48,241 nucleotides of DNA from Phycisphaeraceae bacterium (GTDB lineage Bacteria > Planctomycetota > Phycisphaerae > Phycisphaerales > UBA1924), in contig RECQ01000061.1 in assembly GCA_007693965.1 (NCBI GenBank), positions 1 through 48,241 of the forward strand. Direction: 5' to 3'. Made by a program: the position numbers and the translations under genes. Shown here piece after piece: positions 1-48,241 of this stretch. Under the pieces are notes generated by a model. The model saw nothing but the letters and a program-made list of their open reading frames with translations, was not told where the DNA came from and did no database searches. Each line of letters starts with the position of its first letter. The stretch's first letter is position 1.

Positions 1-68
1 CGCGACGCGCGCCAAAATCTGCGCCTAACACGCGCCGAACGGCGCATAATCCTCCGGGGGGAGAGGGG
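1..68 (+). repeat. Left copy of terminal inverted repeat
   Basis: The first 68 bases match the reverse complement of the last 68 (48174-48241) with one mismatch at position 56; the outer 55 bases are identical. It contains a small hairpin, GCGCC-gaac-GGCGC (32-45), and TGCGCC (20-25) could pair with GGCGCA (41-46) instead. CATAAT at 45-50 could be a -10 box for copA. Both copies lie just upstream of a gene read in the same direction. No transposase lies inside, so I read it as a dispersed repeat at which the assembly broke. Confidence 0.9.
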
Positions 69-110
69 TGGGGATGTCGCGGGTAGACTTGGGCGTTGAA
101 GGTTTGATGC

Positions 111-2459
111 ATGACTCCAGACACCACAAGCGGCTCCGCGGAGTTGAATCGCACACGCACGCTCGATGTGACCGGGATGCACTGCGGCTCCTGCGCTGTG
201 CGCCTGCAGCGGGCGCTGGAGCGGGTCGAGGGCGTCTCGGAGGCGACGGTCAACTTCGCCACCGAGCGGGCGACGATTCGCCTGCTCGATCCCGAACTCG
301 ACGATGCGCGGCTGCGGCAGGCGATCGAGAAGGCGGGGTACGGCGTTCGCGCCGGCGATGACAACAAAGCGCAGGACAGCGAAGGCGCGCACGGCGGCGG
401 CCATCACCACCACCACGGCTTCACACGGGCCGAGGAGCGGGAGCGCGAGCGGCGGATGTGGCTGGTACGCACCGTCGTCGGTCTTACGCTCGCCACGCCG
501 CTGATGGTGCTGATGCTTCCGGAGATGCTCGAGGCGATCGGCCTCGGCGCCATCGCGTGGACGTGGCCCGGGGCGCTGCACCACGCCCACGGCTGGCTCG
601 GTGTTCTCTGCGCGACGCCGGTGCAGTTCTGGGTGGGCTGGCCCTTCTATGTCGGTCTGTGGCGCGATCTGAAGCGCGGCGGAGCGGGGATGGACACGCT
701 CATCGCCGGCGGCTCCAGCGTGGCCTATTTCTACAGCGTCTTCGAGCTGGGGCGCTGGATCACCACGGGCGCCGAGGTTCACTATTACTTCGAGGTGTCG
801 GCCTTCATCATCGCCCTGATCAGCATGGGCAAGTGGCTGGAGGCCGTCAGCCGCGGCCGGGCGGGGCGGGCCATCGAAGAGCTGATGGAGCTGGCGCCGA
901 AGCAGGCCCGCGTCGAGCGCGACGGGCGCGAGGAGCAGATCGACGCGTCGGAGGTGCGCATCGGCGATGTCGTCGTCGTGCGACCCGGCGAGACGATCCC
1001 GGTGGACGGCGAGCTGATCGACGGCGCCTCTTATGTGGATGAGTCGATGCTGACCGGCGAATCGGTCCCTGTGGACAAGAAGGAAGGCGACTCCGTCGCC
1101 GGCGCCACGCTGAACACATCGGGCTCGTTCCGCATGAAGGCGACGAAGGTGGGCTCGGAGACGGCGCTGGCGCAGATCGTGAAGCTGGTCGAGACGGCGC
1201 TGGAGTCGCGCACCGATGCGCAGCGTCTGGCGGACCGCGTGAGCGGGATCTTCGTGCCGACGGTGATCGTCATCGCGATGGTCGCCGCGATCGCGTGGTG
1301 GACATTCACGGGGATGCGGGGCGAGGCGGGCGTCGAGTGGGGGCGGGGCGTCTTCGCGGCGGTGGCGGTGCTGATCATCGCATGCCCGTGCGCCCTGGGG
1401 CTGGCGACGCCGACGGCGGTGATGGTGGGCGCCGGGGCGGGGGCGCGCCGGGGTGTGCTCATCAAGGACGCCCGCGTGCTGGAGCTCGCCCACGAGCTGC
1501 GCGTGATCGCGCTGGACAAGACGGGCACGGTGACGAAGGGCGAGATGGCGGTGACGAAGGTGGCGCCCTTCGGGGACGGCGCGGAGGAGGATTCGATCCT
1601 GCGGCTCGCCGCGGCGGCGGAGCGGCGCAGCGAGCATCCGATCGCGCAGGCGGTGATGCGGGCGGCGGAGGAGCGCGGGATCGAGATTCCCGAGTCTCAG
1701 GATTTTAAAGCCGTCGCCGGCGCGGGCGTGGAGGCGAGCGTCGACGGCGAGCGCGTTCTCGTCGGCGGGCCGGAGCTGCTGGAGCGGCATGAGATCGCGT
1801 TTTCTGACGAGGCGTCGGCGCAGCGAGATGCGATGATGGACGAGGGATGGACGGCGATGTGCGTGGCGAAGGGCGCCGAGCTGCTCGGCTTCATCGCGGT
1901 GGCGGACGAGGTGAAGGAGTCGAGCGCCGAGGCGGTGTCGCGGCTGCAGGAGATGGGGCTGCGCGTCGTCATCATCACCGGCGACAACCATCGCGTGGGG
2001 GAGGCGGTGGCGAAGCAGGTGGGCGCCGACGAGGTGTTGAGCGAGGTCAGGCCGGAGGAGAAGGCGGAGCGCGTGGGCGCGCTGCGGGAATCTCTGAATG
2101 GCGACGGCCTGGTGGCGATGGTGGGCGACGGCGTGAACGACGCTCCCGCGCTGGCGGAGGCGGATGTCGGCATCGCCATCGGCGCGGGGACGGACGTGGC
2201 GATCGAGGCGGCGGACGTGGTGCTGGTCTCCGGCGATCTGCGAGGCGTGCCGGACGCCATCCGTCTCAGCCGATCGACCATGCGAACCATCCGGCAGAAT
2301 CTCTTCTGGGCTTTTTTCTACAACAGCTCGCTCATCCCGCTGGCGGCCTTCGGGCTGATTCACCCGATCTTCGCGGCGGGGGCGATGGCGTTGTCGAGCG
2401 TGAGTGTGGTGGGGAACAGCCTGCTGCTGCGCGTGCGCGCTGGGCGGCGCCTGGGCTGA
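111..2459 (+). CDS. copA: Copper-translocating P1B-type ATPase
   Basis: This inner-membrane pump uses ATP to export Cu(I). The 782 residues begin with a heavy-metal-associated domain (GMHCGSC, Cys25 and Cys28). A His-rich linker follows (five consecutive His near residue 100), then paired membrane helices. The actuator loop has TGES, the sixth helix has the metal-binding CPC (425-427), and the phosphorylation site is DKTGT (Asp469). SEHP and GDGVNDAP mark the nucleotide-binding and hinge regions, and the last helices carry the MxxSS-type ending GAMALSS. The length is normal for CopA. The ATG at 111 has a weak AAGG upstream and begins the HMA domain at a normal distance. The gene is convergent with the next one. 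Cu(I) selectivity is inferred from CPC plus MxxSS; the motifs themselves are clear. Confidence 0.95.
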
Positions 2460-2474
2460 GCCGTGGCGGAGCGA

Positions 2475-3257
2475 TCACTCGTTCTCGATTTCCTTCACGA
2501 CCATCAGGTGCGTCCGGCTGCTCACCACGATGCCGAACGCCCGCGCCTCTTCGTTGTAGCGCTCGGCGACCATGCCCGTCTCGGGGACGATCCACGTGTC
2601 GGTCTTGTTGAGCACTTTCGCGGCGCGCAGGTCGGCCTCGAGGACCGCCTCGATGCGCAGCGCATCGAACCCGCCGTCGCCGGTTTCGAGCCGCTGGCTT
2701 GCGACCAGCGTGATGGTGTTGCGGGCGTCGCCGCGGTCGCGCTCACGGTCGGGTGTGGAGGGGGGGTGGAGCGTCATGGTCAGCTTCTGCTCGTGGGGAT
2801 CGTCGGGCTTGAGCTCGCTGGGCAGAATGATCAGGGGCGGGTCGAAGCGTGAGATGACGTCCCGGTCGATGTTGTGGGTTTCGAGGAGCACGATCGAGCC
2901 GTCGTCCTCGTAGCGGATGCGATCGCGCCGGGTCGGTTTGTCGGGATCGTTCGCGGGAGCACGGCTGACGATCCACACAATCTCGTCATTCTCATCGCGC
3001 TCCTGGATGATGATCACATCGCTCCCGGCGCCGCGGCCTTCGGTGATTGCGTAGGTGAAGCGCGACGCCTTCGCAGGCATCGCGTCATGGCCTGAGAGCA
3101 CTTTTCCCGGCGCGGCCTCCTGCATGAATCCGAGATCTTCGCCGACGTCGATCGGCGCGCTGCGGCAGCCGGCTGCGGAGACGGCCCCCACGATGGCGAG
3201 CGTCGCCGCGATGAACCCGAGGGGCCTGTGGATGCGATCGGGGGCGGGAGTGCTCAT
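2475..3257 (-). CDS. Lipoprotein of unknown function
   Basis: I do not recognise the family. The 260-residue protein has a hydrophobic signal and the lipobox SAAGC (Cys31), so it is predicted to be lipid-anchored. The mature part is hydrophilic and rich in Asp, Glu and Arg, and it resembles beta-rich periplasmic lipoproteins. The frame is open 60 codons further upstream, but the ATG at 3257 directly starts the signal peptide. The hexamer TATCGT (3269-3264) ends 6 nt before it, which suggests a leaderless message. The gene is convergent with copA (15 bp between stops) and divergent from the HEAT lipoprotein gene. Confidence 0.75.
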   Translation of the reverse strand: MSTPAPDRIHRPLGFIAATLAIVGAVSAAGCRSAPIDVGEDLGFMQEAAPGKVLSGHDAMPAKASRFTYAITEGRGAGSDVIIIQERDENDEIVWIVSRAPANDPDKPTRRDRIRYEDDGSIVLLETHNIDRDVISRFDPPLIILPSELKPDDPHEQKLTMTLHPPSTPDRERDRGDARNTITLVASQRLETGDGGFDALRIEAVLEADLRAAKVLNKTDTWIVPETGMVAERYNEEARAFGIVVSSRTHLMVVKEIENE

Positions 3258-3366
3258 GCCTGTACGATAGCCCCAAGCGGGGGTTTCTCCGCTGGTCTCG
3301 CCGATCGGGGGAACGCGTCCGGAGTGTGAATCTGGGCTGCGGCGGGTCTGCGGCCGCCCGGGTGGG

Positions 3367-3372
3367 TATATT
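3367..3372 (+). promoter_or_regulatory. Candidate -10 box of HEAT-lipoprotein gene
   Basis: TATATT stands out in a GC-rich spacer between divergent genes, 22 nt before the proposed ATG at 3395, and GGAGG motifs lie in between. I see no good -35 box. Confidence 0.4.
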
Positions 3373-3394
3373 TTGGAGGCCGAAACGGAGGGAA

Positions 3395-4282
3395 ATGGCC
3401 GATTCACCAACCATGCGAACGAGCGACCCGACACCATCGCGCGGTGCGTCCAGACTCGCTGCGATTGCGGCGCTGGCCGCGGCTGCGCTCTGCGGCGGGT
3501 GCAACGTGCTGCCGAGGAACGCGAACCCGGAGGCGGACAGCGTCTTCGAGCTCTTCACGCCGCCCTCGCCCGCCGAGGCGGCCTCTTGGGCGGCGGACCC
3601 CTTCGACGCGGACAAGCGGCAGCGCGGCGTCCTACTGCTGGCGAACGCGCCCTTCGGCGGCGAGCGTCCGTACGTGCAGCTCTATGAGATGCGCCTGCAG
3701 GATGAGGATCCCGCGGTGCGACTCGTCGCGACGCGGGCCCTGGCGCTGCACGGCACGAGCGAGAGTGTGCCCTCCGTCATCGAGGGGTTGTCCGACTCCA
3801 ACGTCGGCGTGCGCCGCGAATCGGCACGCGCCCTGCAGCGGCTTCACAACCCGGTCGCGGTCGAGCCGTTGATCGAGGCGATGGATTACACCAGAGAGTC
3901 GGACCCGGACACGCGAGCCAACGCCGCCCGCGCCCTCGGACAGTATGCCGAGCCGCGCGTGGTGCAGGCCCTCATCGGCGCGCTGGCGGACCGGCGCCTG
4001 GCGGTGAACCGCAACGCGCTGGAATCGTTGCGCGTGCTCACCGGCGAGGACTTCGGCTTGATATCGAGGCAGTGGCTGGCATGGACGGGCCAGTCGCGCG
4101 ACTTGTTCGCCGGCCGCGGCGATTATGAGTATCCAGTTTTCCGACGCGATCAGACGATCGTCGAGTTCCTGCTCCCCTGGTGGGATGCGCCGAACGAGAC
4201 GCCGGGCGCCCCCGCGGGCATGATCGTGGTCACGCCCCGTGAGATCGAGGAAGATCTCGGCGCGGAGCAGGAGGGCTCGTGA
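3395..4282 (+). CDS. HEAT-repeat lipoprotein
   Basis: This is a 295-residue exported lipoprotein. A short N-region rich in Ser, Thr and Arg precedes a hydrophobic segment and the lipobox LCGGC. The middle is a run of helical repeats of about 30 residues of the HEAT/PBS type (for example DPAVRLVATRALALHG and SNVGVRRESARALQRL), which usually form a protein-binding solenoid. The C-terminal ~80 residues have no repeat. The ATG at 3395 is chosen because GGAGG (3375-3379) lies upstream; the ATG at 3413 is possible, and the open frame reaches back to a GTG at 3326. The stop overlaps the GTG start of the next gene, so the two are translationally coupled. Confidence 0.8.
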   Translation: MADSPTMRTSDPTPSRGASRLAAIAALAAAALCGGCNVLPRNANPEADSVFELFTPPSPAEAASWAADPFDADKRQRGVLLLANAPFGGERPYVQLYEMRLQDEDPAVRLVATRALALHGTSESVPSVIEGLSDSNVGVRRESARALQRLHNPVAVEPLIEAMDYTRESDPDTRANAARALGQYAEPRVVQALIGALADRRLAVNRNALESLRVLTGEDFGLISRQWLAWTGQSRDLFAGRGDYEYPVFRRDQTIVEFLLPWWDAPNETPGAPAGMIVVTPREIEEDLGAEQEGS

Positions 4283-5262
4283 GAGCGCTCCGATTCGATG
4301 GGAAAAGCGTTGTCTTTGACGCGAAGTCATCGGCGCCGAAGCCCGGCGCCGGCGAGGCTCTGCTGCGCCCCACAATGGTCGGGATCTCCTCGATCGACGT
4401 GATGATCGCCCGCGGCGCCGGGCCGCTGGGGCCCTTCACCGGCGTGATGGGGCATGAGTTTGTCGCTGTTGTTGAAGATGCAGGCGAGGGGGCAAGCGGC
4501 GTCAAGGCGGGCTCGCGCGTGGTGGGGTCCATCATCGCCATGTGCGGTAAATGCGACATGTGTCGCTCAGGCCTCGGCGCCCACTGCCGCGAGAAGACGG
4601 TTCCCGGCGTGCAGGGACGCGACGGCTGCTTCGCCGAGCGTTTCACGCTTCCGGCGGCGTGCCTGTGCGAGGTTCCGGACTCGTTGGAGGATGATGTCGC
4701 GATCTTCGCCGAGCCGCTCTCATGCGCGCTGCAGGCGCAGCAGCAGATTCGCGTCGAGGGCAAGCCATACATCACCGTGCTGGGCGACGGGCCGCTCGGA
4801 CTGCTGGCGGCACAGGCGATGACGCATCTCAATGCGTCGGTGCGACTGCTCGGGCGTCACGAGGAAAAGCTTGACAAGTGCGAGCGCTGGGGCATTCAGC
4901 ACCGCCATGTGAACGATGTGGGCCGGCGCGCCGACCAGGACGTGGTGGTGGACTGCACCGGCACGACGGAGGGACTGACGCTGGCGATGCGGCTGGTGCG
5001 CCCCCGCGGTGTGATCGTGCTCAAATCGCTGGGCCTTGGCGTAGAGGATGGGAAAGGCGTCGATCTGACGCCGCTGGTGGAGGGCGAGATTCAGCTTCTT
5101 GGAAGCCGCACGGGGCCGATCCGCGAGGCGGTGGCGATGCTGGAGCGGAGTGATGTGGTGGTGGAGGGGCTGGTGACGAAGCGGATGCGACTGGAGGACG
5201 GGGCGAAGGCCATCGCGGCGGCGGGGGAGTCGGGGCAGATCAAGGTCGTGATGGAGGTGTGA
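4279..5262 (+). CDS. Medium-chain zinc dehydrogenase, altered catalytic site
   Basis: This 327-residue cytoplasmic NAD(P)-dependent oxidoreductase belongs to the MDR (alcohol/sorbitol/threonine dehydrogenase) superfamily. The structural zinc loop is intact (Cys89, 92, 95, 103), GHE (58-60) is present, and a Rossmann fold follows (GDGPLGLLAA). The usual GICxTD motif reads GISSID (35-40). A first catalytic zinc ligand would be Ser37 instead of Cys, and the proton-relay Thr/Ser is Ile39, so standard alcohol dehydrogenase chemistry is doubtful. The GTG start overlaps the stop of the HEAT lipoprotein gene (GTGA). The substrate is unknown. Confidence 0.85.
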   Translation: MRALRFDGKSVVFDAKSSAPKPGAGEALLRPTMVGISSIDVMIARGAGPLGPFTGVMGHEFVAVVEDAGEGASGVKAGSRVVGSIIAMCGKCDMCRSGLGAHCREKTVPGVQGRDGCFAERFTLPAACLCEVPDSLEDDVAIFAEPLSCALQAQQQIRVEGKPYITVLGDGPLGLLAAQAMTHLNASVRLLGRHEEKLDKCERWGIQHRHVNDVGRRADQDVVVDCTGTTEGLTLAMRLVRPRGVIVLKSLGLGVEDGKGVDLTPLVEGEIQLLGSRTGPIREAVAMLERSDVVVEGLVTKRMRLEDGAKAIAAAGESGQIKVVMEV

Positions 5263-5300
5263 ATACGTGCTTCTCCGGTGGGGTTTTTCCGGGGGAGCCG

Positions 5301-5306
5301 CTATGA
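5301..5306 (+). promoter_or_regulatory. Candidate -10 box upstream of FHA-ATPase gene
   Basis: TATGAT lies in the 184-bp spacer before the ATPase gene and would give a leader of roughly 140 nt. I recognise no -35 box. Confidence 0.35.
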
Positions 5307-5446
5307 TCGGGCCGGTCGGGGGCTGAGTTGTCCCCCGCCGCGATTCACTGCTGGGGCGTTCACAGCGTCCGGCGTGGCGCCTCGTTTCTGCGGCGTCGGT
5401 CGGAGGGTCGGCCGCCAGCTTCCGGCCCGTTGGGGAACCAGTCCGC

Positions 5447-7057
5447 ATGGCGACGCTCACGCTGATCTGCGAGAACAACAAGAGTACGACCGTTGAGTTG
5501 AAGGAACGTCCGGTCGCGATCGGGCGCCACCCGGACAACGACATCGTCATCAAGGATGATCTGGCGAGCCGGTTTCACTGTGTGATCGAGCCCAGTGGGT
5601 CCGGGCGGTACAGCCTGCGCGACCTGGGCTCGCGCAACGGCGTGAAGGTGAATGAGCAGAAGGTGCAGAAGTGGATGCTGCGCCCGGGGGACTCGATCCA
5701 GGTCGGCTCGCACGTCTTCCGTGTGGAGGCGGAGGGGGGATCGCGACGGCGCGAGCGAAAGGCGCCCGTGGCGAAGGAGGGCGACCAGAAGTGGGCCCTC
5801 GAACTGGTGCAGATGATCGAGTCGCTGCCGCCGAAGGAGCAACTCGAGAACATCACGCTGATCGATGCGAAGGGCGAAGTCTCCGAGGCGCTGGCGGGTC
5901 AGGGCCCCGGCGCCATGGCGGTGCGGCTGCTGCTGCAGTGCGCCAGCAAGGCGCGGGCGACGGACCTGCATTTCGAGCCCAAGCCGGAGAGTGTGCATGT
6001 GCGTCTGCGCGTGGACGGCGTGATGGTGACCATCGTCAACCTGCCCAGCCAGGTGGGCGAGTGGGCGATGGGCCTGATCAAGGCGGCGTGCCAGATGAAG
6101 AGCGCCGGTCGCGAGGCGGTGCTGGACGGTCACTTCTCATCGCGCATCGAGGATCGGCGCGTCGACTACCGCGCCAGCTTCACACCGTCGGTGCACGGGC
6201 AGAAGCTGGTGGTGCGCGTGCTGGACCTGCGCGACACGCCCAAGAGCCTGAACGACCTGGGCCTCGCGCCATACATGCTGGAGAGCGTGCGCCGCGTGTG
6301 CGAGCAGTCGGCGGGCATGATCCTGGTGGTCGGCCCGACGGGCTCCGGCAAGACGACTACGCTCTACAACTGCATGCGCACGATCGATTCGGACCGGCGC
6401 AACGTGGTGACCATCGAGGATCCGGTCGAGTATCACCTCAGCGGCATCACGCAGATCCCCGCGGACCACGACAAGGGCAACACCTTCGGCGCGCTGCTGC
6501 GCTCGGTGCTGCGCCAGGATCCGGATGTGATCCTGGTCGGCGAGGTGCGCGACGATGAGACGGCCCGCGTCGCCATGCAGGCCGCCATGACCGGCCACCT
6601 CGTCTTCTCAACGCTGCATGCACGCGACACCATCGGCGGCGTCTTTCGGCTGCTGGACCTGGGTGTCGAACCCTACCTGGTCTCCAACTCGATCACGCTC
6701 ATCCTGGCCCAGCGGCTGGTGCGTGTGTTGTGCGACGATTGCAAGCGGCCCGTCAATGTCACGCCCAAGCAGGCGACGAAGATGGGACGCTACCTCGACG
6801 GACAAAAGCAGGTGTACACCGCCACCGGCTGCGCCAAGTGCCTGCGCACCGGCTACCGCGGACGCAAGGCCGTGTGCGAGCTGCTCGAATTCAACGAAGA
6901 GCTGCGCGATGTGATTCTGAACAAGCCTTCCATCCAGGCGATCCGCAAGATCGCCGAGGGCGGCCTCTTCACCACGCTGATCCAGTCCGGCTGGCAGCAC
7001 GTGGCCCGCGGCGAGACCAGCATCGAGGAAATTGACCAGGCGATCGGTGGGCTGTGA
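5447..7057 (+). CDS. FHA domain fused to GspE/PilB-type ATPase
   Basis: The first ~95 of 536 residues form a forkhead-associated phosphothreonine-binding domain with the expected core (GRHPDND, SRFHC, GSRNGVKV). The rest is a secretion ATPase of the type II secretion/type IV pilus family: N2 domain, Walker A GPTGSGKT (296-303), Asp box DPVE, Walker B DPDVILVGEVRD, a His box around STLHARD and a C-terminal four-Cys zinc motif (CDDC and CAKC). The usual N1 domain that docks on the secretion platform is replaced by FHA, so recruitment may depend on phosphorylation (inference). No pilin, platform or secretin gene is nearby. The stop overlaps the next start (TGATG). Confidence 0.92.
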   Translation: MATLTLICENNKSTTVELKERPVAIGRHPDNDIVIKDDLASRFHCVIEPSGSGRYSLRDLGSRNGVKVNEQKVQKWMLRPGDSIQVGSHVFRVEAEGGSRRRERKAPVAKEGDQKWALELVQMIESLPPKEQLENITLIDAKGEVSEALAGQGPGAMAVRLLLQCASKARATDLHFEPKPESVHVRLRVDGVMVTIVNLPSQVGEWAMGLIKAACQMKSAGREAVLDGHFSSRIEDRRVDYRASFTPSVHGQKLVVRVLDLRDTPKSLNDLGLAPYMLESVRRVCEQSAGMILVVGPTGSGKTTTLYNCMRTIDSDRRNVVTIEDPVEYHLSGITQIPADHDKGNTFGALLRSVLRQDPDVILVGEVRDDETARVAMQAAMTGHLVFSTLHARDTIGGVFRLLDLGVEPYLVSNSITLILAQRLVRVLCDDCKRPVNVTPKQATKMGRYLDGQKQVYTATGCAKCLRTGYRGRKAVCELLEFNEELRDVILNKPSIQAIRKIAEGGLFTTLIQSGWQHVARGETSIEEIDQAIGGL

Positions 7058-7599
7058 TGACGAACGCATCCGAGATCACGGTGCGGGCTGCGCAGGCGTC
7101 CGACGCCCCGCAGCTGCGCGACATCTTCCCCACCAGCGATCTGCCCCCGAAGCTCAAGCAGGGCGCGTCGGGGCGCTTCGTCATACTCATGGCGGTGGTC
7201 GGCGCGGGGGCGCCGGGGCCGGGCGTCGCGGGCGTGCTCGGCGTCGATCTGGAGGGCCGGCCCGCAACGCCGGATGCGCCCGGAGAATCGGCGCCGCAGA
7301 CGCCGCCGGAGATCTTCGGCGTTGAGATGGTCGCCGGGATCGACCCTGATCTCGAACCCCGCGTGTGGAGCGCGCTGCACGACGAGGCGGAGCGCCTGGC
7401 GCAGGAACGCGGCGCCGGGATGATCGGCGTCGCGCTGGGTGTGGTGGAGGCGGCGCTCATCAAGCGCTACGAGCAGCGCGGCTACGAGCACATCGGCCCC
7501 GGCCCCTACCGCGACATGGGAGGTGGGCACCGCGAGTATCTGCAGGGGTACACCGATCCCGTGGGCTTTCAGCTCGACTACGGCAAGCAGCTCGGTTGA
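7057..7599 (+). CDS. GNAT-like acetyltransferase
   Basis: This 180-residue protein is weakly recognisable as a GNAT-fold acyltransferase. The N-terminus (ITVRAAQASDAPQLRDIF) is a typical first strand and helix, and the C-terminal part has the usual KRYEQRGYEHIG segment. A clear acetyl-CoA pyrophosphate loop is not obvious, and the Pro/Gly-rich stretch at about 50-85 is unusual. The ATG at 7057 overlaps the stop of the FHA-ATPase gene; a GTG lies one codon upstream. Coupling suggests co-expression, but no shared function can be read from the sequence. Confidence 0.6.
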   Translation: MTNASEITVRAAQASDAPQLRDIFPTSDLPPKLKQGASGRFVILMAVVGAGAPGPGVAGVLGVDLEGRPATPDAPGESAPQTPPEIFGVEMVAGIDPDLEPRVWSALHDEAERLAQERGAGMIGVALGVVEAALIKRYEQRGYEHIGPGPYRDMGGGHREYLQGYTDPVGFQLDYGKQLG

Positions 7600-7617
7600 G
7601 CGTCGCGGCGCGCCGGC

Positions 7618-8082
7618 TCACGGACCGATGATGGCGCCGGTGGTGCGGATGTCGATCTCCGATGTGATGGTTCGATGCACCGGGCAGCGATCCGCGATCT
7701 CGATGATGCGCTTGGACTGCTCGTCGGTCAGCTCGCCGCGGAGCTCGATGCGGCACTCGATGCGGTCCACCTTGCCCTCTTTTGTTTCGCAGTCTTCGCA
7801 GTCGGTTGCGTGGATGCGGCTGTGGCGCAGGTGGACGACGGCGCCGGCGAGGGGCCACTTCTTGCGGTCGGCGTACATGCGCATGGTCATGGCCTTGCAG
7901 GCGCCGAGCGATGAGAGGAGCAGGGCGTAGGGGTCCGGGCCCTCGTCGGCGCCGCCGGCGGAGGCGGGCTCATCGGCCTTGAAGTCGTGCCCGGCGGCGC
8001 GGACGTCGGCGGTGTAGCCCTTGGCGCCGATGCGGACGATGACCTGGGGACCGGGGCCGTCTTGTCCGTTGGAGTCGCTCAT
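7618..8082 (-). CDS. OsmC family peroxiredoxin-like protein
   Basis: OsmC/Ohr proteins reduce organic hydroperoxides with two Cys residues. Both are present in this 154-residue protein: Cys62 in LLSSLGACKAMTMRMYA and Cys133 in DRCPVHRT. The CEDCETKEG insert is typical of the YhfA-like branch rather than Ohr. TACCAT (8096-8091) ends 8 nt before the ATG with no SD, so the mRNA is probably leaderless. The gene is convergent with the GNAT gene and divergent from the bactofilin gene. The substrate is unknown. Confidence 0.9.
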   Translation of the reverse strand: MSDSNGQDGPGPQVIVRIGAKGYTADVRAAGHDFKADEPASAGGADEGPDPYALLLSSLGACKAMTMRMYADRKKWPLAGAVVHLRHSRIHATDCEDCETKEGKVDRIECRIELRGELTDEQSKRIIEIADRCPVHRTITSEIDIRTTGAIIGP

Positions 8083-8178
8083 GGTGGCGGATGGTATCGC
8101 GCAGGGGGCGGGCGCCGGGATTTTCCATATGTCCCGGAAGGAGCGGCTCCGTCCCGCCGCGCCGGCCCCCGCATCGGG

Positions 8179-8184
8179 TAGACT
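8179..8184 (+). promoter_or_regulatory. Candidate -10 box of bactofilin gene
   Basis: TAGACT lies 57 nt before the bactofilin ATG. The predicted leader contains an AAAGGGAG Shine-Dalgarno sequence just before the start. Confidence 0.4.
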
Positions 8185-8241
8185 CCGCCCTCGCCGCTTC
8201 CGGAGGGAGGCGGAACGCCATACTGAGAAAGGGAGTTTTCG

Positions 8242-8694
8242 ATGGCCGATTCAGGCAATCAGACAACGGTGATCGGGGCCGATACGCATATCAAGGGTGA
8301 GATGAGCTTCGACGGGCACGCCCGCATCCTCGGGACCTTCGAGGGCAAGATCTCTGCCAAGGGAGAGCTGCACGTGGCCGAGGGCGCCAACTGCAAGGCG
8401 TCGGTCGAGGCCGGGGCGGTGCAGGTGGATGGCTCCGTCGAGGGCGACCTGACGGCCCGCGACCGGCTTCAGCTCAACCCCAAGGCCCGCATCAAGGGCG
8501 ACATGACCGCCGCCAAGCTGGTGGTGGCCGAGGGCGCCTCCTTCACCGGCCACTGCCGCATCGGCCCGGACGCCGCCAAGGGCGGGCCCGCGAAGGGCGC
8601 TTCAGGCGACGACCGCGTCACCGAAACCAAGTCATCGAGCGACGCCAACGTTCAGGTGAAGGCCGGCGCCGCCGAGCCCGCACGCTCCCGTTGA
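8242..8694 (+). CDS. Bactofilin
   Basis: Bactofilins polymerise without nucleotides into filaments that scaffold cell-wall, stalk or polarity proteins. The 150 residues hold the right-handed beta-helix core (about 8-112) with regular short turns (TTVIGADTHIKGEMSFDG, ILGTFEGKI, GSVEGDLTA, ARIKGDMTA). A disordered polar tail rich in Lys, Ala, Gly and Ser follows. AAAGGGAG 6-7 nt before the ATG fixes the start. A second bactofilin-like gene lies 124 bp downstream on the same strand, so the two may form one polymer or polymer-adaptor pair. Confidence 0.9.
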   Translation: MADSGNQTTVIGADTHIKGEMSFDGHARILGTFEGKISAKGELHVAEGANCKASVEAGAVQVDGSVEGDLTARDRLQLNPKARIKGDMTAAKLVVAEGASFTGHCRIGPDAAKGGPAKGASGDDRVTETKSSSDANVQVKAGAAEPARSR

Positions 8695-8818
8695 TCACCC
8701 CGTCGGTCTTCGGGATCCGGTCCGATCCGGTCCGTCACGACCGCACAACGCCACTGATCCTGACCGCTGCGGGCGACGGATCGCGCCCGCGGCTGACCTT
8801 CGCGCGCCGCCGCCCCCT

Positions 8819-9220
8819 ATGGCCAAAACCAGCACGCCACGACCAGTGCGGTGTTACCACTGCCGCCACCCCTTCGAGATCAGCGCGAAGGCCATGACGG
8901 TCTCGTGCCCCAAGTGCTCGAAGAAGCTCCTCGTCGAGGATGTGACGATCAGCAACACGCACTCGGTGACGCGTCTGCAGACCTGCGGCCGGATCGTGGT
9001 CAAACCCAAGGGACGCATCATCGCCGACCTCATCGAAGCCCACCAGGGCATCGAGGCCCTTGGCATCGTCGAGGCGAAAGTGGTGCGCGGCGGAACCATC
9101 GTCATCGGACCCAAGGCGAAGTGGCAGGGCGACTGCCACACGCCATCGCTGACGGTCAAACTCGGCGCTGTCATCAACAGCGGCCATTTCGTGGTGCCGG
9201 ATGAATCGCCTGGGAATTGA
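8819..9220 (+). CDS. Zinc-ribbon bactofilin-like protein
   Basis: The 133 residues begin with a zinc ribbon: Cys12 and Cys15 (CYHC), then Cys30 and Cys33 (CPKC). A short beta-helix of bactofilin type follows (VKPKGRIIADLIEAHQG, IVEAKVVRGGTIVIG, KLGAVINSGHFVV). The ribbon suggests binding to a nucleic acid or partner protein and could link a filament to another component (inference). I see no SD sequence and no good -10 box near the ATG, so it may be co-transcribed with the bactofilin gene. The gene is convergent with folC. Confidence 0.8.
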   Translation: MAKTSTPRPVRCYHCRHPFEISAKAMTVSCPKCSKKLLVEDVTISNTHSVTRLQTCGRIVVKPKGRIIADLIEAHQGIEALGIVEAKVVRGGTIVIGPKAKWQGDCHTPSLTVKLGAVINSGHFVVPDESPGN

Positions 9221-9343
9221 TTCCGGAGTCAGAGTGCACAAGTCGGACTGAGACGGAAGCCGAGCGGCGGTGCGATCGATCCGATTCAACGGTTGTGGCC
9301 CATGACCGGCACACGCTCGGAAGAGGCGCAGCGGCGTCCGGTC

Positions 9344-10789
9344 TCACCGCTTCTTTTTCGACCGCAGGTCATTCAGGTGCTTCTTGGCCTCGCCAACGAG
9401 GTAGAAGCTGCCGGTGATGCAGATGAGATCGTCGCGTCCGACAGCGCGGCCGGCGAGGTTGATCGCATCGGGGAGCGTTTCGGCGACCTGCGTCATCTTG
9501 ACGCTCAGTTCGGCGAAGCGGCGCTGCAGCTCGTGCGGGTCCATGGCGCGCCCGGCGCCCTTGGCCCGGGTGAAGATGATCTTGTCCGCGCCCAGCGAGA
9601 CGCGCTTGAGCAGGTCGTCGACGTCCTTGTCCTCGGAGCAGCCGAAGATCATGACCATCGAGTCGTAGGGGATATGCGCACCGATCGAGCGGATGAGCGC
9701 CTGCAGCGAGGCACCGTTGTGGGCGCCGTCGAGCAGGATGCGCGGGTCGTTCCACGCCATGTCCATGCGTCCGGGCAGCGTGGTGTGCGTGAGTCCTTCG
9801 ATGATGGGCGACTCGCTGATCTCGAAGCCGCGGGATCGCAGCTTGTCCAGGATCGCCAGCGCCAGGCCGCAGTTGAGCGCCTGGTGCTCGCCACGAAGCG
9901 GCACGTTGACATGCTCGAAATTGCTGTGCTCGGTGCTGAGGCACACGCAGGTGTGCGGCCCGATGCGGGGCGTCGCTTCGAAGCGGTAGCTGAAGTCGAT
10001 GTCCTTGCCGATCACCTGAAGCGGAGCGCCGACCGCCTCCGCCGCGGCCTTGAGCGCCTCGATCACTTCCGGCTCCTGCTGGATCGTCAGCGCGGGAACG
10101 CCGGGCTTGAAGATGCCCGCCTTCTCGGTCGCGATCAGCGGCAGCGTGTTGCCGAGCAACTGCGTGTGGTCGTAACTGATCGAGGTGATGGCCGTCACCT
10201 CGGGCTTGATGACGTTCGTCGCGTCCAGACGCCCGCCAAGGCCGACCTCCATGATCGCAACGTCCACCGCCTGCTCGGCGAACCAGCACAGGGCCATGGC
10301 GGTCGTCATCTCGAAGAAGGTCGCCTGGCCGTGGCGCTTGGTGTTGGCTTCATCCGCGATGGAGCAGCGGCCCATCAACTCGGTGAAGACCGATGTCGGG
10401 ATCATCTGCCCGTTGATCGTCATCCGCTCGCGGATGTCGACCAGGTGCGGGCTGGTGTAGACGCCCACCGCGCAGCCGCACGCCTCCAGCGACGACGCCG
10501 TCATGGCGGCGACCGAGCCCTTGCCCTTGGTGCCGCCCACATGGACAAACTTCAACGACTCCTGGGGGTTCCCCAGGCGGTTCATGAGGGCCCGCATCCT
10601 GTCCAGCTTGAACAGGTCGGGCGTGAGGCGCACCGCGCGGGTCCGCTCGACGTCTACCCGGTCGTACAAACATCGAATCGCGGCCTGGTAGCTGGGGAAG
10701 GCCTTGACGGTGCTCTTTTTCCGGACGGTTGTCTTTTTCGCGGGCCGGGAGGCGCGACGGGTTGATGTCGCGGCAGGGCTCTTGGGCAT
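9344..10789 (-). CDS. folC: Folylpolyglutamate / dihydrofolate synthase
   Basis: This cytoplasmic Mur-ligase-family enzyme adds glutamate to folates and, in many bacteria, to dihydropteroate. The P-loop is GTKGKGS (86-92), followed by HLVDIRERM, ATFFEMTTAMA, EVGLGGRLDATN and DHTQLLGNTLPLIATEKAGI, all typical of FolC. LDGAHN marks the C-terminal domain. At 481 residues it is longer than usual because of a basic N-terminal extension of ~30 residues. The ATG at 10789 is the first Met; the next is near residue 65, inside the catalytic region. A strong promoter ends 8 nt upstream, so the message should be leaderless. Confidence 0.95.
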   Translation of the reverse strand: MPKSPAATSTRRASRPAKKTTVRKKSTVKAFPSYQAAIRCLYDRVDVERTRAVRLTPDLFKLDRMRALMNRLGNPQESLKFVHVGGTKGKGSVAAMTASSLEACGCAVGVYTSPHLVDIRERMTINGQMIPTSVFTELMGRCSIADEANTKRHGQATFFEMTTAMALCWFAEQAVDVAIMEVGLGGRLDATNVIKPEVTAITSISYDHTQLLGNTLPLIATEKAGIFKPGVPALTIQQEPEVIEALKAAAEAVGAPLQVIGKDIDFSYRFEATPRIGPHTCVCLSTEHSNFEHVNVPLRGEHQALNCGLALAILDKLRSRGFEISESPIIEGLTHTTLPGRMDMAWNDPRILLDGAHNGASLQALIRSIGAHIPYDSMVMIFGCSEDKDVDDLLKRVSLGADKIIFTRAKGAGRAMDPHELQRRFAELSVKMTQVAETLPDAINLAGRAVGRDDLICITGSFYLVGEAKKHLNDLRSKKKR

Positions 10790-10797
10790 AAGAACCG

Positions 10798-10826
10798 ATT
10801 ATAGCCACAATCTTCACCTGTGACAA
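10798..10826 (-). promoter_or_regulatory. folC promoter (near-consensus, leaderless)
   Basis: On the minus strand TTGTCA (10826-10821), a 17-bp spacer and a perfect TATAAT (10803-10798) form the best sigma-70-type promoter in the window. The expected transcription start is at about 10791, only 1-3 nt before the folC ATG. Confidence 0.8.
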
Positions 10827-10835
10827 ACACAGCCA

Positions 10836-10864
10836 GTGGTTGTGATCATAAGCAACACAACCAC
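10836..10864. promoter_or_regulatory. Inverted repeat upstream of folC promoter
   Basis: GTGGTTGTG (10836-10844) and CACAACCAC (10856-10864) form a perfect 9-bp inverted repeat around an 11-nt centre, 10 bp upstream of the folC -35 box. There is no T run. It could be an operator for folC or part of the 3' end of the DCC gene message. Confidence 0.55.
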
Positions 10865-10914
10865 AACATGTTATGGAGTTAGCCAGTGCTTACAAAGCAG
10901 GCCCGCCCGCGGCC

Positions 10915-11334
10915 CTATCGGGTCTGATCCCCGGTTGCGACAGAGCGGCCCGGCGCTGCGCAGGCGCCCGACTCACAGCGGCGACCGGTCAGGCGCAGGC
11001 GATTGCGGGCGAAGAAGCGGTACATGGCGTCGAAGATCGGCCGCAGCACCGGCCACCCCGTCGGCGCCGTCAGCCAGCCCCAGCCCACCGCGGCGTAGGC
11101 GCGGCGGAAGACCTCCATCCCCACCACCACCCGCCCGTCGGCCGTCTGGCCATGGATTTCCGCCATCAGCGTCTCGTGGTCGACGCCGAGGGCCTCCAGA
11201 TCGAAGTCCGGATCGTTGAAGTTCTCAAGGATGAGCCGACCCCGGCCGCGGTCCATCCGGCGCAGCAGCCCCGCCTCGCGCCGGCAGAGCGGGCAGTCGC
11301 CGTCGATGAACACTGTGAAATGCCTGTCGGTCAT
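10915..11334 (-). CDS. DCC-family thiol-disulfide oxidoreductase (DUF393)
   Basis: This 139-residue protein has the family signature DGDCPLCRRE near the N-terminus, a CxxC redox-type motif after a first strand (FTVFIDGDCPLC). The C-terminal half includes RRAYAAVGWGW and the final YRFFARNRLRLTG with CESGAC, typical of DUF393 proteins. The biochemical role of the family is not settled. The frame opens 39 codons earlier, but the ATG at 11334 begins the conserved fold. GGAG lies 11-14 nt upstream, and TAGGAT (11345-11340) ends 5 nt before the ATG. Confidence 0.88.
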   Translation of the reverse strand: MTDRHFTVFIDGDCPLCRREAGLLRRMDRGRGRLILENFNDPDFDLEALGVDHETLMAEIHGQTADGRVVVGMEVFRRAYAAVGWGWLTAPTGWPVLRPIFDAMYRFFARNRLRLTGRRCESGACAAPGRSVATGDQTR

Positions 11335-11431
11335 GTGTGATCCTACTCCCCGCCGCGGGTCCGGCCCGCGCACACATGGATTCGACACAATCGCGCCCAG
11401 GATGCACCCGCGAACTGCCCGGCAGCGTCCC

Positions 11432-13051
11432 TCACCCCGCCTCGCCCGCATCCGACGGCGACGGCTCCTCCGGCGGCGACGCCTGCAGATGGAAGGCGGC
11501 CCGCCACATGTGGTACGCGACGCGATCGACCCAGCGCATCGCCTCCAGCAGCTTCATCGCGGCATCCGGCTCGATGGCGCCCGAGCCGGTCCGCTCCAGT
11601 GTCATGGCCCGTTCGCTCTTGCGATGCTCGGCGATGCGCTCGGAGAGCGACTTCATCTCGCTCACCGGCGCCGCGGCGTCCGGTTCTGCCCTGAGCCAGC
11701 GCAGCGCCTCGGCAGCGCCGTCCGCCAGCTCCTTCACCATCTCGGCCAGGGCCGGATCCGTGCGGGCCACGCGCACGCGCTTGGTCTCCCGGGCCGCCTC
11801 GATCAGCCGCTGCAGATGATCCGCTGCGTGCAGCGTCGATACGTGGCGCCGGTGCTCCTGCTCAGACCCTGGCGCCACCCGCGCCTCGCCCAGGAAACTG
11901 CGGACTTCGCGCAGCGCCTCGTCGGCGCGGTCGAGCTCGATCGTGCCGTGGCGCTGCTCCTCCGTGCCCACGCCCGCGAGCCGGCGCGCCATCACGCCCA
12001 CCACCACCGCCGCGGTGTCCGTCACCGTACGCCGCGCCGCTTCGACCGCGACCTCGGGCACGCTGGCGATGGCCCGGTCGAGATAGCGCGTGAGCTGCGG
12101 CCCGCGCTCCGGCGCGATGCGCATCACCATGCGCGAGAACCGATCCAACCACGGCAGAAAGATCGCCACCCCCAGCACGTTGAAGAGCGTGTGGAACGCG
12201 GCGAGCACCATCGTCGGCTGATCGTCCGCGACCAGGTCCACGCCCTCGTGCGACAGCCACAGAAACAGCGGCATCCCGATGAAGGCCACCGCGCCCGTCA
12301 CAAGGTTGAACAGGATGTGCGCAATGGCGGTGCGCTTCACCGCCGTCGAGCCTCCGATCGAGACCAGCATCGCCTTCACCGTCGTGCCCACGTTCTGCCC
12401 GATCACAAGGGCGGCGCCCTGCTCGATGTTGATCGCGCCGGTGTGCAGCGCCGCCAGCGTCGTCGCCACCGCGGCGCTGGAGGACTGCATCGCCACCGTC
12501 ATGACAACGCCGATCAGCACCAGCAGCAGCCGCCCGACCAGCGTCGCATCGGGCAGGCTCGCGGGGTCGATGCGCTCGGCCAGCCCCTCCATGCCCGTCT
12601 GCAGCACGTCGATGCCGATGAAGATGAGCCCGAAGCCGGCGATCGCCGTGCCGAGAGAGCTCACCCGCCCGCGCCCCAGCAGCTTCATCAGCGCCCCCAC
12701 ACCCACCAGCGGCAGCGCGTACGCCGCGATCTGCACGCGGAACCCCAGCACCGAGACGATCCACCCCGTGCTGGTCGTGCCCAGATTCACACCCAGGATC
12801 ACGCCCACCGACTGCTGAAACGTGATCAGTCCGGCGCTGACGAAGCCGATCGTCGCCAGCGTGGTGGCGCTGGAGGACTGCACCAGCGCCGTCAGCGCCG
12901 CCCCCGAAGCGACCGCCGAAAAGCGCCCGCCGGTGAAACGCGAGAGGATTCGGCGCAGCGCATCCCCCGCCGCGGCCTTGAGGCCGTCGCTCATGAGCGT
13001 CATGCCGAGCAGAAAGAGCCCGACACCGCCCAGGATGGTCGCCAGGAACAT
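11432..13051 (-). CDS. Na/Pi cotransporter family protein with PhoU-like tail
   Basis: This inner-membrane protein of 539 residues belongs to the NptA/PNaS family, which moves phosphate with sodium. The membrane half has the two inverted family repeats, each with the motif QSSSA (LVQSSSATTLATIGF and AMQSSSAAVATTL), and paired GTT motifs (LGTTSTG, VGTTVKA). The C-terminal ~190 residues are helical and charged, like the PhoU-like domains of this family. The ATG at 13051 is preferred because TACCGT (13063-13058) ends 6 nt before it; a GTG at 13057 is the alternative. The gene is co-directional with the DCC and CoA-binding genes, but each has its own -10-like box. Confidence 0.92.
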   Translation of the reverse strand: MFLATILGGVGLFLLGMTLMSDGLKAAAGDALRRILSRFTGGRFSAVASGAALTALVQSSSATTLATIGFVSAGLITFQQSVGVILGVNLGTTSTGWIVSVLGFRVQIAAYALPLVGVGALMKLLGRGRVSSLGTAIAGFGLIFIGIDVLQTGMEGLAERIDPASLPDATLVGRLLLVLIGVVMTVAMQSSSAAVATTLAALHTGAINIEQGAALVIGQNVGTTVKAMLVSIGGSTAVKRTAIAHILFNLVTGAVAFIGMPLFLWLSHEGVDLVADDQPTMVLAAFHTLFNVLGVAIFLPWLDRFSRMVMRIAPERGPQLTRYLDRAIASVPEVAVEAARRTVTDTAAVVVGVMARRLAGVGTEEQRHGTIELDRADEALREVRSFLGEARVAPGSEQEHRRHVSTLHAADHLQRLIEAARETKRVRVARTDPALAEMVKELADGAAEALRWLRAEPDAAAPVSEMKSLSERIAEHRKSERAMTLERTGSGAIEPDAAMKLLEAMRWVDRVAYHMWRAAFHLQASPPEEPSPSDAGEAG

Positions 13052-13114
13052 GGGCACACGGTACCAATCTCAGGCGCCGAATCACCCGGCTCCCTGTGCG
13101 CCCGCGCTCGCTGC

Positions 13115-13489
13115 TTACGGGCGCTCGCCGATGTCCACGATCGAGCACGCCTGGATTGTCTTCAGCCCGAGCTTCTCCGCCTCCTTGACCACCTCCGGCC
13201 CGTCCGCGCCGGGGTTGAGCCACACCTCGCCCACATCGCCGCGTTCGGCGATGGCGCGCACCGCCTCGACGCCGATCTTCGGCGGCAGGTACACCGTGGC
13301 CCGGTCGATGGGGCCGGGCGGATCGGCGATCTTCGAGTAGCACTTCAAATCCTCGATGTCATCGGCGCGCGGATTCACGGGCAGCACTTCGTGCCCCTGC
13401 CGCACATACGCTCGCACCGCCTTGTTGCCGAACTTCTCGCGGTTGGTGGAGGCGCCGACGACCATCACTCGCATGCGTTCATCAGCCAT
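13115..13489 (-). CDS. CoA-binding (YccU-like) protein
   Basis: The 124 residues form a single Rossmann-like CoA-binding domain, as in YccU and the N-terminal domain of succinyl-CoA synthetase alpha. Visible motifs are VMVVGASTNREKFGNKA, GHEVLPVNPRAD, VWLNPGA and the ending IQACSIVDI. The molecular role is unknown. TACCAT (13500-13495) ends 5 nt before the ATG, again suggesting a leaderless message. The gene is divergent from the lipoprotein gene at 13586. Confidence 0.88.
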   Translation of the reverse strand: MADERMRVMVVGASTNREKFGNKAVRAYVRQGHEVLPVNPRADDIEDLKCYSKIADPPGPIDRATVYLPPKIGVEAVRAIAERGDVGEVWLNPGADGPEVVKEAEKLGLKTIQACSIVDIGERP

Positions 13490-13585
13490 GCCCGATGGTA
13501 GACGCCGCGGCAGCCGGGTTCGACAACCGCGCGCCGATCGGGCATCATGGCGCAGGATTTCGACAAGAACCTGAAAGGATCAGCC

Positions 13586-14167
13586 ATGACGTCGACACGA
13601 ATCGCCCTGGCCCTCTGCGCCGCGCTTCCCCTCGCGGCGCTCTTCTCCACCGGATGCGCCTCCACCACGCGCCGCAGCGGGGACGAAACCACGCAGCGCG
13701 CCTTCATGGAAAACATCGCCGCCTTCTGCGGCGGGAAGTTCGAAGGGCGGAGCGTCTACATGGCCGAGCCGCAGGAGCCGCTCGCCAGCGGCCGACTGGT
13801 GATGCACGTCGCAAGCTGCGAGGAAGACGAGATCCGCATCCCCCTCGCCGCCAACGAGGACCGCTCGCGCACCTGGATTCTCACCATGACCAACCGCGGC
13901 CTGCTGCTCAAGCACGACCACCGCGACCCCGATGGAACCGAGCACGACCTGCACTTCTACGGCGGCTACGCCCAGCCCGGCGGCTCCGCCTTCGTGCAGA
14001 GCTTTCCCGCCGACGACTTCACCAAGGAGCTGATCCCTGAAGCGTCCACCAATGTCTGGACAATCGAGATCCGCCCCGAAGCGAACCTGTTCGTCTACAG
14101 CCTGACAAGACACGGCCAGCCAAGGTTCCGAGCTGTCTTCAACCTGAGCGAAAGGGTTGATGAGTGA
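13586..14167 (+). CDS. Lipoprotein of unknown function
   Basis: I do not recognise this 193-residue protein. A hydrophobic N-terminus ends in the lipobox FSTGC, so it should be a lipid-anchored envelope protein. The mature part has alternating strands (SGRLVMHVASCEEDEIRI, SRTWILTMTNRGLLLKHDHR, FVYSLTRHGQPRFRAVFNL) that look like a beta-barrel or beta-sandwich. AAAGGA 6-7 nt before the ATG at 13586 sets the start; the frame opens 13 codons earlier. The gene ends at an AT-rich palindromic spacer facing mscS. Confidence 0.75.
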   Translation: MTSTRIALALCAALPLAALFSTGCASTTRRSGDETTQRAFMENIAAFCGGKFEGRSVYMAEPQEPLASGRLVMHVASCEEDEIRIPLAANEDRSRTWILTMTNRGLLLKHDHRDPDGTEHDLHFYGGYAQPGGSAFVQSFPADDFTKELIPEASTNVWTIEIRPEANLFVYSLTRHGQPRFRAVFNLSERVDE

Positions 14168-14260
14168 GTGGGTGAGTGGGTGATCAAGGCCGTGGCGGCT
14201 GTGGTGGCGCCGGCTGTGCTGGCGGCGGTTGCGTTGAAGGTTCGGGTGTCTGTCGATCTG

Positions 14261-14362
14261 GCAATTCAGAATTTGATGACCAGATCTGCAATTTCAAATT
14301 TGAGATCTGAAATTTCAGATTTCAAATCTCAAATCTGAAATCTCGAATCTGAAAATCAGAAA
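14261..14362. repeat. AT-rich palindromic repeat in convergent spacer
   Basis: This AT-rich patch is built from variants of AAATCTGAAATC and its complement. Its core is ATTTGAGATCTGAAAT (14298-14313), a 5-nt loop, and ATTTCAAATCTCAAAT (14319-14334): 16-bp arms with one mismatch. It lies between two convergent genes, so it could end transcription in both directions. The remainder of the 262-bp spacer (14168-14429) holds nothing else I can name. Confidence 0.85.
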
Positions 14363-14429
14363 CCAACCCACCCGACTCGAACCACCGCGACGCCCCCAGC
14401 ACTGCCCCCCGTGACACTCCCTCCCCCAC

Positions 14430-15491
14430 TCAACCGGACTCCCCACTGTCAGCGCCCGTCAACTCACCGCGCACCCGCGGCAGCGAATCCGGATAGTTCT
14501 TCTGGATGAACTCGATCAGCTTCTCGCGGACCAGGCAGCGCAGGTCCCACGCCTTGCTCGCATCGCCGGCGCTGACCAGGGCCCGCAGGCGCATGGTGCG
14601 TTCGGTGGCCTCGGTGACCTGCAGGCCGCAGACTTTGCCGTCCCACTGCGGGGCGTCTTTCACCAGGCGCTCCAGCTCTTCGCGCACCGCCTGCACGGGA
14701 ACGGTGTAGTCCATGTGCAGCTCGACCGTGCCGAGGATGTCGGCGGTTTTGCGCGTCCAGTTCTGGAAGGGGTTGTCGATGAAGTAGCGCACCGGCAGGA
14801 TGAGCCGGCGCAGGTCCCAGATGCGCACCACCACGTAGGTCGCGGTGATTTCCTCGATCTTCCCCCACTCGCCCTCGACGATCACCACATCGTCGATGCG
14901 GATGGGCTCGGTGAGCGCGAGCTGCACGCCGGCCAGCAGCGTCTCGACCGTCGGCCGGGCCGCGAGGCCGACGATGATGCCCGCGAACCCCGCCGAGGCC
15001 AGCATGCCCACGCCCAGCTCGCGCACGCGCGGGAAGGTCATCAGCATCAGCCCCAGCGCCACCACGCCCACGATCACGATCACCACGCGGCGCAGCACGC
15101 GCACACGGGTGAAGATCCGCCGCGCCTGCAGGTTGTCGCTGACATCGATCCGGTATTTCAGCGACAGAACATCGTCGAGCACGTAGCTCAGCGAGATCAG
15201 CAGCCACGCCACGCCCGCGATCATCACGAGCTGAAGCGTGTGCCTGATGAAGTGATCGAGCTGCTCGGGGATGCTGATGTAGGGCGCCACGATGTTCAGC
15301 GCCAGAATGGGCAGAATCAGCCGCATCGGTCCGCGGCAGTGGCGCACCACGGACTGGTTCATCTCCCCATCGGTCCGCGGCGCCACGCGCCCGAGGATGC
15401 GGAAAAGAACCCAGTGCAGGATCATCCCCAGCGCAAACGCGACCAGCAGCGCCCCGCCGGCCCACCCGATGGCTTCCCAGTCGTCGAACAT
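14430..15491 (-). CDS. Small-conductance mechanosensitive channel (MscS family)
   Basis: MscS-type channels open under membrane tension and release solutes during hypo-osmotic shock. The 353-residue protein has an N-terminal membrane helix, two to three further helices, and the glycine- and alanine-rich pore helix (ELGVGMLASAGFAGIIVGLA). The beta domain follows (IRIDDVVIVEGEWGKIEEI, VRIWDLRRLILPVRYFI), then the C-terminal alpha/beta domain. Size and order fit an MscS with one or two extra N-terminal helices. It is downstream of the polymerase gene on the same strand, 96 bp away. Confidence 0.92.
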   Translation of the reverse strand: MFDDWEAIGWAGGALLVAFALGMILHWVLFRILGRVAPRTDGEMNQSVVRHCRGPMRLILPILALNIVAPYISIPEQLDHFIRHTLQLVMIAGVAWLLISLSYVLDDVLSLKYRIDVSDNLQARRIFTRVRVLRRVVIVIVGVVALGLMLMTFPRVRELGVGMLASAGFAGIIVGLAARPTVETLLAGVQLALTEPIRIDDVVIVEGEWGKIEEITATYVVVRIWDLRRLILPVRYFIDNPFQNWTRKTADILGTVELHMDYTVPVQAVREELERLVKDAPQWDGKVCGLQVTEATERTMRLRALVSAGDASKAWDLRCLVREKLIEFIQKNYPDSLPRVRGELTGADSGESG

Positions 15492-15587
15492 GACGGTTCA
15501 GACTACCTGCGATCCGTGCCTGCTGCAGCGACTGTGAATTGAACATGGCCGATCCGCCGAGTCATCGTGCTGGCTGTCAGCGCTCCT

Positions 15588-16808
15588 TTACTGCGGCAGC
15601 TCCAGATCCGGGATGCTGCTGAAGGCGATGCGCATCGGCGCGCTGCTGCGCACCGGGAGCGTCGATGCGGGGTGGGCCAGTTCGGCGCCGTGCTTGATGT
15701 GCAGGCGGTCCAGGGCGTGGGAGAGGCGGCGTGAGCGTTCTTCGGCGGGGAAGAGGGGGGCGGGGGCGGATTCGTCCGTGCGCAGGTCGTGCAGCGTGAC
15801 GCCGACGAGCATGGGGGCGCCCGCGCCGGTGGGGCGCTGTTTCCACAGGGGCGTCATGGCGCGGATGAGGGATGGTGTGTCCTGGCAGTGGGGGAACGTG
15901 GCGCGGGCTTTCCAGCGCCCGCCGCCGGGGGAGCGCGTGAAGATGGTGAGCTGGCCGGCCCAGTGGTTGTGGCGGCGCATCTTCGCCGCGGCGCTGCACA
16001 GCAGGCGGATGAGGACGGCCCGCGCGCCCTCGCTGGTGCGCAGTTCGGGGGGCAGGACGTGCTGGCGTCCGAAGTTGCGCCGGTGGGTGGGGATTTCGGG
16101 CGGGTCTTCGCCGCGGAGCCAGGCGTGCCAGTAGCGGCCGAGGACGCTCTCCCACACGGCGACCATGTCGGATTCGGAGAGGGCGCACAGCTCGGCGACG
16201 CTGCCGACGCCGTGGGCGTAGAGGCGGCGCTCCATCTGTCTGGCGATACCGGGCAGGTCGGTGAGCTCGAGTCGGTGGAGTGCGTCGGGCAGGTCCTTCT
16301 TCTCGATGACGGTGAGGCCGTCGGGCTTCTGCATGTTGGAGGCGACCTTGGCCAGCAGGCGGTTGGGCGCCAGGCCGATGGAGCAGCGCATCCACTCGCC
16401 GACCCGCTCGCGGATGGCCCGCTTGACATCGAGGGCGAGGGCCACGGCCCGCTCGCGCCGGCGCTCCTCGCCCAACAGGCGGCAGACGCACTCGTCGACC
16501 GACAGCACCTTGTGGACGGGCAGGCACGAATCGATGGCGCCGAGCAGCTCGTGGTGCATGCGCACGTAGATGGCGGGGCGGGCGTTGACGAGGATCAGGT
16601 TCGGGCACAGACGCCGGGCTTCGGCGACGCCGGTGCCGGTGCGCACGCCGAAGGGGCGCGCCTCGTAGCTGGCGGCGATGCAGCAGGTGGTGTCGACGTT
16701 CTCCATGGGAACAACGGCGACCGGCCTTCCCCGCAGGGCGGGGCGGAGCTGCTGCTCGACCGATGCGAAGTAGGCGTTGAAATCGAGGAACAGAGTCGAG
16801 AGCGACAC
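15588..16808 (-). CDS. Y-family DNA polymerase (DinB-like)
   Basis: This is a translesion DNA polymerase of the DinB/UmuC superfamily, 406 residues. The N-terminal catalytic motif is FLDFNAYFASVEQQ and the second acidic pair is in VLSVDECVCRL. The fingers/thumb region has SIGLAPNRLLAKVASNMQKP and a helix-hairpin-helix (LTDLPGIARQMERRL). The first motif has DFN where Pol IV has DMD, a variant found in other bacterial Y-family proteins. The GTG at 16808 is chosen because GGGGGAGA lies 6 nt upstream and a promoter sits just before it. The upstream ATGs at 16844 and 16829 fall at or before the expected transcription start. I see no clear LexA box. Confidence 0.88.
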   Translation of the reverse strand: MSLSTLFLDFNAYFASVEQQLRPALRGRPVAVVPMENVDTTCCIAASYEARPFGVRTGTGVAEARRLCPNLILVNARPAIYVRMHHELLGAIDSCLPVHKVLSVDECVCRLLGEERRRERAVALALDVKRAIRERVGEWMRCSIGLAPNRLLAKVASNMQKPDGLTVIEKKDLPDALHRLELTDLPGIARQMERRLYAHGVGSVAELCALSESDMVAVWESVLGRYWHAWLRGEDPPEIPTHRRNFGRQHVLPPELRTSEGARAVLIRLLCSAAAKMRRHNHWAGQLTIFTRSPGGGRWKARATFPHCQDTPSLIRAMTPLWKQRPTGAGAPMLVGVTLHDLRTDESAPAPLFPAEERSRRLSHALDRLHIKHGAELAHPASTLPVRSSAPMRIAFSSIPDLELPQ

Positions 16809-16834
16809 GCAGGATCTCCCCCGGAGCATCCGTA

Positions 16835-16863
16835 CATATACCAAACAGATGAGGCCGCGTCAA
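16835..16863 (-). promoter_or_regulatory. Promoter of the Y-family polymerase gene
   Basis: TTGACG (16863-16858), a 17-bp spacer and TATATG (16840-16835) lie on the minus strand. Initiation at about 16828 would give a ~20-nt leader carrying GGGGGAGA and the GTG start at 16808. Confidence 0.7.
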
Positions 16864-16932
16864 GAGGCTGCGGGCGCCAGGCAGTCAATCTTTGAGCGAT
16901 GCGAAGCTGGGCGGTGGCGGCGCCTGCCGTGA

Positions 16933-16938
16933 GCTACA
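16933..16938 (+). promoter_or_regulatory. Candidate -10 box of DUF433/DUF5615 pair
   Basis: TACAAT lies 33 nt before the DUF433 ATG. GGGAG in the leader is a possible ribosome binding site. Confidence 0.45.
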
Positions 16939-16971
16939 ATCAGGGGTGAAGAACTGGGAGCACAAGAAGCG

Positions 16972-17202
16972 ATGACGCAAGCCGCAGAAAACTGGAGGGG
17001 TCGCGTGGTGTGCGATCCCGGTCTGCACCACGGCGAGCCGTGCATCCGCGGCAGCCGCATCCCGGTGGCGGTCATCGTGGCCAGTCTCGCCGACCTGAGT
17101 ATGGAAGACCTGCTGCGCGAATATCCCCAGCTTGAGCGCGAGGATGTTCGGGCGGCGCTTCTGTACGCGGCGGAGGCGGCCCACAACACGCTGGTCGCCT
17201 GA
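16972..17202 (+). CDS. DUF433 antitoxin-like protein (pair 1)
   Basis: The 76 residues are a single DUF433 domain. Typical features are the opening strand VVCDPGLHHGEPCIRGSRI, the helix VAVIVASLADLSMEDLL, and the EYPQLEREDVRAALLYAAE helix, which resembles a winged-helix DNA-binding unit. DUF433 proteins are predicted antitoxins that usually precede a DUF5615 PIN-like protein, as here with an 11-bp gap. Autoregulation of the operon is a family-based guess. Confidence 0.88.
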   Translation: MTQAAENWRGRVVCDPGLHHGEPCIRGSRIPVAVIVASLADLSMEDLLREYPQLEREDVRAALLYAAEAAHNTLVA

Positions 17203-17213
17203 GCCGCAGACGG

Positions 17214-17588
17214 ATGCCGATCAGAGTCAAACTCGACGAAGCGCTTTCGCCGCTGGTCGCTGCGCCGCTGGTGCAGTCCGGTCACCAGGTTCACACGGTT
17301 CGTGAGCAGGGGTGGGGCGGCTTGAAGGACGACGAATTGTGGTCGCGGGTGTCGGCGGAGGGGATTTTCTTCATCACGCCGGATAAGGGATTCAGCGATA
17401 TCCGTGTCTATCCGCCGGGCGGACATGCAGGAATTCTGGTTCTGCGACCTGACCGGAACAGCATCGTGGAATATCGCTCACTCATGGAGGGCGTCGTCGC
17501 GTTGACCTCGTTGGATTCTCTCGGGGGAGCTGTGGCGGTGGCGACGCCGCGTTCGCTGCGGGTGCGGCGGGCGAGTGTCGAAGGGTGA
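17214..17588 (+). CDS. DUF5615 PIN-like toxin candidate (pair 1)
   Basis: This 124-residue protein matches the PIN-like DUF5615 family, predicted nucleases paired with DUF433. The N-terminal strand with conserved acids is IRVKLDEALSPLVAAPL, and the second acidic motif is FFITPDKGFSDIRVY. The usual LLVDENLP opening is altered, and the HDADF-type motif reads TPDKGF. Of the two pairs in this window this one is the less canonical, so nuclease activity is less certain. The gene is convergent with the lipoprotein gene across a structured repeat. Confidence 0.8.
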   Translation: MPIRVKLDEALSPLVAAPLVQSGHQVHTVREQGWGGLKDDELWSRVSAEGIFFITPDKGFSDIRVYPPGGHAGILVLRPDRNSIVEYRSLMEGVVALTSLDSLGGAVAVATPRSLRVRRASVEG

Positions 17589-17596
17589 GTTGGGGC

Positions 17597-17820
17597 GGTG
17601 GCTGCTTTGCGATCATTGTGTTGGGTTCGATGAAGGGCACGCGCTCGATTGACTGTCTTCAGAATGGAGAACTCCTCCGCCCCGTCCGGGGCGGATGAGG
17701 AAGAGAAAGAAGAGAGATGTTGGCGCGTTCGGTTTCCACGGGTTGCGCTCGCGGCGGCTGCGCCGCCGCGTTGCTTCACCCGTGGCTACATGCCGCCGCC
17801 CCGTTCGGGGCGGGGGGAGG
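17597..17820. repeat. Structured dispersed repeat, copy 1
   Basis: This is a ~200-bp copy of an element found again at 19634-19843. It contains three hairpins in order: CCGCCCCGTCCGGGGCGG (17677-17694), a central two-part stem with outer arms CCACGGGT (17736-17743) and ACCCGTGG (17778-17785) around CGCGGCGGC-tgc-GCCGCCGCG (17750-17770), and CCGCCCCGTTCGGGGCGG (17796-17813). It fills the spacer between two convergent genes. It encodes no plausible protein. Confidence 0.9.
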
Positions 17821-17850
17821 AAGCCGGCCTGCGATGCAGAGGGAGGCGGG

Positions 17851-18387
17851 TCAATGGGGGAGTTCGGGGGGGAGTTCGGGCGTGTCGCCTCGGGTTGATG
17901 TGTGGCCGGTGACGAACATCCAGCGGCCATCGGAGCGCTCCAGGAGCATGGTGAAGACGCCGCTGAATTCGAAGCCCGATCCGGACATCGAAATGCGGGT
18001 CCGGAAGGACGCGCTGCCGGAGATGAACCGGTCGCAGAGCGGCTCGGTGACGACGTCCGTCAACTCTGTGTGGATGCGGGCCCATTCAGGGAACTGACGC
18101 AATGCATCAAGAACTTCATCGGCGGAGCGGTATCGGAGTGCGCCGTCCTCGAACCAGCGGAGCCGGTCGCCCGGCGCGTAGGCCGCCCGGATTGCATCGT
18201 CATTTCGCTCGGCGATGGCTGCGCTCCACCTTTCGAGAAACACCAGCACATCGGCGTGCGCATCCTGCTTCGACATCGTCGGCGCGGGCGCCGATGCGCA
18301 CCCGGTGGTGATGAGCGCGCACAGCGCTGCGAGCGGCGCCAGGGTTGTGCGGGCGCGGGCTCTCCCGGTTGCACGTGTGGTGCGCAT
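17851..18387 (-). CDS. SnoaL/NTF2-like lipoprotein
   Basis: This 178-residue protein has a basic N-region, a hydrophobic core and the lipobox ITTGC, so it should be exported and lipid-anchored. The mature part looks like an NTF2/SnoaL-like cone fold: a first helix with ADVLVFLERWSAAIAERND, then AIRAAYAPGDRLRWFEDGALRYRS, and final strands ending in MLLERSDGRWMFVTGHTS. Such domains bind small molecules or act as calcium/calmodulin-kinase-like association modules; no catalytic residues can be named. The ATG at 18387 is 2 nt past the stop of the VOC gene, so the two form an operon. Confidence 0.78.
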   Translation of the reverse strand: MRTTRATGRARARTTLAPLAALCALITTGCASAPAPTMSKQDAHADVLVFLERWSAAIAERNDDAIRAAYAPGDRLRWFEDGALRYRSADEVLDALRQFPEWARIHTELTDVVTEPLCDRFISGSASFRTRISMSGSGFEFSGVFTMLLERSDGRWMFVTGHTSTRGDTPELPPELPH

Positions 18388-18389
18388 GG

Positions 18390-18767
18390 TCACGGGCGCG
18401 CCCCCGGCTCGTACTGCATCGCGCAGGCGTGGTTGCCCTCGGTGTCCTGAAACTGGATGAGGGCGCCGACGCGCTCGATGGTGAACGGCTTCATCAGCAC
18501 CCTGCCGCCTGCGGCTTCGATCGCGCTGGCGGCGGCCTGCACGTCCTCCACCGCGATCGTGCATTCATAGCCGATCATGCCGCGGCCCTCGACGGGGTGC
18601 TGGCGCTTCTGCAGGGCGCCGCCGACCGCGCCCGGGCTGGTGTGGATGCGCCAGAAGTCCGGCGGCCCCCACGCCTCGAAGCGCCACCCGAAGGCGGACT
18701 CGTAGAATTGCTTCGCCCGGGCACAATCGTCGGCGTGGATGGCGAAGTGGGCGAGATCGTTGGGCAT
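18390..18767 (-). CDS. VOC (glyoxalase-like) family protein
   Basis: The 125 residues form one VOC unit with paired beta-alpha-beta-beta-beta modules: LAHFAIHADDCARAKQFYES, FGWRFEAWGPPDFWRI, then the second half with ECTIAVEDVQAAASAIEAAGG and FQDTEGNHACAMQYEP. Metal ligands typical of the fold (His8 and a late Glu) are possible. The reaction is unknown. AAGGAG 6-7 nt before the ATG sets the start. The gene is divergent from an AraC regulator with 74 bp between starts, which suggests control by that regulator. Confidence 0.88.
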   Translation of the reverse strand: MPNDLAHFAIHADDCARAKQFYESAFGWRFEAWGPPDFWRIHTSPGAVGGALQKRQHPVEGRGMIGYECTIAVEDVQAAASAIEAAGGRVLMKPFTIERVGALIQFQDTEGNHACAMQYEPGARP

Positions 18768-18841
18768 GGTCGGCTCCTTGATGGTGGAGAGGGGATGATG
18801 CCGGAGTCGCGGGCGGCGGTCTTGCGGCATACTGTCAAGGA

Positions 18842-19627
18842 ATGCCTTGTATCCGCCAATCCGGCGCCGCCGTCGAGTCGGCGCCCATTGTCCGGTCCCT
18901 CGGGCTGCGATTCGCGTCCGGGCATCGGATCGACGATCACGGGCACACGTGGGCGCAGGTCGTCTTCGCGGCGCGGGGCGTGATGAGCGTCGAGGCGATG
19001 GGGAAGCAGTGGGTCGTGCCGCCAAGCCGCAGCGTGTGGATGCCGGCGGGCGTCCCGCACTCGATCGAGGTCGTCGGCGAGACCTGGATGCGGACGGTCT
19101 ACCTGCGGCCGGACATCGCGGCGGCGCTGCCGGACGCCGTCCGTGTAATCGATGTCTCGCCGCTGCTGCGCGAGCTGCTGCTCGAGGTCGTCCGGATGGG
19201 ATGCATGGATGAGGCGGACGATGTTCACAGGAATTTCGCGGGCGTGCTGGTCGCGCAGCTCGCGCGCGCGCCCGAGCTCGAGCTGGCGCTGCCGATGCCG
19301 GCCGATCCTCGTGCGCGGCGGGTGGCGAGCCGGGTGCGCGATGATCATGCAGCAGATGCGCCGCTGGCCGCGCTGGCGAGGGGCGCCGGCGCGAGCCCGC
19401 GCACGCTGGAGCGGATCTTCCTGAAGGAGACCGGGCTGACCTTCGGTCGGTGGCGTCAGCAGGCTCGCCTGCAGCATGCGGTGTGCCTCCTGGCGCAGGG
19501 CGCATCGGTGACGACGGTTTCGTTCGAGTGCGGGTACGACAGTCCGAGCGCGTTCGTGACGATGTTCAAGCGGTCGCTCGGCACGACGCCGGGTCGTTAC
19601 ATGCGGAGCGCGGATTTCTCGCCTTGA
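18842..19627 (+). CDS. AraC-family transcriptional regulator with cupin domain
   Basis: The N-terminal ~110 of 261 residues form a cupin sensor with the HxH metal site (DDHGHTWAQV, His33 and His35) and SVWMPAGVPHSIEV. The C-terminal part is the double helix-turn-helix of AraC proteins (PLAALARGAGASPRTLERIF, LLAQGASVTTVSFECGYDS, FKRSLGTTPGRYMR). The layout resembles NimR-type regulators. CATACT (18828-18833) ends 8 nt before the ATG. The gene is divergent from the VOC/SnoaL operon, its most likely target. Confidence 0.92.
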   Translation: MPCIRQSGAAVESAPIVRSLGLRFASGHRIDDHGHTWAQVVFAARGVMSVEAMGKQWVVPPSRSVWMPAGVPHSIEVVGETWMRTVYLRPDIAAALPDAVRVIDVSPLLRELLLEVVRMGCMDEADDVHRNFAGVLVAQLARAPELELALPMPADPRARRVASRVRDDHAADAPLAALARGAGASPRTLERIFLKETGLTFGRWRQQARLQHAVCLLAQGASVTTVSFECGYDSPSAFVTMFKRSLGTTPGRYMRSADFSP

Positions 19628-19633
19628 GAGGCG

Positions 19634-19843
19634 CGTGGGTGGTTGCTTTGAGCTCATGGGGTTGAGTTTGATGAGCTGTCTTCAGGATGGAGAACTCCTC
19701 CGCCCCGTCCGGGGCGGTTGAGGTTGGGGAGAAGAGGGAGGGGGTGGCGCGTCCGATTACAACGGGTTGCGCTCGCGGCGGCTGCGCCGCCGCGTTGCTT
19801 CACCCGTTGCTACATTCCGCCGCCCCGTTCGGGGCGGGGTGAG
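19634..19843. repeat. Structured dispersed repeat, copy 2
   Basis: This is a direct copy of the element at 17597-17820, with the same three hairpins: CCGCCCCGTCCGGGGCGG (19700-19717), a central stem with CAACGGGT (19760-19767) and ACCCGTTG (19802-19809) around CGCGGCGGC-tgc-GCCGCCGCG (19774-19794), and CCGCCCCGTTCGGGGCGG (19820-19837). Against copy 1 the outer arms change together (CCAC/GTGG to CAAC/GTTG). It fills most of the 342-bp spacer between araC and leuS. The 126 bp after it hold only the leuS -10 candidate. Confidence 0.9.
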
Positions 19844-19956
19844 GGAGGGCCGGGGCTGGTCGAGAGAAGCCGGGGCGGTTTGAAGGAGGTTGGTCTGCGG
19901 CGTGTCGCGGTGAATCCGTCCCGCGTCGGATTCCCCGCCGCGGCGGGCAACTGGCG

Positions 19957-19962
19957 TACACT
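19957..19962 (+). promoter_or_regulatory. leuS -10 box (leaderless)
   Basis: TACACT ends 7 nt before the leuS ATG at 19970. There is no SD between them, so the mRNA probably begins at or very near the start codon. Confidence 0.5.
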
Positions 19963-19969
19963 GCCCCCC

Positions 19970-22948
19970 ATGAAGGCTGCGCAACGAGATGAGAAGGGGG
20001 CTTCGGGCCCATCGAGCGGGGCCGGCGGCCCCGGGGACGCCCCGCCGCACCGGTATACCGCCCGGCTGGCGAACGAGATCGAGGCCCGCTGGCAGGAGCG
20101 GTGGGAGCGGGAGAAGACTTTTCTCGCCCCCAACCCGGGCGAGCCGGGGTTCGAGGAGGTCGGGGAGGGGGGCAAGGCGTTCGTCCTCGACATGTTCCCC
20201 TACCCCAGCGGCGCCGGGCTGCACATCGGGCATCCGCTGGGGTACATCGCCACGGACATCTACGCCCGCTACCTGCGCATGAACGGGCGCAACGTTTTGC
20301 ACGCGATGGGGTACGACGCATTCGGCCTGCCCGCCGAGCAGTACGCGGTGCAGACGGGGCAGCATCCGCGCATCACCACCGAGCAGAACATCGCGCGCAT
20401 GCGCGAGCAGCTCAGCCGCCTCGGGCTCGGCCACGACGATCGGCGCAGCGTCGCCACCACCGACGTGGCGTTCTACAAGTGGACGCAGTGGATCTTCCTG
20501 CAGATCTTCAACGCCTGGTACGACCCGGAGCAGAACAAGGCGCGGCATATCGACGAGCTTGTCGCGCAGTTCGAGGCGGGGAAGCGCTCGGCGATTCCGT
20601 ACGGCGCGCCGGCCGCCGCGGCGGAGGGGGCGCGCCAGTGGAGCGAGCTGGGCGAGGTCGACAGGCGGCGCATCGTTGACACGTATCGCCTTGCATATCT
20701 GGATGAGATCCCCGTCAACTGGTGCCCGTCGCTGGGGACGGTGCTGGCGAACGAGGAAGTGACGGCCGACGGCCGCAGCGAACGCGGCGACCACCCGGTG
20801 CACAAGCGCCCGCTGCGGCAGTGGATGATGCGCATCACGGCGTACGCCGAGCGGCTGCTGCGCGACCTGGAGCAGGTCGACTGGCCCGAGCCGATCAAGC
20901 TGATGCAGCGCAACTGGATTGGCCGCAGCGAGGGGGCGTACGTCGAGTTCCCCGCGGAAAAGTGCGTGATTTCGGTCTTCACCACGCGCCCCGACACGCT
21001 CTTCGGCGCAACGTACATGGTGCTGGCGCCGGAGCATGCGCTGGTCGATGCGCTGGTGGCGGACAAATGGCCGGAGGGAACGAAGGAGTTGTGGAAGGGC
21101 TCGAAAGAAACCGGCGGCGCCGGGGCGACGCCGAAGGAAGCCGTCGCCGCGTACCGCCGCTTCGCCGAGTCGCGCACCGACATCGAGCGCCAGGCAGAGG
21201 CGAAGCGCAAGACGGGCGTTTTCACCGGCGCCTACGCGACCAACCCGACGACGGGTGAGAAGGTCCCCGTCTTCATCGCCGACTACGTGCTGATGGGATA
21301 CGGAACCGGCGCCATCATGGCGGTGCCGGGGCATGACGATCGCGATTTCGAGTTCGCGCGGCAGTTCGAGCTGCCGATCCGCTGCGTGGTGCGCCCGGAC
21401 GACGCGTGGCGGAAGGAGAACCAGGGCGCCGACATTGACGACGCGTCCACGTGGAAGAACGCCTTCAGCGGCGAGGGCGCGGCGGTGAACTCGGCGAACG
21501 CCGGTGTCTCGCTTGATGGCAAGCCCACGCCCGAGGCCAAGAAGATCATCGGCGAATGGCTGGAGAGCAGCGGCCACGGGCGACGCGCGGTGAATTACAA
21601 GCTGCGCGACTGGCTCTTCAGCCGGCAGCGCTACTGGGGCGAGCCGTTCCCGATCGTGTACGACGAGGATGGATCGCCGCGGGCAGTTCCCGAGTCGATG
21701 CTGCCGGTCGAGCTGCCTGAACTCGAAGATTTCCGCCCCGAGCCGTGCGACGAGTCGGACCCCGCGGCGTCGGTGCCGCTGCCGCCGCTGGCGCGGGCGA
21801 AGGGGTGGACGGAGGTCGAGCTCGACCTGGGAGAGGGCAAGAAGCGCTACGCGCGCGAGCTGAACACGATGCCGCAGTGGGCGGGGAGCTGCTGGTATTA
21901 CCTGCGGTATCTGGATCCTGCGAACGGAGAGCGATTTTGCGATCCGGTGGTGGAGCGGTACTGGATGTCGCCGCGGGGTGTGGATCTGTATGTCGGCGGC
22001 GCCGAGCACGCGGTGCTGCACCTGCTGTATGCGCGCTTCTGGCACAAGGTGCTGCACGATCTCGGCCACGTGTCAACAGTCGAGCCCTTCGGCAAGCTGT
22101 TCAACCAAGGCTACATCCAGGCGCCCGCCTTCCGCGACGCCCGCGGCGTGTACGTGCCCGCCGAGGAAGTGAAGGAAGATCCGCCCAACTCGAACCGCTT
22201 CGTGTGGAGCGGCCAGGAGGTGTCGCGCGAGTTCGGCAAGATGGGCAAGAGCCTGAAGAACTCGATCGCGCCGGACGACATCTGCCGCGACTACGGCGCC
22301 GATACGCTGCGGCTGTACGAGATGTACATGGGCCCGCTGGAGGCGAGCAAGCCGTGGAACACGCGCGACATCGTGGGTGTGCAGCGGTTCTTGCAGCGTT
22401 TGTGGCGTCTGCTGGTGGATGAGCATTCGGGCGCGGTGCGTGTGTCGGACGCGGAAGCGGATGACGAGTCACGCCGGCTGCTGCACAAGACGATCGCCGG
22501 CGTGCGCGAGGACATGGAGCACCTGCGATTCAACACGGCGATCGCCAAGCTGATCGAGCTGACGAACCACCTGACGCAGCGCTTCGGCGCCGACGCCGGC
22601 GGATCGGGCCCGTCGCGCGAGGCGGCGGAGGCGATGGCGAAGATGCTGGCGCCACTGGCGCCGCACATGGCGGAGGAGCTGTGGTCGAAGCTGGGCCACG
22701 GCGAGTCGCTCGCCCGTGCGCCCTTCCCGGAGGCTGATCCGTCATTGCTGACGGAGGACACCGTCGAGATCCCGGTGCAGATCAACGGCAAGCTGCGGGC
22801 GAAGATCGTGGCGCCGGCGGACGCCGACAAGGCCGCGCTGGAGAAGCTGGCGATGGCGGATGAGAAGGTGCAGGCGAACCTGGAAGGGAAGACGGTGCGG
22901 AAGGTGATTGTGGTGCCGGGGAAGATGGTGAATGTTGTGGTGGGTTGA
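19970..22948 (+). CDS. leuS: Leucyl-tRNA synthetase
   Basis: This cytoplasmic class Ia synthetase charges tRNA-Leu. In 992 residues it shows HIGH (85-88, [12 protein letters not shown]) and the CP1 editing domain with [19 protein letters not shown] and [10 protein letters not shown]. The catalytic loop KMGKS (757-761) replaces KMSKS; this variant occurs in other bacterial leucyl-tRNA synthetases. The anticodon-binding and C-terminal domains follow. The protein is longer than the usual ~860 residues, with a low-complexity N-terminal tail of ~30 residues and insertions near 180-220 and 590-640. The frame is open to 19718 across the repeat, but the ATG at 19970 follows a -10 hexamer closely. Confidence 0.96.
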
Positions 22949-22988
22949 GGGCGCCGTCCGCGCCCCCCGTGTATTCCCGTACGGGCGA

Positions 22989-23369
22989 TCACAATGGCCG
23001 GATGCGGATGGCGACATCGTCGCCGCGTCGATTCGCGACCAGCAGGAACGGCGGATTCACCTCGATGTTCCGGTCCAGCAGGGCCTGCAGCGTTTCAACA
23101 ACGATGTGTGGTCTGATGTGTCCGGGCCGAACATAGACAACGCCTGTCAACGGCGTCTCTCTCATGACCGACAGCAGACCGAAGTCGGCGTCGTGTGTCA
23201 GCACCGCGCGGCCTTCCTGGTGCGCAGCTGTGAGAATGACATCATCAGAGGCGCCGATGAGGCCGCGGTCACCGATCGAAACCACATCCATGCCCTGCTC
23301 GCGGAGCCACCGCACGACTTCGCGCTGAATGTTCTCATCCGCAAGCAGAGGAAGCTCAACGAGCTTCAT
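22989..23369 (-). CDS. DUF5615 PIN-like toxin candidate (pair 2)
   Basis: This 126-residue protein is a canonical DUF5615 PIN-like protein: LPLLADENIQREVVRWLREQ, DVVSIGDRG, a Ser/Asp-rich helix (GASDDVILTAAHQEG) and AVLTHDADFGLL. The conserved acids expected for a metal-dependent nuclease (Asp and Glu of ADEN, Asp of HDAD) are all present. Its ATG overlaps the stop of the DUF433 gene by 4 nt (ATGA), so the pair is coupled. The gene is convergent with leuS, 40 bp from its stop. Confidence 0.88.
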   Translation of the reverse strand: MKLVELPLLADENIQREVVRWLREQGMDVVSIGDRGLIGASDDVILTAAHQEGRAVLTHDADFGLLSVMRETPLTGVVYVRPGHIRPHIVVETLQALLDRNIEVNPPFLLVANRRGDDVAIRIRPL

Positions 23370-23608
23370 CCGGCGATTCTCGTGTTGACGATGACATCAT
23401 TCTTCAGAACACGGGCCGCGTAGAGCATCGCCTGCTCAACATCTTCCGGCTTCAGTTGCGGATACGCCTTCACGATGTCGTCCCGGCTGGCGCCGCCGGC
23501 CGCGAGTTCGAGGATGAACTCGACGCTGAGGCGCGTTCCCTTGACGCACGGCTTGCCGCCGAGAATCTCAGGGTTCGATTCGATTCTGGGAAATGCATCC
23601 TGCGGCAT
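23366..23608 (-). CDS. DUF433 antitoxin-like protein (pair 2)
   Basis: This 80-residue protein is a textbook DUF433: FPRIESNPEILGGKPCVKGTRLSVEFILELAAGG, then DDIVKAYPQLKPEDVEQAMLYAA. The GKPCVKGTR turn is more conserved than in the first pair (GEPCIRGSR). TAGAAT about 60 nt upstream is a possible -10 box, and GGAG lies 11-14 nt before the ATG. The predicted role is neutralising the DUF5615 partner and binding its own promoter (family knowledge, not shown here). Confidence 0.9.
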   Translation of the reverse strand: MPQDAFPRIESNPEILGGKPCVKGTRLSVEFILELAAGGASRDDIVKAYPQLKPEDVEQAMLYAARVLKNDVIVNTRIAG

Positions 23609-23672
23609 GATTTCGCTCCGGGTTTCGCTCCGGGGCCCGTTGGGCTGGACGCCCGAATTCTAGCACATCCCC

Positions 23673-24365
23673 CTACACCACCACCATCACCTCATCCAGT
23701 CCCTTCCGCTCGATCGCCTTCTTCGGAACCACGCAATCATCCGCGGGATAGCCGACAGGGATCAACAAAAACGGACGCTCGTTCGCCGGCCTCTGCAGCA
23801 CCTTCGCCAGGAACCCCATCGGACTCGGCGTGTGCGTGAGCGTGGCCAGGCCCGCCTGATGAGCCGCGGCGAGCAGCATGCCCGTCGCCAGGCCGACCGA
23901 CTCGTTCACGTAATACATCTGGCTTCCGTCGTCGCCCCGCGCCAGCTTGAAGACCACGATCAGCCACGGCGCGATCTCGAGGAACTCCTTGTTCTCGTCC
24001 GTGCCCAGCGGCGCCAGGTCGGCGAGCCACTCGGGGGTGGCGCGGCGGGTGTAGAACTCGTGCTCCTCCTGCTCGGCGGCGCGGCGGATCTTGCGTTTCA
24101 CCTCGGGGTCCTGCACGCACACGAAGCGCCACGGCTGCTTGTTGGCGCCGCTGGGGGCGGTGCACGCCGTGCGCACGATGTTCTCGATCACCTCGCGCGA
24201 GACCGGTTTGTCCGAATACATGCGCACCGTGCGGCGACGACGCATCACATCGTAAAACCGCGCCGACGCCTCCTCGGGTGAGACTCCCGGCTCGTACCGC
24301 TCCAGCGGCGTCATCTCCGGCTGAGGAAACACCGGCCGCTCCTGATCATGCGAAGCACTGCTCAT
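23673..24365 (-). CDS. Iodotyrosine-deiodinase-like nitroreductase
   Basis: This 230-residue FMN-dependent protein belongs to the nitroreductase fold and reads much closer to iodotyrosine deiodinase (IYD) than to NfsA/NfsB. Visible segments are RRRRTVRMYSDKPV, TAPSGANKQPWRFVCVQDP and GLATLTHTPSPMGF. The IYD active-site lid triad Glu-x3-Tyr-x20-Lys is kept: Glu101, Tyr105, Lys126. In IYD these residues bind the zwitterion of halotyrosine. Reductive dehalogenation of halotyrosines or similar phenols is therefore a reasonable prediction. TATGCT (24377-24372) ends 6 nt before the ATG. The gene is divergent from the membrane-protein array. Confidence 0.88.
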   Translation of the reverse strand: MSSASHDQERPVFPQPEMTPLERYEPGVSPEEASARFYDVMRRRRTVRMYSDKPVSREVIENIVRTACTAPSGANKQPWRFVCVQDPEVKRKIRRAAEQEEHEFYTRRATPEWLADLAPLGTDENKEFLEIAPWLIVVFKLARGDDGSQMYYVNESVGLATGMLLAAAHQAGLATLTHTPSPMGFLAKVLQRPANERPFLLIPVGYPADDCVVPKKAIERKGLDEVMVVV

Positions 24366-24449
24366 CCCCCCAGCATACCCCAGCGCCGCCCAACCCTATT
24401 CCCCATCCCCCATCTACCACCTGCCGCCACCCCGCTATCCTTCCCCGCC

Positions 24450-25046
24450 ATGTCCACGCTCCCATCCGAGATCGAGGTCCGCGACGAGTTTGACGGGCGG
24501 CGCTACCTGCTGCCCTCGCGGCGCGAGAGCCCCGCCCGCTGGGGGACGGCGATGCTGCTGGTGGTGATCGGCGTGATGGACACGATCGTCGTCACGGGGA
24601 TCCTGCTGCTGGTGCTGGGGACGGCGGGATCGGGGTCGCCGAACTCGAACGTTTCGCCGGGGTTGATCGCCGCGATCATCGGCGCGGTGGCGCTGGGCGG
24701 GCTGGCGCTGGTGGTCTTCGGTCTGTGGATCGGCGGCGCCCGGACGGAGATCGAGCTGGGGCCGAACGAGCTGCGGTCGCGCACGTGCCTCGGGCCTCTG
24801 ACGATCACGCGCACGCGGTCGCTTACGGACATCGCAGGGCTCTCACTTGCCCGCGATCGGATCCGCGGCGCCAACATTCCGGGCGGGCTGGAGTCGCCGG
24901 ATTTCCTCGCCCTCCGCGCCGAGGGCGACGCGGGCAGGCCGACGCTCCTCGCCGCGGGATATCACCGGCGCATCCTCGCGCCGCTGGCGGCGGAGCTTGC
25001 GGCCCGGATGGGCGTCGAGGGACCGGGGGATTCGCCCTCTGTATGA
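24450..25046 (+). CDS. Two-helix membrane protein, paralog array member 1
   Basis: I do not recognise the family. The 198 residues hold a polar N-terminus, two hydrophobic helices (about 33-58 and 70-95) and a soluble beta-rich C-terminal part (TEIELGPNELRSRTCLGPLTITRTRSLTDIAGL). It ends in a helix (ILAPLAAELAARMGVEG) that matches the position of the ELRRATGA helix in the later paralogs. The soluble part looks like a bacterial PH-like domain (inference from strand pattern). TATCCT (24436-24441) ends 8 nt before the ATG. It begins a run of six co-directional membrane-protein genes. Confidence 0.8.
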   Translation: MSTLPSEIEVRDEFDGRRYLLPSRRESPARWGTAMLLVVIGVMDTIVVTGILLLVLGTAGSGSPNSNVSPGLIAAIIGAVALGGLALVVFGLWIGGARTEIELGPNELRSRTCLGPLTITRTRSLTDIAGLSLARDRIRGANIPGGLESPDFLALRAEGDAGRPTLLAAGYHRRILAPLAAELAARMGVEGPGDSPSV

Positions 25047-25130
25047 CCTGGATGGGCGACGCGGAGCCGAGATGTCCGCGTCAACGCCCGCCGCTGACGT
25101 TTCGAGGCGGAAAACGCCGATGAAACAGGC

Positions 25131-25814
25131 GTGAAAGCATTCGCAAGCCTGAACCTGTTGACCTTCTTCACACGCGCACTCGTCGGCGCGGCGATCATCG
25201 CGCTCGCCGGCATGGCCACGCTGGTGAGCTACCGCATGGCCCGCACGCACGTCGCCTCGGAGATCTACCGCGACCGCCTGCAGACGCTCGCCGGCGATTA
25301 CGAGCGACTGCGCGAGCTGCACAACGAAGCGGTGCGCCGCACGGCGGTGACCGAGCTGGTGGTGAAGGATCGCGAGCTGAGCGTGCAGGTGCGCACGGCG
25401 GAGGGCGTCGACCGCGTGGTGAAGACGCCGTACGACCCGATGCGCGAGATCTATGTGGATTATGTCGTCGTGCAGGGGCGGCTGTGGATCCGGCGCATCT
25501 TCGACGCCCGCACCGCGCCGGGAGACGGCGTCGTGATCGAGCCGCTGCTGGGCGAGATCGACTGGGACGATGAGCGCTACGCCGTCGGCAAGGCCGTGTA
25601 CCGGCGCCTGGGCGAGGGGCGGTGGATCGTCACCGTCACCGGCGACGGCTCGCTGGGCCTGGCCCGCATTGAGCACGGCCAGCCGATCGAGTTGCAGCCG
25701 ATTCCCGAAATTCGCGAGTACGCCGAGATCGAGCGCGAGGTGAAGCGGGCGGTGGACGAGATCACGCTGGGCGAAGCCCTGCGGCGGATGACGCGCGCGG
25801 GAGACGGGCGCTGA
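25131..25814 (+). CDS. Single-helix membrane protein with coiled coil
   Basis: This 227-residue protein is not a copy of its neighbours. It has one N-terminal membrane helix (RALVGAAIIALAGMATLVSY), then a coiled-coil stretch (about 35-75, YRDRLQTLAGDYERLRELHNE) and a beta-rich domain (DYVVVQGRLWIRRIFDART). The C-terminal amphipathic helix is REVKRAVDEITLGEALRRM. The function is unknown. The start is the GTG at 25131. The stop overlaps the next ATG (TGATG), so it is coupled to the two-helix protein that follows, and the two may form one complex. Confidence 0.8.
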   Translation: MKAFASLNLLTFFTRALVGAAIIALAGMATLVSYRMARTHVASEIYRDRLQTLAGDYERLRELHNEAVRRTAVTELVVKDRELSVQVRTAEGVDRVVKTPYDPMREIYVDYVVVQGRLWIRRIFDARTAPGDGVVIEPLLGEIDWDDERYAVGKAVYRRLGEGRWIVTVTGDGSLGLARIEHGQPIELQPIPEIREYAEIEREVKRAVDEITLGEALRRMTRAGDGR

Positions 25815-26398
25815 TGGAGACGCGCCACGTCGCCGAGACGCCCGGGCCGCAGGGGGACAAGGTCTCCGGAGTCACCTTCGAGCCGAGCGAGGACGGGTTC
25901 TGCATCGCTATCGAGGCGGCAGGCTGGCGGGGGCCTGCGCTGGCGGCGGGAGTCGTCGGAGGCATCCTCCTCTTGACCGGTGTCGGCGGCGCCATGGTGA
26001 CACTGATGTTGTCGATCAGTGGCATGCACATCGGGGTGACGTTGTTCATCAGCTTCCTCGCCGCTCTGCACATCTTCGCGGGCGCCTTCGTGCTCGCGGC
26101 CGCTCGGCGCATCAGCCGCGCGGTGGGGCTGCTCGACGTGGTCGGCGAATCGCTGCTGGTGACGGTGGACGGGTGGAAGGGCACGAGGCAGCGGCAGTGG
26201 ACATCGGACGAGATCAAGTCCATTCGCGTGGGGCCGAGCAACTTGAGCATCAACAACGAGCCGCTGATGGAGCTTCAGATCACGCCGCGCGAGGGAGAGC
26301 CCGAGGGCTATCTCACAGGCCGCGGCGAGGAGACGCTGGAGTGGATCGCGGGGAAGCTGCGCGAGGGGTTGAAGGTGGGGGGATGGGAGGGGGAGTGA
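25814..26398 (+). CDS. Two-helix membrane protein, paralog array member 2
   Basis: The 194 residues show a short soluble start, two membrane helices (about 40-68 and 75-98) and a C-terminal PH-like part (LLVTVDGWKGTRQRQWTSDEIKSIRVG). It ends in EETLEWIAGKLREGL, which matches the ELEWMAVELRRATG ending of later members. The helix-strand order repeats that of the gene at 24450. The start is coupled to the upstream stop. The function is unknown; tight spacing implies expression with the coiled-coil protein. Confidence 0.8.
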   Translation: METRHVAETPGPQGDKVSGVTFEPSEDGFCIAIEAAGWRGPALAAGVVGGILLLTGVGGAMVTLMLSISGMHIGVTLFISFLAALHIFAGAFVLAAARRISRAVGLLDVVGESLLVTVDGWKGTRQRQWTSDEIKSIRVGPSNLSINNEPLMELQITPREGEPEGYLTGRGEETLEWIAGKLREGLKVGGWEGE

Positions 26399-26444
26399 GG
26401 AAAGGCAGGCGCCACAGCGGGCCAGCTCCGCTACATTGACGCTC

Positions 26445-27638
26445 ATGCGTGATAGCTCCTTCGGCAATCCGTTTCTCGGCATTGAGCCGGTTCACGAGCC
26501 CGTCCGGCGGATGGAAATCGACGACGGCGCCCTGATCGAGGTCCCGGACGGCGGGCGGGCGCCGATGCTGCATCTGGGGCTGGCCGTGGTGTTCCTCGTC
26601 GTCGCCGCGGCGCTGGGCGCGGCGGCGGTCGGCATGGTGGCTTTCGGAAGCGGTCGCGGCGTGTTCCTGATCGGGATGCTCGCGGTCGTGAGCTACGGCG
26701 CCTCGCGCGTCAGCCGCGCCAAACACAGGTTTCACAAGCTGCTGCGCCGGCGCGTGTCCATCCTGGTCACGGATGAGGACTTCGTCGTGATGCAGGGCAA
26801 GTCGAGGGACGTCACGCATGCGTTCAAGATCCCCGAGATCCTGCGCCTTCGCACCGTCCGCATGGAGCACAGCGATTTCGGGCCGGAAGCGTTGTCAACG
26901 CTCGAGCTGAGCATGCTCGACGGCTCGGAATACGCCGTGCTCATCCGACCGAGCGACGCGGCGGAGCGCATCCGCGATGAGCTGGCCCGGGCGCTGGCCG
27001 AAATCGCCGGGCTGGACGATGTGATCAGCGAGAACATCACCTACGAGCAGCAGCTCGACGAGAGCACGCCGAAGCCCGAAGGCACGGCGGTGGAGGTGAT
27101 CGAGGGCGAGGACGGCGCATGGCGATTGACAGCGCCGGGCGGCAAGTTTCGATTCAGCGAGTTCGTGATCTTCGTCCTGGGGATTTTCTTCCTGTTCATC
27201 ACGGTTGTGCTGTTCGCCGTGGTCGCGCTGGAGGTCGTGTTCTCGCTCCGCGACGGGAAGCCGATCCCGCAGGGTGCGCCGCTGCTGCTGATCGGCCCCG
27301 GAATCCTCGGCGCCGCGGGGGCGTGGTTTCTGCGGCCGTTCCTCGTCGGCTGCTGCGCGAAGCATGAGTTCACTCGTGAGGGCGGCCAACTGATCGTGCG
27401 CCGGCGCCTGCCGTGGCCCTACGGATTCCGGAAGCGCTGGCCGCTCGAATCGGTCGCGGCGGTCGACGTGGTCGCGTATTCGGGGGTGACGACCGTGCAT
27501 GCGCTGCGGATCCGCACACGGAAGAACGGCCGGGGACTGCGCACGCTGACGGTGTTGAAACGCCGCGACCAGGCGGAGCTGGAGTGGATGGCGGTGGAGC
27601 TGCGGCGGGCGACGGGGGCGCGGATGCATGCTGAATGA
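26445..27638 (+). CDS. Double-module membrane protein, paralog array member 3
   Basis: This 397-residue protein holds two tandem copies of the unit seen singly in the earlier genes. Module one has two helices at about 45-90 and a soluble part RRVSILVTDEDFVVMQGKS. Module two has helices at about 233-300 and GGQLIVRRRLPWPYGFRKRW. It closes with AELEWMAVELRRATGARMH, the shared signature. The start is the ATG at 26445: TACATT (26432-26437) ends 7 nt before it and there is no SD; a TTG at 26436 is less likely. The function is unknown. Duplication within the gene plus tandem duplication between genes is visible. Confidence 0.82.
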   Translation: MRDSSFGNPFLGIEPVHEPVRRMEIDDGALIEVPDGGRAPMLHLGLAVVFLVVAAALGAAAVGMVAFGSGRGVFLIGMLAVVSYGASRVSRAKHRFHKLLRRRVSILVTDEDFVVMQGKSRDVTHAFKIPEILRLRTVRMEHSDFGPEALSTLELSMLDGSEYAVLIRPSDAAERIRDELARALAEIAGLDDVISENITYEQQLDESTPKPEGTAVEVIEGEDGAWRLTAPGGKFRFSEFVIFVLGIFFLFITVVLFAVVALEVVFSLRDGKPIPQGAPLLLIGPGILGAAGAWFLRPFLVGCCAKHEFTREGGQLIVRRRLPWPYGFRKRWPLESVAAVDVVAYSGVTTVHALRIRTRKNGRGLRTLTVLKRRDQAELEWMAVELRRATGARMHAE

Positions 27639-27764
27639 ACGTGGAGTCCCGCTCAGCGCCGGGCCTTGGGAATTGATGGAGTCGTTGATATGGGGAATGG
27701 AGGGTCCATCGGCGACGAGGGCGGCTGGGAACAGCAAGGACCCAGTGGGCGTATCTTGGAGCGT

Positions 27765-28922
27765 ATGGCTGGGAATGATCACGGAACGCCCGATGTCGCT
27801 CCGGGATTTGTGAAAGTGGAGCGGCGCGAGGATGGCGTCGCAATTCTTGCGGTGGGCGATCGCAAGGGGGCTGCGCTCGCTCTGCGGGCGGTGGGTTCAC
27901 TCGTAGTCGCGGTGGCGATGGTCGGAGGACTGCACTTCCTTCCATTCATAAGCTTCTCCGTGTGGTTGTTGATTCCACTCGGACTGGTCTTGCTGTGGGT
28001 ACTGTGGGTCCTGGTAATAGAGTCGATGAACCTGTCGCAGATCTATGCGAAACCGGTCGAAGTGCTTGTCACATCGGAGGCGATTCAGATTCGATACGGT
28101 CGATCGCGTCTGCCGCGCTATCAGTTGTCAGTGGATGACGTGCGTGGTGTCCAACTGGTGAAACCAAGGGGTGAAGCTGCGAAATCCGAAGCGTCGAGAT
28201 ATGTGATGATCGAGATCGGCAGGCGTGATTCCGTGACGATCGCGCATCGAGAGAGGGGTATCGCCAAGGAGTTTGCAATCGCCGTTCGAGACGCCATTTC
28301 ATCCATGAAGGCGACCGGGCTCCCAGACTTACTCGAATCCGACCTGCAATCGTTGAAGGACAAGTTGATCCGCCGTCCCCGCGGCACACGAATCCGACGC
28401 ATACGACGGGATGGAGAGTGGCAGTTGTTCGTGCCGGCTCACATGTCGCTTGTCCGACTGATTCTCGAATGGGTGCTGACTGGACTTCTGGTGGCTACGG
28501 GGATAGGACTTCTCGCCATTGCGATCTGGGCAATACTGCAATCTGAGCCCATGATCGCAATAGCGATTGCGCCGCTGGGACTCATCATCATCGGATCCGG
28601 CGCTGCGCTCGCCGTCAGTACGTGGCGATGGCGGAAGAGCGAGCTCACTATAACTGTTCACGACGGAATGCTCGCGATCGATGATACATCCCCGGTATTG
28701 AATAAAGGGCGTGTCATCAGCATTGATGACATCATCAGCATCAGCGCGATTGGAACTCTGGACGCCGATGATAAAGCGATGCAGCGGGCTCTGCTGCTTA
28801 TGCACTTTGACCGCGAACGGATTCGAAAAGTAAAATTGATGCAACTCTACAGCGATCAAGAAGTGGAATGGGTGGCGTCGGAGCTTCGGCGAGCTACAGG
28901 GGCGCTGGTGAGTCCGACATGA
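27765..28922 (+). CDS. Double-module membrane protein, paralog array member 4
   Basis: This 385-residue paralog of the gene at 26445 has the same two-module plan: helices at about 40-85 with PVEVLVTSEAIQIRYGRSRL, then helices at about 225-280 with SELTITVHDGMLAID. It ends with QEVEWVASELRRATGAL. Its DNA is visibly less GC-rich and uses more A/T-ending codons than the flanking genes, so it may be a recent arrival or under weak codon selection. TATCTT (27752-27757) ends 7 nt before the ATG at 27765; the frame opens 33 codons earlier. The function is unknown. Confidence 0.82.
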   Translation: MAGNDHGTPDVAPGFVKVERREDGVAILAVGDRKGAALALRAVGSLVVAVAMVGGLHFLPFISFSVWLLIPLGLVLLWVLWVLVIESMNLSQIYAKPVEVLVTSEAIQIRYGRSRLPRYQLSVDDVRGVQLVKPRGEAAKSEASRYVMIEIGRRDSVTIAHRERGIAKEFAIAVRDAISSMKATGLPDLLESDLQSLKDKLIRRPRGTRIRRIRRDGEWQLFVPAHMSLVRLILEWVLTGLLVATGIGLLAIAIWAILQSEPMIAIAIAPLGLIIIGSGAALAVSTWRWRKSELTITVHDGMLAIDDTSPVLNKGRVISIDDIISISAIGTLDADDKAMQRALLLMHFDRERIRKVKLMQLYSDQEVEWVASELRRATGALVSPT

Positions 28923-28960
28923 TGCCGTGTCGGCTGAGTCATCAATCGCATTGAACCGTT

Positions 28961-30109
28961 ATGGATGAATCGCTGTCACAATCTCCGGATGACTCAGTCA
29001 GCGCTGCCGGCGGCTCGTTCGCAGTTCATCGTCGCGCCGAAGAATCTGTGATCGAGGTCGCTGGCCGACCGCGCGACCTGGGAAAGTGGCTCCTGTCCGC
29101 TGCGATCGGGGGTTTGCTGGCCGGCGTCGCATCGTCGATTTTTCTGTTCTTGCCTCAGGGGCCCTGGTGGCTGATCCTGGCGATGGCGGCATTGGTGTTT
29201 CTCTGGACGCTGCTTCGTCATCGAAGCACAATCATCGCAGTTTCGGCGAGACGACGATGTCATCTTGCGGCGGAGTGGATCGAAATACGTCCGCGCGCCT
29301 CGCTGAAGGCGCCGGGACGTGTTCGATGGGAAGAGATCGACTCGATTGTGGTCATCCACGAAGTGGGCGTCGAATCGGATGAACGTGATCTTCACTCGTG
29401 GATCTGGATCACGCGGCAAGAGGCGTCCGGGCTTCTGTTCATCGGGCGCCGCCGGACTGAGGCGCTCTCACTGGCCCGCGCCATCCAGGCTGAAGCGCGG
29501 CATGTGACAGAAGGGCAAGAAATCGCGATCGTCGAGAAAACAGAGACCGAGACGGAAGCCGCACGCTCTCCACGCCCGAAGGGCACACGATTCTCAATCC
29601 AGGAGGACGATGAGCGTTGGGTGATGTCAGAGCCGTTCAGAATCAATTGGTTTCTGCTTGTGATAGCTGTCGGGATTGGTCTCTTTGTCAGCTCTCTGGG
29701 ATACTGGATCATCGCTTCGAGCGGTGGTTCACAACTCGGCCAAGGTCTCGATGTAATTCTCGCCGTCCTCGGCGTCGTCTCCATCATCGGCGGCGTGCTT
29801 GTGATCGTGTATGGGCTGAATCTGTCGTGCTCTTCGGCACGACTCGAGATCTCGGATGACGAGCTCAAGGCGACAGTTCGCGGCATGTTCTGGAGCTCGC
29901 ACGCGAAAATCAGACTGGATCACCTTCTTCTGATCGGAGAGGTGAAAGGGAGCGCTGAGTCTCTCTGGCGCCATGCGATTCCGGCCGAAGTGATTCACAA
30001 AGGGAAGCGCCGAACCATCACGCTGATGGAATGCAGACCCCGAAAAGAACTTCGATGGATCGCATCCGAGCTGCGGCGTGTGACGGGCGCGCCGATGCAT
30101 CCGAGGTGA
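28961..30109 (+). CDS. Double-module membrane protein, paralog array member 5
   Basis: This 382-residue protein is the last of the array. Module one has helices at about 44-88 and an RRRCHLAAEWIEIRPR-type soluble part. Module two has helices at about 227-285 and SARLEISDDELKATVRG. It ends in KELRWIASELRRVTGAPMH, the family signature. GC content is again lower than the window average. The ATG lies 38 bp after the previous stop; neither an SD nor a TANNNT box is clear, so it may be co-transcribed. The function is unknown. Confidence 0.82.
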   Translation: MDESLSQSPDDSVSAAGGSFAVHRRAEESVIEVAGRPRDLGKWLLSAAIGGLLAGVASSIFLFLPQGPWWLILAMAALVFLWTLLRHRSTIIAVSARRRCHLAAEWIEIRPRASLKAPGRVRWEEIDSIVVIHEVGVESDERDLHSWIWITRQEASGLLFIGRRRTEALSLARAIQAEARHVTEGQEIAIVEKTETETEAARSPRPKGTRFSIQEDDERWVMSEPFRINWFLLVIAVGIGLFVSSLGYWIIASSGGSQLGQGLDVILAVLGVVSIIGGVLVIVYGLNLSCSSARLEISDDELKATVRGMFWSSHAKIRLDHLLLIGEVKGSAESLWRHAIPAEVIHKGKRRTITLMECRPRKELRWIASELRRVTGAPMHPR

Positions 30110-30111
30110 TG

Positions 30112-30160
30112 TGAGACTCATGAGACTCATGGGACCTATTCGTCCCATACGCCGCATACG
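30112..30160. repeat. Short tandem/palindromic repeat in convergent spacer
   Basis: TGAGACTCA occurs twice in tandem (30112-30120, 30121-30129). The hairpin ATGGGAC-ctattc-GTCCCAT (30129-30148) follows, and then another partial copy (ACGTCCCAC). It separates the stop of the array from the 3' end of the dehydrogenase gene. Confidence 0.75.
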
Positions 30161-30199
30161 TCCCACGCATCCTTCGGCTGACTCGAGCCCGCGCCCCCC

Positions 30200-31327
30200 T
30201 CACATCCGCATCACAACCTTGATCGCCTCGCCGCTGCGCATCGCGTCGAACGCCTTTTCGTATTCCTCCAGCGGGAACTCGTGCGTCAGCACGTCGTCCA
30301 GGTGGACGCGTCCGGACATGAGCAGGTCCTCCATCTGGTACCACGTCTCGAACATGCGCCGGCCGTTGATGCCGAGCACCGCGGCGCCCTTGAAGACGAT
30401 GTTCCGCGTGAGGTCGAACTCGAAGGGTTTGCTGGGGATGCCGAGCAGGGCGGCGACGCCGCCGTTGCGCAGGGCCTTGAAGCCGGCGTCGATGGCGCTG
30501 GGGGCGCCGGACATCTCCAGCAGGGCGTCGGCGCCCTCGCCGCGGGTGCGGGTGCGGACTTCTTCGATCCAGTCATCGCCTTTGCGCGCATCGAACGCGT
30601 GATCCGCGCCGAGGCGCCGGGCCAGGTCGAGGCGGCGCTCGTCGACATCGACCGCGAAGATTCTCGCGGCGCCCGCCGCCCGCGCCACCGTCACCGCCAT
30701 CAGGCCGATGGTGCCCACGCCCGTCACCAGCACGCTCTTCGCGCTCACGCCCGCGGCCATCACGGTATGCACGGCGTTGCCAAGCGGGTCCATCACCGCC
30801 GCCCAGTTGTCGGGGATTGATTCGTGCACCTGCCACAGGTTGCAGGCGGGCATCATGATGTAGTCGGCGAAGCAGCCGTCGCGGTCGACGCCGATGATGC
30901 TGGTGTCGCGGGCGATGTGGGCGTTGCCGGTGCGCGAGTTGTAATCGGCGCCTGCTGTGATGTGTCCCTCGGCGCTGACGCGCATCCCCGGCTTGATCCC
31001 CTCGACGCTCGAACCCACGCGCTCGACCACGCCGACGAACTCGTGCCCGGTGATGATGCCGACGGGGATGCGCGAACTGGCCCAGTCGTCCCATTCCCAG
31101 ATGTGCCGGTCCGTGCCGCAGATGCCGGTGTGGGTCACGCGGATGAGGGCCTCGGTGGCGCCCGGCTCGCCGGGCTGCCCGGCGCCCGCGACGCCTCGCA
31201 GTGAGCCCTTTGGCAGTGGGCGGGCGCCCTGGAATGCGAGGCCGGGGGCGGCCTTCTCCTTCACCAGGGCCCGCATCGTGGCGGGGAGGGACTTGGCGGG
31301 CGAGGAGGCGGTGGGGGGTGTGGTCAC
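30200..31327 (-). CDS. tdh: L-threonine 3-dehydrogenase-like MDR enzyme without structural zinc site
   Basis: This zinc-dependent MDR enzyme matches L-threonine dehydrogenase in GICGTDRHIWEWDDWA (Cys70), GHEF (His95, Glu96), VDRDGCFADYIMMPACNLW and HEFPLEEYEKAF. Threonine dehydrogenase oxidises threonine to 2-amino-3-ketobutyrate. The loop that normally carries four Cys for structural zinc reads GHITAGADYNSRTGNAHIA (about 121-139) and has none. A ~20-residue Gly/Pro-rich insertion at about 34-57 is also unusual. The GTG at 31327 is chosen because TACCTT (31340-31335) ends 7 nt before it; the ATG at 31276 is the alternative. Substrate specificity remains an inference. Confidence 0.85.
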   Translation of the reverse strand: MTTPPTASSPAKSLPATMRALVKEKAAPGLAFQGARPLPKGSLRGVAGAGQPGEPGATEALIRVTHTGICGTDRHIWEWDDWASSRIPVGIITGHEFVGVVERVGSSVEGIKPGMRVSAEGHITAGADYNSRTGNAHIARDTSIIGVDRDGCFADYIMMPACNLWQVHESIPDNWAAVMDPLGNAVHTVMAAGVSAKSVLVTGVGTIGLMAVTVARAAGAARIFAVDVDERRLDLARRLGADHAFDARKGDDWIEEVRTRTRGEGADALLEMSGAPSAIDAGFKALRNGGVAALLGIPSKPFEFDLTRNIVFKGAAVLGINGRRMFETWYQMEDLLMSGRVHLDDVLTHEFPLEEYEKAFDAMRSGEAIKVVMRM

Positions 31328-31431
31328 GGTCGTCAAGGTATCGCTCTGCTCTCTCGGGTGGTGAAGGCGTGGGGAGGGCGTCCGCGGCGGGCGGCAGGCG
31401 GGCGGATCGACGCTCCGGATCCCTGTCAAAG

Positions 31432-31504
31432 CACGCCCGGAGGGACTCGAACCCCCAACCCTCGGTTCCGAAGACCGATGCTCTATCCATTGAGCTACGG
31501 GCGC
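31432..31504 (-). tRNA. tRNA-Arg (anticodon TCG)
   Basis: The minus strand folds as a cloverleaf: acceptor GCGCCCG paired with CGGGCGT, D arm AGCTC...GAGC, anticodon stem TCGGT/ACCGA with loop CTTCGGA (anticodon TCG, codon CGA), and T arm GGGGG-TTCGAGT-CCCTC. The 3' CCA is not encoded. TAGAAT at 31534-31529 is a suitable -10 box. Confidence 0.95.
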
Positions 31505-31528
31505 GTGGCGCCATGGTCGGCGCGGCTG

Positions 31529-31534
31529 ATTCTA
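31529..31534 (-). promoter_or_regulatory. Candidate -10 box of tRNA-Arg
   Basis: TAGAAT on the minus strand lies 24 nt upstream of the tRNA 5' end. No strong -35 box is seen. Confidence 0.45.
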
Positions 31535-31724
31535 GAGGCTTTGCGGACCTGCGGCGCTGGGGCGGCACGGGGAATCCGGCGTCGATCGGGTGCGAGTGAT
31601 GCTGATGCAGGTCGAGGGATGTGCGACTTGTGGGGGACGGCGGCGTTGTTTCAAGGCGGCGTGGCAGACCTCCCATTTTTCCTATTTTGGCGTAAAAGAG
31701 TGGGGCGTGCGGTCCAAATTCTGC

Positions 31725-31752
31725 TTGCATGACGTGTGCAGCGTGGTAGTTT
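31725..31752 (+). promoter_or_regulatory. Candidate promoter of haloperoxidase-like gene
   Basis: TTGCAT (31725-31730), 16 bp and TAGTTT (31747-31752) would start a ~125-nt leader before the ATG at 31884. The rest of the 379-bp spacer (31505-31883) holds the tRNA promoter and an AT-rich patch at about 31675-31700 of unknown role. Confidence 0.4.
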
Positions 31753-31883
31753 CAAGCAGGCAGCAGATCAGTATGCGTCGCGAGTGGAGACGCAGTGCTG
31801 TCCGATTCCGTATCGCGGCGTCGTTCGGGGCTTCTGCGGATCAATGTATCCCGGGCGTCGAAAAGGAGCGAAGGAAGATACTC

Positions 31884-33278
31884 ATGTCACACACAGTCAA
31901 CATGTCGTTGTTGCGCGCGCGTCTCGCGAAGTCAGTCGGTCTGGTCGCAGCGTGCGCAGCGTTTTCGGGCGCCGGCGCCGGGGCTGATGTCGTGCTCGAC
32001 TGGAACAACGTTCTTTTGGACACCATTCGTGGCTATGGCGATCCGGGTCAGTCCACCGGCAACATCCAGGCAGCTCGCGCCGCCGCCATGATGCACACCG
32101 CCGTTCACGACGCGGTGAGCGGCATCGATGCGCTCAACAAGCCGCTGTGGTATTCGCCGTATCACGTGGCGACCTCTCCCGGCAATGCGAACGCCTCGCG
32201 CGAGGCGGCAGTTGCGGGCGCCGCCCACTCGGTGCTGACGACCATGTACCCGGGTTTTCAGGTCAACTTCGACGCCGCACTGAACAACACGCTCGCCGGA
32301 CTCGGCGGCGGGCAGAACGTGAATGACGGGCTCGCATGGGGCCAGTTTGTCGGGAACGAGATTCTCAACGCTCGGGCGAGCGACGGCACGAATTCGCCTC
32401 AGCAGTACACCCCCGGGACGGGGCCCGGCAACTGGGTGATGCCCGGCGCCGACTGGGGCACTTCGCACTGGGCCCACTCGAATCCCTGGGCGATGAGCTC
32501 CGCCGATCAGTTTCTCGCGCCGGGGCCCCGTGCCCTTGACAGCGCCGAGTACGCCGCGGCGTGGCAGGAAGTGTATGACTACGGTTCGGTGAACAGCGCC
32601 GTGCGCACTGCTGATCAGACCGAGGCGGTCGCCTACTGGCAGAACGGCGCGGGCACCCACCGGCCTCCGGGCATCTGGAACGTGATCGCCCAGTCCGCCA
32701 TCAATCTTTCAGGTACCCCCGGCGGCGTCGTCGGCGATTCGCTCAGTGAGAACGCCCGCCTCTTCGCCCACCTCAACATCGCGCTGATGGACGCGGGCAT
32801 TTCGTCCTGGAACAGCAAGCACGAATTCAATTTCTGGCGTCCCATCACCGCCATCCACGAAGCCGACACCGACGGCAACGGCGCCACCGCATCGGATGCC
32901 GCGTGGGTTCCTCTGGTCGACGCTGTCGGTTCGCCGGAATACACGTCGGGCCTGAGCACCTTCAGCATGGCCGCGGCCATGATCCTCACCGAGTATTTCG
33001 GCGAGAACTACAACTTCTCCTCCATGTCCGACGGCACGTCCTCCAACCCCGACATCCTCCGCTCCTTCGGCAGCTTCGCCGAAGCTGCCTTCGAAGCGGG
33101 CGACAGCCGCATCTGGGCCGGAATCCACTTCCGCTTCAGCAACGAGGACGGGTTCGACGTCGGCGAAGGCATCGCGGATCTGGTCTTCAACAACTACCTG
33201 CTCGCCATCCCCACGCCCGGCGCGGGTCTTGCCTTCGTGATCGGCCTCGCCGCGACCGGAGCGCGTCGGCGCCGCTGA
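31884..33278 (+). CDS. Haloperoxidase/PAP2-like exported protein, active-site variant, PEP-CTERM-like end
   Basis: The 464 residues have a signal peptide (LVAACAAFSGAGAGA) and the fold of vanadium-dependent haloperoxidases and PAP2 phosphatases. The first motif is intact (K312-HEFNFW-R319-P320). The second, normally PSGH, reads TSGL (Leu357 for the acid-base His). In the third (SRx5Hx3D) Ser408, Arg409 and His415 remain but the Asp is Ser419. Oxyanion binding may survive while catalysis is altered. The C-terminus (IPTPGAGLAFVIGLAATG plus RRRR) is a PEP-CTERM-like sorting signal. GGAAG 7-8 nt before the ATG supports the start, and a strong terminator follows. Confidence 0.85.
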   Translation: MSHTVNMSLLRARLAKSVGLVAACAAFSGAGAGADVVLDWNNVLLDTIRGYGDPGQSTGNIQAARAAAMMHTAVHDAVSGIDALNKPLWYSPYHVATSPGNANASREAAVAGAAHSVLTTMYPGFQVNFDAALNNTLAGLGGGQNVNDGLAWGQFVGNEILNARASDGTNSPQQYTPGTGPGNWVMPGADWGTSHWAHSNPWAMSSADQFLAPGPRALDSAEYAAAWQEVYDYGSVNSAVRTADQTEAVAYWQNGAGTHRPPGIWNVIAQSAINLSGTPGGVVGDSLSENARLFAHLNIALMDAGISSWNSKHEFNFWRPITAIHEADTDGNGATASDAAWVPLVDAVGSPEYTSGLSTFSMAAAMILTEYFGENYNFSSMSDGTSSNPDILRSFGSFAEAAFEAGDSRIWAGIHFRFSNEDGFDVGEGIADLVFNNYLLAIPTPGAGLAFVIGLAATGARRRR

Positions 33279-33305
33279 GCAAAACGGATCGACAGCTTTG
33301 ATACA

Positions 33306-33357
33306 AGCGACTCCCCGGCCGCTCCTGAGGGAACTGCCGGGGAGTCGCTGTTTTTTT
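33306..33357 (+). terminator. Rho-independent terminator after haloperoxidase-like gene
   Basis: AGCGACTCCCCGGC (33306-33319) pairs with GCCGGGGAGTCGCT (33336-33349), 14 bp around a 16-nt loop, followed by G and seven T. It serves the upstream plus-strand gene. Confidence 0.92.
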
Positions 33358-33419
33358 GCCGCGACACCGACCCGCCGCGCGGCCGGCGGCGGGCCTGTGC
33401 CTCCGGCGACGGGGGCGTG

Positions 33420-33425
33420 TAGCAT
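33420..33425 (+). promoter_or_regulatory. glyS -10 box (leaderless)
   Basis: TAGCAT ends 7 nt before the ATG at 33433, with no SD between. Confidence 0.45.
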
Positions 33426-33432
33426 GGGGTGT

Positions 33433-35046
33433 ATGAGTGATGCAGCGAAGACAAAATCGGCCGACGTGGCGGCGGACCCCGGCCGCAAGTCCATGGACGA
33501 CATCATGGCCCTGTGCAAGCGCCGGGGCTTCATCTTCCAGGCCAGCGAGATCTACGGCGGCATCAACGGCTTCTGGGATTACGGGCCGCTGGGCGCCCAG
33601 CTCAAGAAGAACCTGAAGGACGCGTGGTGGCAGGACTGCGTGCTGTCGCCGCCGACGGGGCCGGACGGGCGCGAGGTGGAGATGGTGGGGCTCGACACGT
33701 GCATCATCCAGCACCCGAAGGTGTGGGAGGCGAGCGGGCACGTGGGTGGATTCAATGATCCTCGCGTGGATTGCAAGCAGTCGAAGGGTCGCTATCGAGC
33801 GGATCATTTGTTCGTTCTGCAATCGACGGGCAAAATGCTCGCGAAACCTATGTACGCCTTCATCGAAGGCGACGAAGAGTCTGAGAAGCGCGCCTATAAG
33901 CTGATGGCGAAATATCTCAAGACCAATTTGCCATTGCCGCCTGACCAGACCGACGTAGTGCCACTTGCGCAAATCCCTCTATCGGAATACCACCGCCTCG
34001 TCGGCCCGGATGCAAACGAGCCCGGTACGCTCACCGAGCCCCGCGCCTTCAACCTGATGTTCAAGACCTACGTCGGCGCCACCGCCAGCGAGGACGATGT
34101 CGCCTACCTCCGCCCCGAAACCGCCCAGGGCATCTTCATCCAGTTCAAGAACGTGGTGGACACATCGCGCGTGCGCGTGCCCTTCGGCATCGCCCAGATG
34201 GGCAAGGCGTTCCGCAATGAGGTCACGCCGCGGAACTTCACGTTCCGTTCGCGCGAGTTCGAGCAGATGGAGATCGAGTTCTTCTGCCACAAGGACGATG
34301 CGGCGAAGTGGTACGCCTTCTGGCGCGACTGGCGCCTGGCGTGGTGGCGCTCCATCGGACTCGGCTCCGACAACCTTCAGCTCCGCGAGCACGACAAAGA
34401 TGAGCTGGCCCACTACGCCAAAGAGGGCGCCGGCACCAGCGACATCGAATACCGCTTCCCCTTCACCTATCCCGGCTTCGGCGAGCTCGAGGGCGTGGCC
34501 GACCGCTCCGATTACGACCTGCGCCAGCACCAGGAGCACGCCCGCGTCAAGCTCGAATACTTCGACACCGAACGAGGCGAGCTCGCCCCCAACGGCCAGC
34601 CCAAGGGCGAGCGCTACCTGCCCAACGTCATCGAGCCCTCCGCCGGCGCCGACCGCGGCGTGCTCGCCGTCCTCTGCGAGGCGTACACGCCCGACGACAC
34701 GCGCCCCAGCAAGGTCTACATGAAGTTCCACCCGCGGATCGCGCCCATCAAGGCCGCGGTGTTTCCGCTGGTGAACAAGGACGGCATGCCCGAGGTCGCC
34801 GACAAGCTCGCGCGCGATCTGAAGAAGCGCTACTCGATCATCGAGACCGACGCCAAGCAGTCCATCGGCAAGCGCTACGCCCGCATGGACGAGGCGGGCT
34901 GCCCCTTCTGCTTCACCATCGACGGGGATACACTCAAGGACAACACGGTGACCTTGCGCCACCGCGACACGCAGGAGCAGGAGCGCATCGGGATCGACAA
35001 GGTCGCATCGTTCCTCGGTGAGAAACTCGGACTTCAGGAGAACTGA
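33433..35046 (+). CDS. glyS: Glycyl-tRNA synthetase (single-chain, alpha2 type)
   Basis: This class II synthetase charges tRNA-Gly. It is the dimeric archaeal/eukaryotic-like form, not the bacterial alpha2beta2 form. In 537 residues it shows the start GFIFQASEIYGGINGFWDYGPLG, motif 2 (FRNEVTPRNFTFRSREFEQ), motif 3 (IEPSAGADRGVLAVLCEAY) and a C-terminal anticodon-binding domain (FPLVNKDGMPEVADKLARDL). The ATG at 33433 follows a -10 box at leaderless distance; an ATG three codons earlier overlaps that box. Bases 33741-33990 have distinctly lower GC and different codon choice than the rest of the gene. Confidence 0.95.
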   Translation: MSDAAKTKSADVAADPGRKSMDDIMALCKRRGFIFQASEIYGGINGFWDYGPLGAQLKKNLKDAWWQDCVLSPPTGPDGREVEMVGLDTCIIQHPKVWEASGHVGGFNDPRVDCKQSKGRYRADHLFVLQSTGKMLAKPMYAFIEGDEESEKRAYKLMAKYLKTNLPLPPDQTDVVPLAQIPLSEYHRLVGPDANEPGTLTEPRAFNLMFKTYVGATASEDDVAYLRPETAQGIFIQFKNVVDTSRVRVPFGIAQMGKAFRNEVTPRNFTFRSREFEQMEIEFFCHKDDAAKWYAFWRDWRLAWWRSIGLGSDNLQLREHDKDELAHYAKEGAGTSDIEYRFPFTYPGFGELEGVADRSDYDLRQHQEHARVKLEYFDTERGELAPNGQPKGERYLPNVIEPSAGADRGVLAVLCEAYTPDDTRPSKVYMKFHPRIAPIKAAVFPLVNKDGMPEVADKLARDLKKRYSIIETDAKQSIGKRYARMDEAGCPFCFTIDGDTLKDNTVTLRHRDTQEQERIGIDKVASFLGEKLGLQEN

Positions 35047-35049
35047 ACC

Positions 35050-35223
35050 ATGGGCGCTGGAATTGGAATCGTCTCGCTGCTGGTCCTTGTCATCGCTGTG
35101 CTTGCGATCATCAACGTGCTGCAGAGCAGCAAACCGACGGAGATGAAGGCGTTGTGGGTGATCGTGATCATCGTCTTCCCGCTGGTGGGGGCGATTGTGT
35201 ATTTCCTGGTGGGCAGGGAGTGA
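35050..35223 (+). CDS. Small PLDc_N-type membrane protein
   Basis: This 57-residue protein begins 3 nt after the glyS stop. It has two hydrophobic helices (IGIVSLLVLVIAVLAIINVL and LWVIVIIVFPLVGAIVYFLV) and ends in GRE. The second helix with the Pro-Leu-Val-Gly break matches PLDc_N, the membrane anchor found at the N-terminus of cardiolipin synthases and as stand-alone small proteins. Its function as a free unit is unknown. The spacing suggests co-translation with glyS. Confidence 0.8.
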   Translation: MGAGIGIVSLLVLVIAVLAIINVLQSSKPTEMKALWVIVIIVFPLVGAIVYFLVGRE

Positions 35224-35248
35224 GGCTGAGGCGAGGCTCCGCGTGTGC

Positions 35249-35791
35249 TCATCCATCTCCCGGCGCCGAGGCGTCGGATTGCGAGCGGCTCCGCTTCCGC
35301 CATTCCAGCGTCTCAGCGCGCCCCTGCACGCAGAAGTAGATCACCGACGCCATCACCAGCAGAAACGACCGACCGTCGAACCCCGCCAGCAGCGTTTGTC
35401 CAATCGCGATCATGATCAGACTCACGTAGATCGGGTGTTTCAGCAGTGGGAAGGGGCCCCGCGCGACGTATTCAACCGTCTCATCGCGCGCATCCTGCCC
35501 GATCCGCCAGTGCCGCCCCATCTCCACGATCGCCCAGACCTGCAGCGCGTACCCCGCGATGAAGATCGCCAGACCCCACGCGACCGAAACCGGCTCGGGC
35601 GCCGGCCCCAGGTAGAGCGCCGCCGTGTACAACGCCAGCGCGGCGCCGAAGGCCAGATCCACGAGCGTGTACGCATCCCGCGGCGGCAGGGCGTAGGCGA
35701 AGGGCCAACGCCCCCAGCGGAGGCGAAAGAGCGCCGGCGCCGCGAGGAAGGCCAGGATGAGATAAGCGCCCCAGGCGATGTGTGCAGCCAT
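35249..35791 (-). CDS. Isoprenylcysteine methyltransferase-like membrane protein
   Basis: This 180-residue protein has five to six membrane helices and the C-terminal signature of the ICMT/PEMT family: RGPFPLLKHPIYVSLIMIAIGQ, then the closing ETLEWRKR. Such enzymes transfer methyl from SAM to lipids or small molecules in the membrane. Bacterial members have varied, mostly unknown substrates. GAAAGGAGCG before the ATG at 35791 sets the start. The gene is convergent with the small PLDc_N gene and divergent from eda. Confidence 0.85.
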   Translation of the reverse strand: MAAHIAWGAYLILAFLAAPALFRLRWGRWPFAYALPPRDAYTLVDLAFGAALALYTAALYLGPAPEPVSVAWGLAIFIAGYALQVWAIVEMGRHWRIGQDARDETVEYVARGPFPLLKHPIYVSLIMIAIGQTLLAGFDGRSFLLVMASVIYFCVQGRAETLEWRKRSRSQSDASAPGDG

Positions 35792-35910
35792 CGATCGACG
35801 CTCCTTTCGCTCGTGCGTATGCGGAGCAGCACTCGGACTATCCTACTTCCGTCGTCGCCGGCGTCGGCCCCGACTTCTCCGTGAACTCAAGGATGGAGAG
35901 TGATGCAGCC

Positions 35911-36579
35911 ATGACCACCAGCGCCTCCGGACACGCCGAGCAGACCGTACGCGCCATCCTCCATCACCGCGCTTCCGCCATCCTCCGCACCGATGACCAC
36001 GCCAGTGCCGCCCCCGCAATGGACGCGGCGATCCGGGCCGGCTTCCGCATCATCGAGTTCACGCTCACCATCCCAGGCGCCTTCGACCTGATCGAGCAGT
36101 ACGCCGCCCGCGCCGAGGCGGAAGGGCTGATCGTGGGCGCAGGAACCGTGCTCACGGCCGAGGATGCGCACACCGCCGTCGAACGCGGCGCCCGCTACCT
36201 CGTCTCGCCGGTGGTCGAAGAGCGCGTCATCCAGACCGGGCGCGATCTGGGCGCGGTGATGATGCCGGGCTGCCACACGCCCACCGAGATGCTGCGTGCC
36301 CACCGGGCCGGCGCTCACTTCCAAAAACTCTTCCCCGCCCCCGCCGGCGGCCCCGCGTGGGTGGCGGCGTGCCTGGGGCCGATGCCATTCCTCCGCATCG
36401 TGCCGACGAACGGGGTGGACGCGAGCAACGTCGGCGCGTTCCTCAAGGCCGGCGCCTGCGGCGTGGGCTTCGTGGCGCCGATCTTCAATGCCGACGACAT
36501 GGCGGCGAAACGGTGGGACGAGATCGAACGACGCGCCCGTGAGATTCTTGACGCTGTGCGGGCTGTTGAACGGGATTGA
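35911..36579 (+). CDS. eda: KDPG / KHG aldolase
   Basis: This class I aldolase cleaves 2-keto-3-deoxy-6-phosphogluconate (Entner-Doudoroff pathway) and often 4-hydroxy-2-oxoglutarate. The 222 residues show the catalytic Glu in FRIIEFTLTIPGA (Glu49), VGAGTVLTAEDA, VSPVVEERV, MMPGCHTPTEM, and the Schiff-base Lys in HFQKLFPAPAGG (Lys139). The length is standard. The ATG at 35911 has GGAGAG 10 nt upstream; the ATG at 35893 is possible. The gene is followed by a large imperfect inverted repeat facing marC. Confidence 0.92.
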   Translation: MTTSASGHAEQTVRAILHHRASAILRTDDHASAAPAMDAAIRAGFRIIEFTLTIPGAFDLIEQYAARAEAEGLIVGAGTVLTAEDAHTAVERGARYLVSPVVEERVIQTGRDLGAVMMPGCHTPTEMLRAHRAGAHFQKLFPAPAGGPAWVAACLGPMPFLRIVPTNGVDASNVGAFLKAGACGVGFVAPIFNADDMAAKRWDEIERRAREILDAVRAVERD

Positions 36580-36805
36580 ACTCGGAGGCCGCGGAGGGGC
36601 GCGGAGAAGAAGAGGGGGATTGAACTCGGAGTGAGACGGAGTATTTGAGGAAGACGGAGTCAGAGGGGGGGATTGCTATTTCCGAATCCGACGCTGGTTG
36701 ATCAAGTGAGCGAAGAATCGGGAACACACAATCCCAATCCGACTCCGTTTTACTCACAAACTCCGTATTCCTCCGCGTTCCTCCGAGTTCCTCCGAGTTC
36801 ATTCC
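36577..36805. repeat. CGGAG-rich imperfect inverted repeat in convergent spacer
   Basis: The left arm (about 36577-36665) repeats GAACTCGGAG and ACGGAGT units. The right arm (about 36735-36805) carries their complements (ACTCCG, CTCCGAGTTC) in mirrored order. The arms would form a long imperfect hairpin with a ~70-nt centre. It fills the spacer between eda and the MarC gene and slightly overlaps both 3' ends. Confidence 0.8.
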
Positions 36806-37479
36806 CCCCCGCCGCCGGCAGGCAGATTCGTCCACACTTCCACCACGCCGTTGATCACGAACTGCACCGAGATCACCGACAGGATCAGTCCGAAGACCTT
36901 GGTGATGATCTCGCGTCCCGCCTCGCCCATGTAGCGGACGATGTACTTCGAGTTGATCATCATGTAGTAGCAGGTGGCGGTGCACAGCAGGATGGCGCCG
37001 AAGACGATGGCGGTGTGGTAGATGCTCGGCGCCTCGCTTGTGAGGATCATCACCGTCGCGATCGAGCCGGGCCCGCTGATAAAGGGGATGGCCAGTGGAA
37101 TGATGGAAACGTCCTCCGTCAGGCGCCCGTCATGAATTTCTGTGCTCGCTCCCTCCGCATCTGGCTGCGGCTTCACGCGCTTGGGGCTGCTCTCGCGCAG
37201 CATCTTCATGGCGATGCCGAACAGGATCAGCCCTCCCGCGATGCGGAACGCCTCCAGAGTGATGCCGAAGAGCTTGAAGATCACGCTGCCCAGCAGCGCG
37301 AAGATGAAGAAAATCGTCGTCGAGATGATCGTCGCGCGCCGGGCGACATGGCGACGCTCCGCATCGTCCGCGTGCGGCAGGAGCGACATGAAGACGAATG
37401 CCGTCGTCAGCGGATTCACGATCACGAAGATCGCGGCGATGGTGATGAGAAGATACTCGAAGAGCACGGAGAAGTTCAT
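36799..37479 (-). CDS. MarC family integral membrane protein
   Basis: The 226 residues have six hydrophobic helices and the UPF0056/MarC hallmarks: AAIFVIVNPLTTAFVFMSL, FRIAGGLILFGIAMKML and IPLAIPFISGPGSIATVMIL. The substrate and role are unknown; the old link to multiple antibiotic resistance was withdrawn for E. coli MarC. A charged loop (about 95-120) is typical. AGGTGA lies upstream, and CATACT ends 16 nt before the ATG, giving a short leader. Confidence 0.9.
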   Translation of the reverse strand: MNFSVLFEYLLITIAAIFVIVNPLTTAFVFMSLLPHADDAERRHVARRATIISTTIFFIFALLGSVIFKLFGITLEAFRIAGGLILFGIAMKMLRESSPKRVKPQPDAEGASTEIHDGRLTEDVSIIPLAIPFISGPGSIATVMILTSEAPSIYHTAIVFGAILLCTATCYYMMINSKYIVRYMGEAGREIITKVFGLILSVISVQFVINGVVEVWTNLPAGGGGE

Positions 37480-37547
37480 GGCGCTGTCACCTGTGAGTAT
37501 GTTTCGTGCGTCAGGTCGTCATCATACATCGGTCGCGCGCTGCGTGT

Positions 37548-37577
37548 AAAAAACGGCCGACCCGCGAGGGCCGGCCG
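37548..37577 (-). terminator. Rho-independent terminator of PfpI-like gene
   Basis: CGGCCGACCC (37554-37563) pairs with GGGCCGGCCG (37568-37577) with one mismatch and a GCGA loop. Read on the minus strand it is followed by six T (37553-37548). It lies 40 bp past the PfpI-like stop. Confidence 0.85.
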
Positions 37578-37616
37578 CTGTGCGATTGCTGCTTGTTGTG
37601 AGTGGCGTGAACTGCG

Positions 37617-38372
37617 TCAGCGACGGTAGCCGTCTCGCTGGCGATCGCGTGCGCGCTCGTCGGAGCCGTTCTTCTCCTTCTTGTGCTCCACCATCGCAGT
37701 GGCCATGGCGGCGCAGAACGCGGGGATGTCATCGGGCACGCGCGAAGTGATGAGATTCTTGTGCACCACGACCGGGCGATCGTGATAGGTGGCGCCGGCC
37801 TCTCTCAGTTCCGAGCGGACATCGCTGAAGCACGTCGCCTCGACGCCGTCCATCACGCCCGCGGTGATCAGCACCTGCGGCCCGTGGCATATTGCGGCGA
37901 CTGGTTTTCCGCTCTTGAAGAACTCACCGGCGAACTCCACCACGTGCGAATCCTCGCGGATGTTCGCGGGCGCCCGGCCGCCGGGGAGGATGAGCGCATC
38001 GAAGTCCTCGATCTTCACCTCGCTGACCTGCTTCTCGATCTTCAAGACCATGTCGCTGTTGTAAGCGCGCACAAATCGCTTCTCGGGTCCGATGACGGTG
38101 ACCTTCGCGCCGCGGTTCTGCATATAGGCCATGGGGATGAGCGTCTCGCCGTCGTGGAAGCCTTCGCCGGTGAGGATGGCGACGCGCATCCCGCTCAGGT
38201 CGGCCTCGTGCCCCTTGTCCTGCTGATGCGCCGTCATGCGGTCGCGTCGGTCCTGGTGATGGTCGGCGGTCGCGACGGCGCCGAAGGCGAGAACGCCGCA
38301 CGCCGCGGCGACGGCGGCGATCCTGGCGCCGAACGATCTGAGGGTCGCGCCTGCTGAAGTGGAGTTGAACAT
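37617..38372 (-). CDS. Exported DJ-1/PfpI family protein
   Basis: This 251-residue DJ-1/PfpI/YhbO-like protein has the nucleophile elbow AAICHGPQ (Cys162, His163) and the acidic partner in ILTGEGF. Family members act as chaperones, deglycase-like enzymes or proteases. Unusually, a signal peptide (VAAACGVLAFGAVATA) directs it out of the cytoplasm, and His/Asp-rich (about 38-57) and Lys/Arg/Asp-rich C-terminal tails flank the domain. AAAGGAG 8 nt before the ATG at 38372 sets the start. Confidence 0.9.
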   Translation of the reverse strand: MFNSTSAGATLRSFGARIAAVAAACGVLAFGAVATADHHQDRRDRMTAHQQDKGHEADLSGMRVAILTGEGFHDGETLIPMAYMQNRGAKVTVIGPEKRFVRAYNSDMVLKIEKQVSEVKIEDFDALILPGGRAPANIREDSHVVEFAGEFFKSGKPVAAICHGPQVLITAGVMDGVEATCFSDVRSELREAGATYHDRPVVVHKNLITSRVPDDIPAFCAAMATAMVEHKKEKNGSDERARDRQRDGYRR

Positions 38373-38721
38373 GGTCTGTGCTCCTTTACGCGGCTTGTGC
38401 GCGCATCGCGGAGGATGTGATTCATCGACGCGCGGCCGTCCCTCCGCGCATCGGCGGACATCGCGCGTGCTCCGGCGGACTCGCCGGATGATTGACTGGA
38501 GAAAAAAGAACCCGGATTGCCGCCGCGCCATGTTCAAAGTCCATTGCGCGTCGCGGCGCTGTGAGCGGCGAGTGCCGTATGCCGCCGATCGACCGTATGA
38601 GCCCAGGGACACCCGGGTCAAGCCTGCGCCGCTCACGTGTCCCGACACCCCGCCCTTCACCCGGCAGTCAACACCGGGTCGAGCGCGGGCGCCGGTTTCG
38701 CGCATCTGCAACAATACGTCG
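38373..38721. other. 349-bp divergent spacer
   Basis: This lies between the PfpI-like and class V aminotransferase starts. It holds the PfpI ribosome binding site, a small hairpin TCCGGCG-gact-CGCCGGA (38471-38488) and a GA-rich patch (38497-38511). The frame stays open through it on the plus strand, but composition and start context do not support coding. Confidence 0.5.
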
Positions 38722-40005
38722 ATGAGCACACGACCACTTCCCGACGCCAGCGCTCCGACCGGCGATTCCGCCGCGGCGGACGGCGTCCGCATCCAGCGCA
38801 TCCGCGAGCAATTTCCTGCAATAAACTCGACACAGACTGCGCTCCTCGACAACGCCGGCGGCTCGCAGGCGCCCCGCGCCGTCGCCGACGCGATCCGCGA
38901 CTACATGCTGAACACCTACGTGCAGCTCGGCGCCGATTACGACGTCTCCGTGCAATCTACCCAGACCGTGCAGCGGGCCCATGACTTCGTGCGCCTGCTC
39001 ATGAACGGCGACGGGATCGGCGAGGTCGCGCTCGGCGCCTCCAGCTCGTCCCTGCTGCGCACGCTGGGCGATTGCTACGCCGATGCGCTCCCCGCGGGCT
39101 CGCGCATCATCGTCGCCGAGTGGGGGCATGAGTCGAACATCGGGCCATGGGTGCGGCACGACGGCAAGGCGTTCGAGGTGGTGTGGTGGCGCGTGTCGCG
39201 CGAGACCGGCATGCCGCGGCTGGAGGAGCTGCGCGAGCTGGTGAAGGTCGGCGCCGCGGTGGTGGCATTTCCGCATGCCTCGAACCTCTTCGGCGATCTC
39301 TTCGATGTGGCGGCGGCGACGAAGATCGCCCACGGCGCCGGCGCCCGCGTGGTGGTGGACGGCGTGGCCTTCGCGCCGCACCGGGCTATTGACGTTCGGG
39401 CCCTCGATGTCGACTGGTACGTCTACTCGACTTACAAGGTGTACGGGCCGCACATGGGGGCGATGTTCGGGAAGAAAGAGGCCTTCGCCGAGATCACCGG
39501 GCCGAACCACTTCTTCATCCCGCGCGAGGCGGCGTCGTACAAGTTCGAGCTCGGCGGCGTCAGCCACGAGGGATGCGCCGGCCTGCTGGGCTTGTGGCGT
39601 CACCTGTGCTTCCTCGCAGGCGAGGATGCGGCGGGGCCGTGGCGGCGCCAAACGATCGAACTCGCCTTCGAACGCATGCAGGAGATCGAGGCGCCGCTGC
39701 AGGCGCGGCTGATCGAATACCTGTCCTCACGCAACGACGTGCGCATCATCGGCCCCGCGAGCGCCGATCCCGCCGAGCGCGTCTCGACGATCAGCTTCGT
39801 GCACAAGGCGAAGCCTTCGCGCGAGATCGCCCAAGGCGCCAACCGCGCCGGCCACGGGATCCGCTTCGGCCACTTCTACGCGTGGAGGCTGTGCGAGGCG
39901 CTCGGCCTCCAGCCGGAGGACGGCGTCGTCCGCGTCAGCCTCGTGCACTACAACACGATGGACGAGGTGGAGCGACTCATCGGGTTTTTGGACAGCGCGC
40001 TCTGA
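38722..40005 (+). CDS. Class V aminotransferase, cysteine-desulfurase-like (VC1184 type)
   Basis: This PLP-dependent fold-type I enzyme of 427 residues has the internal aldimine Lys239 in VYSTYKVYGPHMG, the PLP-binding Asp in VVVDGVAFAPHR and the Ser/Thr loop ALGASSSSLLRTL. It matches the cysteine-desulfurase-like subfamily named after VC1184. The loop that carries the catalytic Cys in SufS/NifS reads RAGHGIRFGHFYA and has no Cys, so sulfur mobilisation is unlikely and the substrate is unknown. The ATG at 38722 starts a Ser/Thr/Ala-rich tail before the fold; AACAAT ends 6 nt upstream. The gene is convergent with the DUF1328 gene. Confidence 0.88.
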   Translation: MSTRPLPDASAPTGDSAAADGVRIQRIREQFPAINSTQTALLDNAGGSQAPRAVADAIRDYMLNTYVQLGADYDVSVQSTQTVQRAHDFVRLLMNGDGIGEVALGASSSSLLRTLGDCYADALPAGSRIIVAEWGHESNIGPWVRHDGKAFEVVWWRVSRETGMPRLEELRELVKVGAAVVAFPHASNLFGDLFDVAAATKIAHGAGARVVVDGVAFAPHRAIDVRALDVDWYVYSTYKVYGPHMGAMFGKKEAFAEITGPNHFFIPREAASYKFELGGVSHEGCAGLLGLWRHLCFLAGEDAAGPWRRQTIELAFERMQEIEAPLQARLIEYLSSRNDVRIIGPASADPAERVSTISFVHKAKPSREIAQGANRAGHGIRFGHFYAWRLCEALGLQPEDGVVRVSLVHYNTMDEVERLIGFLDSAL

Positions 40006-40016
40006 AGCGCGCCGGC

Positions 40017-40199
40017 TCAGGCGGGCGGGTGCGCCGCCCTGCCCCGCACCAGCCCCAGCACCAGGCTGATGATGAAGATGATGAGGAAGAGGAAGAACAG
40101 AATCCTGGCGATGTCGGCGGCGCCGGCGGCGATGCCGGTGAAGCCGAAGATCGCGGCGATGATCGCCACGATGAAGAAAACGAGGGCCCAACGAAGCAT
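40017..40199 (-). CDS. DUF1328 small membrane protein
   Basis: The 60 residues are almost all membrane: [20 protein letters not shown], then [20 protein letters not shown]. This is the DUF1328 (YtjA-like) pattern of two helices separated by a Gly/Ala turn. The function is unknown, but members are often stress induced. AGGAGG 6 nt before the ATG at 40199 fixes the start; the open frame extends 50 codons further but has no support. Confidence 0.88.
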
Positions 40200-40258
40200 G
40201 TGAGGCCTCCTCTGGCCGATCGGCCGTTTCGCCGCCCGCTCCCACGCGCCCGGAATAT

Positions 40259-40288
40259 TTGGCGCGAGCGGCGCTGAGTTTCTAGTAT
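40259..40288 (+). promoter_or_regulatory. Candidate promoter of parvulin gene
   Basis: TTGGCG (40259-40264), 18 bp and TAGTAT (40283-40288) would start a ~53-nt leader that contains AGGAG before the ATG at 40348. Confidence 0.5.
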
Positions 40289-40347
40289 ACCGGGCAAGAA
40301 ATCCGAAACAGATCCACTTTCTCACGTCATCCAGCAGGAGATTCGCC

Positions 40348-40635
40348 ATGCCACGCGCCGTCGCCCGTCACATTCTTGTCGCCACCGAAGCTGAGGCCGC
40401 CGATCTGAAAAAGCAGATCGAGGAAGGAGGCGCCAGTTTCGAGGAGCTTGCGAAAGACCATTCGAAGTGCCCCTCCGGCAAATCCGGAGGCTCGCTGGGC
40501 GAGTTCGGACAAGGCGACATGGTTCCCGAGTTCGATGCGGTCGTTTTCTCCGACCTGCCCATCGGCGCGGTGTCGGAGCCGGTGCGCACGCAGTTCGGCT
40601 ATCACCTCCTGGAAGTCGAAAAACGAATCGGCTGA
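40348..40635 (+). CDS. ppiC: Parvulin-type peptidyl-prolyl isomerase
   Basis: The 95 residues are one stand-alone parvulin domain with no signal peptide: [52 protein letters not shown] and GYHLLEV. It isomerises Xaa-Pro bonds in the cytoplasm, and size and motifs match E. coli PpiC. AGGAG before the ATG supports the start. The gene is divergent from the DUF1328 gene and convergent with a coiled-coil lipoprotein gene. Confidence 0.93.
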
Positions 40636-40653
40636 ACCGAAAGCCGGAACGGA

Positions 40654-41058
40654 TCAGCGGTTGAAGCGATCGGCGACATCGTCCGCAGCCTGGCGGAGTT
40701 CATCCATTGCGCTCTCGACGCCCGCCTTGGCGTCTTCCCAGGCGTCGGCGCCGGCGTTGCGGGCGGTCTCCAGCCTGGCCGCGAGCTGATCGCGCCTGGT
40801 GCGTAGATCGGTGATGGCCCGTTCCAGATTTGCTCGTACATCCGCATCCGCCTCGCGAGCCCTGTCTTCGAGTTCACTGATCCTGCGGTCGACGGCGTCC
40901 ATCTGATTGCTCACGGTTTCCTCCAGATCTCTGTACTGTTCGGACATGTAGGCGGCGGCGTCATCGGCCGCATCTTCAACATCGTTGCGATCTCCGCACC
41001 CCGCGAGCAGCATTGCGGCTCCGGCGACGAACGCAGCGGGCAACATCCGAATATTCAT
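40654..41058 (-). CDS. Coiled-coil lipoprotein
   Basis: The 134 residues carry a signal with the lipobox LLAGC (Cys21). The rest is nearly all charged alpha helix with heptad character (YRDLEETVSNQMDAVDRRIS, ERAITDLRTRRDQLAARLE), so a long coiled coil is predicted. It may tether or brace the envelope like other helical lipoproteins, but there is no named family. GGAG 8 nt before the ATG at 41058 sets the start; the frame opens 49 codons earlier without support. Confidence 0.82.
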   Translation of the reverse strand: MNIRMLPAAFVAGAAMLLAGCGDRNDVEDAADDAAAYMSEQYRDLEETVSNQMDAVDRRISELEDRAREADADVRANLERAITDLRTRRDQLAARLETARNAGADAWEDAKAGVESAMDELRQAADDVADRFNR

Positions 41059-41225
41059 TTGCTTTCTCCATACATTTTGTTCCGTTCCTCGAACGCTGCG
41101 ACTCCTGTTCACGCTGAACATGCGTTGCAGTGCTTCCGTGCAGTTGACGCTAGGCGCGGCGGCGGGTTGTTTCCACCCCGTGACCGCGAGGAGCGGGACG
41201 CGCAAAATCCTGTCTGTCCATCAAT

Positions 41226-41256
41226 AAAAATCACCCGCACGAACATGCGGGTGATT
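41226..41256 (-). terminator. Rho-independent terminator of PEP-CTERM-like gene
   Basis: On the minus strand an 11-bp perfect stem (41229-41239 with 41246-41256) with a 6-nt loop is followed by a T run (41230-41226). The core is TCACCCGCA/TGCGGGTGA. It lies 53 bp past the stop at 41309. Confidence 0.9.
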
Positions 41257-41308
41257 GTCTCTGGTGGAGATTGGATTGGCGAAATGCGAAGTGGCGACGC
41301 TATCGAAA

Positions 41309-41992
41309 TCATGCTCTCCGGCGGCGCGCGAATCCGGCGCTGCCGAGCCCGATGAGACCGGCGCCCGCGAGGCCGAATCCCGTCGGCGCCGGAATCACAG
41401 CGCCGACTTTGAATTGGAACGCCAGCGTCGATTGTGAAGGCATCGAGCCGGCCCATGTCATCGTCGAATCGCCGCGAAGCAGAAAATCGCCGAGCGGCAT
41501 GTCGCTGCGGATCCAGAGAATATCGACATCGCCTGCGCCGCTGGCGCTCGCGAGGCCCGCGAGCGCATCGCCATTCAATGTGAGATTGTCGATGGTCATC
41601 GTCGTGGTCTCGTTGGCCGAACGCGTCCGGATGAAGATGTCCGTTGCATCGGTGTCGATCGCATACTCCAGCGACACACCGTCAACGGTGTAGGTCGCCA
41701 GGCCCAGCGCAGCGTCGTACTCCAGCGAGAAGGGCGTGGCGACGCCGCTCTGCCATGCATAGTTGGCGGTCTGGGCGGGGCTCACTGTCGAGGCGCCGAG
41801 GGCCAGCTCGAAGGTGGCCGGGCCGCCGCCGGCGCCGATGCGGCCTTCCGCGACGTAGCGCTCAATGAAGGGAAGCGCGTTTGCTTCGGCGTCGGAGGAT
41901 AGATTGCTGAGCGTGATCGTCGCGCCGAAGGCCGGGGCCGCGGCGGCGGCGACGAGCGCGCCCACGATAATGGTGCACGGAGCGATGGACAT
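41309..41992 (-). CDS. Secreted protein with PEP-CTERM-like sorting signal
   Basis: The 227 residues start with a signal peptide (IIVGALVAAAAAPAFGA) and contain a beta-rich extracellular domain with no catalytic motif I recognise (ATITLSNLSSDAEANALPFI, TFELALGASTVSPAQTANYA). It ends in VIPAPTGFGLAGAGLIGLG followed by ARRRRA, the sorting and anchoring signal also seen in the haloperoxidase-like protein. Attachment to the cell surface or biofilm matrix is the usual prediction. AGGAG lies 12-13 nt before the ATG at 41992. Confidence 0.85.
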   Translation of the reverse strand: MSIAPCTIIVGALVAAAAAPAFGATITLSNLSSDAEANALPFIERYVAEGRIGAGGGPATFELALGASTVSPAQTANYAWQSGVATPFSLEYDAALGLATYTVDGVSLEYAIDTDATDIFIRTRSANETTTMTIDNLTLNGDALAGLASASGAGDVDILWIRSDMPLGDFLLRGDSTMTWAGSMPSQSTLAFQFKVGAVIPAPTGFGLAGAGLIGLGSAGFARRRRA

Positions 41993-42154
41993 TGCTGGAA
42001 CGACTCCTGACTCGAGTTGTTGACTGGCTGGATCTGGCGGCGACTCTGACCGGCGTTCATCCCATCGCGTCATTCGACACGCAGGATCAACGATCGGCGC
42101 TCTCCCACTCTTGCATCGACCCGAAACGGACACGCCGTTGAATGACGAAGCGGC

Positions 42155-42182
42155 ATGATACTGCGATGCGCCGTTTCGTAAA
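42155..42182 (-). promoter_or_regulatory. Promoter of PEP-CTERM-like gene
   Basis: TTTACG (42182-42177), 16 bp and TATCAT (42160-42155) on the minus strand give a ~155-nt leader before the ATG at 41992. The rest of the 426-bp spacer (41993-42418) holds the DUF481 terminator and an AT-richer stretch with two TTGACA motifs on the plus strand (about 42210-42245) that lead to no gene. Confidence 0.5.
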
Positions 42183-42328
42183 GGGTGCAGATTGCGCTTT
42201 TGCGATCAATTGACAGTGCGCGATCTCAGAATCTGTTGACATGCGTGCGCAATCTTGAGAGCGGGGTCATTCTCGGGCGTGCGCCGACAGGGGCGTTGAT
42301 TACGCCGCAAAAACTGTCGTCCGAGAAC

Positions 42329-42370
42329 AAAAAAACCAGAAGGGACGCCGCGGACGGCGTCCCTTCTGGT
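42329..42370 (-). terminator. Rho-independent terminator of DUF481 gene
   Basis: A perfect 16-bp stem, ACCAGAAGGGACGCCG (42335-42350) with its complement (42355-42370) around CGGA, is followed on the minus strand by seven T (42335-42329). It is the strongest terminator in the window. Confidence 0.95.
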
Positions 42371-42418
42371 CTCCGATCTTGCGTCCCGCGGCCACTTCAC
42401 ACGCCCTGCGGACAGGCG

Positions 42419-43348
42419 TCAGAAGGCGAGCGAGAGCAGCGCGAAGTATTCAAGATCGTTCTTGTCGGTGTCGGGTCCGGGTCGGCTGTCATATCGGTGT
42501 GTGGCGCCGAGTCGGAGCGAAAGGTTCATTTCCGGATCGACGAGGATCTCGTATCCCGCGTCGGTGTAGGTGCGGAACTCGCGCCGATCCCGGAAGGACG
42601 GGTACACCTCGGTCGTCACAAAGAAATTCTGGCGCTCCGTGATCTGCCAGATCAGATCCAGACCCGCGAGGCCTTCCCAGCGAAACTTGTTGTCATCGCC
42701 GCCGAAGGTTCGCGAACCACCGGCGCCGAGCCTGCCCCGCAGGGTGAGGTCGTCTTCCCGGATGAAGGTGTAGCTCGGGCCGGCGAAGCCGGAGAGTCGC
42801 CATTCCCAGTCCTGGAAGTCATCGAACTCGGCGCGTCCGAGCGCGAAGAAGCCCCATCGTGAATCTTCGAAGAGCCAGTCGTTGCGAGCGTTGAAGTTGG
42901 CGCGGTTCGTGGTCTTGCTGCCGTCGTCCGTTCCGTAGGTGTAAGAGGCCCGGGCCCGGGTCTCCATCAGGTCGGTGATGCGCTCGGTGCGGATTCCGGC
43001 GCGAAAGTTGAACGTCTCGGTGTTGCCCTCTGAGCCGTTCAGACCCAGTTCGGCGGAGCGTCGCCATCCCTCGAAGAACGCAGACCGCGGCAGGGCGGCG
43101 ATGCGCTCTTTCTCTGTCTCCGATTCTTCCTGCATCACCGCCATCGACGCCTTCGCGGCCGCCAGCGATACGGGCAGTAGCGCTCCCGGCGACGCCGGCG
43201 ACGATGCGCCCGCGATCACTGACGCCGGCTGGTACCGCATCGCATCACTGGAGTCGATGTCCATTCCGATGTTCCCGGCGGCGCCTGCCGCGCCCGCAAT
43301 GGCGCCAACGCCGGTCAACGCCACGATCGTCTGCATGAGTTTCCTCAC
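42419..43348 (-). CDS. DUF481 outer-membrane beta-barrel protein
   Basis: The 309-residue protein has a signal peptide (RKLMQTIVALTGVGAIAG), a disordered linker and a DUF481 barrel (YdiY-like salt-induced outer-membrane family). Strands alternate regularly: RSAELGLNGSEGNTETFNFR, ARASYTYGTDDGSKT, and the terminal FALLSLAF with the C-terminal Phe required for barrel assembly. The function is unknown. The GTG at 43348 is preferred because it adds the Arg-Lys N-region and GGAAGGA lies upstream; the ATG at 43336 is the alternative. Confidence 0.85.
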   Translation of the reverse strand: MRKLMQTIVALTGVGAIAGAAGAAGNIGMDIDSSDAMRYQPASVIAGASSPASPGALLPVSLAAAKASMAVMQEESETEKERIAALPRSAFFEGWRRSAELGLNGSEGNTETFNFRAGIRTERITDLMETRARASYTYGTDDGSKTTNRANFNARNDWLFEDSRWGFFALGRAEFDDFQDWEWRLSGFAGPSYTFIREDDLTLRGRLGAGGSRTFGGDDNKFRWEGLAGLDLIWQITERQNFFVTTEVYPSFRDRREFRTYTDAGYEILVDPEMNLSLRLGATHRYDSRPGPDTDKNDLEYFALLSLAF

Positions 43349-43576
43349 CGATGGTGTCCTTCCTGAAAACTGGTGAACTGAAGACGGGTGAAACAGGTTT
43401 CCCATCGTGCCTGCGCATCACTCCGCGCCGAAGTCCTGGCGCAGTTTGAGTCGCCAGAATAGCGATGCGGGCGGTGCGCAGACGACTCCCGATGGTGTGC
43501 AGAAGTCGTGGACAAATTGCGGTGGATCCGCCGGGCGCAAGCCTTGTTTATGCAAGAACTTACGGAACGCGGGCGG

Positions 43577-43604
43577 CGCCGGCGCCTCGCGCCGGGCGCC
43601 GGCG
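43577..43604. terminator. GC-rich hairpin after SRPBCC gene
   Basis: CGCCGGCGC (43577-43585) and GCGCCGGCG (43596-43604) form a perfect 9-bp stem right after the SRPBCC stop on the minus strand. There is no T run, so termination is uncertain. The rest of the 257-bp spacer holds no gene. Confidence 0.4.
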
Positions 43605-43605
43605 A

Positions 43606-44070
43606 TCAGGCCGGGGCCGTCTGTCCGGCCTCAGTCGCGGCGGTGCGCAGATCATCAATGTCCTGCTGAATCGCCTTGCGAAGCGCACCGGCGAAGAGGA
43701 ACGACATCGGCGACATCAGCCTGGCGCACAGCGTCTCCGGCCTGCAGCGCATCGACAGGTCAATGCGTGTCCCGGCGCCGTCGGGCGTAAATCGAAACTC
43801 GCTCGTCCACACCGATCCATGCGAATCGCACACCGCCGTGAACGTGGAGGGTGGATCGAACTCGGTGATTTCAAGCGTCTCCGTGCACTCGCGCTTCATC
43901 ATGATGCGTGTTTCACGCCAGCGCGTGCCCTTGCCGATGGGGCCCTCCGTGAGCAACTCGATCTGCTCCACACCCCGAAGCCGGTTCGGCGCCTCGTGCA
44001 GATCTGTGAAAAGATCAAACACGCGCTCGGGCGGCGCCTCGATCCGGTCGCTCATTGTGATGTTCGCCAT
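43606..44070 (-). CDS. SRPBCC (START/Bet v1-like) family protein
   Basis: The 154 residues have the helix-grip fold pattern of polyketide cyclase/dehydrase-like proteins: the first strand and helix SDRIEAPPERVFDLFTDLHE, IELLTEGPIGKGTRWRE, FTAVCDSHGSVWTSEFRF, and the final helix MSFLFAGALRKAIQQDIDDL. Such proteins bind hydrophobic ligands, and the ligand here is unknown. The ATG at 44070 begins the fold; the open frame extends 33 codons earlier without an SD. Confidence 0.88.
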   Translation of the reverse strand: MANITMSDRIEAPPERVFDLFTDLHEAPNRLRGVEQIELLTEGPIGKGTRWRETRIMMKRECTETLEITEFDPPSTFTAVCDSHGSVWTSEFRFTPDGAGTRIDLSMRCRPETLCARLMSPMSFLFAGALRKAIQQDIDDLRTAATEAGQTAPA

Positions 44071-44188
44071 AAAGTCGCTCTCACTGTCGATGTCAGGCGG
44101 TGCGCGCAATCGCGACGGACGCCGCGAAGACGACAAGAGCATTGTCCTGCCGGCGCCGCTTCGATTCAAGTGAATTCTTCGCCTGCCG

Positions 44189-44941
44189 TCAGCGGGGAGC
44201 GTCCGCGGAATCCGAATCCTTCAGACGATCGCTGAATTTCCGCCGCACCTTTTCAACCTTGGGCATCGACACCGCCTGCACGTAGCCGCTCTGCGGATTC
44301 CGCGCCACATAGTCGTGGTGGTAGTCCTCGGCGATGTGGAAGGCGTCCAGCGGCTCCAGCGTGGTGACGATGGGGCGGTTGTGCGCGCCCGAGGCCTCCA
44401 GCTCGCGGATATATGCCTCCGCCGCGCGGCGCTCCTCCTCGTTTGCGAAGAAGATCGCCGAGCGGTACTGCGGCCCCACGTCGGGGCCCTGTCGGTTGAG
44501 CTGCGTCGGGTCGTGCGTCGCGAAGTGCACTTCGAGCAGTTTGGTGTAGCTGATGCGCGTCGGGTCGTAGATGATCTTGACCACCTCGGCGTGCTTCGTC
44601 CGGCCCGATGCGACGGCCTGGTAGTTGGCGTTGGCGGGGTCGCCGCCGGCATAACCGGGCAGGGCGTCGATCACGCCGTCGAGCTGCTCGAAGACCGCCT
44701 CGACGCACCAGAAACACCCACCCGCGAAGACGGCCTCGGCGACAGGGCCATCGTGATCGGCAGGGGGTGTGCGCGAAGACGCCGCGGGCCTCGCGGCGTC
44801 GGTCGGCGTCCCATCACCCGCGCCTCCTCCGGAACCCCCGGATCCCTGCACACGGGCGTCGCTGTCGCCGCCGGAGCAGCCGAGCGCAAGCAGACAGGCC
44901 GCGGTCAGTAGAATGAGAGTCAGCACCAGGCTCATGTTCAT
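44189..44941 (-). CDS. msrA: Lipoprotein methionine sulfoxide reductase A
   Basis: MsrA reduces methionine-S-sulfoxide in proteins. The catalytic motif is GGCFWC (Cys76), followed by YAGGDPANANYQAVASGRTKHAE and PQYRSAIFF, all canonical. This copy has a lipoprotein signal (ALGC, Cys22) and a Ser/Gly/Pro-rich linker of ~45 residues, so it should act outside the cytoplasm, tethered to the membrane. AGGAG 6-7 nt before the ATG fixes the start. The gene is co-directional with the DUF1294 and outer-membrane genes upstream, and export suits envelope protein repair. Confidence 0.95.
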   Translation of the reverse strand: MNMSLVLTLILLTAACLLALGCSGGDSDARVQGSGGSGGGAGDGTPTDAARPAASSRTPPADHDGPVAEAVFAGGCFWCVEAVFEQLDGVIDALPGYAGGDPANANYQAVASGRTKHAEVVKIIYDPTRISYTKLLEVHFATHDPTQLNRQGPDVGPQYRSAIFFANEEERRAAEAYIRELEASGAHNRPIVTTLEPLDAFHIAEDYHHDYVARNPQSGYVQAVSMPKVEKVRRKFSDRLKDSDSADAPR

Positions 44942-45026
44942 GATTTCTCCTCAGTGGGCGCGCGTGTGCGGACAGGCGGCCATGGGCCGGTAGTCCGGTT
45001 CGCCGCGGAGGCACATCGTAGGCGGA

Positions 45027-45332
45027 TCAGTCCGCGTGCAGCAGCACGGCGAAGGCCCGCGCCACGAAGAACCACCCCGCCGCGTGGAAGGCGATGATGA
45101 CCCACGATGTCAGCAGAAACCCCCGGCTCCGCGTCTTGTGGCGCAGCAGGCGGCGCGCCAGCACCCCCCCCGGCCAGCCGCCGAGGGCCTCGAGCGTGTG
45201 CAGGAATCGCTCGGGCGTGCGCCGGCGGCCGCGTCGAGCGGCCCGCTTGTCGTGGGAGTATGCGGCGAAGGCGATAAGGCTCATCACCAGGTAGACAAAG
45301 AGCGCAAGAAGCAGCGCGTTCTGGGCGTTCAT
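45027..45332 (-). CDS. DUF1294 small membrane protein
   Basis: This 101-residue protein has the DUF1294 plan: an N-terminal helix (ALLLALFVYLVMSLIAFAAY), the motif SHDKRAARRGRRRTPERFLH and TLEALGGWPGGVLARRLLRHKT, and a C-terminal helix. The function is unknown. TACAAT (45345-45340) ends 7 nt before the ATG with no SD, which suggests a leaderless message. Confidence 0.9.
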   Translation of the reverse strand: MNAQNALLLALFVYLVMSLIAFAAYSHDKRAARRGRRRTPERFLHTLEALGGWPGGVLARRLLRHKTRSRGFLLTSWVIIAFHAAGWFFVARAFAVLLHAD

Positions 45333-45474
45333 CGGCGCAATTGTACCCTGCGCTGGGTGACATCACATGGAGACGCAAGAGCGCAGGGTTACAGCAGGGA
45401 TGTCCGGATCTCTGATCGACTCCGAACGGAGGCTCCACCTCCGCGCTTTCCGCGCCGCCGCGTGAGACCCGAAG

Positions 45475-46323
45475 TCAGAACAGAAACCGCACCCCGATCG
45501 TGATCGCGAAGCGCGTCTCCGGGCGACGGTCCAGCTTCTGGATTGCGGGAAGCTGGAGCGACGCCTCCGCCGCGAAGCGCCGACCCTCGAAGAGCACCCC
45601 CGGCGCCAGGAAGACCTCGTGATCGCCGTTGGTCTCGTAGAGGCCGTTCATCTCCAGCACGGCGTAGATCGCCGCGTCGCTGGAGTCGGCGTAGTCGGCG
45701 GGGCTGACGCGGTAGAGATACGCCGCGTCGTAGCGCAGCAGGTCCGCCTTGCCCTTGCCCGCGAAGAGCGGCTCGCGTTCGGTCCCGGTGTTGAACTTCC
45801 ACTGCCCCGAGAGGCTGAGGCCGTGGCGCCCGCGGATCATCGTTCCCACCGCCCCGACGATTGGATCCCACGAGTCGCTCGACACGCTGGTGAAGGTCGG
45901 GATCTCGAGGCCCGTGAGCAGGCTGACGCGGAGGGTGTCGATCGGGCCCGTGTCGTGGCGCAGCACGCGCCAGCGCATCATGGCGGTCACATCGTCAAGA
46001 TCGAAGACGCTGCCGCTGTCGGCAGGGTCCGGCGCATCCACCTCGCGATACACCAGCGGCGCCGAGAGGCTGAACGAGATGTCGGAGGTGATGCCGTGGA
46101 TCAGCGACGTCACGCTCGACCACTGCTCGACCTCGCGATCGCGCCCCGTCGGGTCGTCGCGCAGACGCGTGAACCGGATCTGCTCTCGCAGCACCGTGTG
46201 CCCCGGCGATGGCTGGGTGGCGGCGCCGGTGTTGATCGCCTCCTGGGCGTGCGCGATCGGCGGTGCGAGAAAGGGCGCAACGAGCGCGAGCGCTCCGGCG
46301 AGGATGTGCGGATGTGTACGCAT
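45475..46323 (-). CDS. Outer-membrane transporter-like beta-barrel
   Basis: This 282-residue protein has a signal peptide ending AHA and a barrel of amphipathic strands (VTSLIHGITSDISFSLSAPL, LRVSLLTGLEIPTFT, HGLSLSGQWKFNTGT) with a C-terminal aromatic residue (VRFLF). It resembles the MetA-pathway/phenol-degradation barrel family, members of which also occur beside metal-efflux genes. No substrate can be read from the sequence, but an HMA lipoprotein gene lies upstream on the same strand. GGAGA before the ATG is a plausible ribosome site. Confidence 0.75.
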   Translation of the reverse strand: MRTHPHILAGALALVAPFLAPPIAHAQEAINTGAATQPSPGHTVLREQIRFTRLRDDPTGRDREVEQWSSVTSLIHGITSDISFSLSAPLVYREVDAPDPADSGSVFDLDDVTAMMRWRVLRHDTGPIDTLRVSLLTGLEIPTFTSVSSDSWDPIVGAVGTMIRGRHGLSLSGQWKFNTGTEREPLFAGKGKADLLRYDAAYLYRVSPADYADSSDAAIYAVLEMNGLYETNGDHEVFLAPGVLFEGRRFAAEASLQLPAIQKLDRRPETRFAITIGVRFLF

Positions 46324-46563
46324 GAAGTGTGTCTCCGTGCGGAATCGGATGGAAAGAGTGCGAAAGAGTGTGAACAGGATCGATGCGGTGTGTGGCGGAA
46401 TAGATCGGGATCGGAATGGATCGGGGAGAGCGGGCCCGCCATTTCGATCGGGCGCTGTCTCCGAGGCTTCGTCGAAGACTCCTCAGCCTCGGCGTCTATC
46501 GGATGCGTCGAACAAGCCGTGTTGTGACGATGTCACGGATTCTGAAATCGCCAGTGTGTCAGG

Positions 46564-46627
46564 TCGCCAGCTCGCCAGCTCGCCAGCTCGCCAACTCGTC
46601 GATTTGTCAATTCGTCAATCTGCCGAA
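46564..46627. repeat. 8-bp tandem array (decaying)
   Basis: There are eight consecutive 8-bp units. The first three are TCGCCAGC, then TCGCCAAC, TCGTCGAT, TTGTCAAT, TCGTCAAT and CTGCCGAA, so identity falls steadily from left to right. Confidence 0.85.
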
Positions 46628-46638
46628 CGCGCGTCTCT

Positions 46639-46728
46639 GCCTCGTCGCACAGTGCGCCATCGTCGCGCGTCTCTACCTCGTCGTACGGCGCGACCTCATC
46701 ACACGGCGCGCCCTCATCGCCAAGGCGC
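46639..46728. repeat. 18-bp degenerate tandem array
   Basis: There are five 18-bp units with the consensus ACCTCRTCRYACGGCGCG (for example 46675-46692 and 46693-46710). The first two and the last are more diverged. Confidence 0.8.
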
Positions 46729-46830
46729 CATCAAGACGCCGAGGCTGAGTCCTCGAAGCCTCGGGCCCGGCGCCCGCCGACACAGACCGCGCCGATTCGA
46801 CCAGTCTCGAGCAATCGACGACAACAAAAA

Positions 46831-47184
46831 TCAATCGTTCGGCGTCCGAATGCTCACCAGCGTGAAGCCCGCCTCATTGATGGCGCGGGCGAGCTGGGAC
46901 CTCGTCGGCTTGGGCGACTCCGCCAGGCCGAGATAGACCTCGCCCTCGCCCAGGTCGGTCATCACGCTGTCGACGCCGCGCACCCGCATGAGCTGTTGGT
47001 CGATGTTGTGGGCGCACAGCGGGCAGCTCAGCCCGTGGACGACGAGTGTGGCCGAGGGGGCGTCGATGGCGGTGTCGTCGTCGCGCAGGGCGACGCCGCC
47101 GTTCGAATTGCTCTGCGTCGTCGCGCAGCCGGCGATGAACAGGATCGTGAACGCGAAAAGCGCAAGAATCAGGGAAATGCGCAT
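46831..47184 (-). CDS. HMA-domain lipoprotein (metal-binding)
   Basis: The 117 residues have a lipoprotein signal (FIAGC, Cys20), a short polar linker and a heavy-metal-associated domain: ATLVVHGLSCPLCAHNIDQQ with Cys54 and Cys57, then VRGVDSVMTDLGEGEVYLGL. HMA domains are normally cytosolic chaperones or pump domains; here the domain is exported and tethered. It might bind copper or mercury in the periplasm and pass it to an outer-membrane or pump partner (inference). The ATG at 47184 has GGAGA upstream. Confidence 0.88.
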   Translation of the reverse strand: MRISLILALFAFTILFIAGCATTQSNSNGGVALRDDDTAIDAPSATLVVHGLSCPLCAHNIDQQLMRVRGVDSVMTDLGEGEVYLGLAESPKPTRSQLARAINEAGFTLVSIRTPND

Positions 47185-47330
47185 GGGAATATCTCCGTGT
47201 GAATTGGTCTGGATTCAACGTGTGATCGATGTGAACGATGAGCGAGCAACGGACCCTCAAAGGGGCCGGCGCACAGAATCAGCGGTCGCGGGGCGCGACG
47301 GGCGCGCAGAATCCCCGCGGGTCGCCCGCT

Positions 47331-47705
47331 CTACGTTGTCCAGATGCACAGAACCGCCTGTGCCCGCACGCCGGCAAGGCGCGCCGGCTCGCTCCGCGGC
47401 GCTCGTGTCGCCGGACGCGTCTGCGTCGGCGCCATCACCACGATCTCGAGCGATCGCAGCGGCAGCAGGTCGCGAAGATCCTGCGCCGGCCGCGGCGCCG
47501 GCCGATCCGGCGAGGGCGTCCCGTCCTCAGGCGCCTGCGCCGAGCACTCGCACCCCAACGGGCAGCAGCACTCGATCGCGCAGCACGCCGCCACTCCGGC
47601 CGCGGCGGGCGTCGCCGGCGACTCAGCGCGGAATCCACCACCCAGCACGCCGAACAGGGCCTGCTGGAGAATCAGCGTCAGGATGAGCAAAAGCCTCGCA
47701 GACAT
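47331..47705 (-). CDS. Cys-rich secreted or membrane-anchored protein
   Basis: I do not recognise this 124-residue protein. One N-terminal hydrophobic helix (LLLILTLILQQALFGVLGGG) could be a signal peptide or anchor. A dense Cys cluster follows (Cys41, 42, 46, 47, 48, 52, 54), then a Pro/Ala/Arg-rich tail. The cluster suggests thiol metal binding. It lies directly upstream of the HMA lipoprotein gene on the same strand (146 bp), which fits a metal-handling set. TATACT (47722-47717) ends 11 nt before the ATG. Confidence 0.65.
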   Translation of the reverse strand: MSARLLLILTLILQQALFGVLGGGFRAESPATPAAAGVAACCAIECCCPLGCECSAQAPEDGTPSPDRPAPRPAQDLRDLLPLRSLEIVVMAPTQTRPATRAPRSEPARLAGVRAQAVLCIWTT

Positions 47706-47804
47706 TGGTCCACGAGAGTATAGACCACCCCCAACCCCGGTTGCGGCGGCGTCACGGGGCCGGGAAAACCCGGGGACCAGACGCCGCAGGCCGCAGGACT
47801 GAGT

Positions 47805-48068
47805 TCAGTCCTTCGGCTTCGCCTTGAGCAGCCGCTCCGCATCCTCTGGCGAGATCGAGCCCTCGGCGACGTACGCCGCCACCTCGCGCCGGGTCCGCTC
47901 CCGCTCCTTCTCGCGGTTGCCGTAGAAGATCGTGCCGAACACAATCGCGAAGATCGCGATCAGCCCGCCGACCGTGAGCGTCACCAGCGTGACGATCATG
48001 GCGCCTTCGGGGATGTCGTCGGTCGAGACGGTCGCAAGGCTGTTGAAGAGCGTGGTCAGTTCCAGCAT
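47805..48068 (-). CDS. Small single-helix membrane protein with SHOCT-like tail
   Basis: The 87 residues have a short acidic N-terminus, one membrane helix (MIVTLVTLTVGGLIAIFAIV), a strongly basic/acidic helix (NREKERERTRREVAAYVAEG) and the ending ISPEDAERLLKA, which resembles the short SHOCT helix-turn-helix at protein ends. The function is unknown. The ATG at 48068 has GGAG 7 nt upstream; the frame opens to 48143. The right copy of the terminal repeat lies upstream. Confidence 0.78.
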   Translation of the reverse strand: MLELTTLFNSLATVSTDDIPEGAMIVTLVTLTVGGLIAIFAIVFGTIFYGNREKERERTRREVAAYVAEGSISPEDAERLLKAKPKD

Positions 48069-48173
48069 GGGAGAGCTCCAGGGCGGGGCGGTGAGGACGC
48101 CCAGCCTACCCCGTATTTCCGATTCCAGCTCCCGCCGTTTCATCGCCGGACCGCAACCTACGCTCGCGCGTCC

Positions 48174-48241
48174 CCCCTCTCCCCCTGGAGGATTATGCGC
48201 CGTTCGGCGCGTGTTAGGCGCAGATTTTGGCGCGCGTCGCG
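48174..48241 (-). repeat. Right copy of terminal inverted repeat
   Basis: This is the reverse complement of bases 1-68 with a single mismatch (48186) after 55 identical bases from the window end. Read on the minus strand it precedes the small membrane protein gene, just as the left copy precedes copA. Confidence 0.9.

Follow-up and report, generated by a model that had tools for sequence, protein, structure and literature searches.

Dispersed three-hairpin repeats of a planctomycete genome as likely terminal units of a REPtron-like element with an IS200-class transposase

The ends of IS200/IS605 elements (TnpA subclass 1.1, e.g. ISDra2 and IS608) carry one hairpin each, and both are found on the same strand. 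GTAG-tagged REPs, which form REPtrons with transposases of the RAYT/TnpA-REP type (class 2 TnpA-Y1), usually exceed 100 copies per genome according to the available text of PMC2817692. TIRtrons, with their TIRYT transposases, are described as having a Y1 gene between inverted ends of several hairpins (Di Nocera et al. 2013, PMC3733652, in the text available), and degenerate REPs next to another stem-loop are described there, in hundreds of copies, for Pseudomonas putida and P. fluorescens. TIRYT transposases are RAYT-like, and 20 of 26 belong to subclass 2.1 and have an HTH domain according to the accessible part of PMC6006769. The same source (Quentin et al. 2018) depicts TnpA-Y1 subclass 1.2, mostly from Cyanobacteria and Bacteroidetes, as generally lacking typical terminal IS200 structures. 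Class 3 (Planctomycetes and Acidobacteria), as far as the accessible description goes, resembles both IS and REPtrons and has repeated atypical structures.

The window analysed here, i.e. the whole 48,241-nt stretch of contig RECQ01000061.1 of a Phycisphaeraceae bacterium, contains two direct copies of a repeat (Table 1, where the outer limits of similarity are approximate), and the hairpins and large central stem attributed to them in the original prediction were located in each. On the strand carrying GTAG, the unit consists of hairpin C, a gap of mostly 6–8 nt, a foot NTAG (usually GTAG), the palindrome B, a spacer measuring tens of nucleotides (41–42 nt in the window copies) and hairpin A. 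The copies are 89% identical over a 113-nt block and 96% identical over a 48-nt block. The predicted paired change in the outer stem, CCAC..GTGG against CAAC..GTTG, was confirmed, and is the sole base pair of B differing between the copies, the inner stem being identical. A strict structural scan (GTAG, a perfect 8-bp stem and an adjacent hairpin) gave exactly two sites in the window and no third copy, compared to a mean of 0.02 and a maximum of 1 in 50 dinucleotide shuffles; it was used instead of a looser detector, which was dropped as it returned 20 matches in the real window and 9–19 in shuffled ones. Folded as DNA, each copy is better than 200 of 200 shuffles (z of −4.1 for copy 1 and −4.9 for copy 2). 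Both copies, the two of at least 33 in the genome that were placed relative to genes, are intergenic: copy 1 occupies the spacer in which a DUF5615 gene and a SnoaL gene converge (gene families assigned), and copy 2 between an AraC-family gene and leuS, the latter named from its relatives.

Table 1. Position of the repeat copies and their parts in the window (strand is that carrying GTAG).
Feature	Position	Strand	Basis or sequence
Copy 1, full span of similarity to copy 2	17597..17823	-	pairwise similarity
Hairpin A, copy 1	17677..17694	-	CCGCCCC-GGAC-GGGGCGG on - strand
Central palindrome B, copy 1	17736..17785	-	outer stem CCACGGGT/ACCCGTGG; inner stem CGCGGCGGC/GCCGCCGCG
GTAG foot of B, copy 1	17786..17789	-	CTAC at 3' foot of B on + strand
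Hairpin C, copy 1	17796..17813	-	CCGCCCC-GAAC-GGGGCGG on - strand
Copy 2, full span of similarity to copy 1	19640..19847	-	pairwise similarity
Hairpin A, copy 2	19700..19717	-	structural scan
Central palindrome B, copy 2	19760..19809	-	outer stem CAACGGGT/ACCCGTTG, C-G to A-T compensated
GTAG foot of B, copy 2	19810..19813	-	CTAC at 3' foot of B on + strand
Hairpin C, copy 2	19820..19837	-	structural scan

The repeat is not confined to the two copies from which the original prediction was made, since a covariance model (E ≤ 1.5e-5, 3.48 Mb) recovers no fewer than 33 copies, spread over 13 contigs of the genome, so that the absence of further copies, named with the original prediction as refuting it, does not hold. 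This is fewer than is usual for REPs, the numbers being lower bounds (scores were computed for 150 of 6435 first-look candidates, and for 40 of 73 in another search). Eight inverted doublets are formed among the copies, a further pair surrounds the gene of a Y1 transposase, and the remaining copies are solo or tandem. Among the 150 places listed in the survey of 201 genomes, 31 of the 42 near pairs have GTAG pointing outward, with gaps of either 65–171 nt (23 pairs) or 568–917 nt (8 pairs). Six of the eight wide pairs enclose a TnpA match and two enclose none.

The tnpA gene of this genome, on contig C35, is bracketed on both sides by a C-GTAG-B-A unit, in inverted orientation, and its reading frame runs into hairpin A. 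The protein scores above the NCBIfam cut-off for IS200 and below that for REP_Tyr_transpos (16.8 bits, with a cut-off of 80), PF01797 is the sole Pfam family found at E ≤ 0.01, and the fold matches that of ISDra2 TnpA (E ~1e-9) and, more weakly, that of the TnpA-REP 4er8 (1.7e-5). Both HUH histidines and the tyrosine are invariant in 15 aligned TnpA sequences; the second of these histidines is lost in the TnpA of locus L032. The tyrosine motif Y---Q--HH, which reads YIEGQAEHH in the genome's own copy, is present in 94 of 101 TnpA loci. These loci comprise 30 from one search and 71 of 80 from a second, nine having been left out (eight judged to be the same as loci of the first search, and L090, cut off inside the gene). 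By this published motif, the transposase is assigned to subclass 1.2 of the IS200-class Y1 HUH TnpA. Its copy number is low, with 1–7 matches per positive genome.

Bracketing extends to the relatives. Among the 93 loci whose 320-nt flanks are complete (92 different ones, since L039 and L067 are identical), an inverted unit is found upstream of TnpA in 67, downstream in 63, on both sides in 52 and on either side in 78, as opposed to 6 of 930 shuffled flanks and 1 of 27 RAYT control loci (out of 30, three truncated ones being excluded). The flank scan finds no unit at the other 15 loci, and a unit of opposite orientation also occurs, upstream in 19 flanks and downstream in 12. Among plasmid records, used to reach the published hosts of subclass 1.2, six have a TnpA match, of which five were examined, the sixth being from a second strain of Leptolyngbya boryana. 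The TnpA of the Persicobacter plasmid has both the Y---Q--HH motif and the end architecture, that of the Bernardetia plasmid has the motif and no unit, and the remaining three (two from cyanobacteria, one from Deinococcus) show neither the motif nor, on visual inspection, the architecture.

The repeat and TnpA also co-occur. The canonical B pattern is found in 29 of 40 genomes with TnpA and in 12 of 161 without it (201 genomes; p = 1e-16, a Fisher value that is optimistic because the species are not independent), while a backwards-pattern control gave 0. Within the family, the corresponding counts are 20 of 30 and 9 of 38. The repeat is present in 5 of 30 genomes with RAYT alone, and in 7 of 131 with neither transposase. 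The exceptions are the 11 TnpA genomes without the canonical pattern and the 12 genomes with the pattern where no TnpA was detected.

Stem sequences change between phyla while the architecture is kept, and the foot variants ATAG and TTAG are mainly seen in distant relatives. The similarity of the B arms is predicted by that of TnpA (Mantel r = 0.56, 0 of 2000 permutations, for the 86 of 101 loci with TAG foot, B and C detected), a correlation which would also be expected from common descent of the gene and its ends. Hairpin C, which was not used for selection, has a perfect stem of at least 5 bp in 95 of 97 contexts (those of 118 in which 5 or more of the 7 outer pairs form), compared to 126 of 970 shuffles. 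Changes on both sides of a pair amount to 19 cells, against 3.3 in shuffles, in the 37 of 48 rows in which 6 or more of the 7 outer pairs form; the B rows were preselected for pairing and C was not, and about 7 of the 37 rows come from the own genome and are matched by model R1 by construction. When the anchors are placed without requiring pairing, compensation is found for 11 left-arm changes (mean of 1.8 and maximum of 7 in 500 shuffles), while 17 result in a G-T wobble and 16 break the pair, in some cases because of mis-anchoring. Compensation is mixed, i.e. above chance and not universal.

One locus differs in occupancy between relatives: G009, G024 and G004 carry the unit there, and their congener G029 is empty; in G014, the flanks are matched in part, on two contigs, which is uninformative. 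The strict scan finds no unit in the 124-nt spacer of G029. Because 39 bases of this spacer can be aligned with a B palindrome at its end, with a score reached by 1 of 500 shuffles, G029 is probably better read as a loss than as a plain empty site. Among close strains, no insertion event was seen, nor any precise never-occupied site lacking tnpA and both units. The search of relatives for empty sites, suggested along with the original prediction, led to a difference in occupancy, although probably a loss and at another place than the window copies, whose genus is represented by this genome alone.

Taken together, it is likely that the window repeats are solo, non-autonomous terminal units of a REPtron-like element that is, or once was, moved by an IS200-class TnpA. 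The "REP/BIME-like" element and the "non-autonomous mobile element", offered as separate options in the original prediction, were both right and are here one and the same thing. The autonomous form would consist of two inverted units around the gene of the IS200-class Y1 HUH transposase, from which inverted doublets too short for a gene, tandem C-B units and solo ends, such as both window copies, would derive. Hairpins C, B and A would fold on a strand exposed at the replication fork, and TnpA would bind B with its TAG foot, the foot acting as the guide that chooses the cleavage site, as in some TnpA-REP and IS200/IS605 transposases. TnpA would then cut via a 5'-phosphotyrosine link and transfer the strand, by which the unit would be copied or excised.

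The repeats could instead be independent chromosomal palindromes, with transposase genes inserted into or between them, in the way ISPpu9 of P. putida is described as sitting in REPs (available text of PMC8450116). This would suit the 12 genomes that have the B pattern and no detected TnpA, but we find it very doubtful, given that units lie inverted on both sides of 52 of 93 TnpA loci, that the inverted doublets are narrow in size and too short for a gene, that the stem sequence tracks TnpA similarity and that the own tnpA frame enters hairpin A. A composite mobile unit carrying the SnoaL, VOC and AraC genes is harder still to credit, even if the two copies are sister repeats of considerable length. 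In its favour, no relative of AraC or VOC (E ≤ 1e-3) was found next to leuS elsewhere in the family: 38 members had a leuS match and 29 loci were examined, each for 1.5 kb past the match, a stretch that could show AraC and most of VOC, with SnoaL and DUF5615 expected beyond it. No tnpA is found between the copies. They do flank the three-gene block, as had been predicted, but do not bracket it as the ends of an element would, because both have the same orientation, and the block is probably incidental.

It is also unlikely that the units are kept as RNA elements of 3' ends (terminators, mRNA stabilisers or processing signals), with mobility being secondary or having ended. Both window copies start shortly after a stop codon and fold strongly, and such roles have been hypothesised for REPs in the available text of PMC3733652; however, the scan for terminators and promoters found nothing at either window copy, no Rfam family reaches its threshold in them (a match at a permissive threshold, with 17 bits and a cut-off of 40, is a chance match), and both the conservation of the TAG foot and the link to TnpA would be left unexplained. 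The small structured RNA considered in the original prediction therefore finds no support, though an RNA role could arise as a side effect of the units.

Viewed as transposon ends, the units share with GTAG-tagged REPs and REPtrons a palindrome whose 5' side bears a GTAG foot, the dispersed copies, the inverted doublets (REPIN/BIME-like) and the bracketed Y1 HUH gene; they differ by their two additional small hairpins, by a foot that is NTAG, and by a transposase which is of the IS200 class and below the REP transposase cut-off instead of RAYT. With IS200/IS605 they share the TnpA fold and catalytic residues, whereas the ends are here inverted composite three-hairpin units, of which solo ends and doublets are dispersed. 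TIRtrons and double-palindromic TIRs likewise have inverted multi-hairpin ends flanking a Y1 gene, but this gene is RAYT-like and not of the IS200 type with PF01797 only; the comparison is with their published description, their R. baltica repeats being given as sequences in figures and lying outside it. Class 3 overlaps in host phyla and differs, as far as described in the text available, by its motif Y----Q and foot CnGA, compared to Y---Q--HH and NTAG here. Subclass 1.2 has the same motif and low copy number, yet differs from its published account, in the part available, in that most of the genes here have ends, in planctomycetes and other phyla. Searches of the open-licence literature listed no account of ends of this form for subclass 1.2. 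With confidence barely above even, we propose a third kind of REP system beside RAYT (class 2) and class 3, in which a subclass 1.2 IS200-class TnpA, present in seven phyla going by record titles, would act on the compound end C-TAG-B-A. IS200 elements and REPs would have the TAG foot in common as a guide, with the small hairpins as a new end component setting the cleavage position or the pairing of the ends.

Although the 2018 account of subclass 1.2 reports a general lack of typical ends, the subclass appears to have ends that join IS200 and REP features, and the substrate of its TnpA becomes testable in vitro. This reading would account for a repeat that stands out in planctomycete genomes, and provides a way to approach the unsettled origin of REPs from insertion sequences.

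The window spans the entire contig C57 of a 3.48-Mb genome, and both direct repeat copies noted in it were recovered; each is a composite of three hairpins. A strict structural detector found exactly these two sites in the 48 kb (mean 0.02 sites in 50 shuffled windows, none with more than 1), and a covariance model likewise gave these two copies, followed by a match with an E-value of 0.19. The proposed compensatory base change is present as one changed pair in the outer stem of palindrome B, which reads CCACGGGT/ACCCGTGG in copy 1 and CAACGGGT/ACCCGTTG in copy 2. Some tens of nucleotides beyond hairpin A are also common to both copies, and since the first 35 nt of this stretch are covered by no other scored match of the DNA search, the two are considered close sisters. 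Directly before copy 1 lies a DUF5615 gene (PF18480), which forms a toxin-antitoxin-like pair with the preceding ORF, which we take to be DUF433-like.

Location of the repeat copies, their parts (in minus-strand order) and associated features
Feature	Location	Strand	Sequence or length
Copy 1	window 17597-17823	-	
Copy 2	window 19640-19847	-	
Hairpin C	first in each copy	-	CCGCCCC-GAAC-GGGGCGG
GTAG	after short spacer following hairpin C	-	
Palindrome B	after GTAG	-	50 nt
Spacer	B to hairpin A	-	41-42 nt
Hairpin A	after the spacer following B	-	CCGCCCC-GGAC-GGGGCGG
76-aa ORF and DUF5615 gene	window 16972-17588	+	
Tandem B-C units (L004-L007)	contig C35 87055-87287		
tnpA running into hairpin A	locus L024 1489-1983		
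Broken TnpA relative	contig C19, locus L025 1525-1940		
Unit upstream of leuS (L205)	genome G092 C2:670267-670313		

The repeat is dispersed, as the original prediction supposed. The DNA search of the genome gave 23 matches, the window copies among them, and the covariance model (37 composite units from this and related genomes, some of the genome's own included) gave at least 33 copies at E ≤ 1.5e-5, with the next match at 0.7; this is a lower bound, since scoring covered 150 of the 6435 first-look candidates. The copies are spread over 13 contigs. In eight inverted pairs, whose GTAG sites point outward, the units are only 98-167 nt apart, which leaves no room for tnpA; another pair of this kind, 579 nt apart, has tnpA inside, and four neighbouring pairs are in tandem. 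On contig C35, three B-C units in tandem (period 84 nt) show that part of the unit has been amplified locally. By eye, some copies have about 50 further nucleotides in common outside hairpin C (on the right in L172 and L173, on the left in L014), and may represent one subfamily with longer ends.

Five PF01797 (Y1 transposase) matches were found in the genome, four of them exceeding the cut-off. The strongest, on contig C35, has two tandem units immediately upstream and one inverted unit immediately downstream. Its product is above the NCBIfam cut-off for IS200/IS605 transposases and below that for REP-associated ones, and its nearest solved structures by sequence are the TnpA entries 2xm3 and 2xma (ISDra2) and 2fyx, followed by IS608 TnpA. 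A structure model from 15 aligned relatives (mean pLDDT 87.8) matched ISDra2 TnpA at about 1e-9, compared with 1.7e-5 for the TnpA-REP 4er8. H55, H57 and Y115 are invariant among these 15; L032, outside this set, has Q in place of H57. The tyrosine motif, YIEGQAEHH, fits Y---Q--HH (present in 94/101 TnpA proteins), the signature motif of subclass 1.2 (Quentin et al. 2018, PMC6006769), whose hosts are, in that paper's account of the subclass, mostly Cyanobacteria and Bacteroidetes and which is described there as generally lacking typical terminal IS200 structures. At one locus (L024) hairpin A encodes the last residues of tnpA. The broken relative on contig C19 (45% identical, one TAG stop) stands beside its own palindrome CCAGGGGCTGAAGCCCCTGG, CTAC and a small hairpin, and is a separate family with the same layout. 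Three further Y1-like genes of the genome (L026, L027, L028) each lie, by eye, near another repeated palindrome.

TnpA occurs in 40 of the 201 genomes of the order (E ≤ 1e-15). From named records 80 loci were fetched. Most of the titles give Phycisphaerales or other Planctomycetota, and some give Verrucomicrobia, Acidobacteria or other groups, although names on metagenome-assembled genome records may be wrong; relatives also appear in such records titled Akkermansia muciniphila and Klebsiella pneumoniae (L119, L121), where the species names are doubtful. Flanks were examined by structure, ignoring stem sequence (a hairpin, a gap of 4-14 nt, TAG, a 7-bp stem allowing one mismatch, and another hairpin within 10-60 nt). 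The unit was found upstream of TnpA in 67/93 loci, downstream in 63/93, on both sides in 52/93 and on at least one in 78/93, compared with 6/930 shuffled flanks and 1/27 control loci with genes for REP-associated transposases (RAYT) of the same order. In opposite orientation it was found in 19 (upstream) and 12 (downstream) of the 93.

The pattern GTAGCCACGGGTN{6,36}SAACCCGTGG was present in 41/201 genomes (none for the backwards control): 29/40 with TnpA versus 12/161 without (Fisher p 1e-16) and, within the window's family, 20/30 versus 9/38 (p 5e-4), these p values being optimistic because of shared ancestry. Split by RAYT, the counts were 16/22 (TnpA and RAYT), 13/18 (TnpA alone), 5/30 (RAYT alone) and 7/131 (neither). 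Among 150 pattern places, GTAG pointed outward in 31 of 42 neighbouring pairs (within 1.2 kb), with gaps of 65-171 nt (23 pairs) or 568-917 nt (8 pairs). By coordinate comparison, six of the eight wide pairs (568, 572, 589, 605, 672 and 820 nt) contain a TnpA match and two (886 and 917 nt) do not.

Compensation across copies held in part. Using anchors that do not demand pairing, 11 outer left-arm changes were compensated (shuffles: mean 1.8, maximum 7), 17 gave a G-T wobble and 16 were broken, which is evidence for pairing, although the picture is not clean. In the 37-row alignment, both sides changed in 19 cells versus 3.3 in shuffles, and pairing was 97.8% versus about 60% or less for slid structures. 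Hairpin C, which lay outside the selection criteria, forms a mismatch-free stem of 5 bp or more in 95/97 cases (126/970 shuffled 32-mers), ends 6-8 nt before GTAG in 90/95, and has a GAA or GGA loop in 51; C-GNA-G loops form very stable DNA hairpins. The foot, for which TAG was required, is GTAG in 66 of 86 loci, ATAG in 11, TTAG in 7 and CTAG in 2. B-arm likeness rises with TnpA identity, from a mean of 0.63 at 40-50% to 0.92 above 70% (Mantel r 0.56, 0 of 2000 permutations, 86 loci). By eye, all three stems differ between phyla and the order C-TAG-B-A is constant, among records whose titles name Sumerlaeota, Verrucomicrobia, Pyrinomonadaceae, Acidobacteria, Thermodesulfobacteriota, Calditrichaceae and Planctomycetota, as well as in a Persicobacter plasmid (Bacteroidota).

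The preferred interpretation is that the window copies are solo ends of a three-hairpin TnpA element. Judging from work on TnpA-REP and IS200/IS605 (PMC8266576), TnpA would bind and cleave such ends with the foot as guide. Past movement is indicated by the scatter of the copies, the doublets and the solo ends; no direct case of insertion was found. One genus has the element between uppP-like and alcohol-dehydrogenase-like genes (named by eye) in genomes G009, G024 and G004, with two upstream units in tandem in G009 and one in G024 (by eye). In G029 the same flanks (73% and 78% identical) are 124 nt apart and the element is absent; a strict scan of this spacer gave no unit, only two 5-bp hairpins. 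Since the end of a B palindrome can be aligned with 39 nt of this spacer (score matched by 1/500 shuffles), G029 most likely lost the element and retained a scrap. The SnoaL/VOC/AraC block between the window copies is unlikely to be cargo, because the copies are direct and there is no transposase. In 29 relatives from the family, the 1.5 kb next to leuS contained no AraC or VOC relatives, which says nothing on the region's history. One of the 29 (G092) also has a unit about 250 nt before leuS, oriented relative to the gene as copy 2 is; this is probably a coincidence.

The Y1 transposase and the GTAG palindrome are already known kinds. Di Nocera et al. 2013 (PMC3733652) describe double-palindromic TIRs as well as GTAG repeats from planctomycetes (R. 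baltica), and the repeats listed there, whose sequences are given in figures, may already include part of the B family. As far as the literature searched shows, what is new is the combination of an IS200-class subclass 1.2 TnpA with inverted three-hairpin ends, which also occur as dispersed REP-like repeats.
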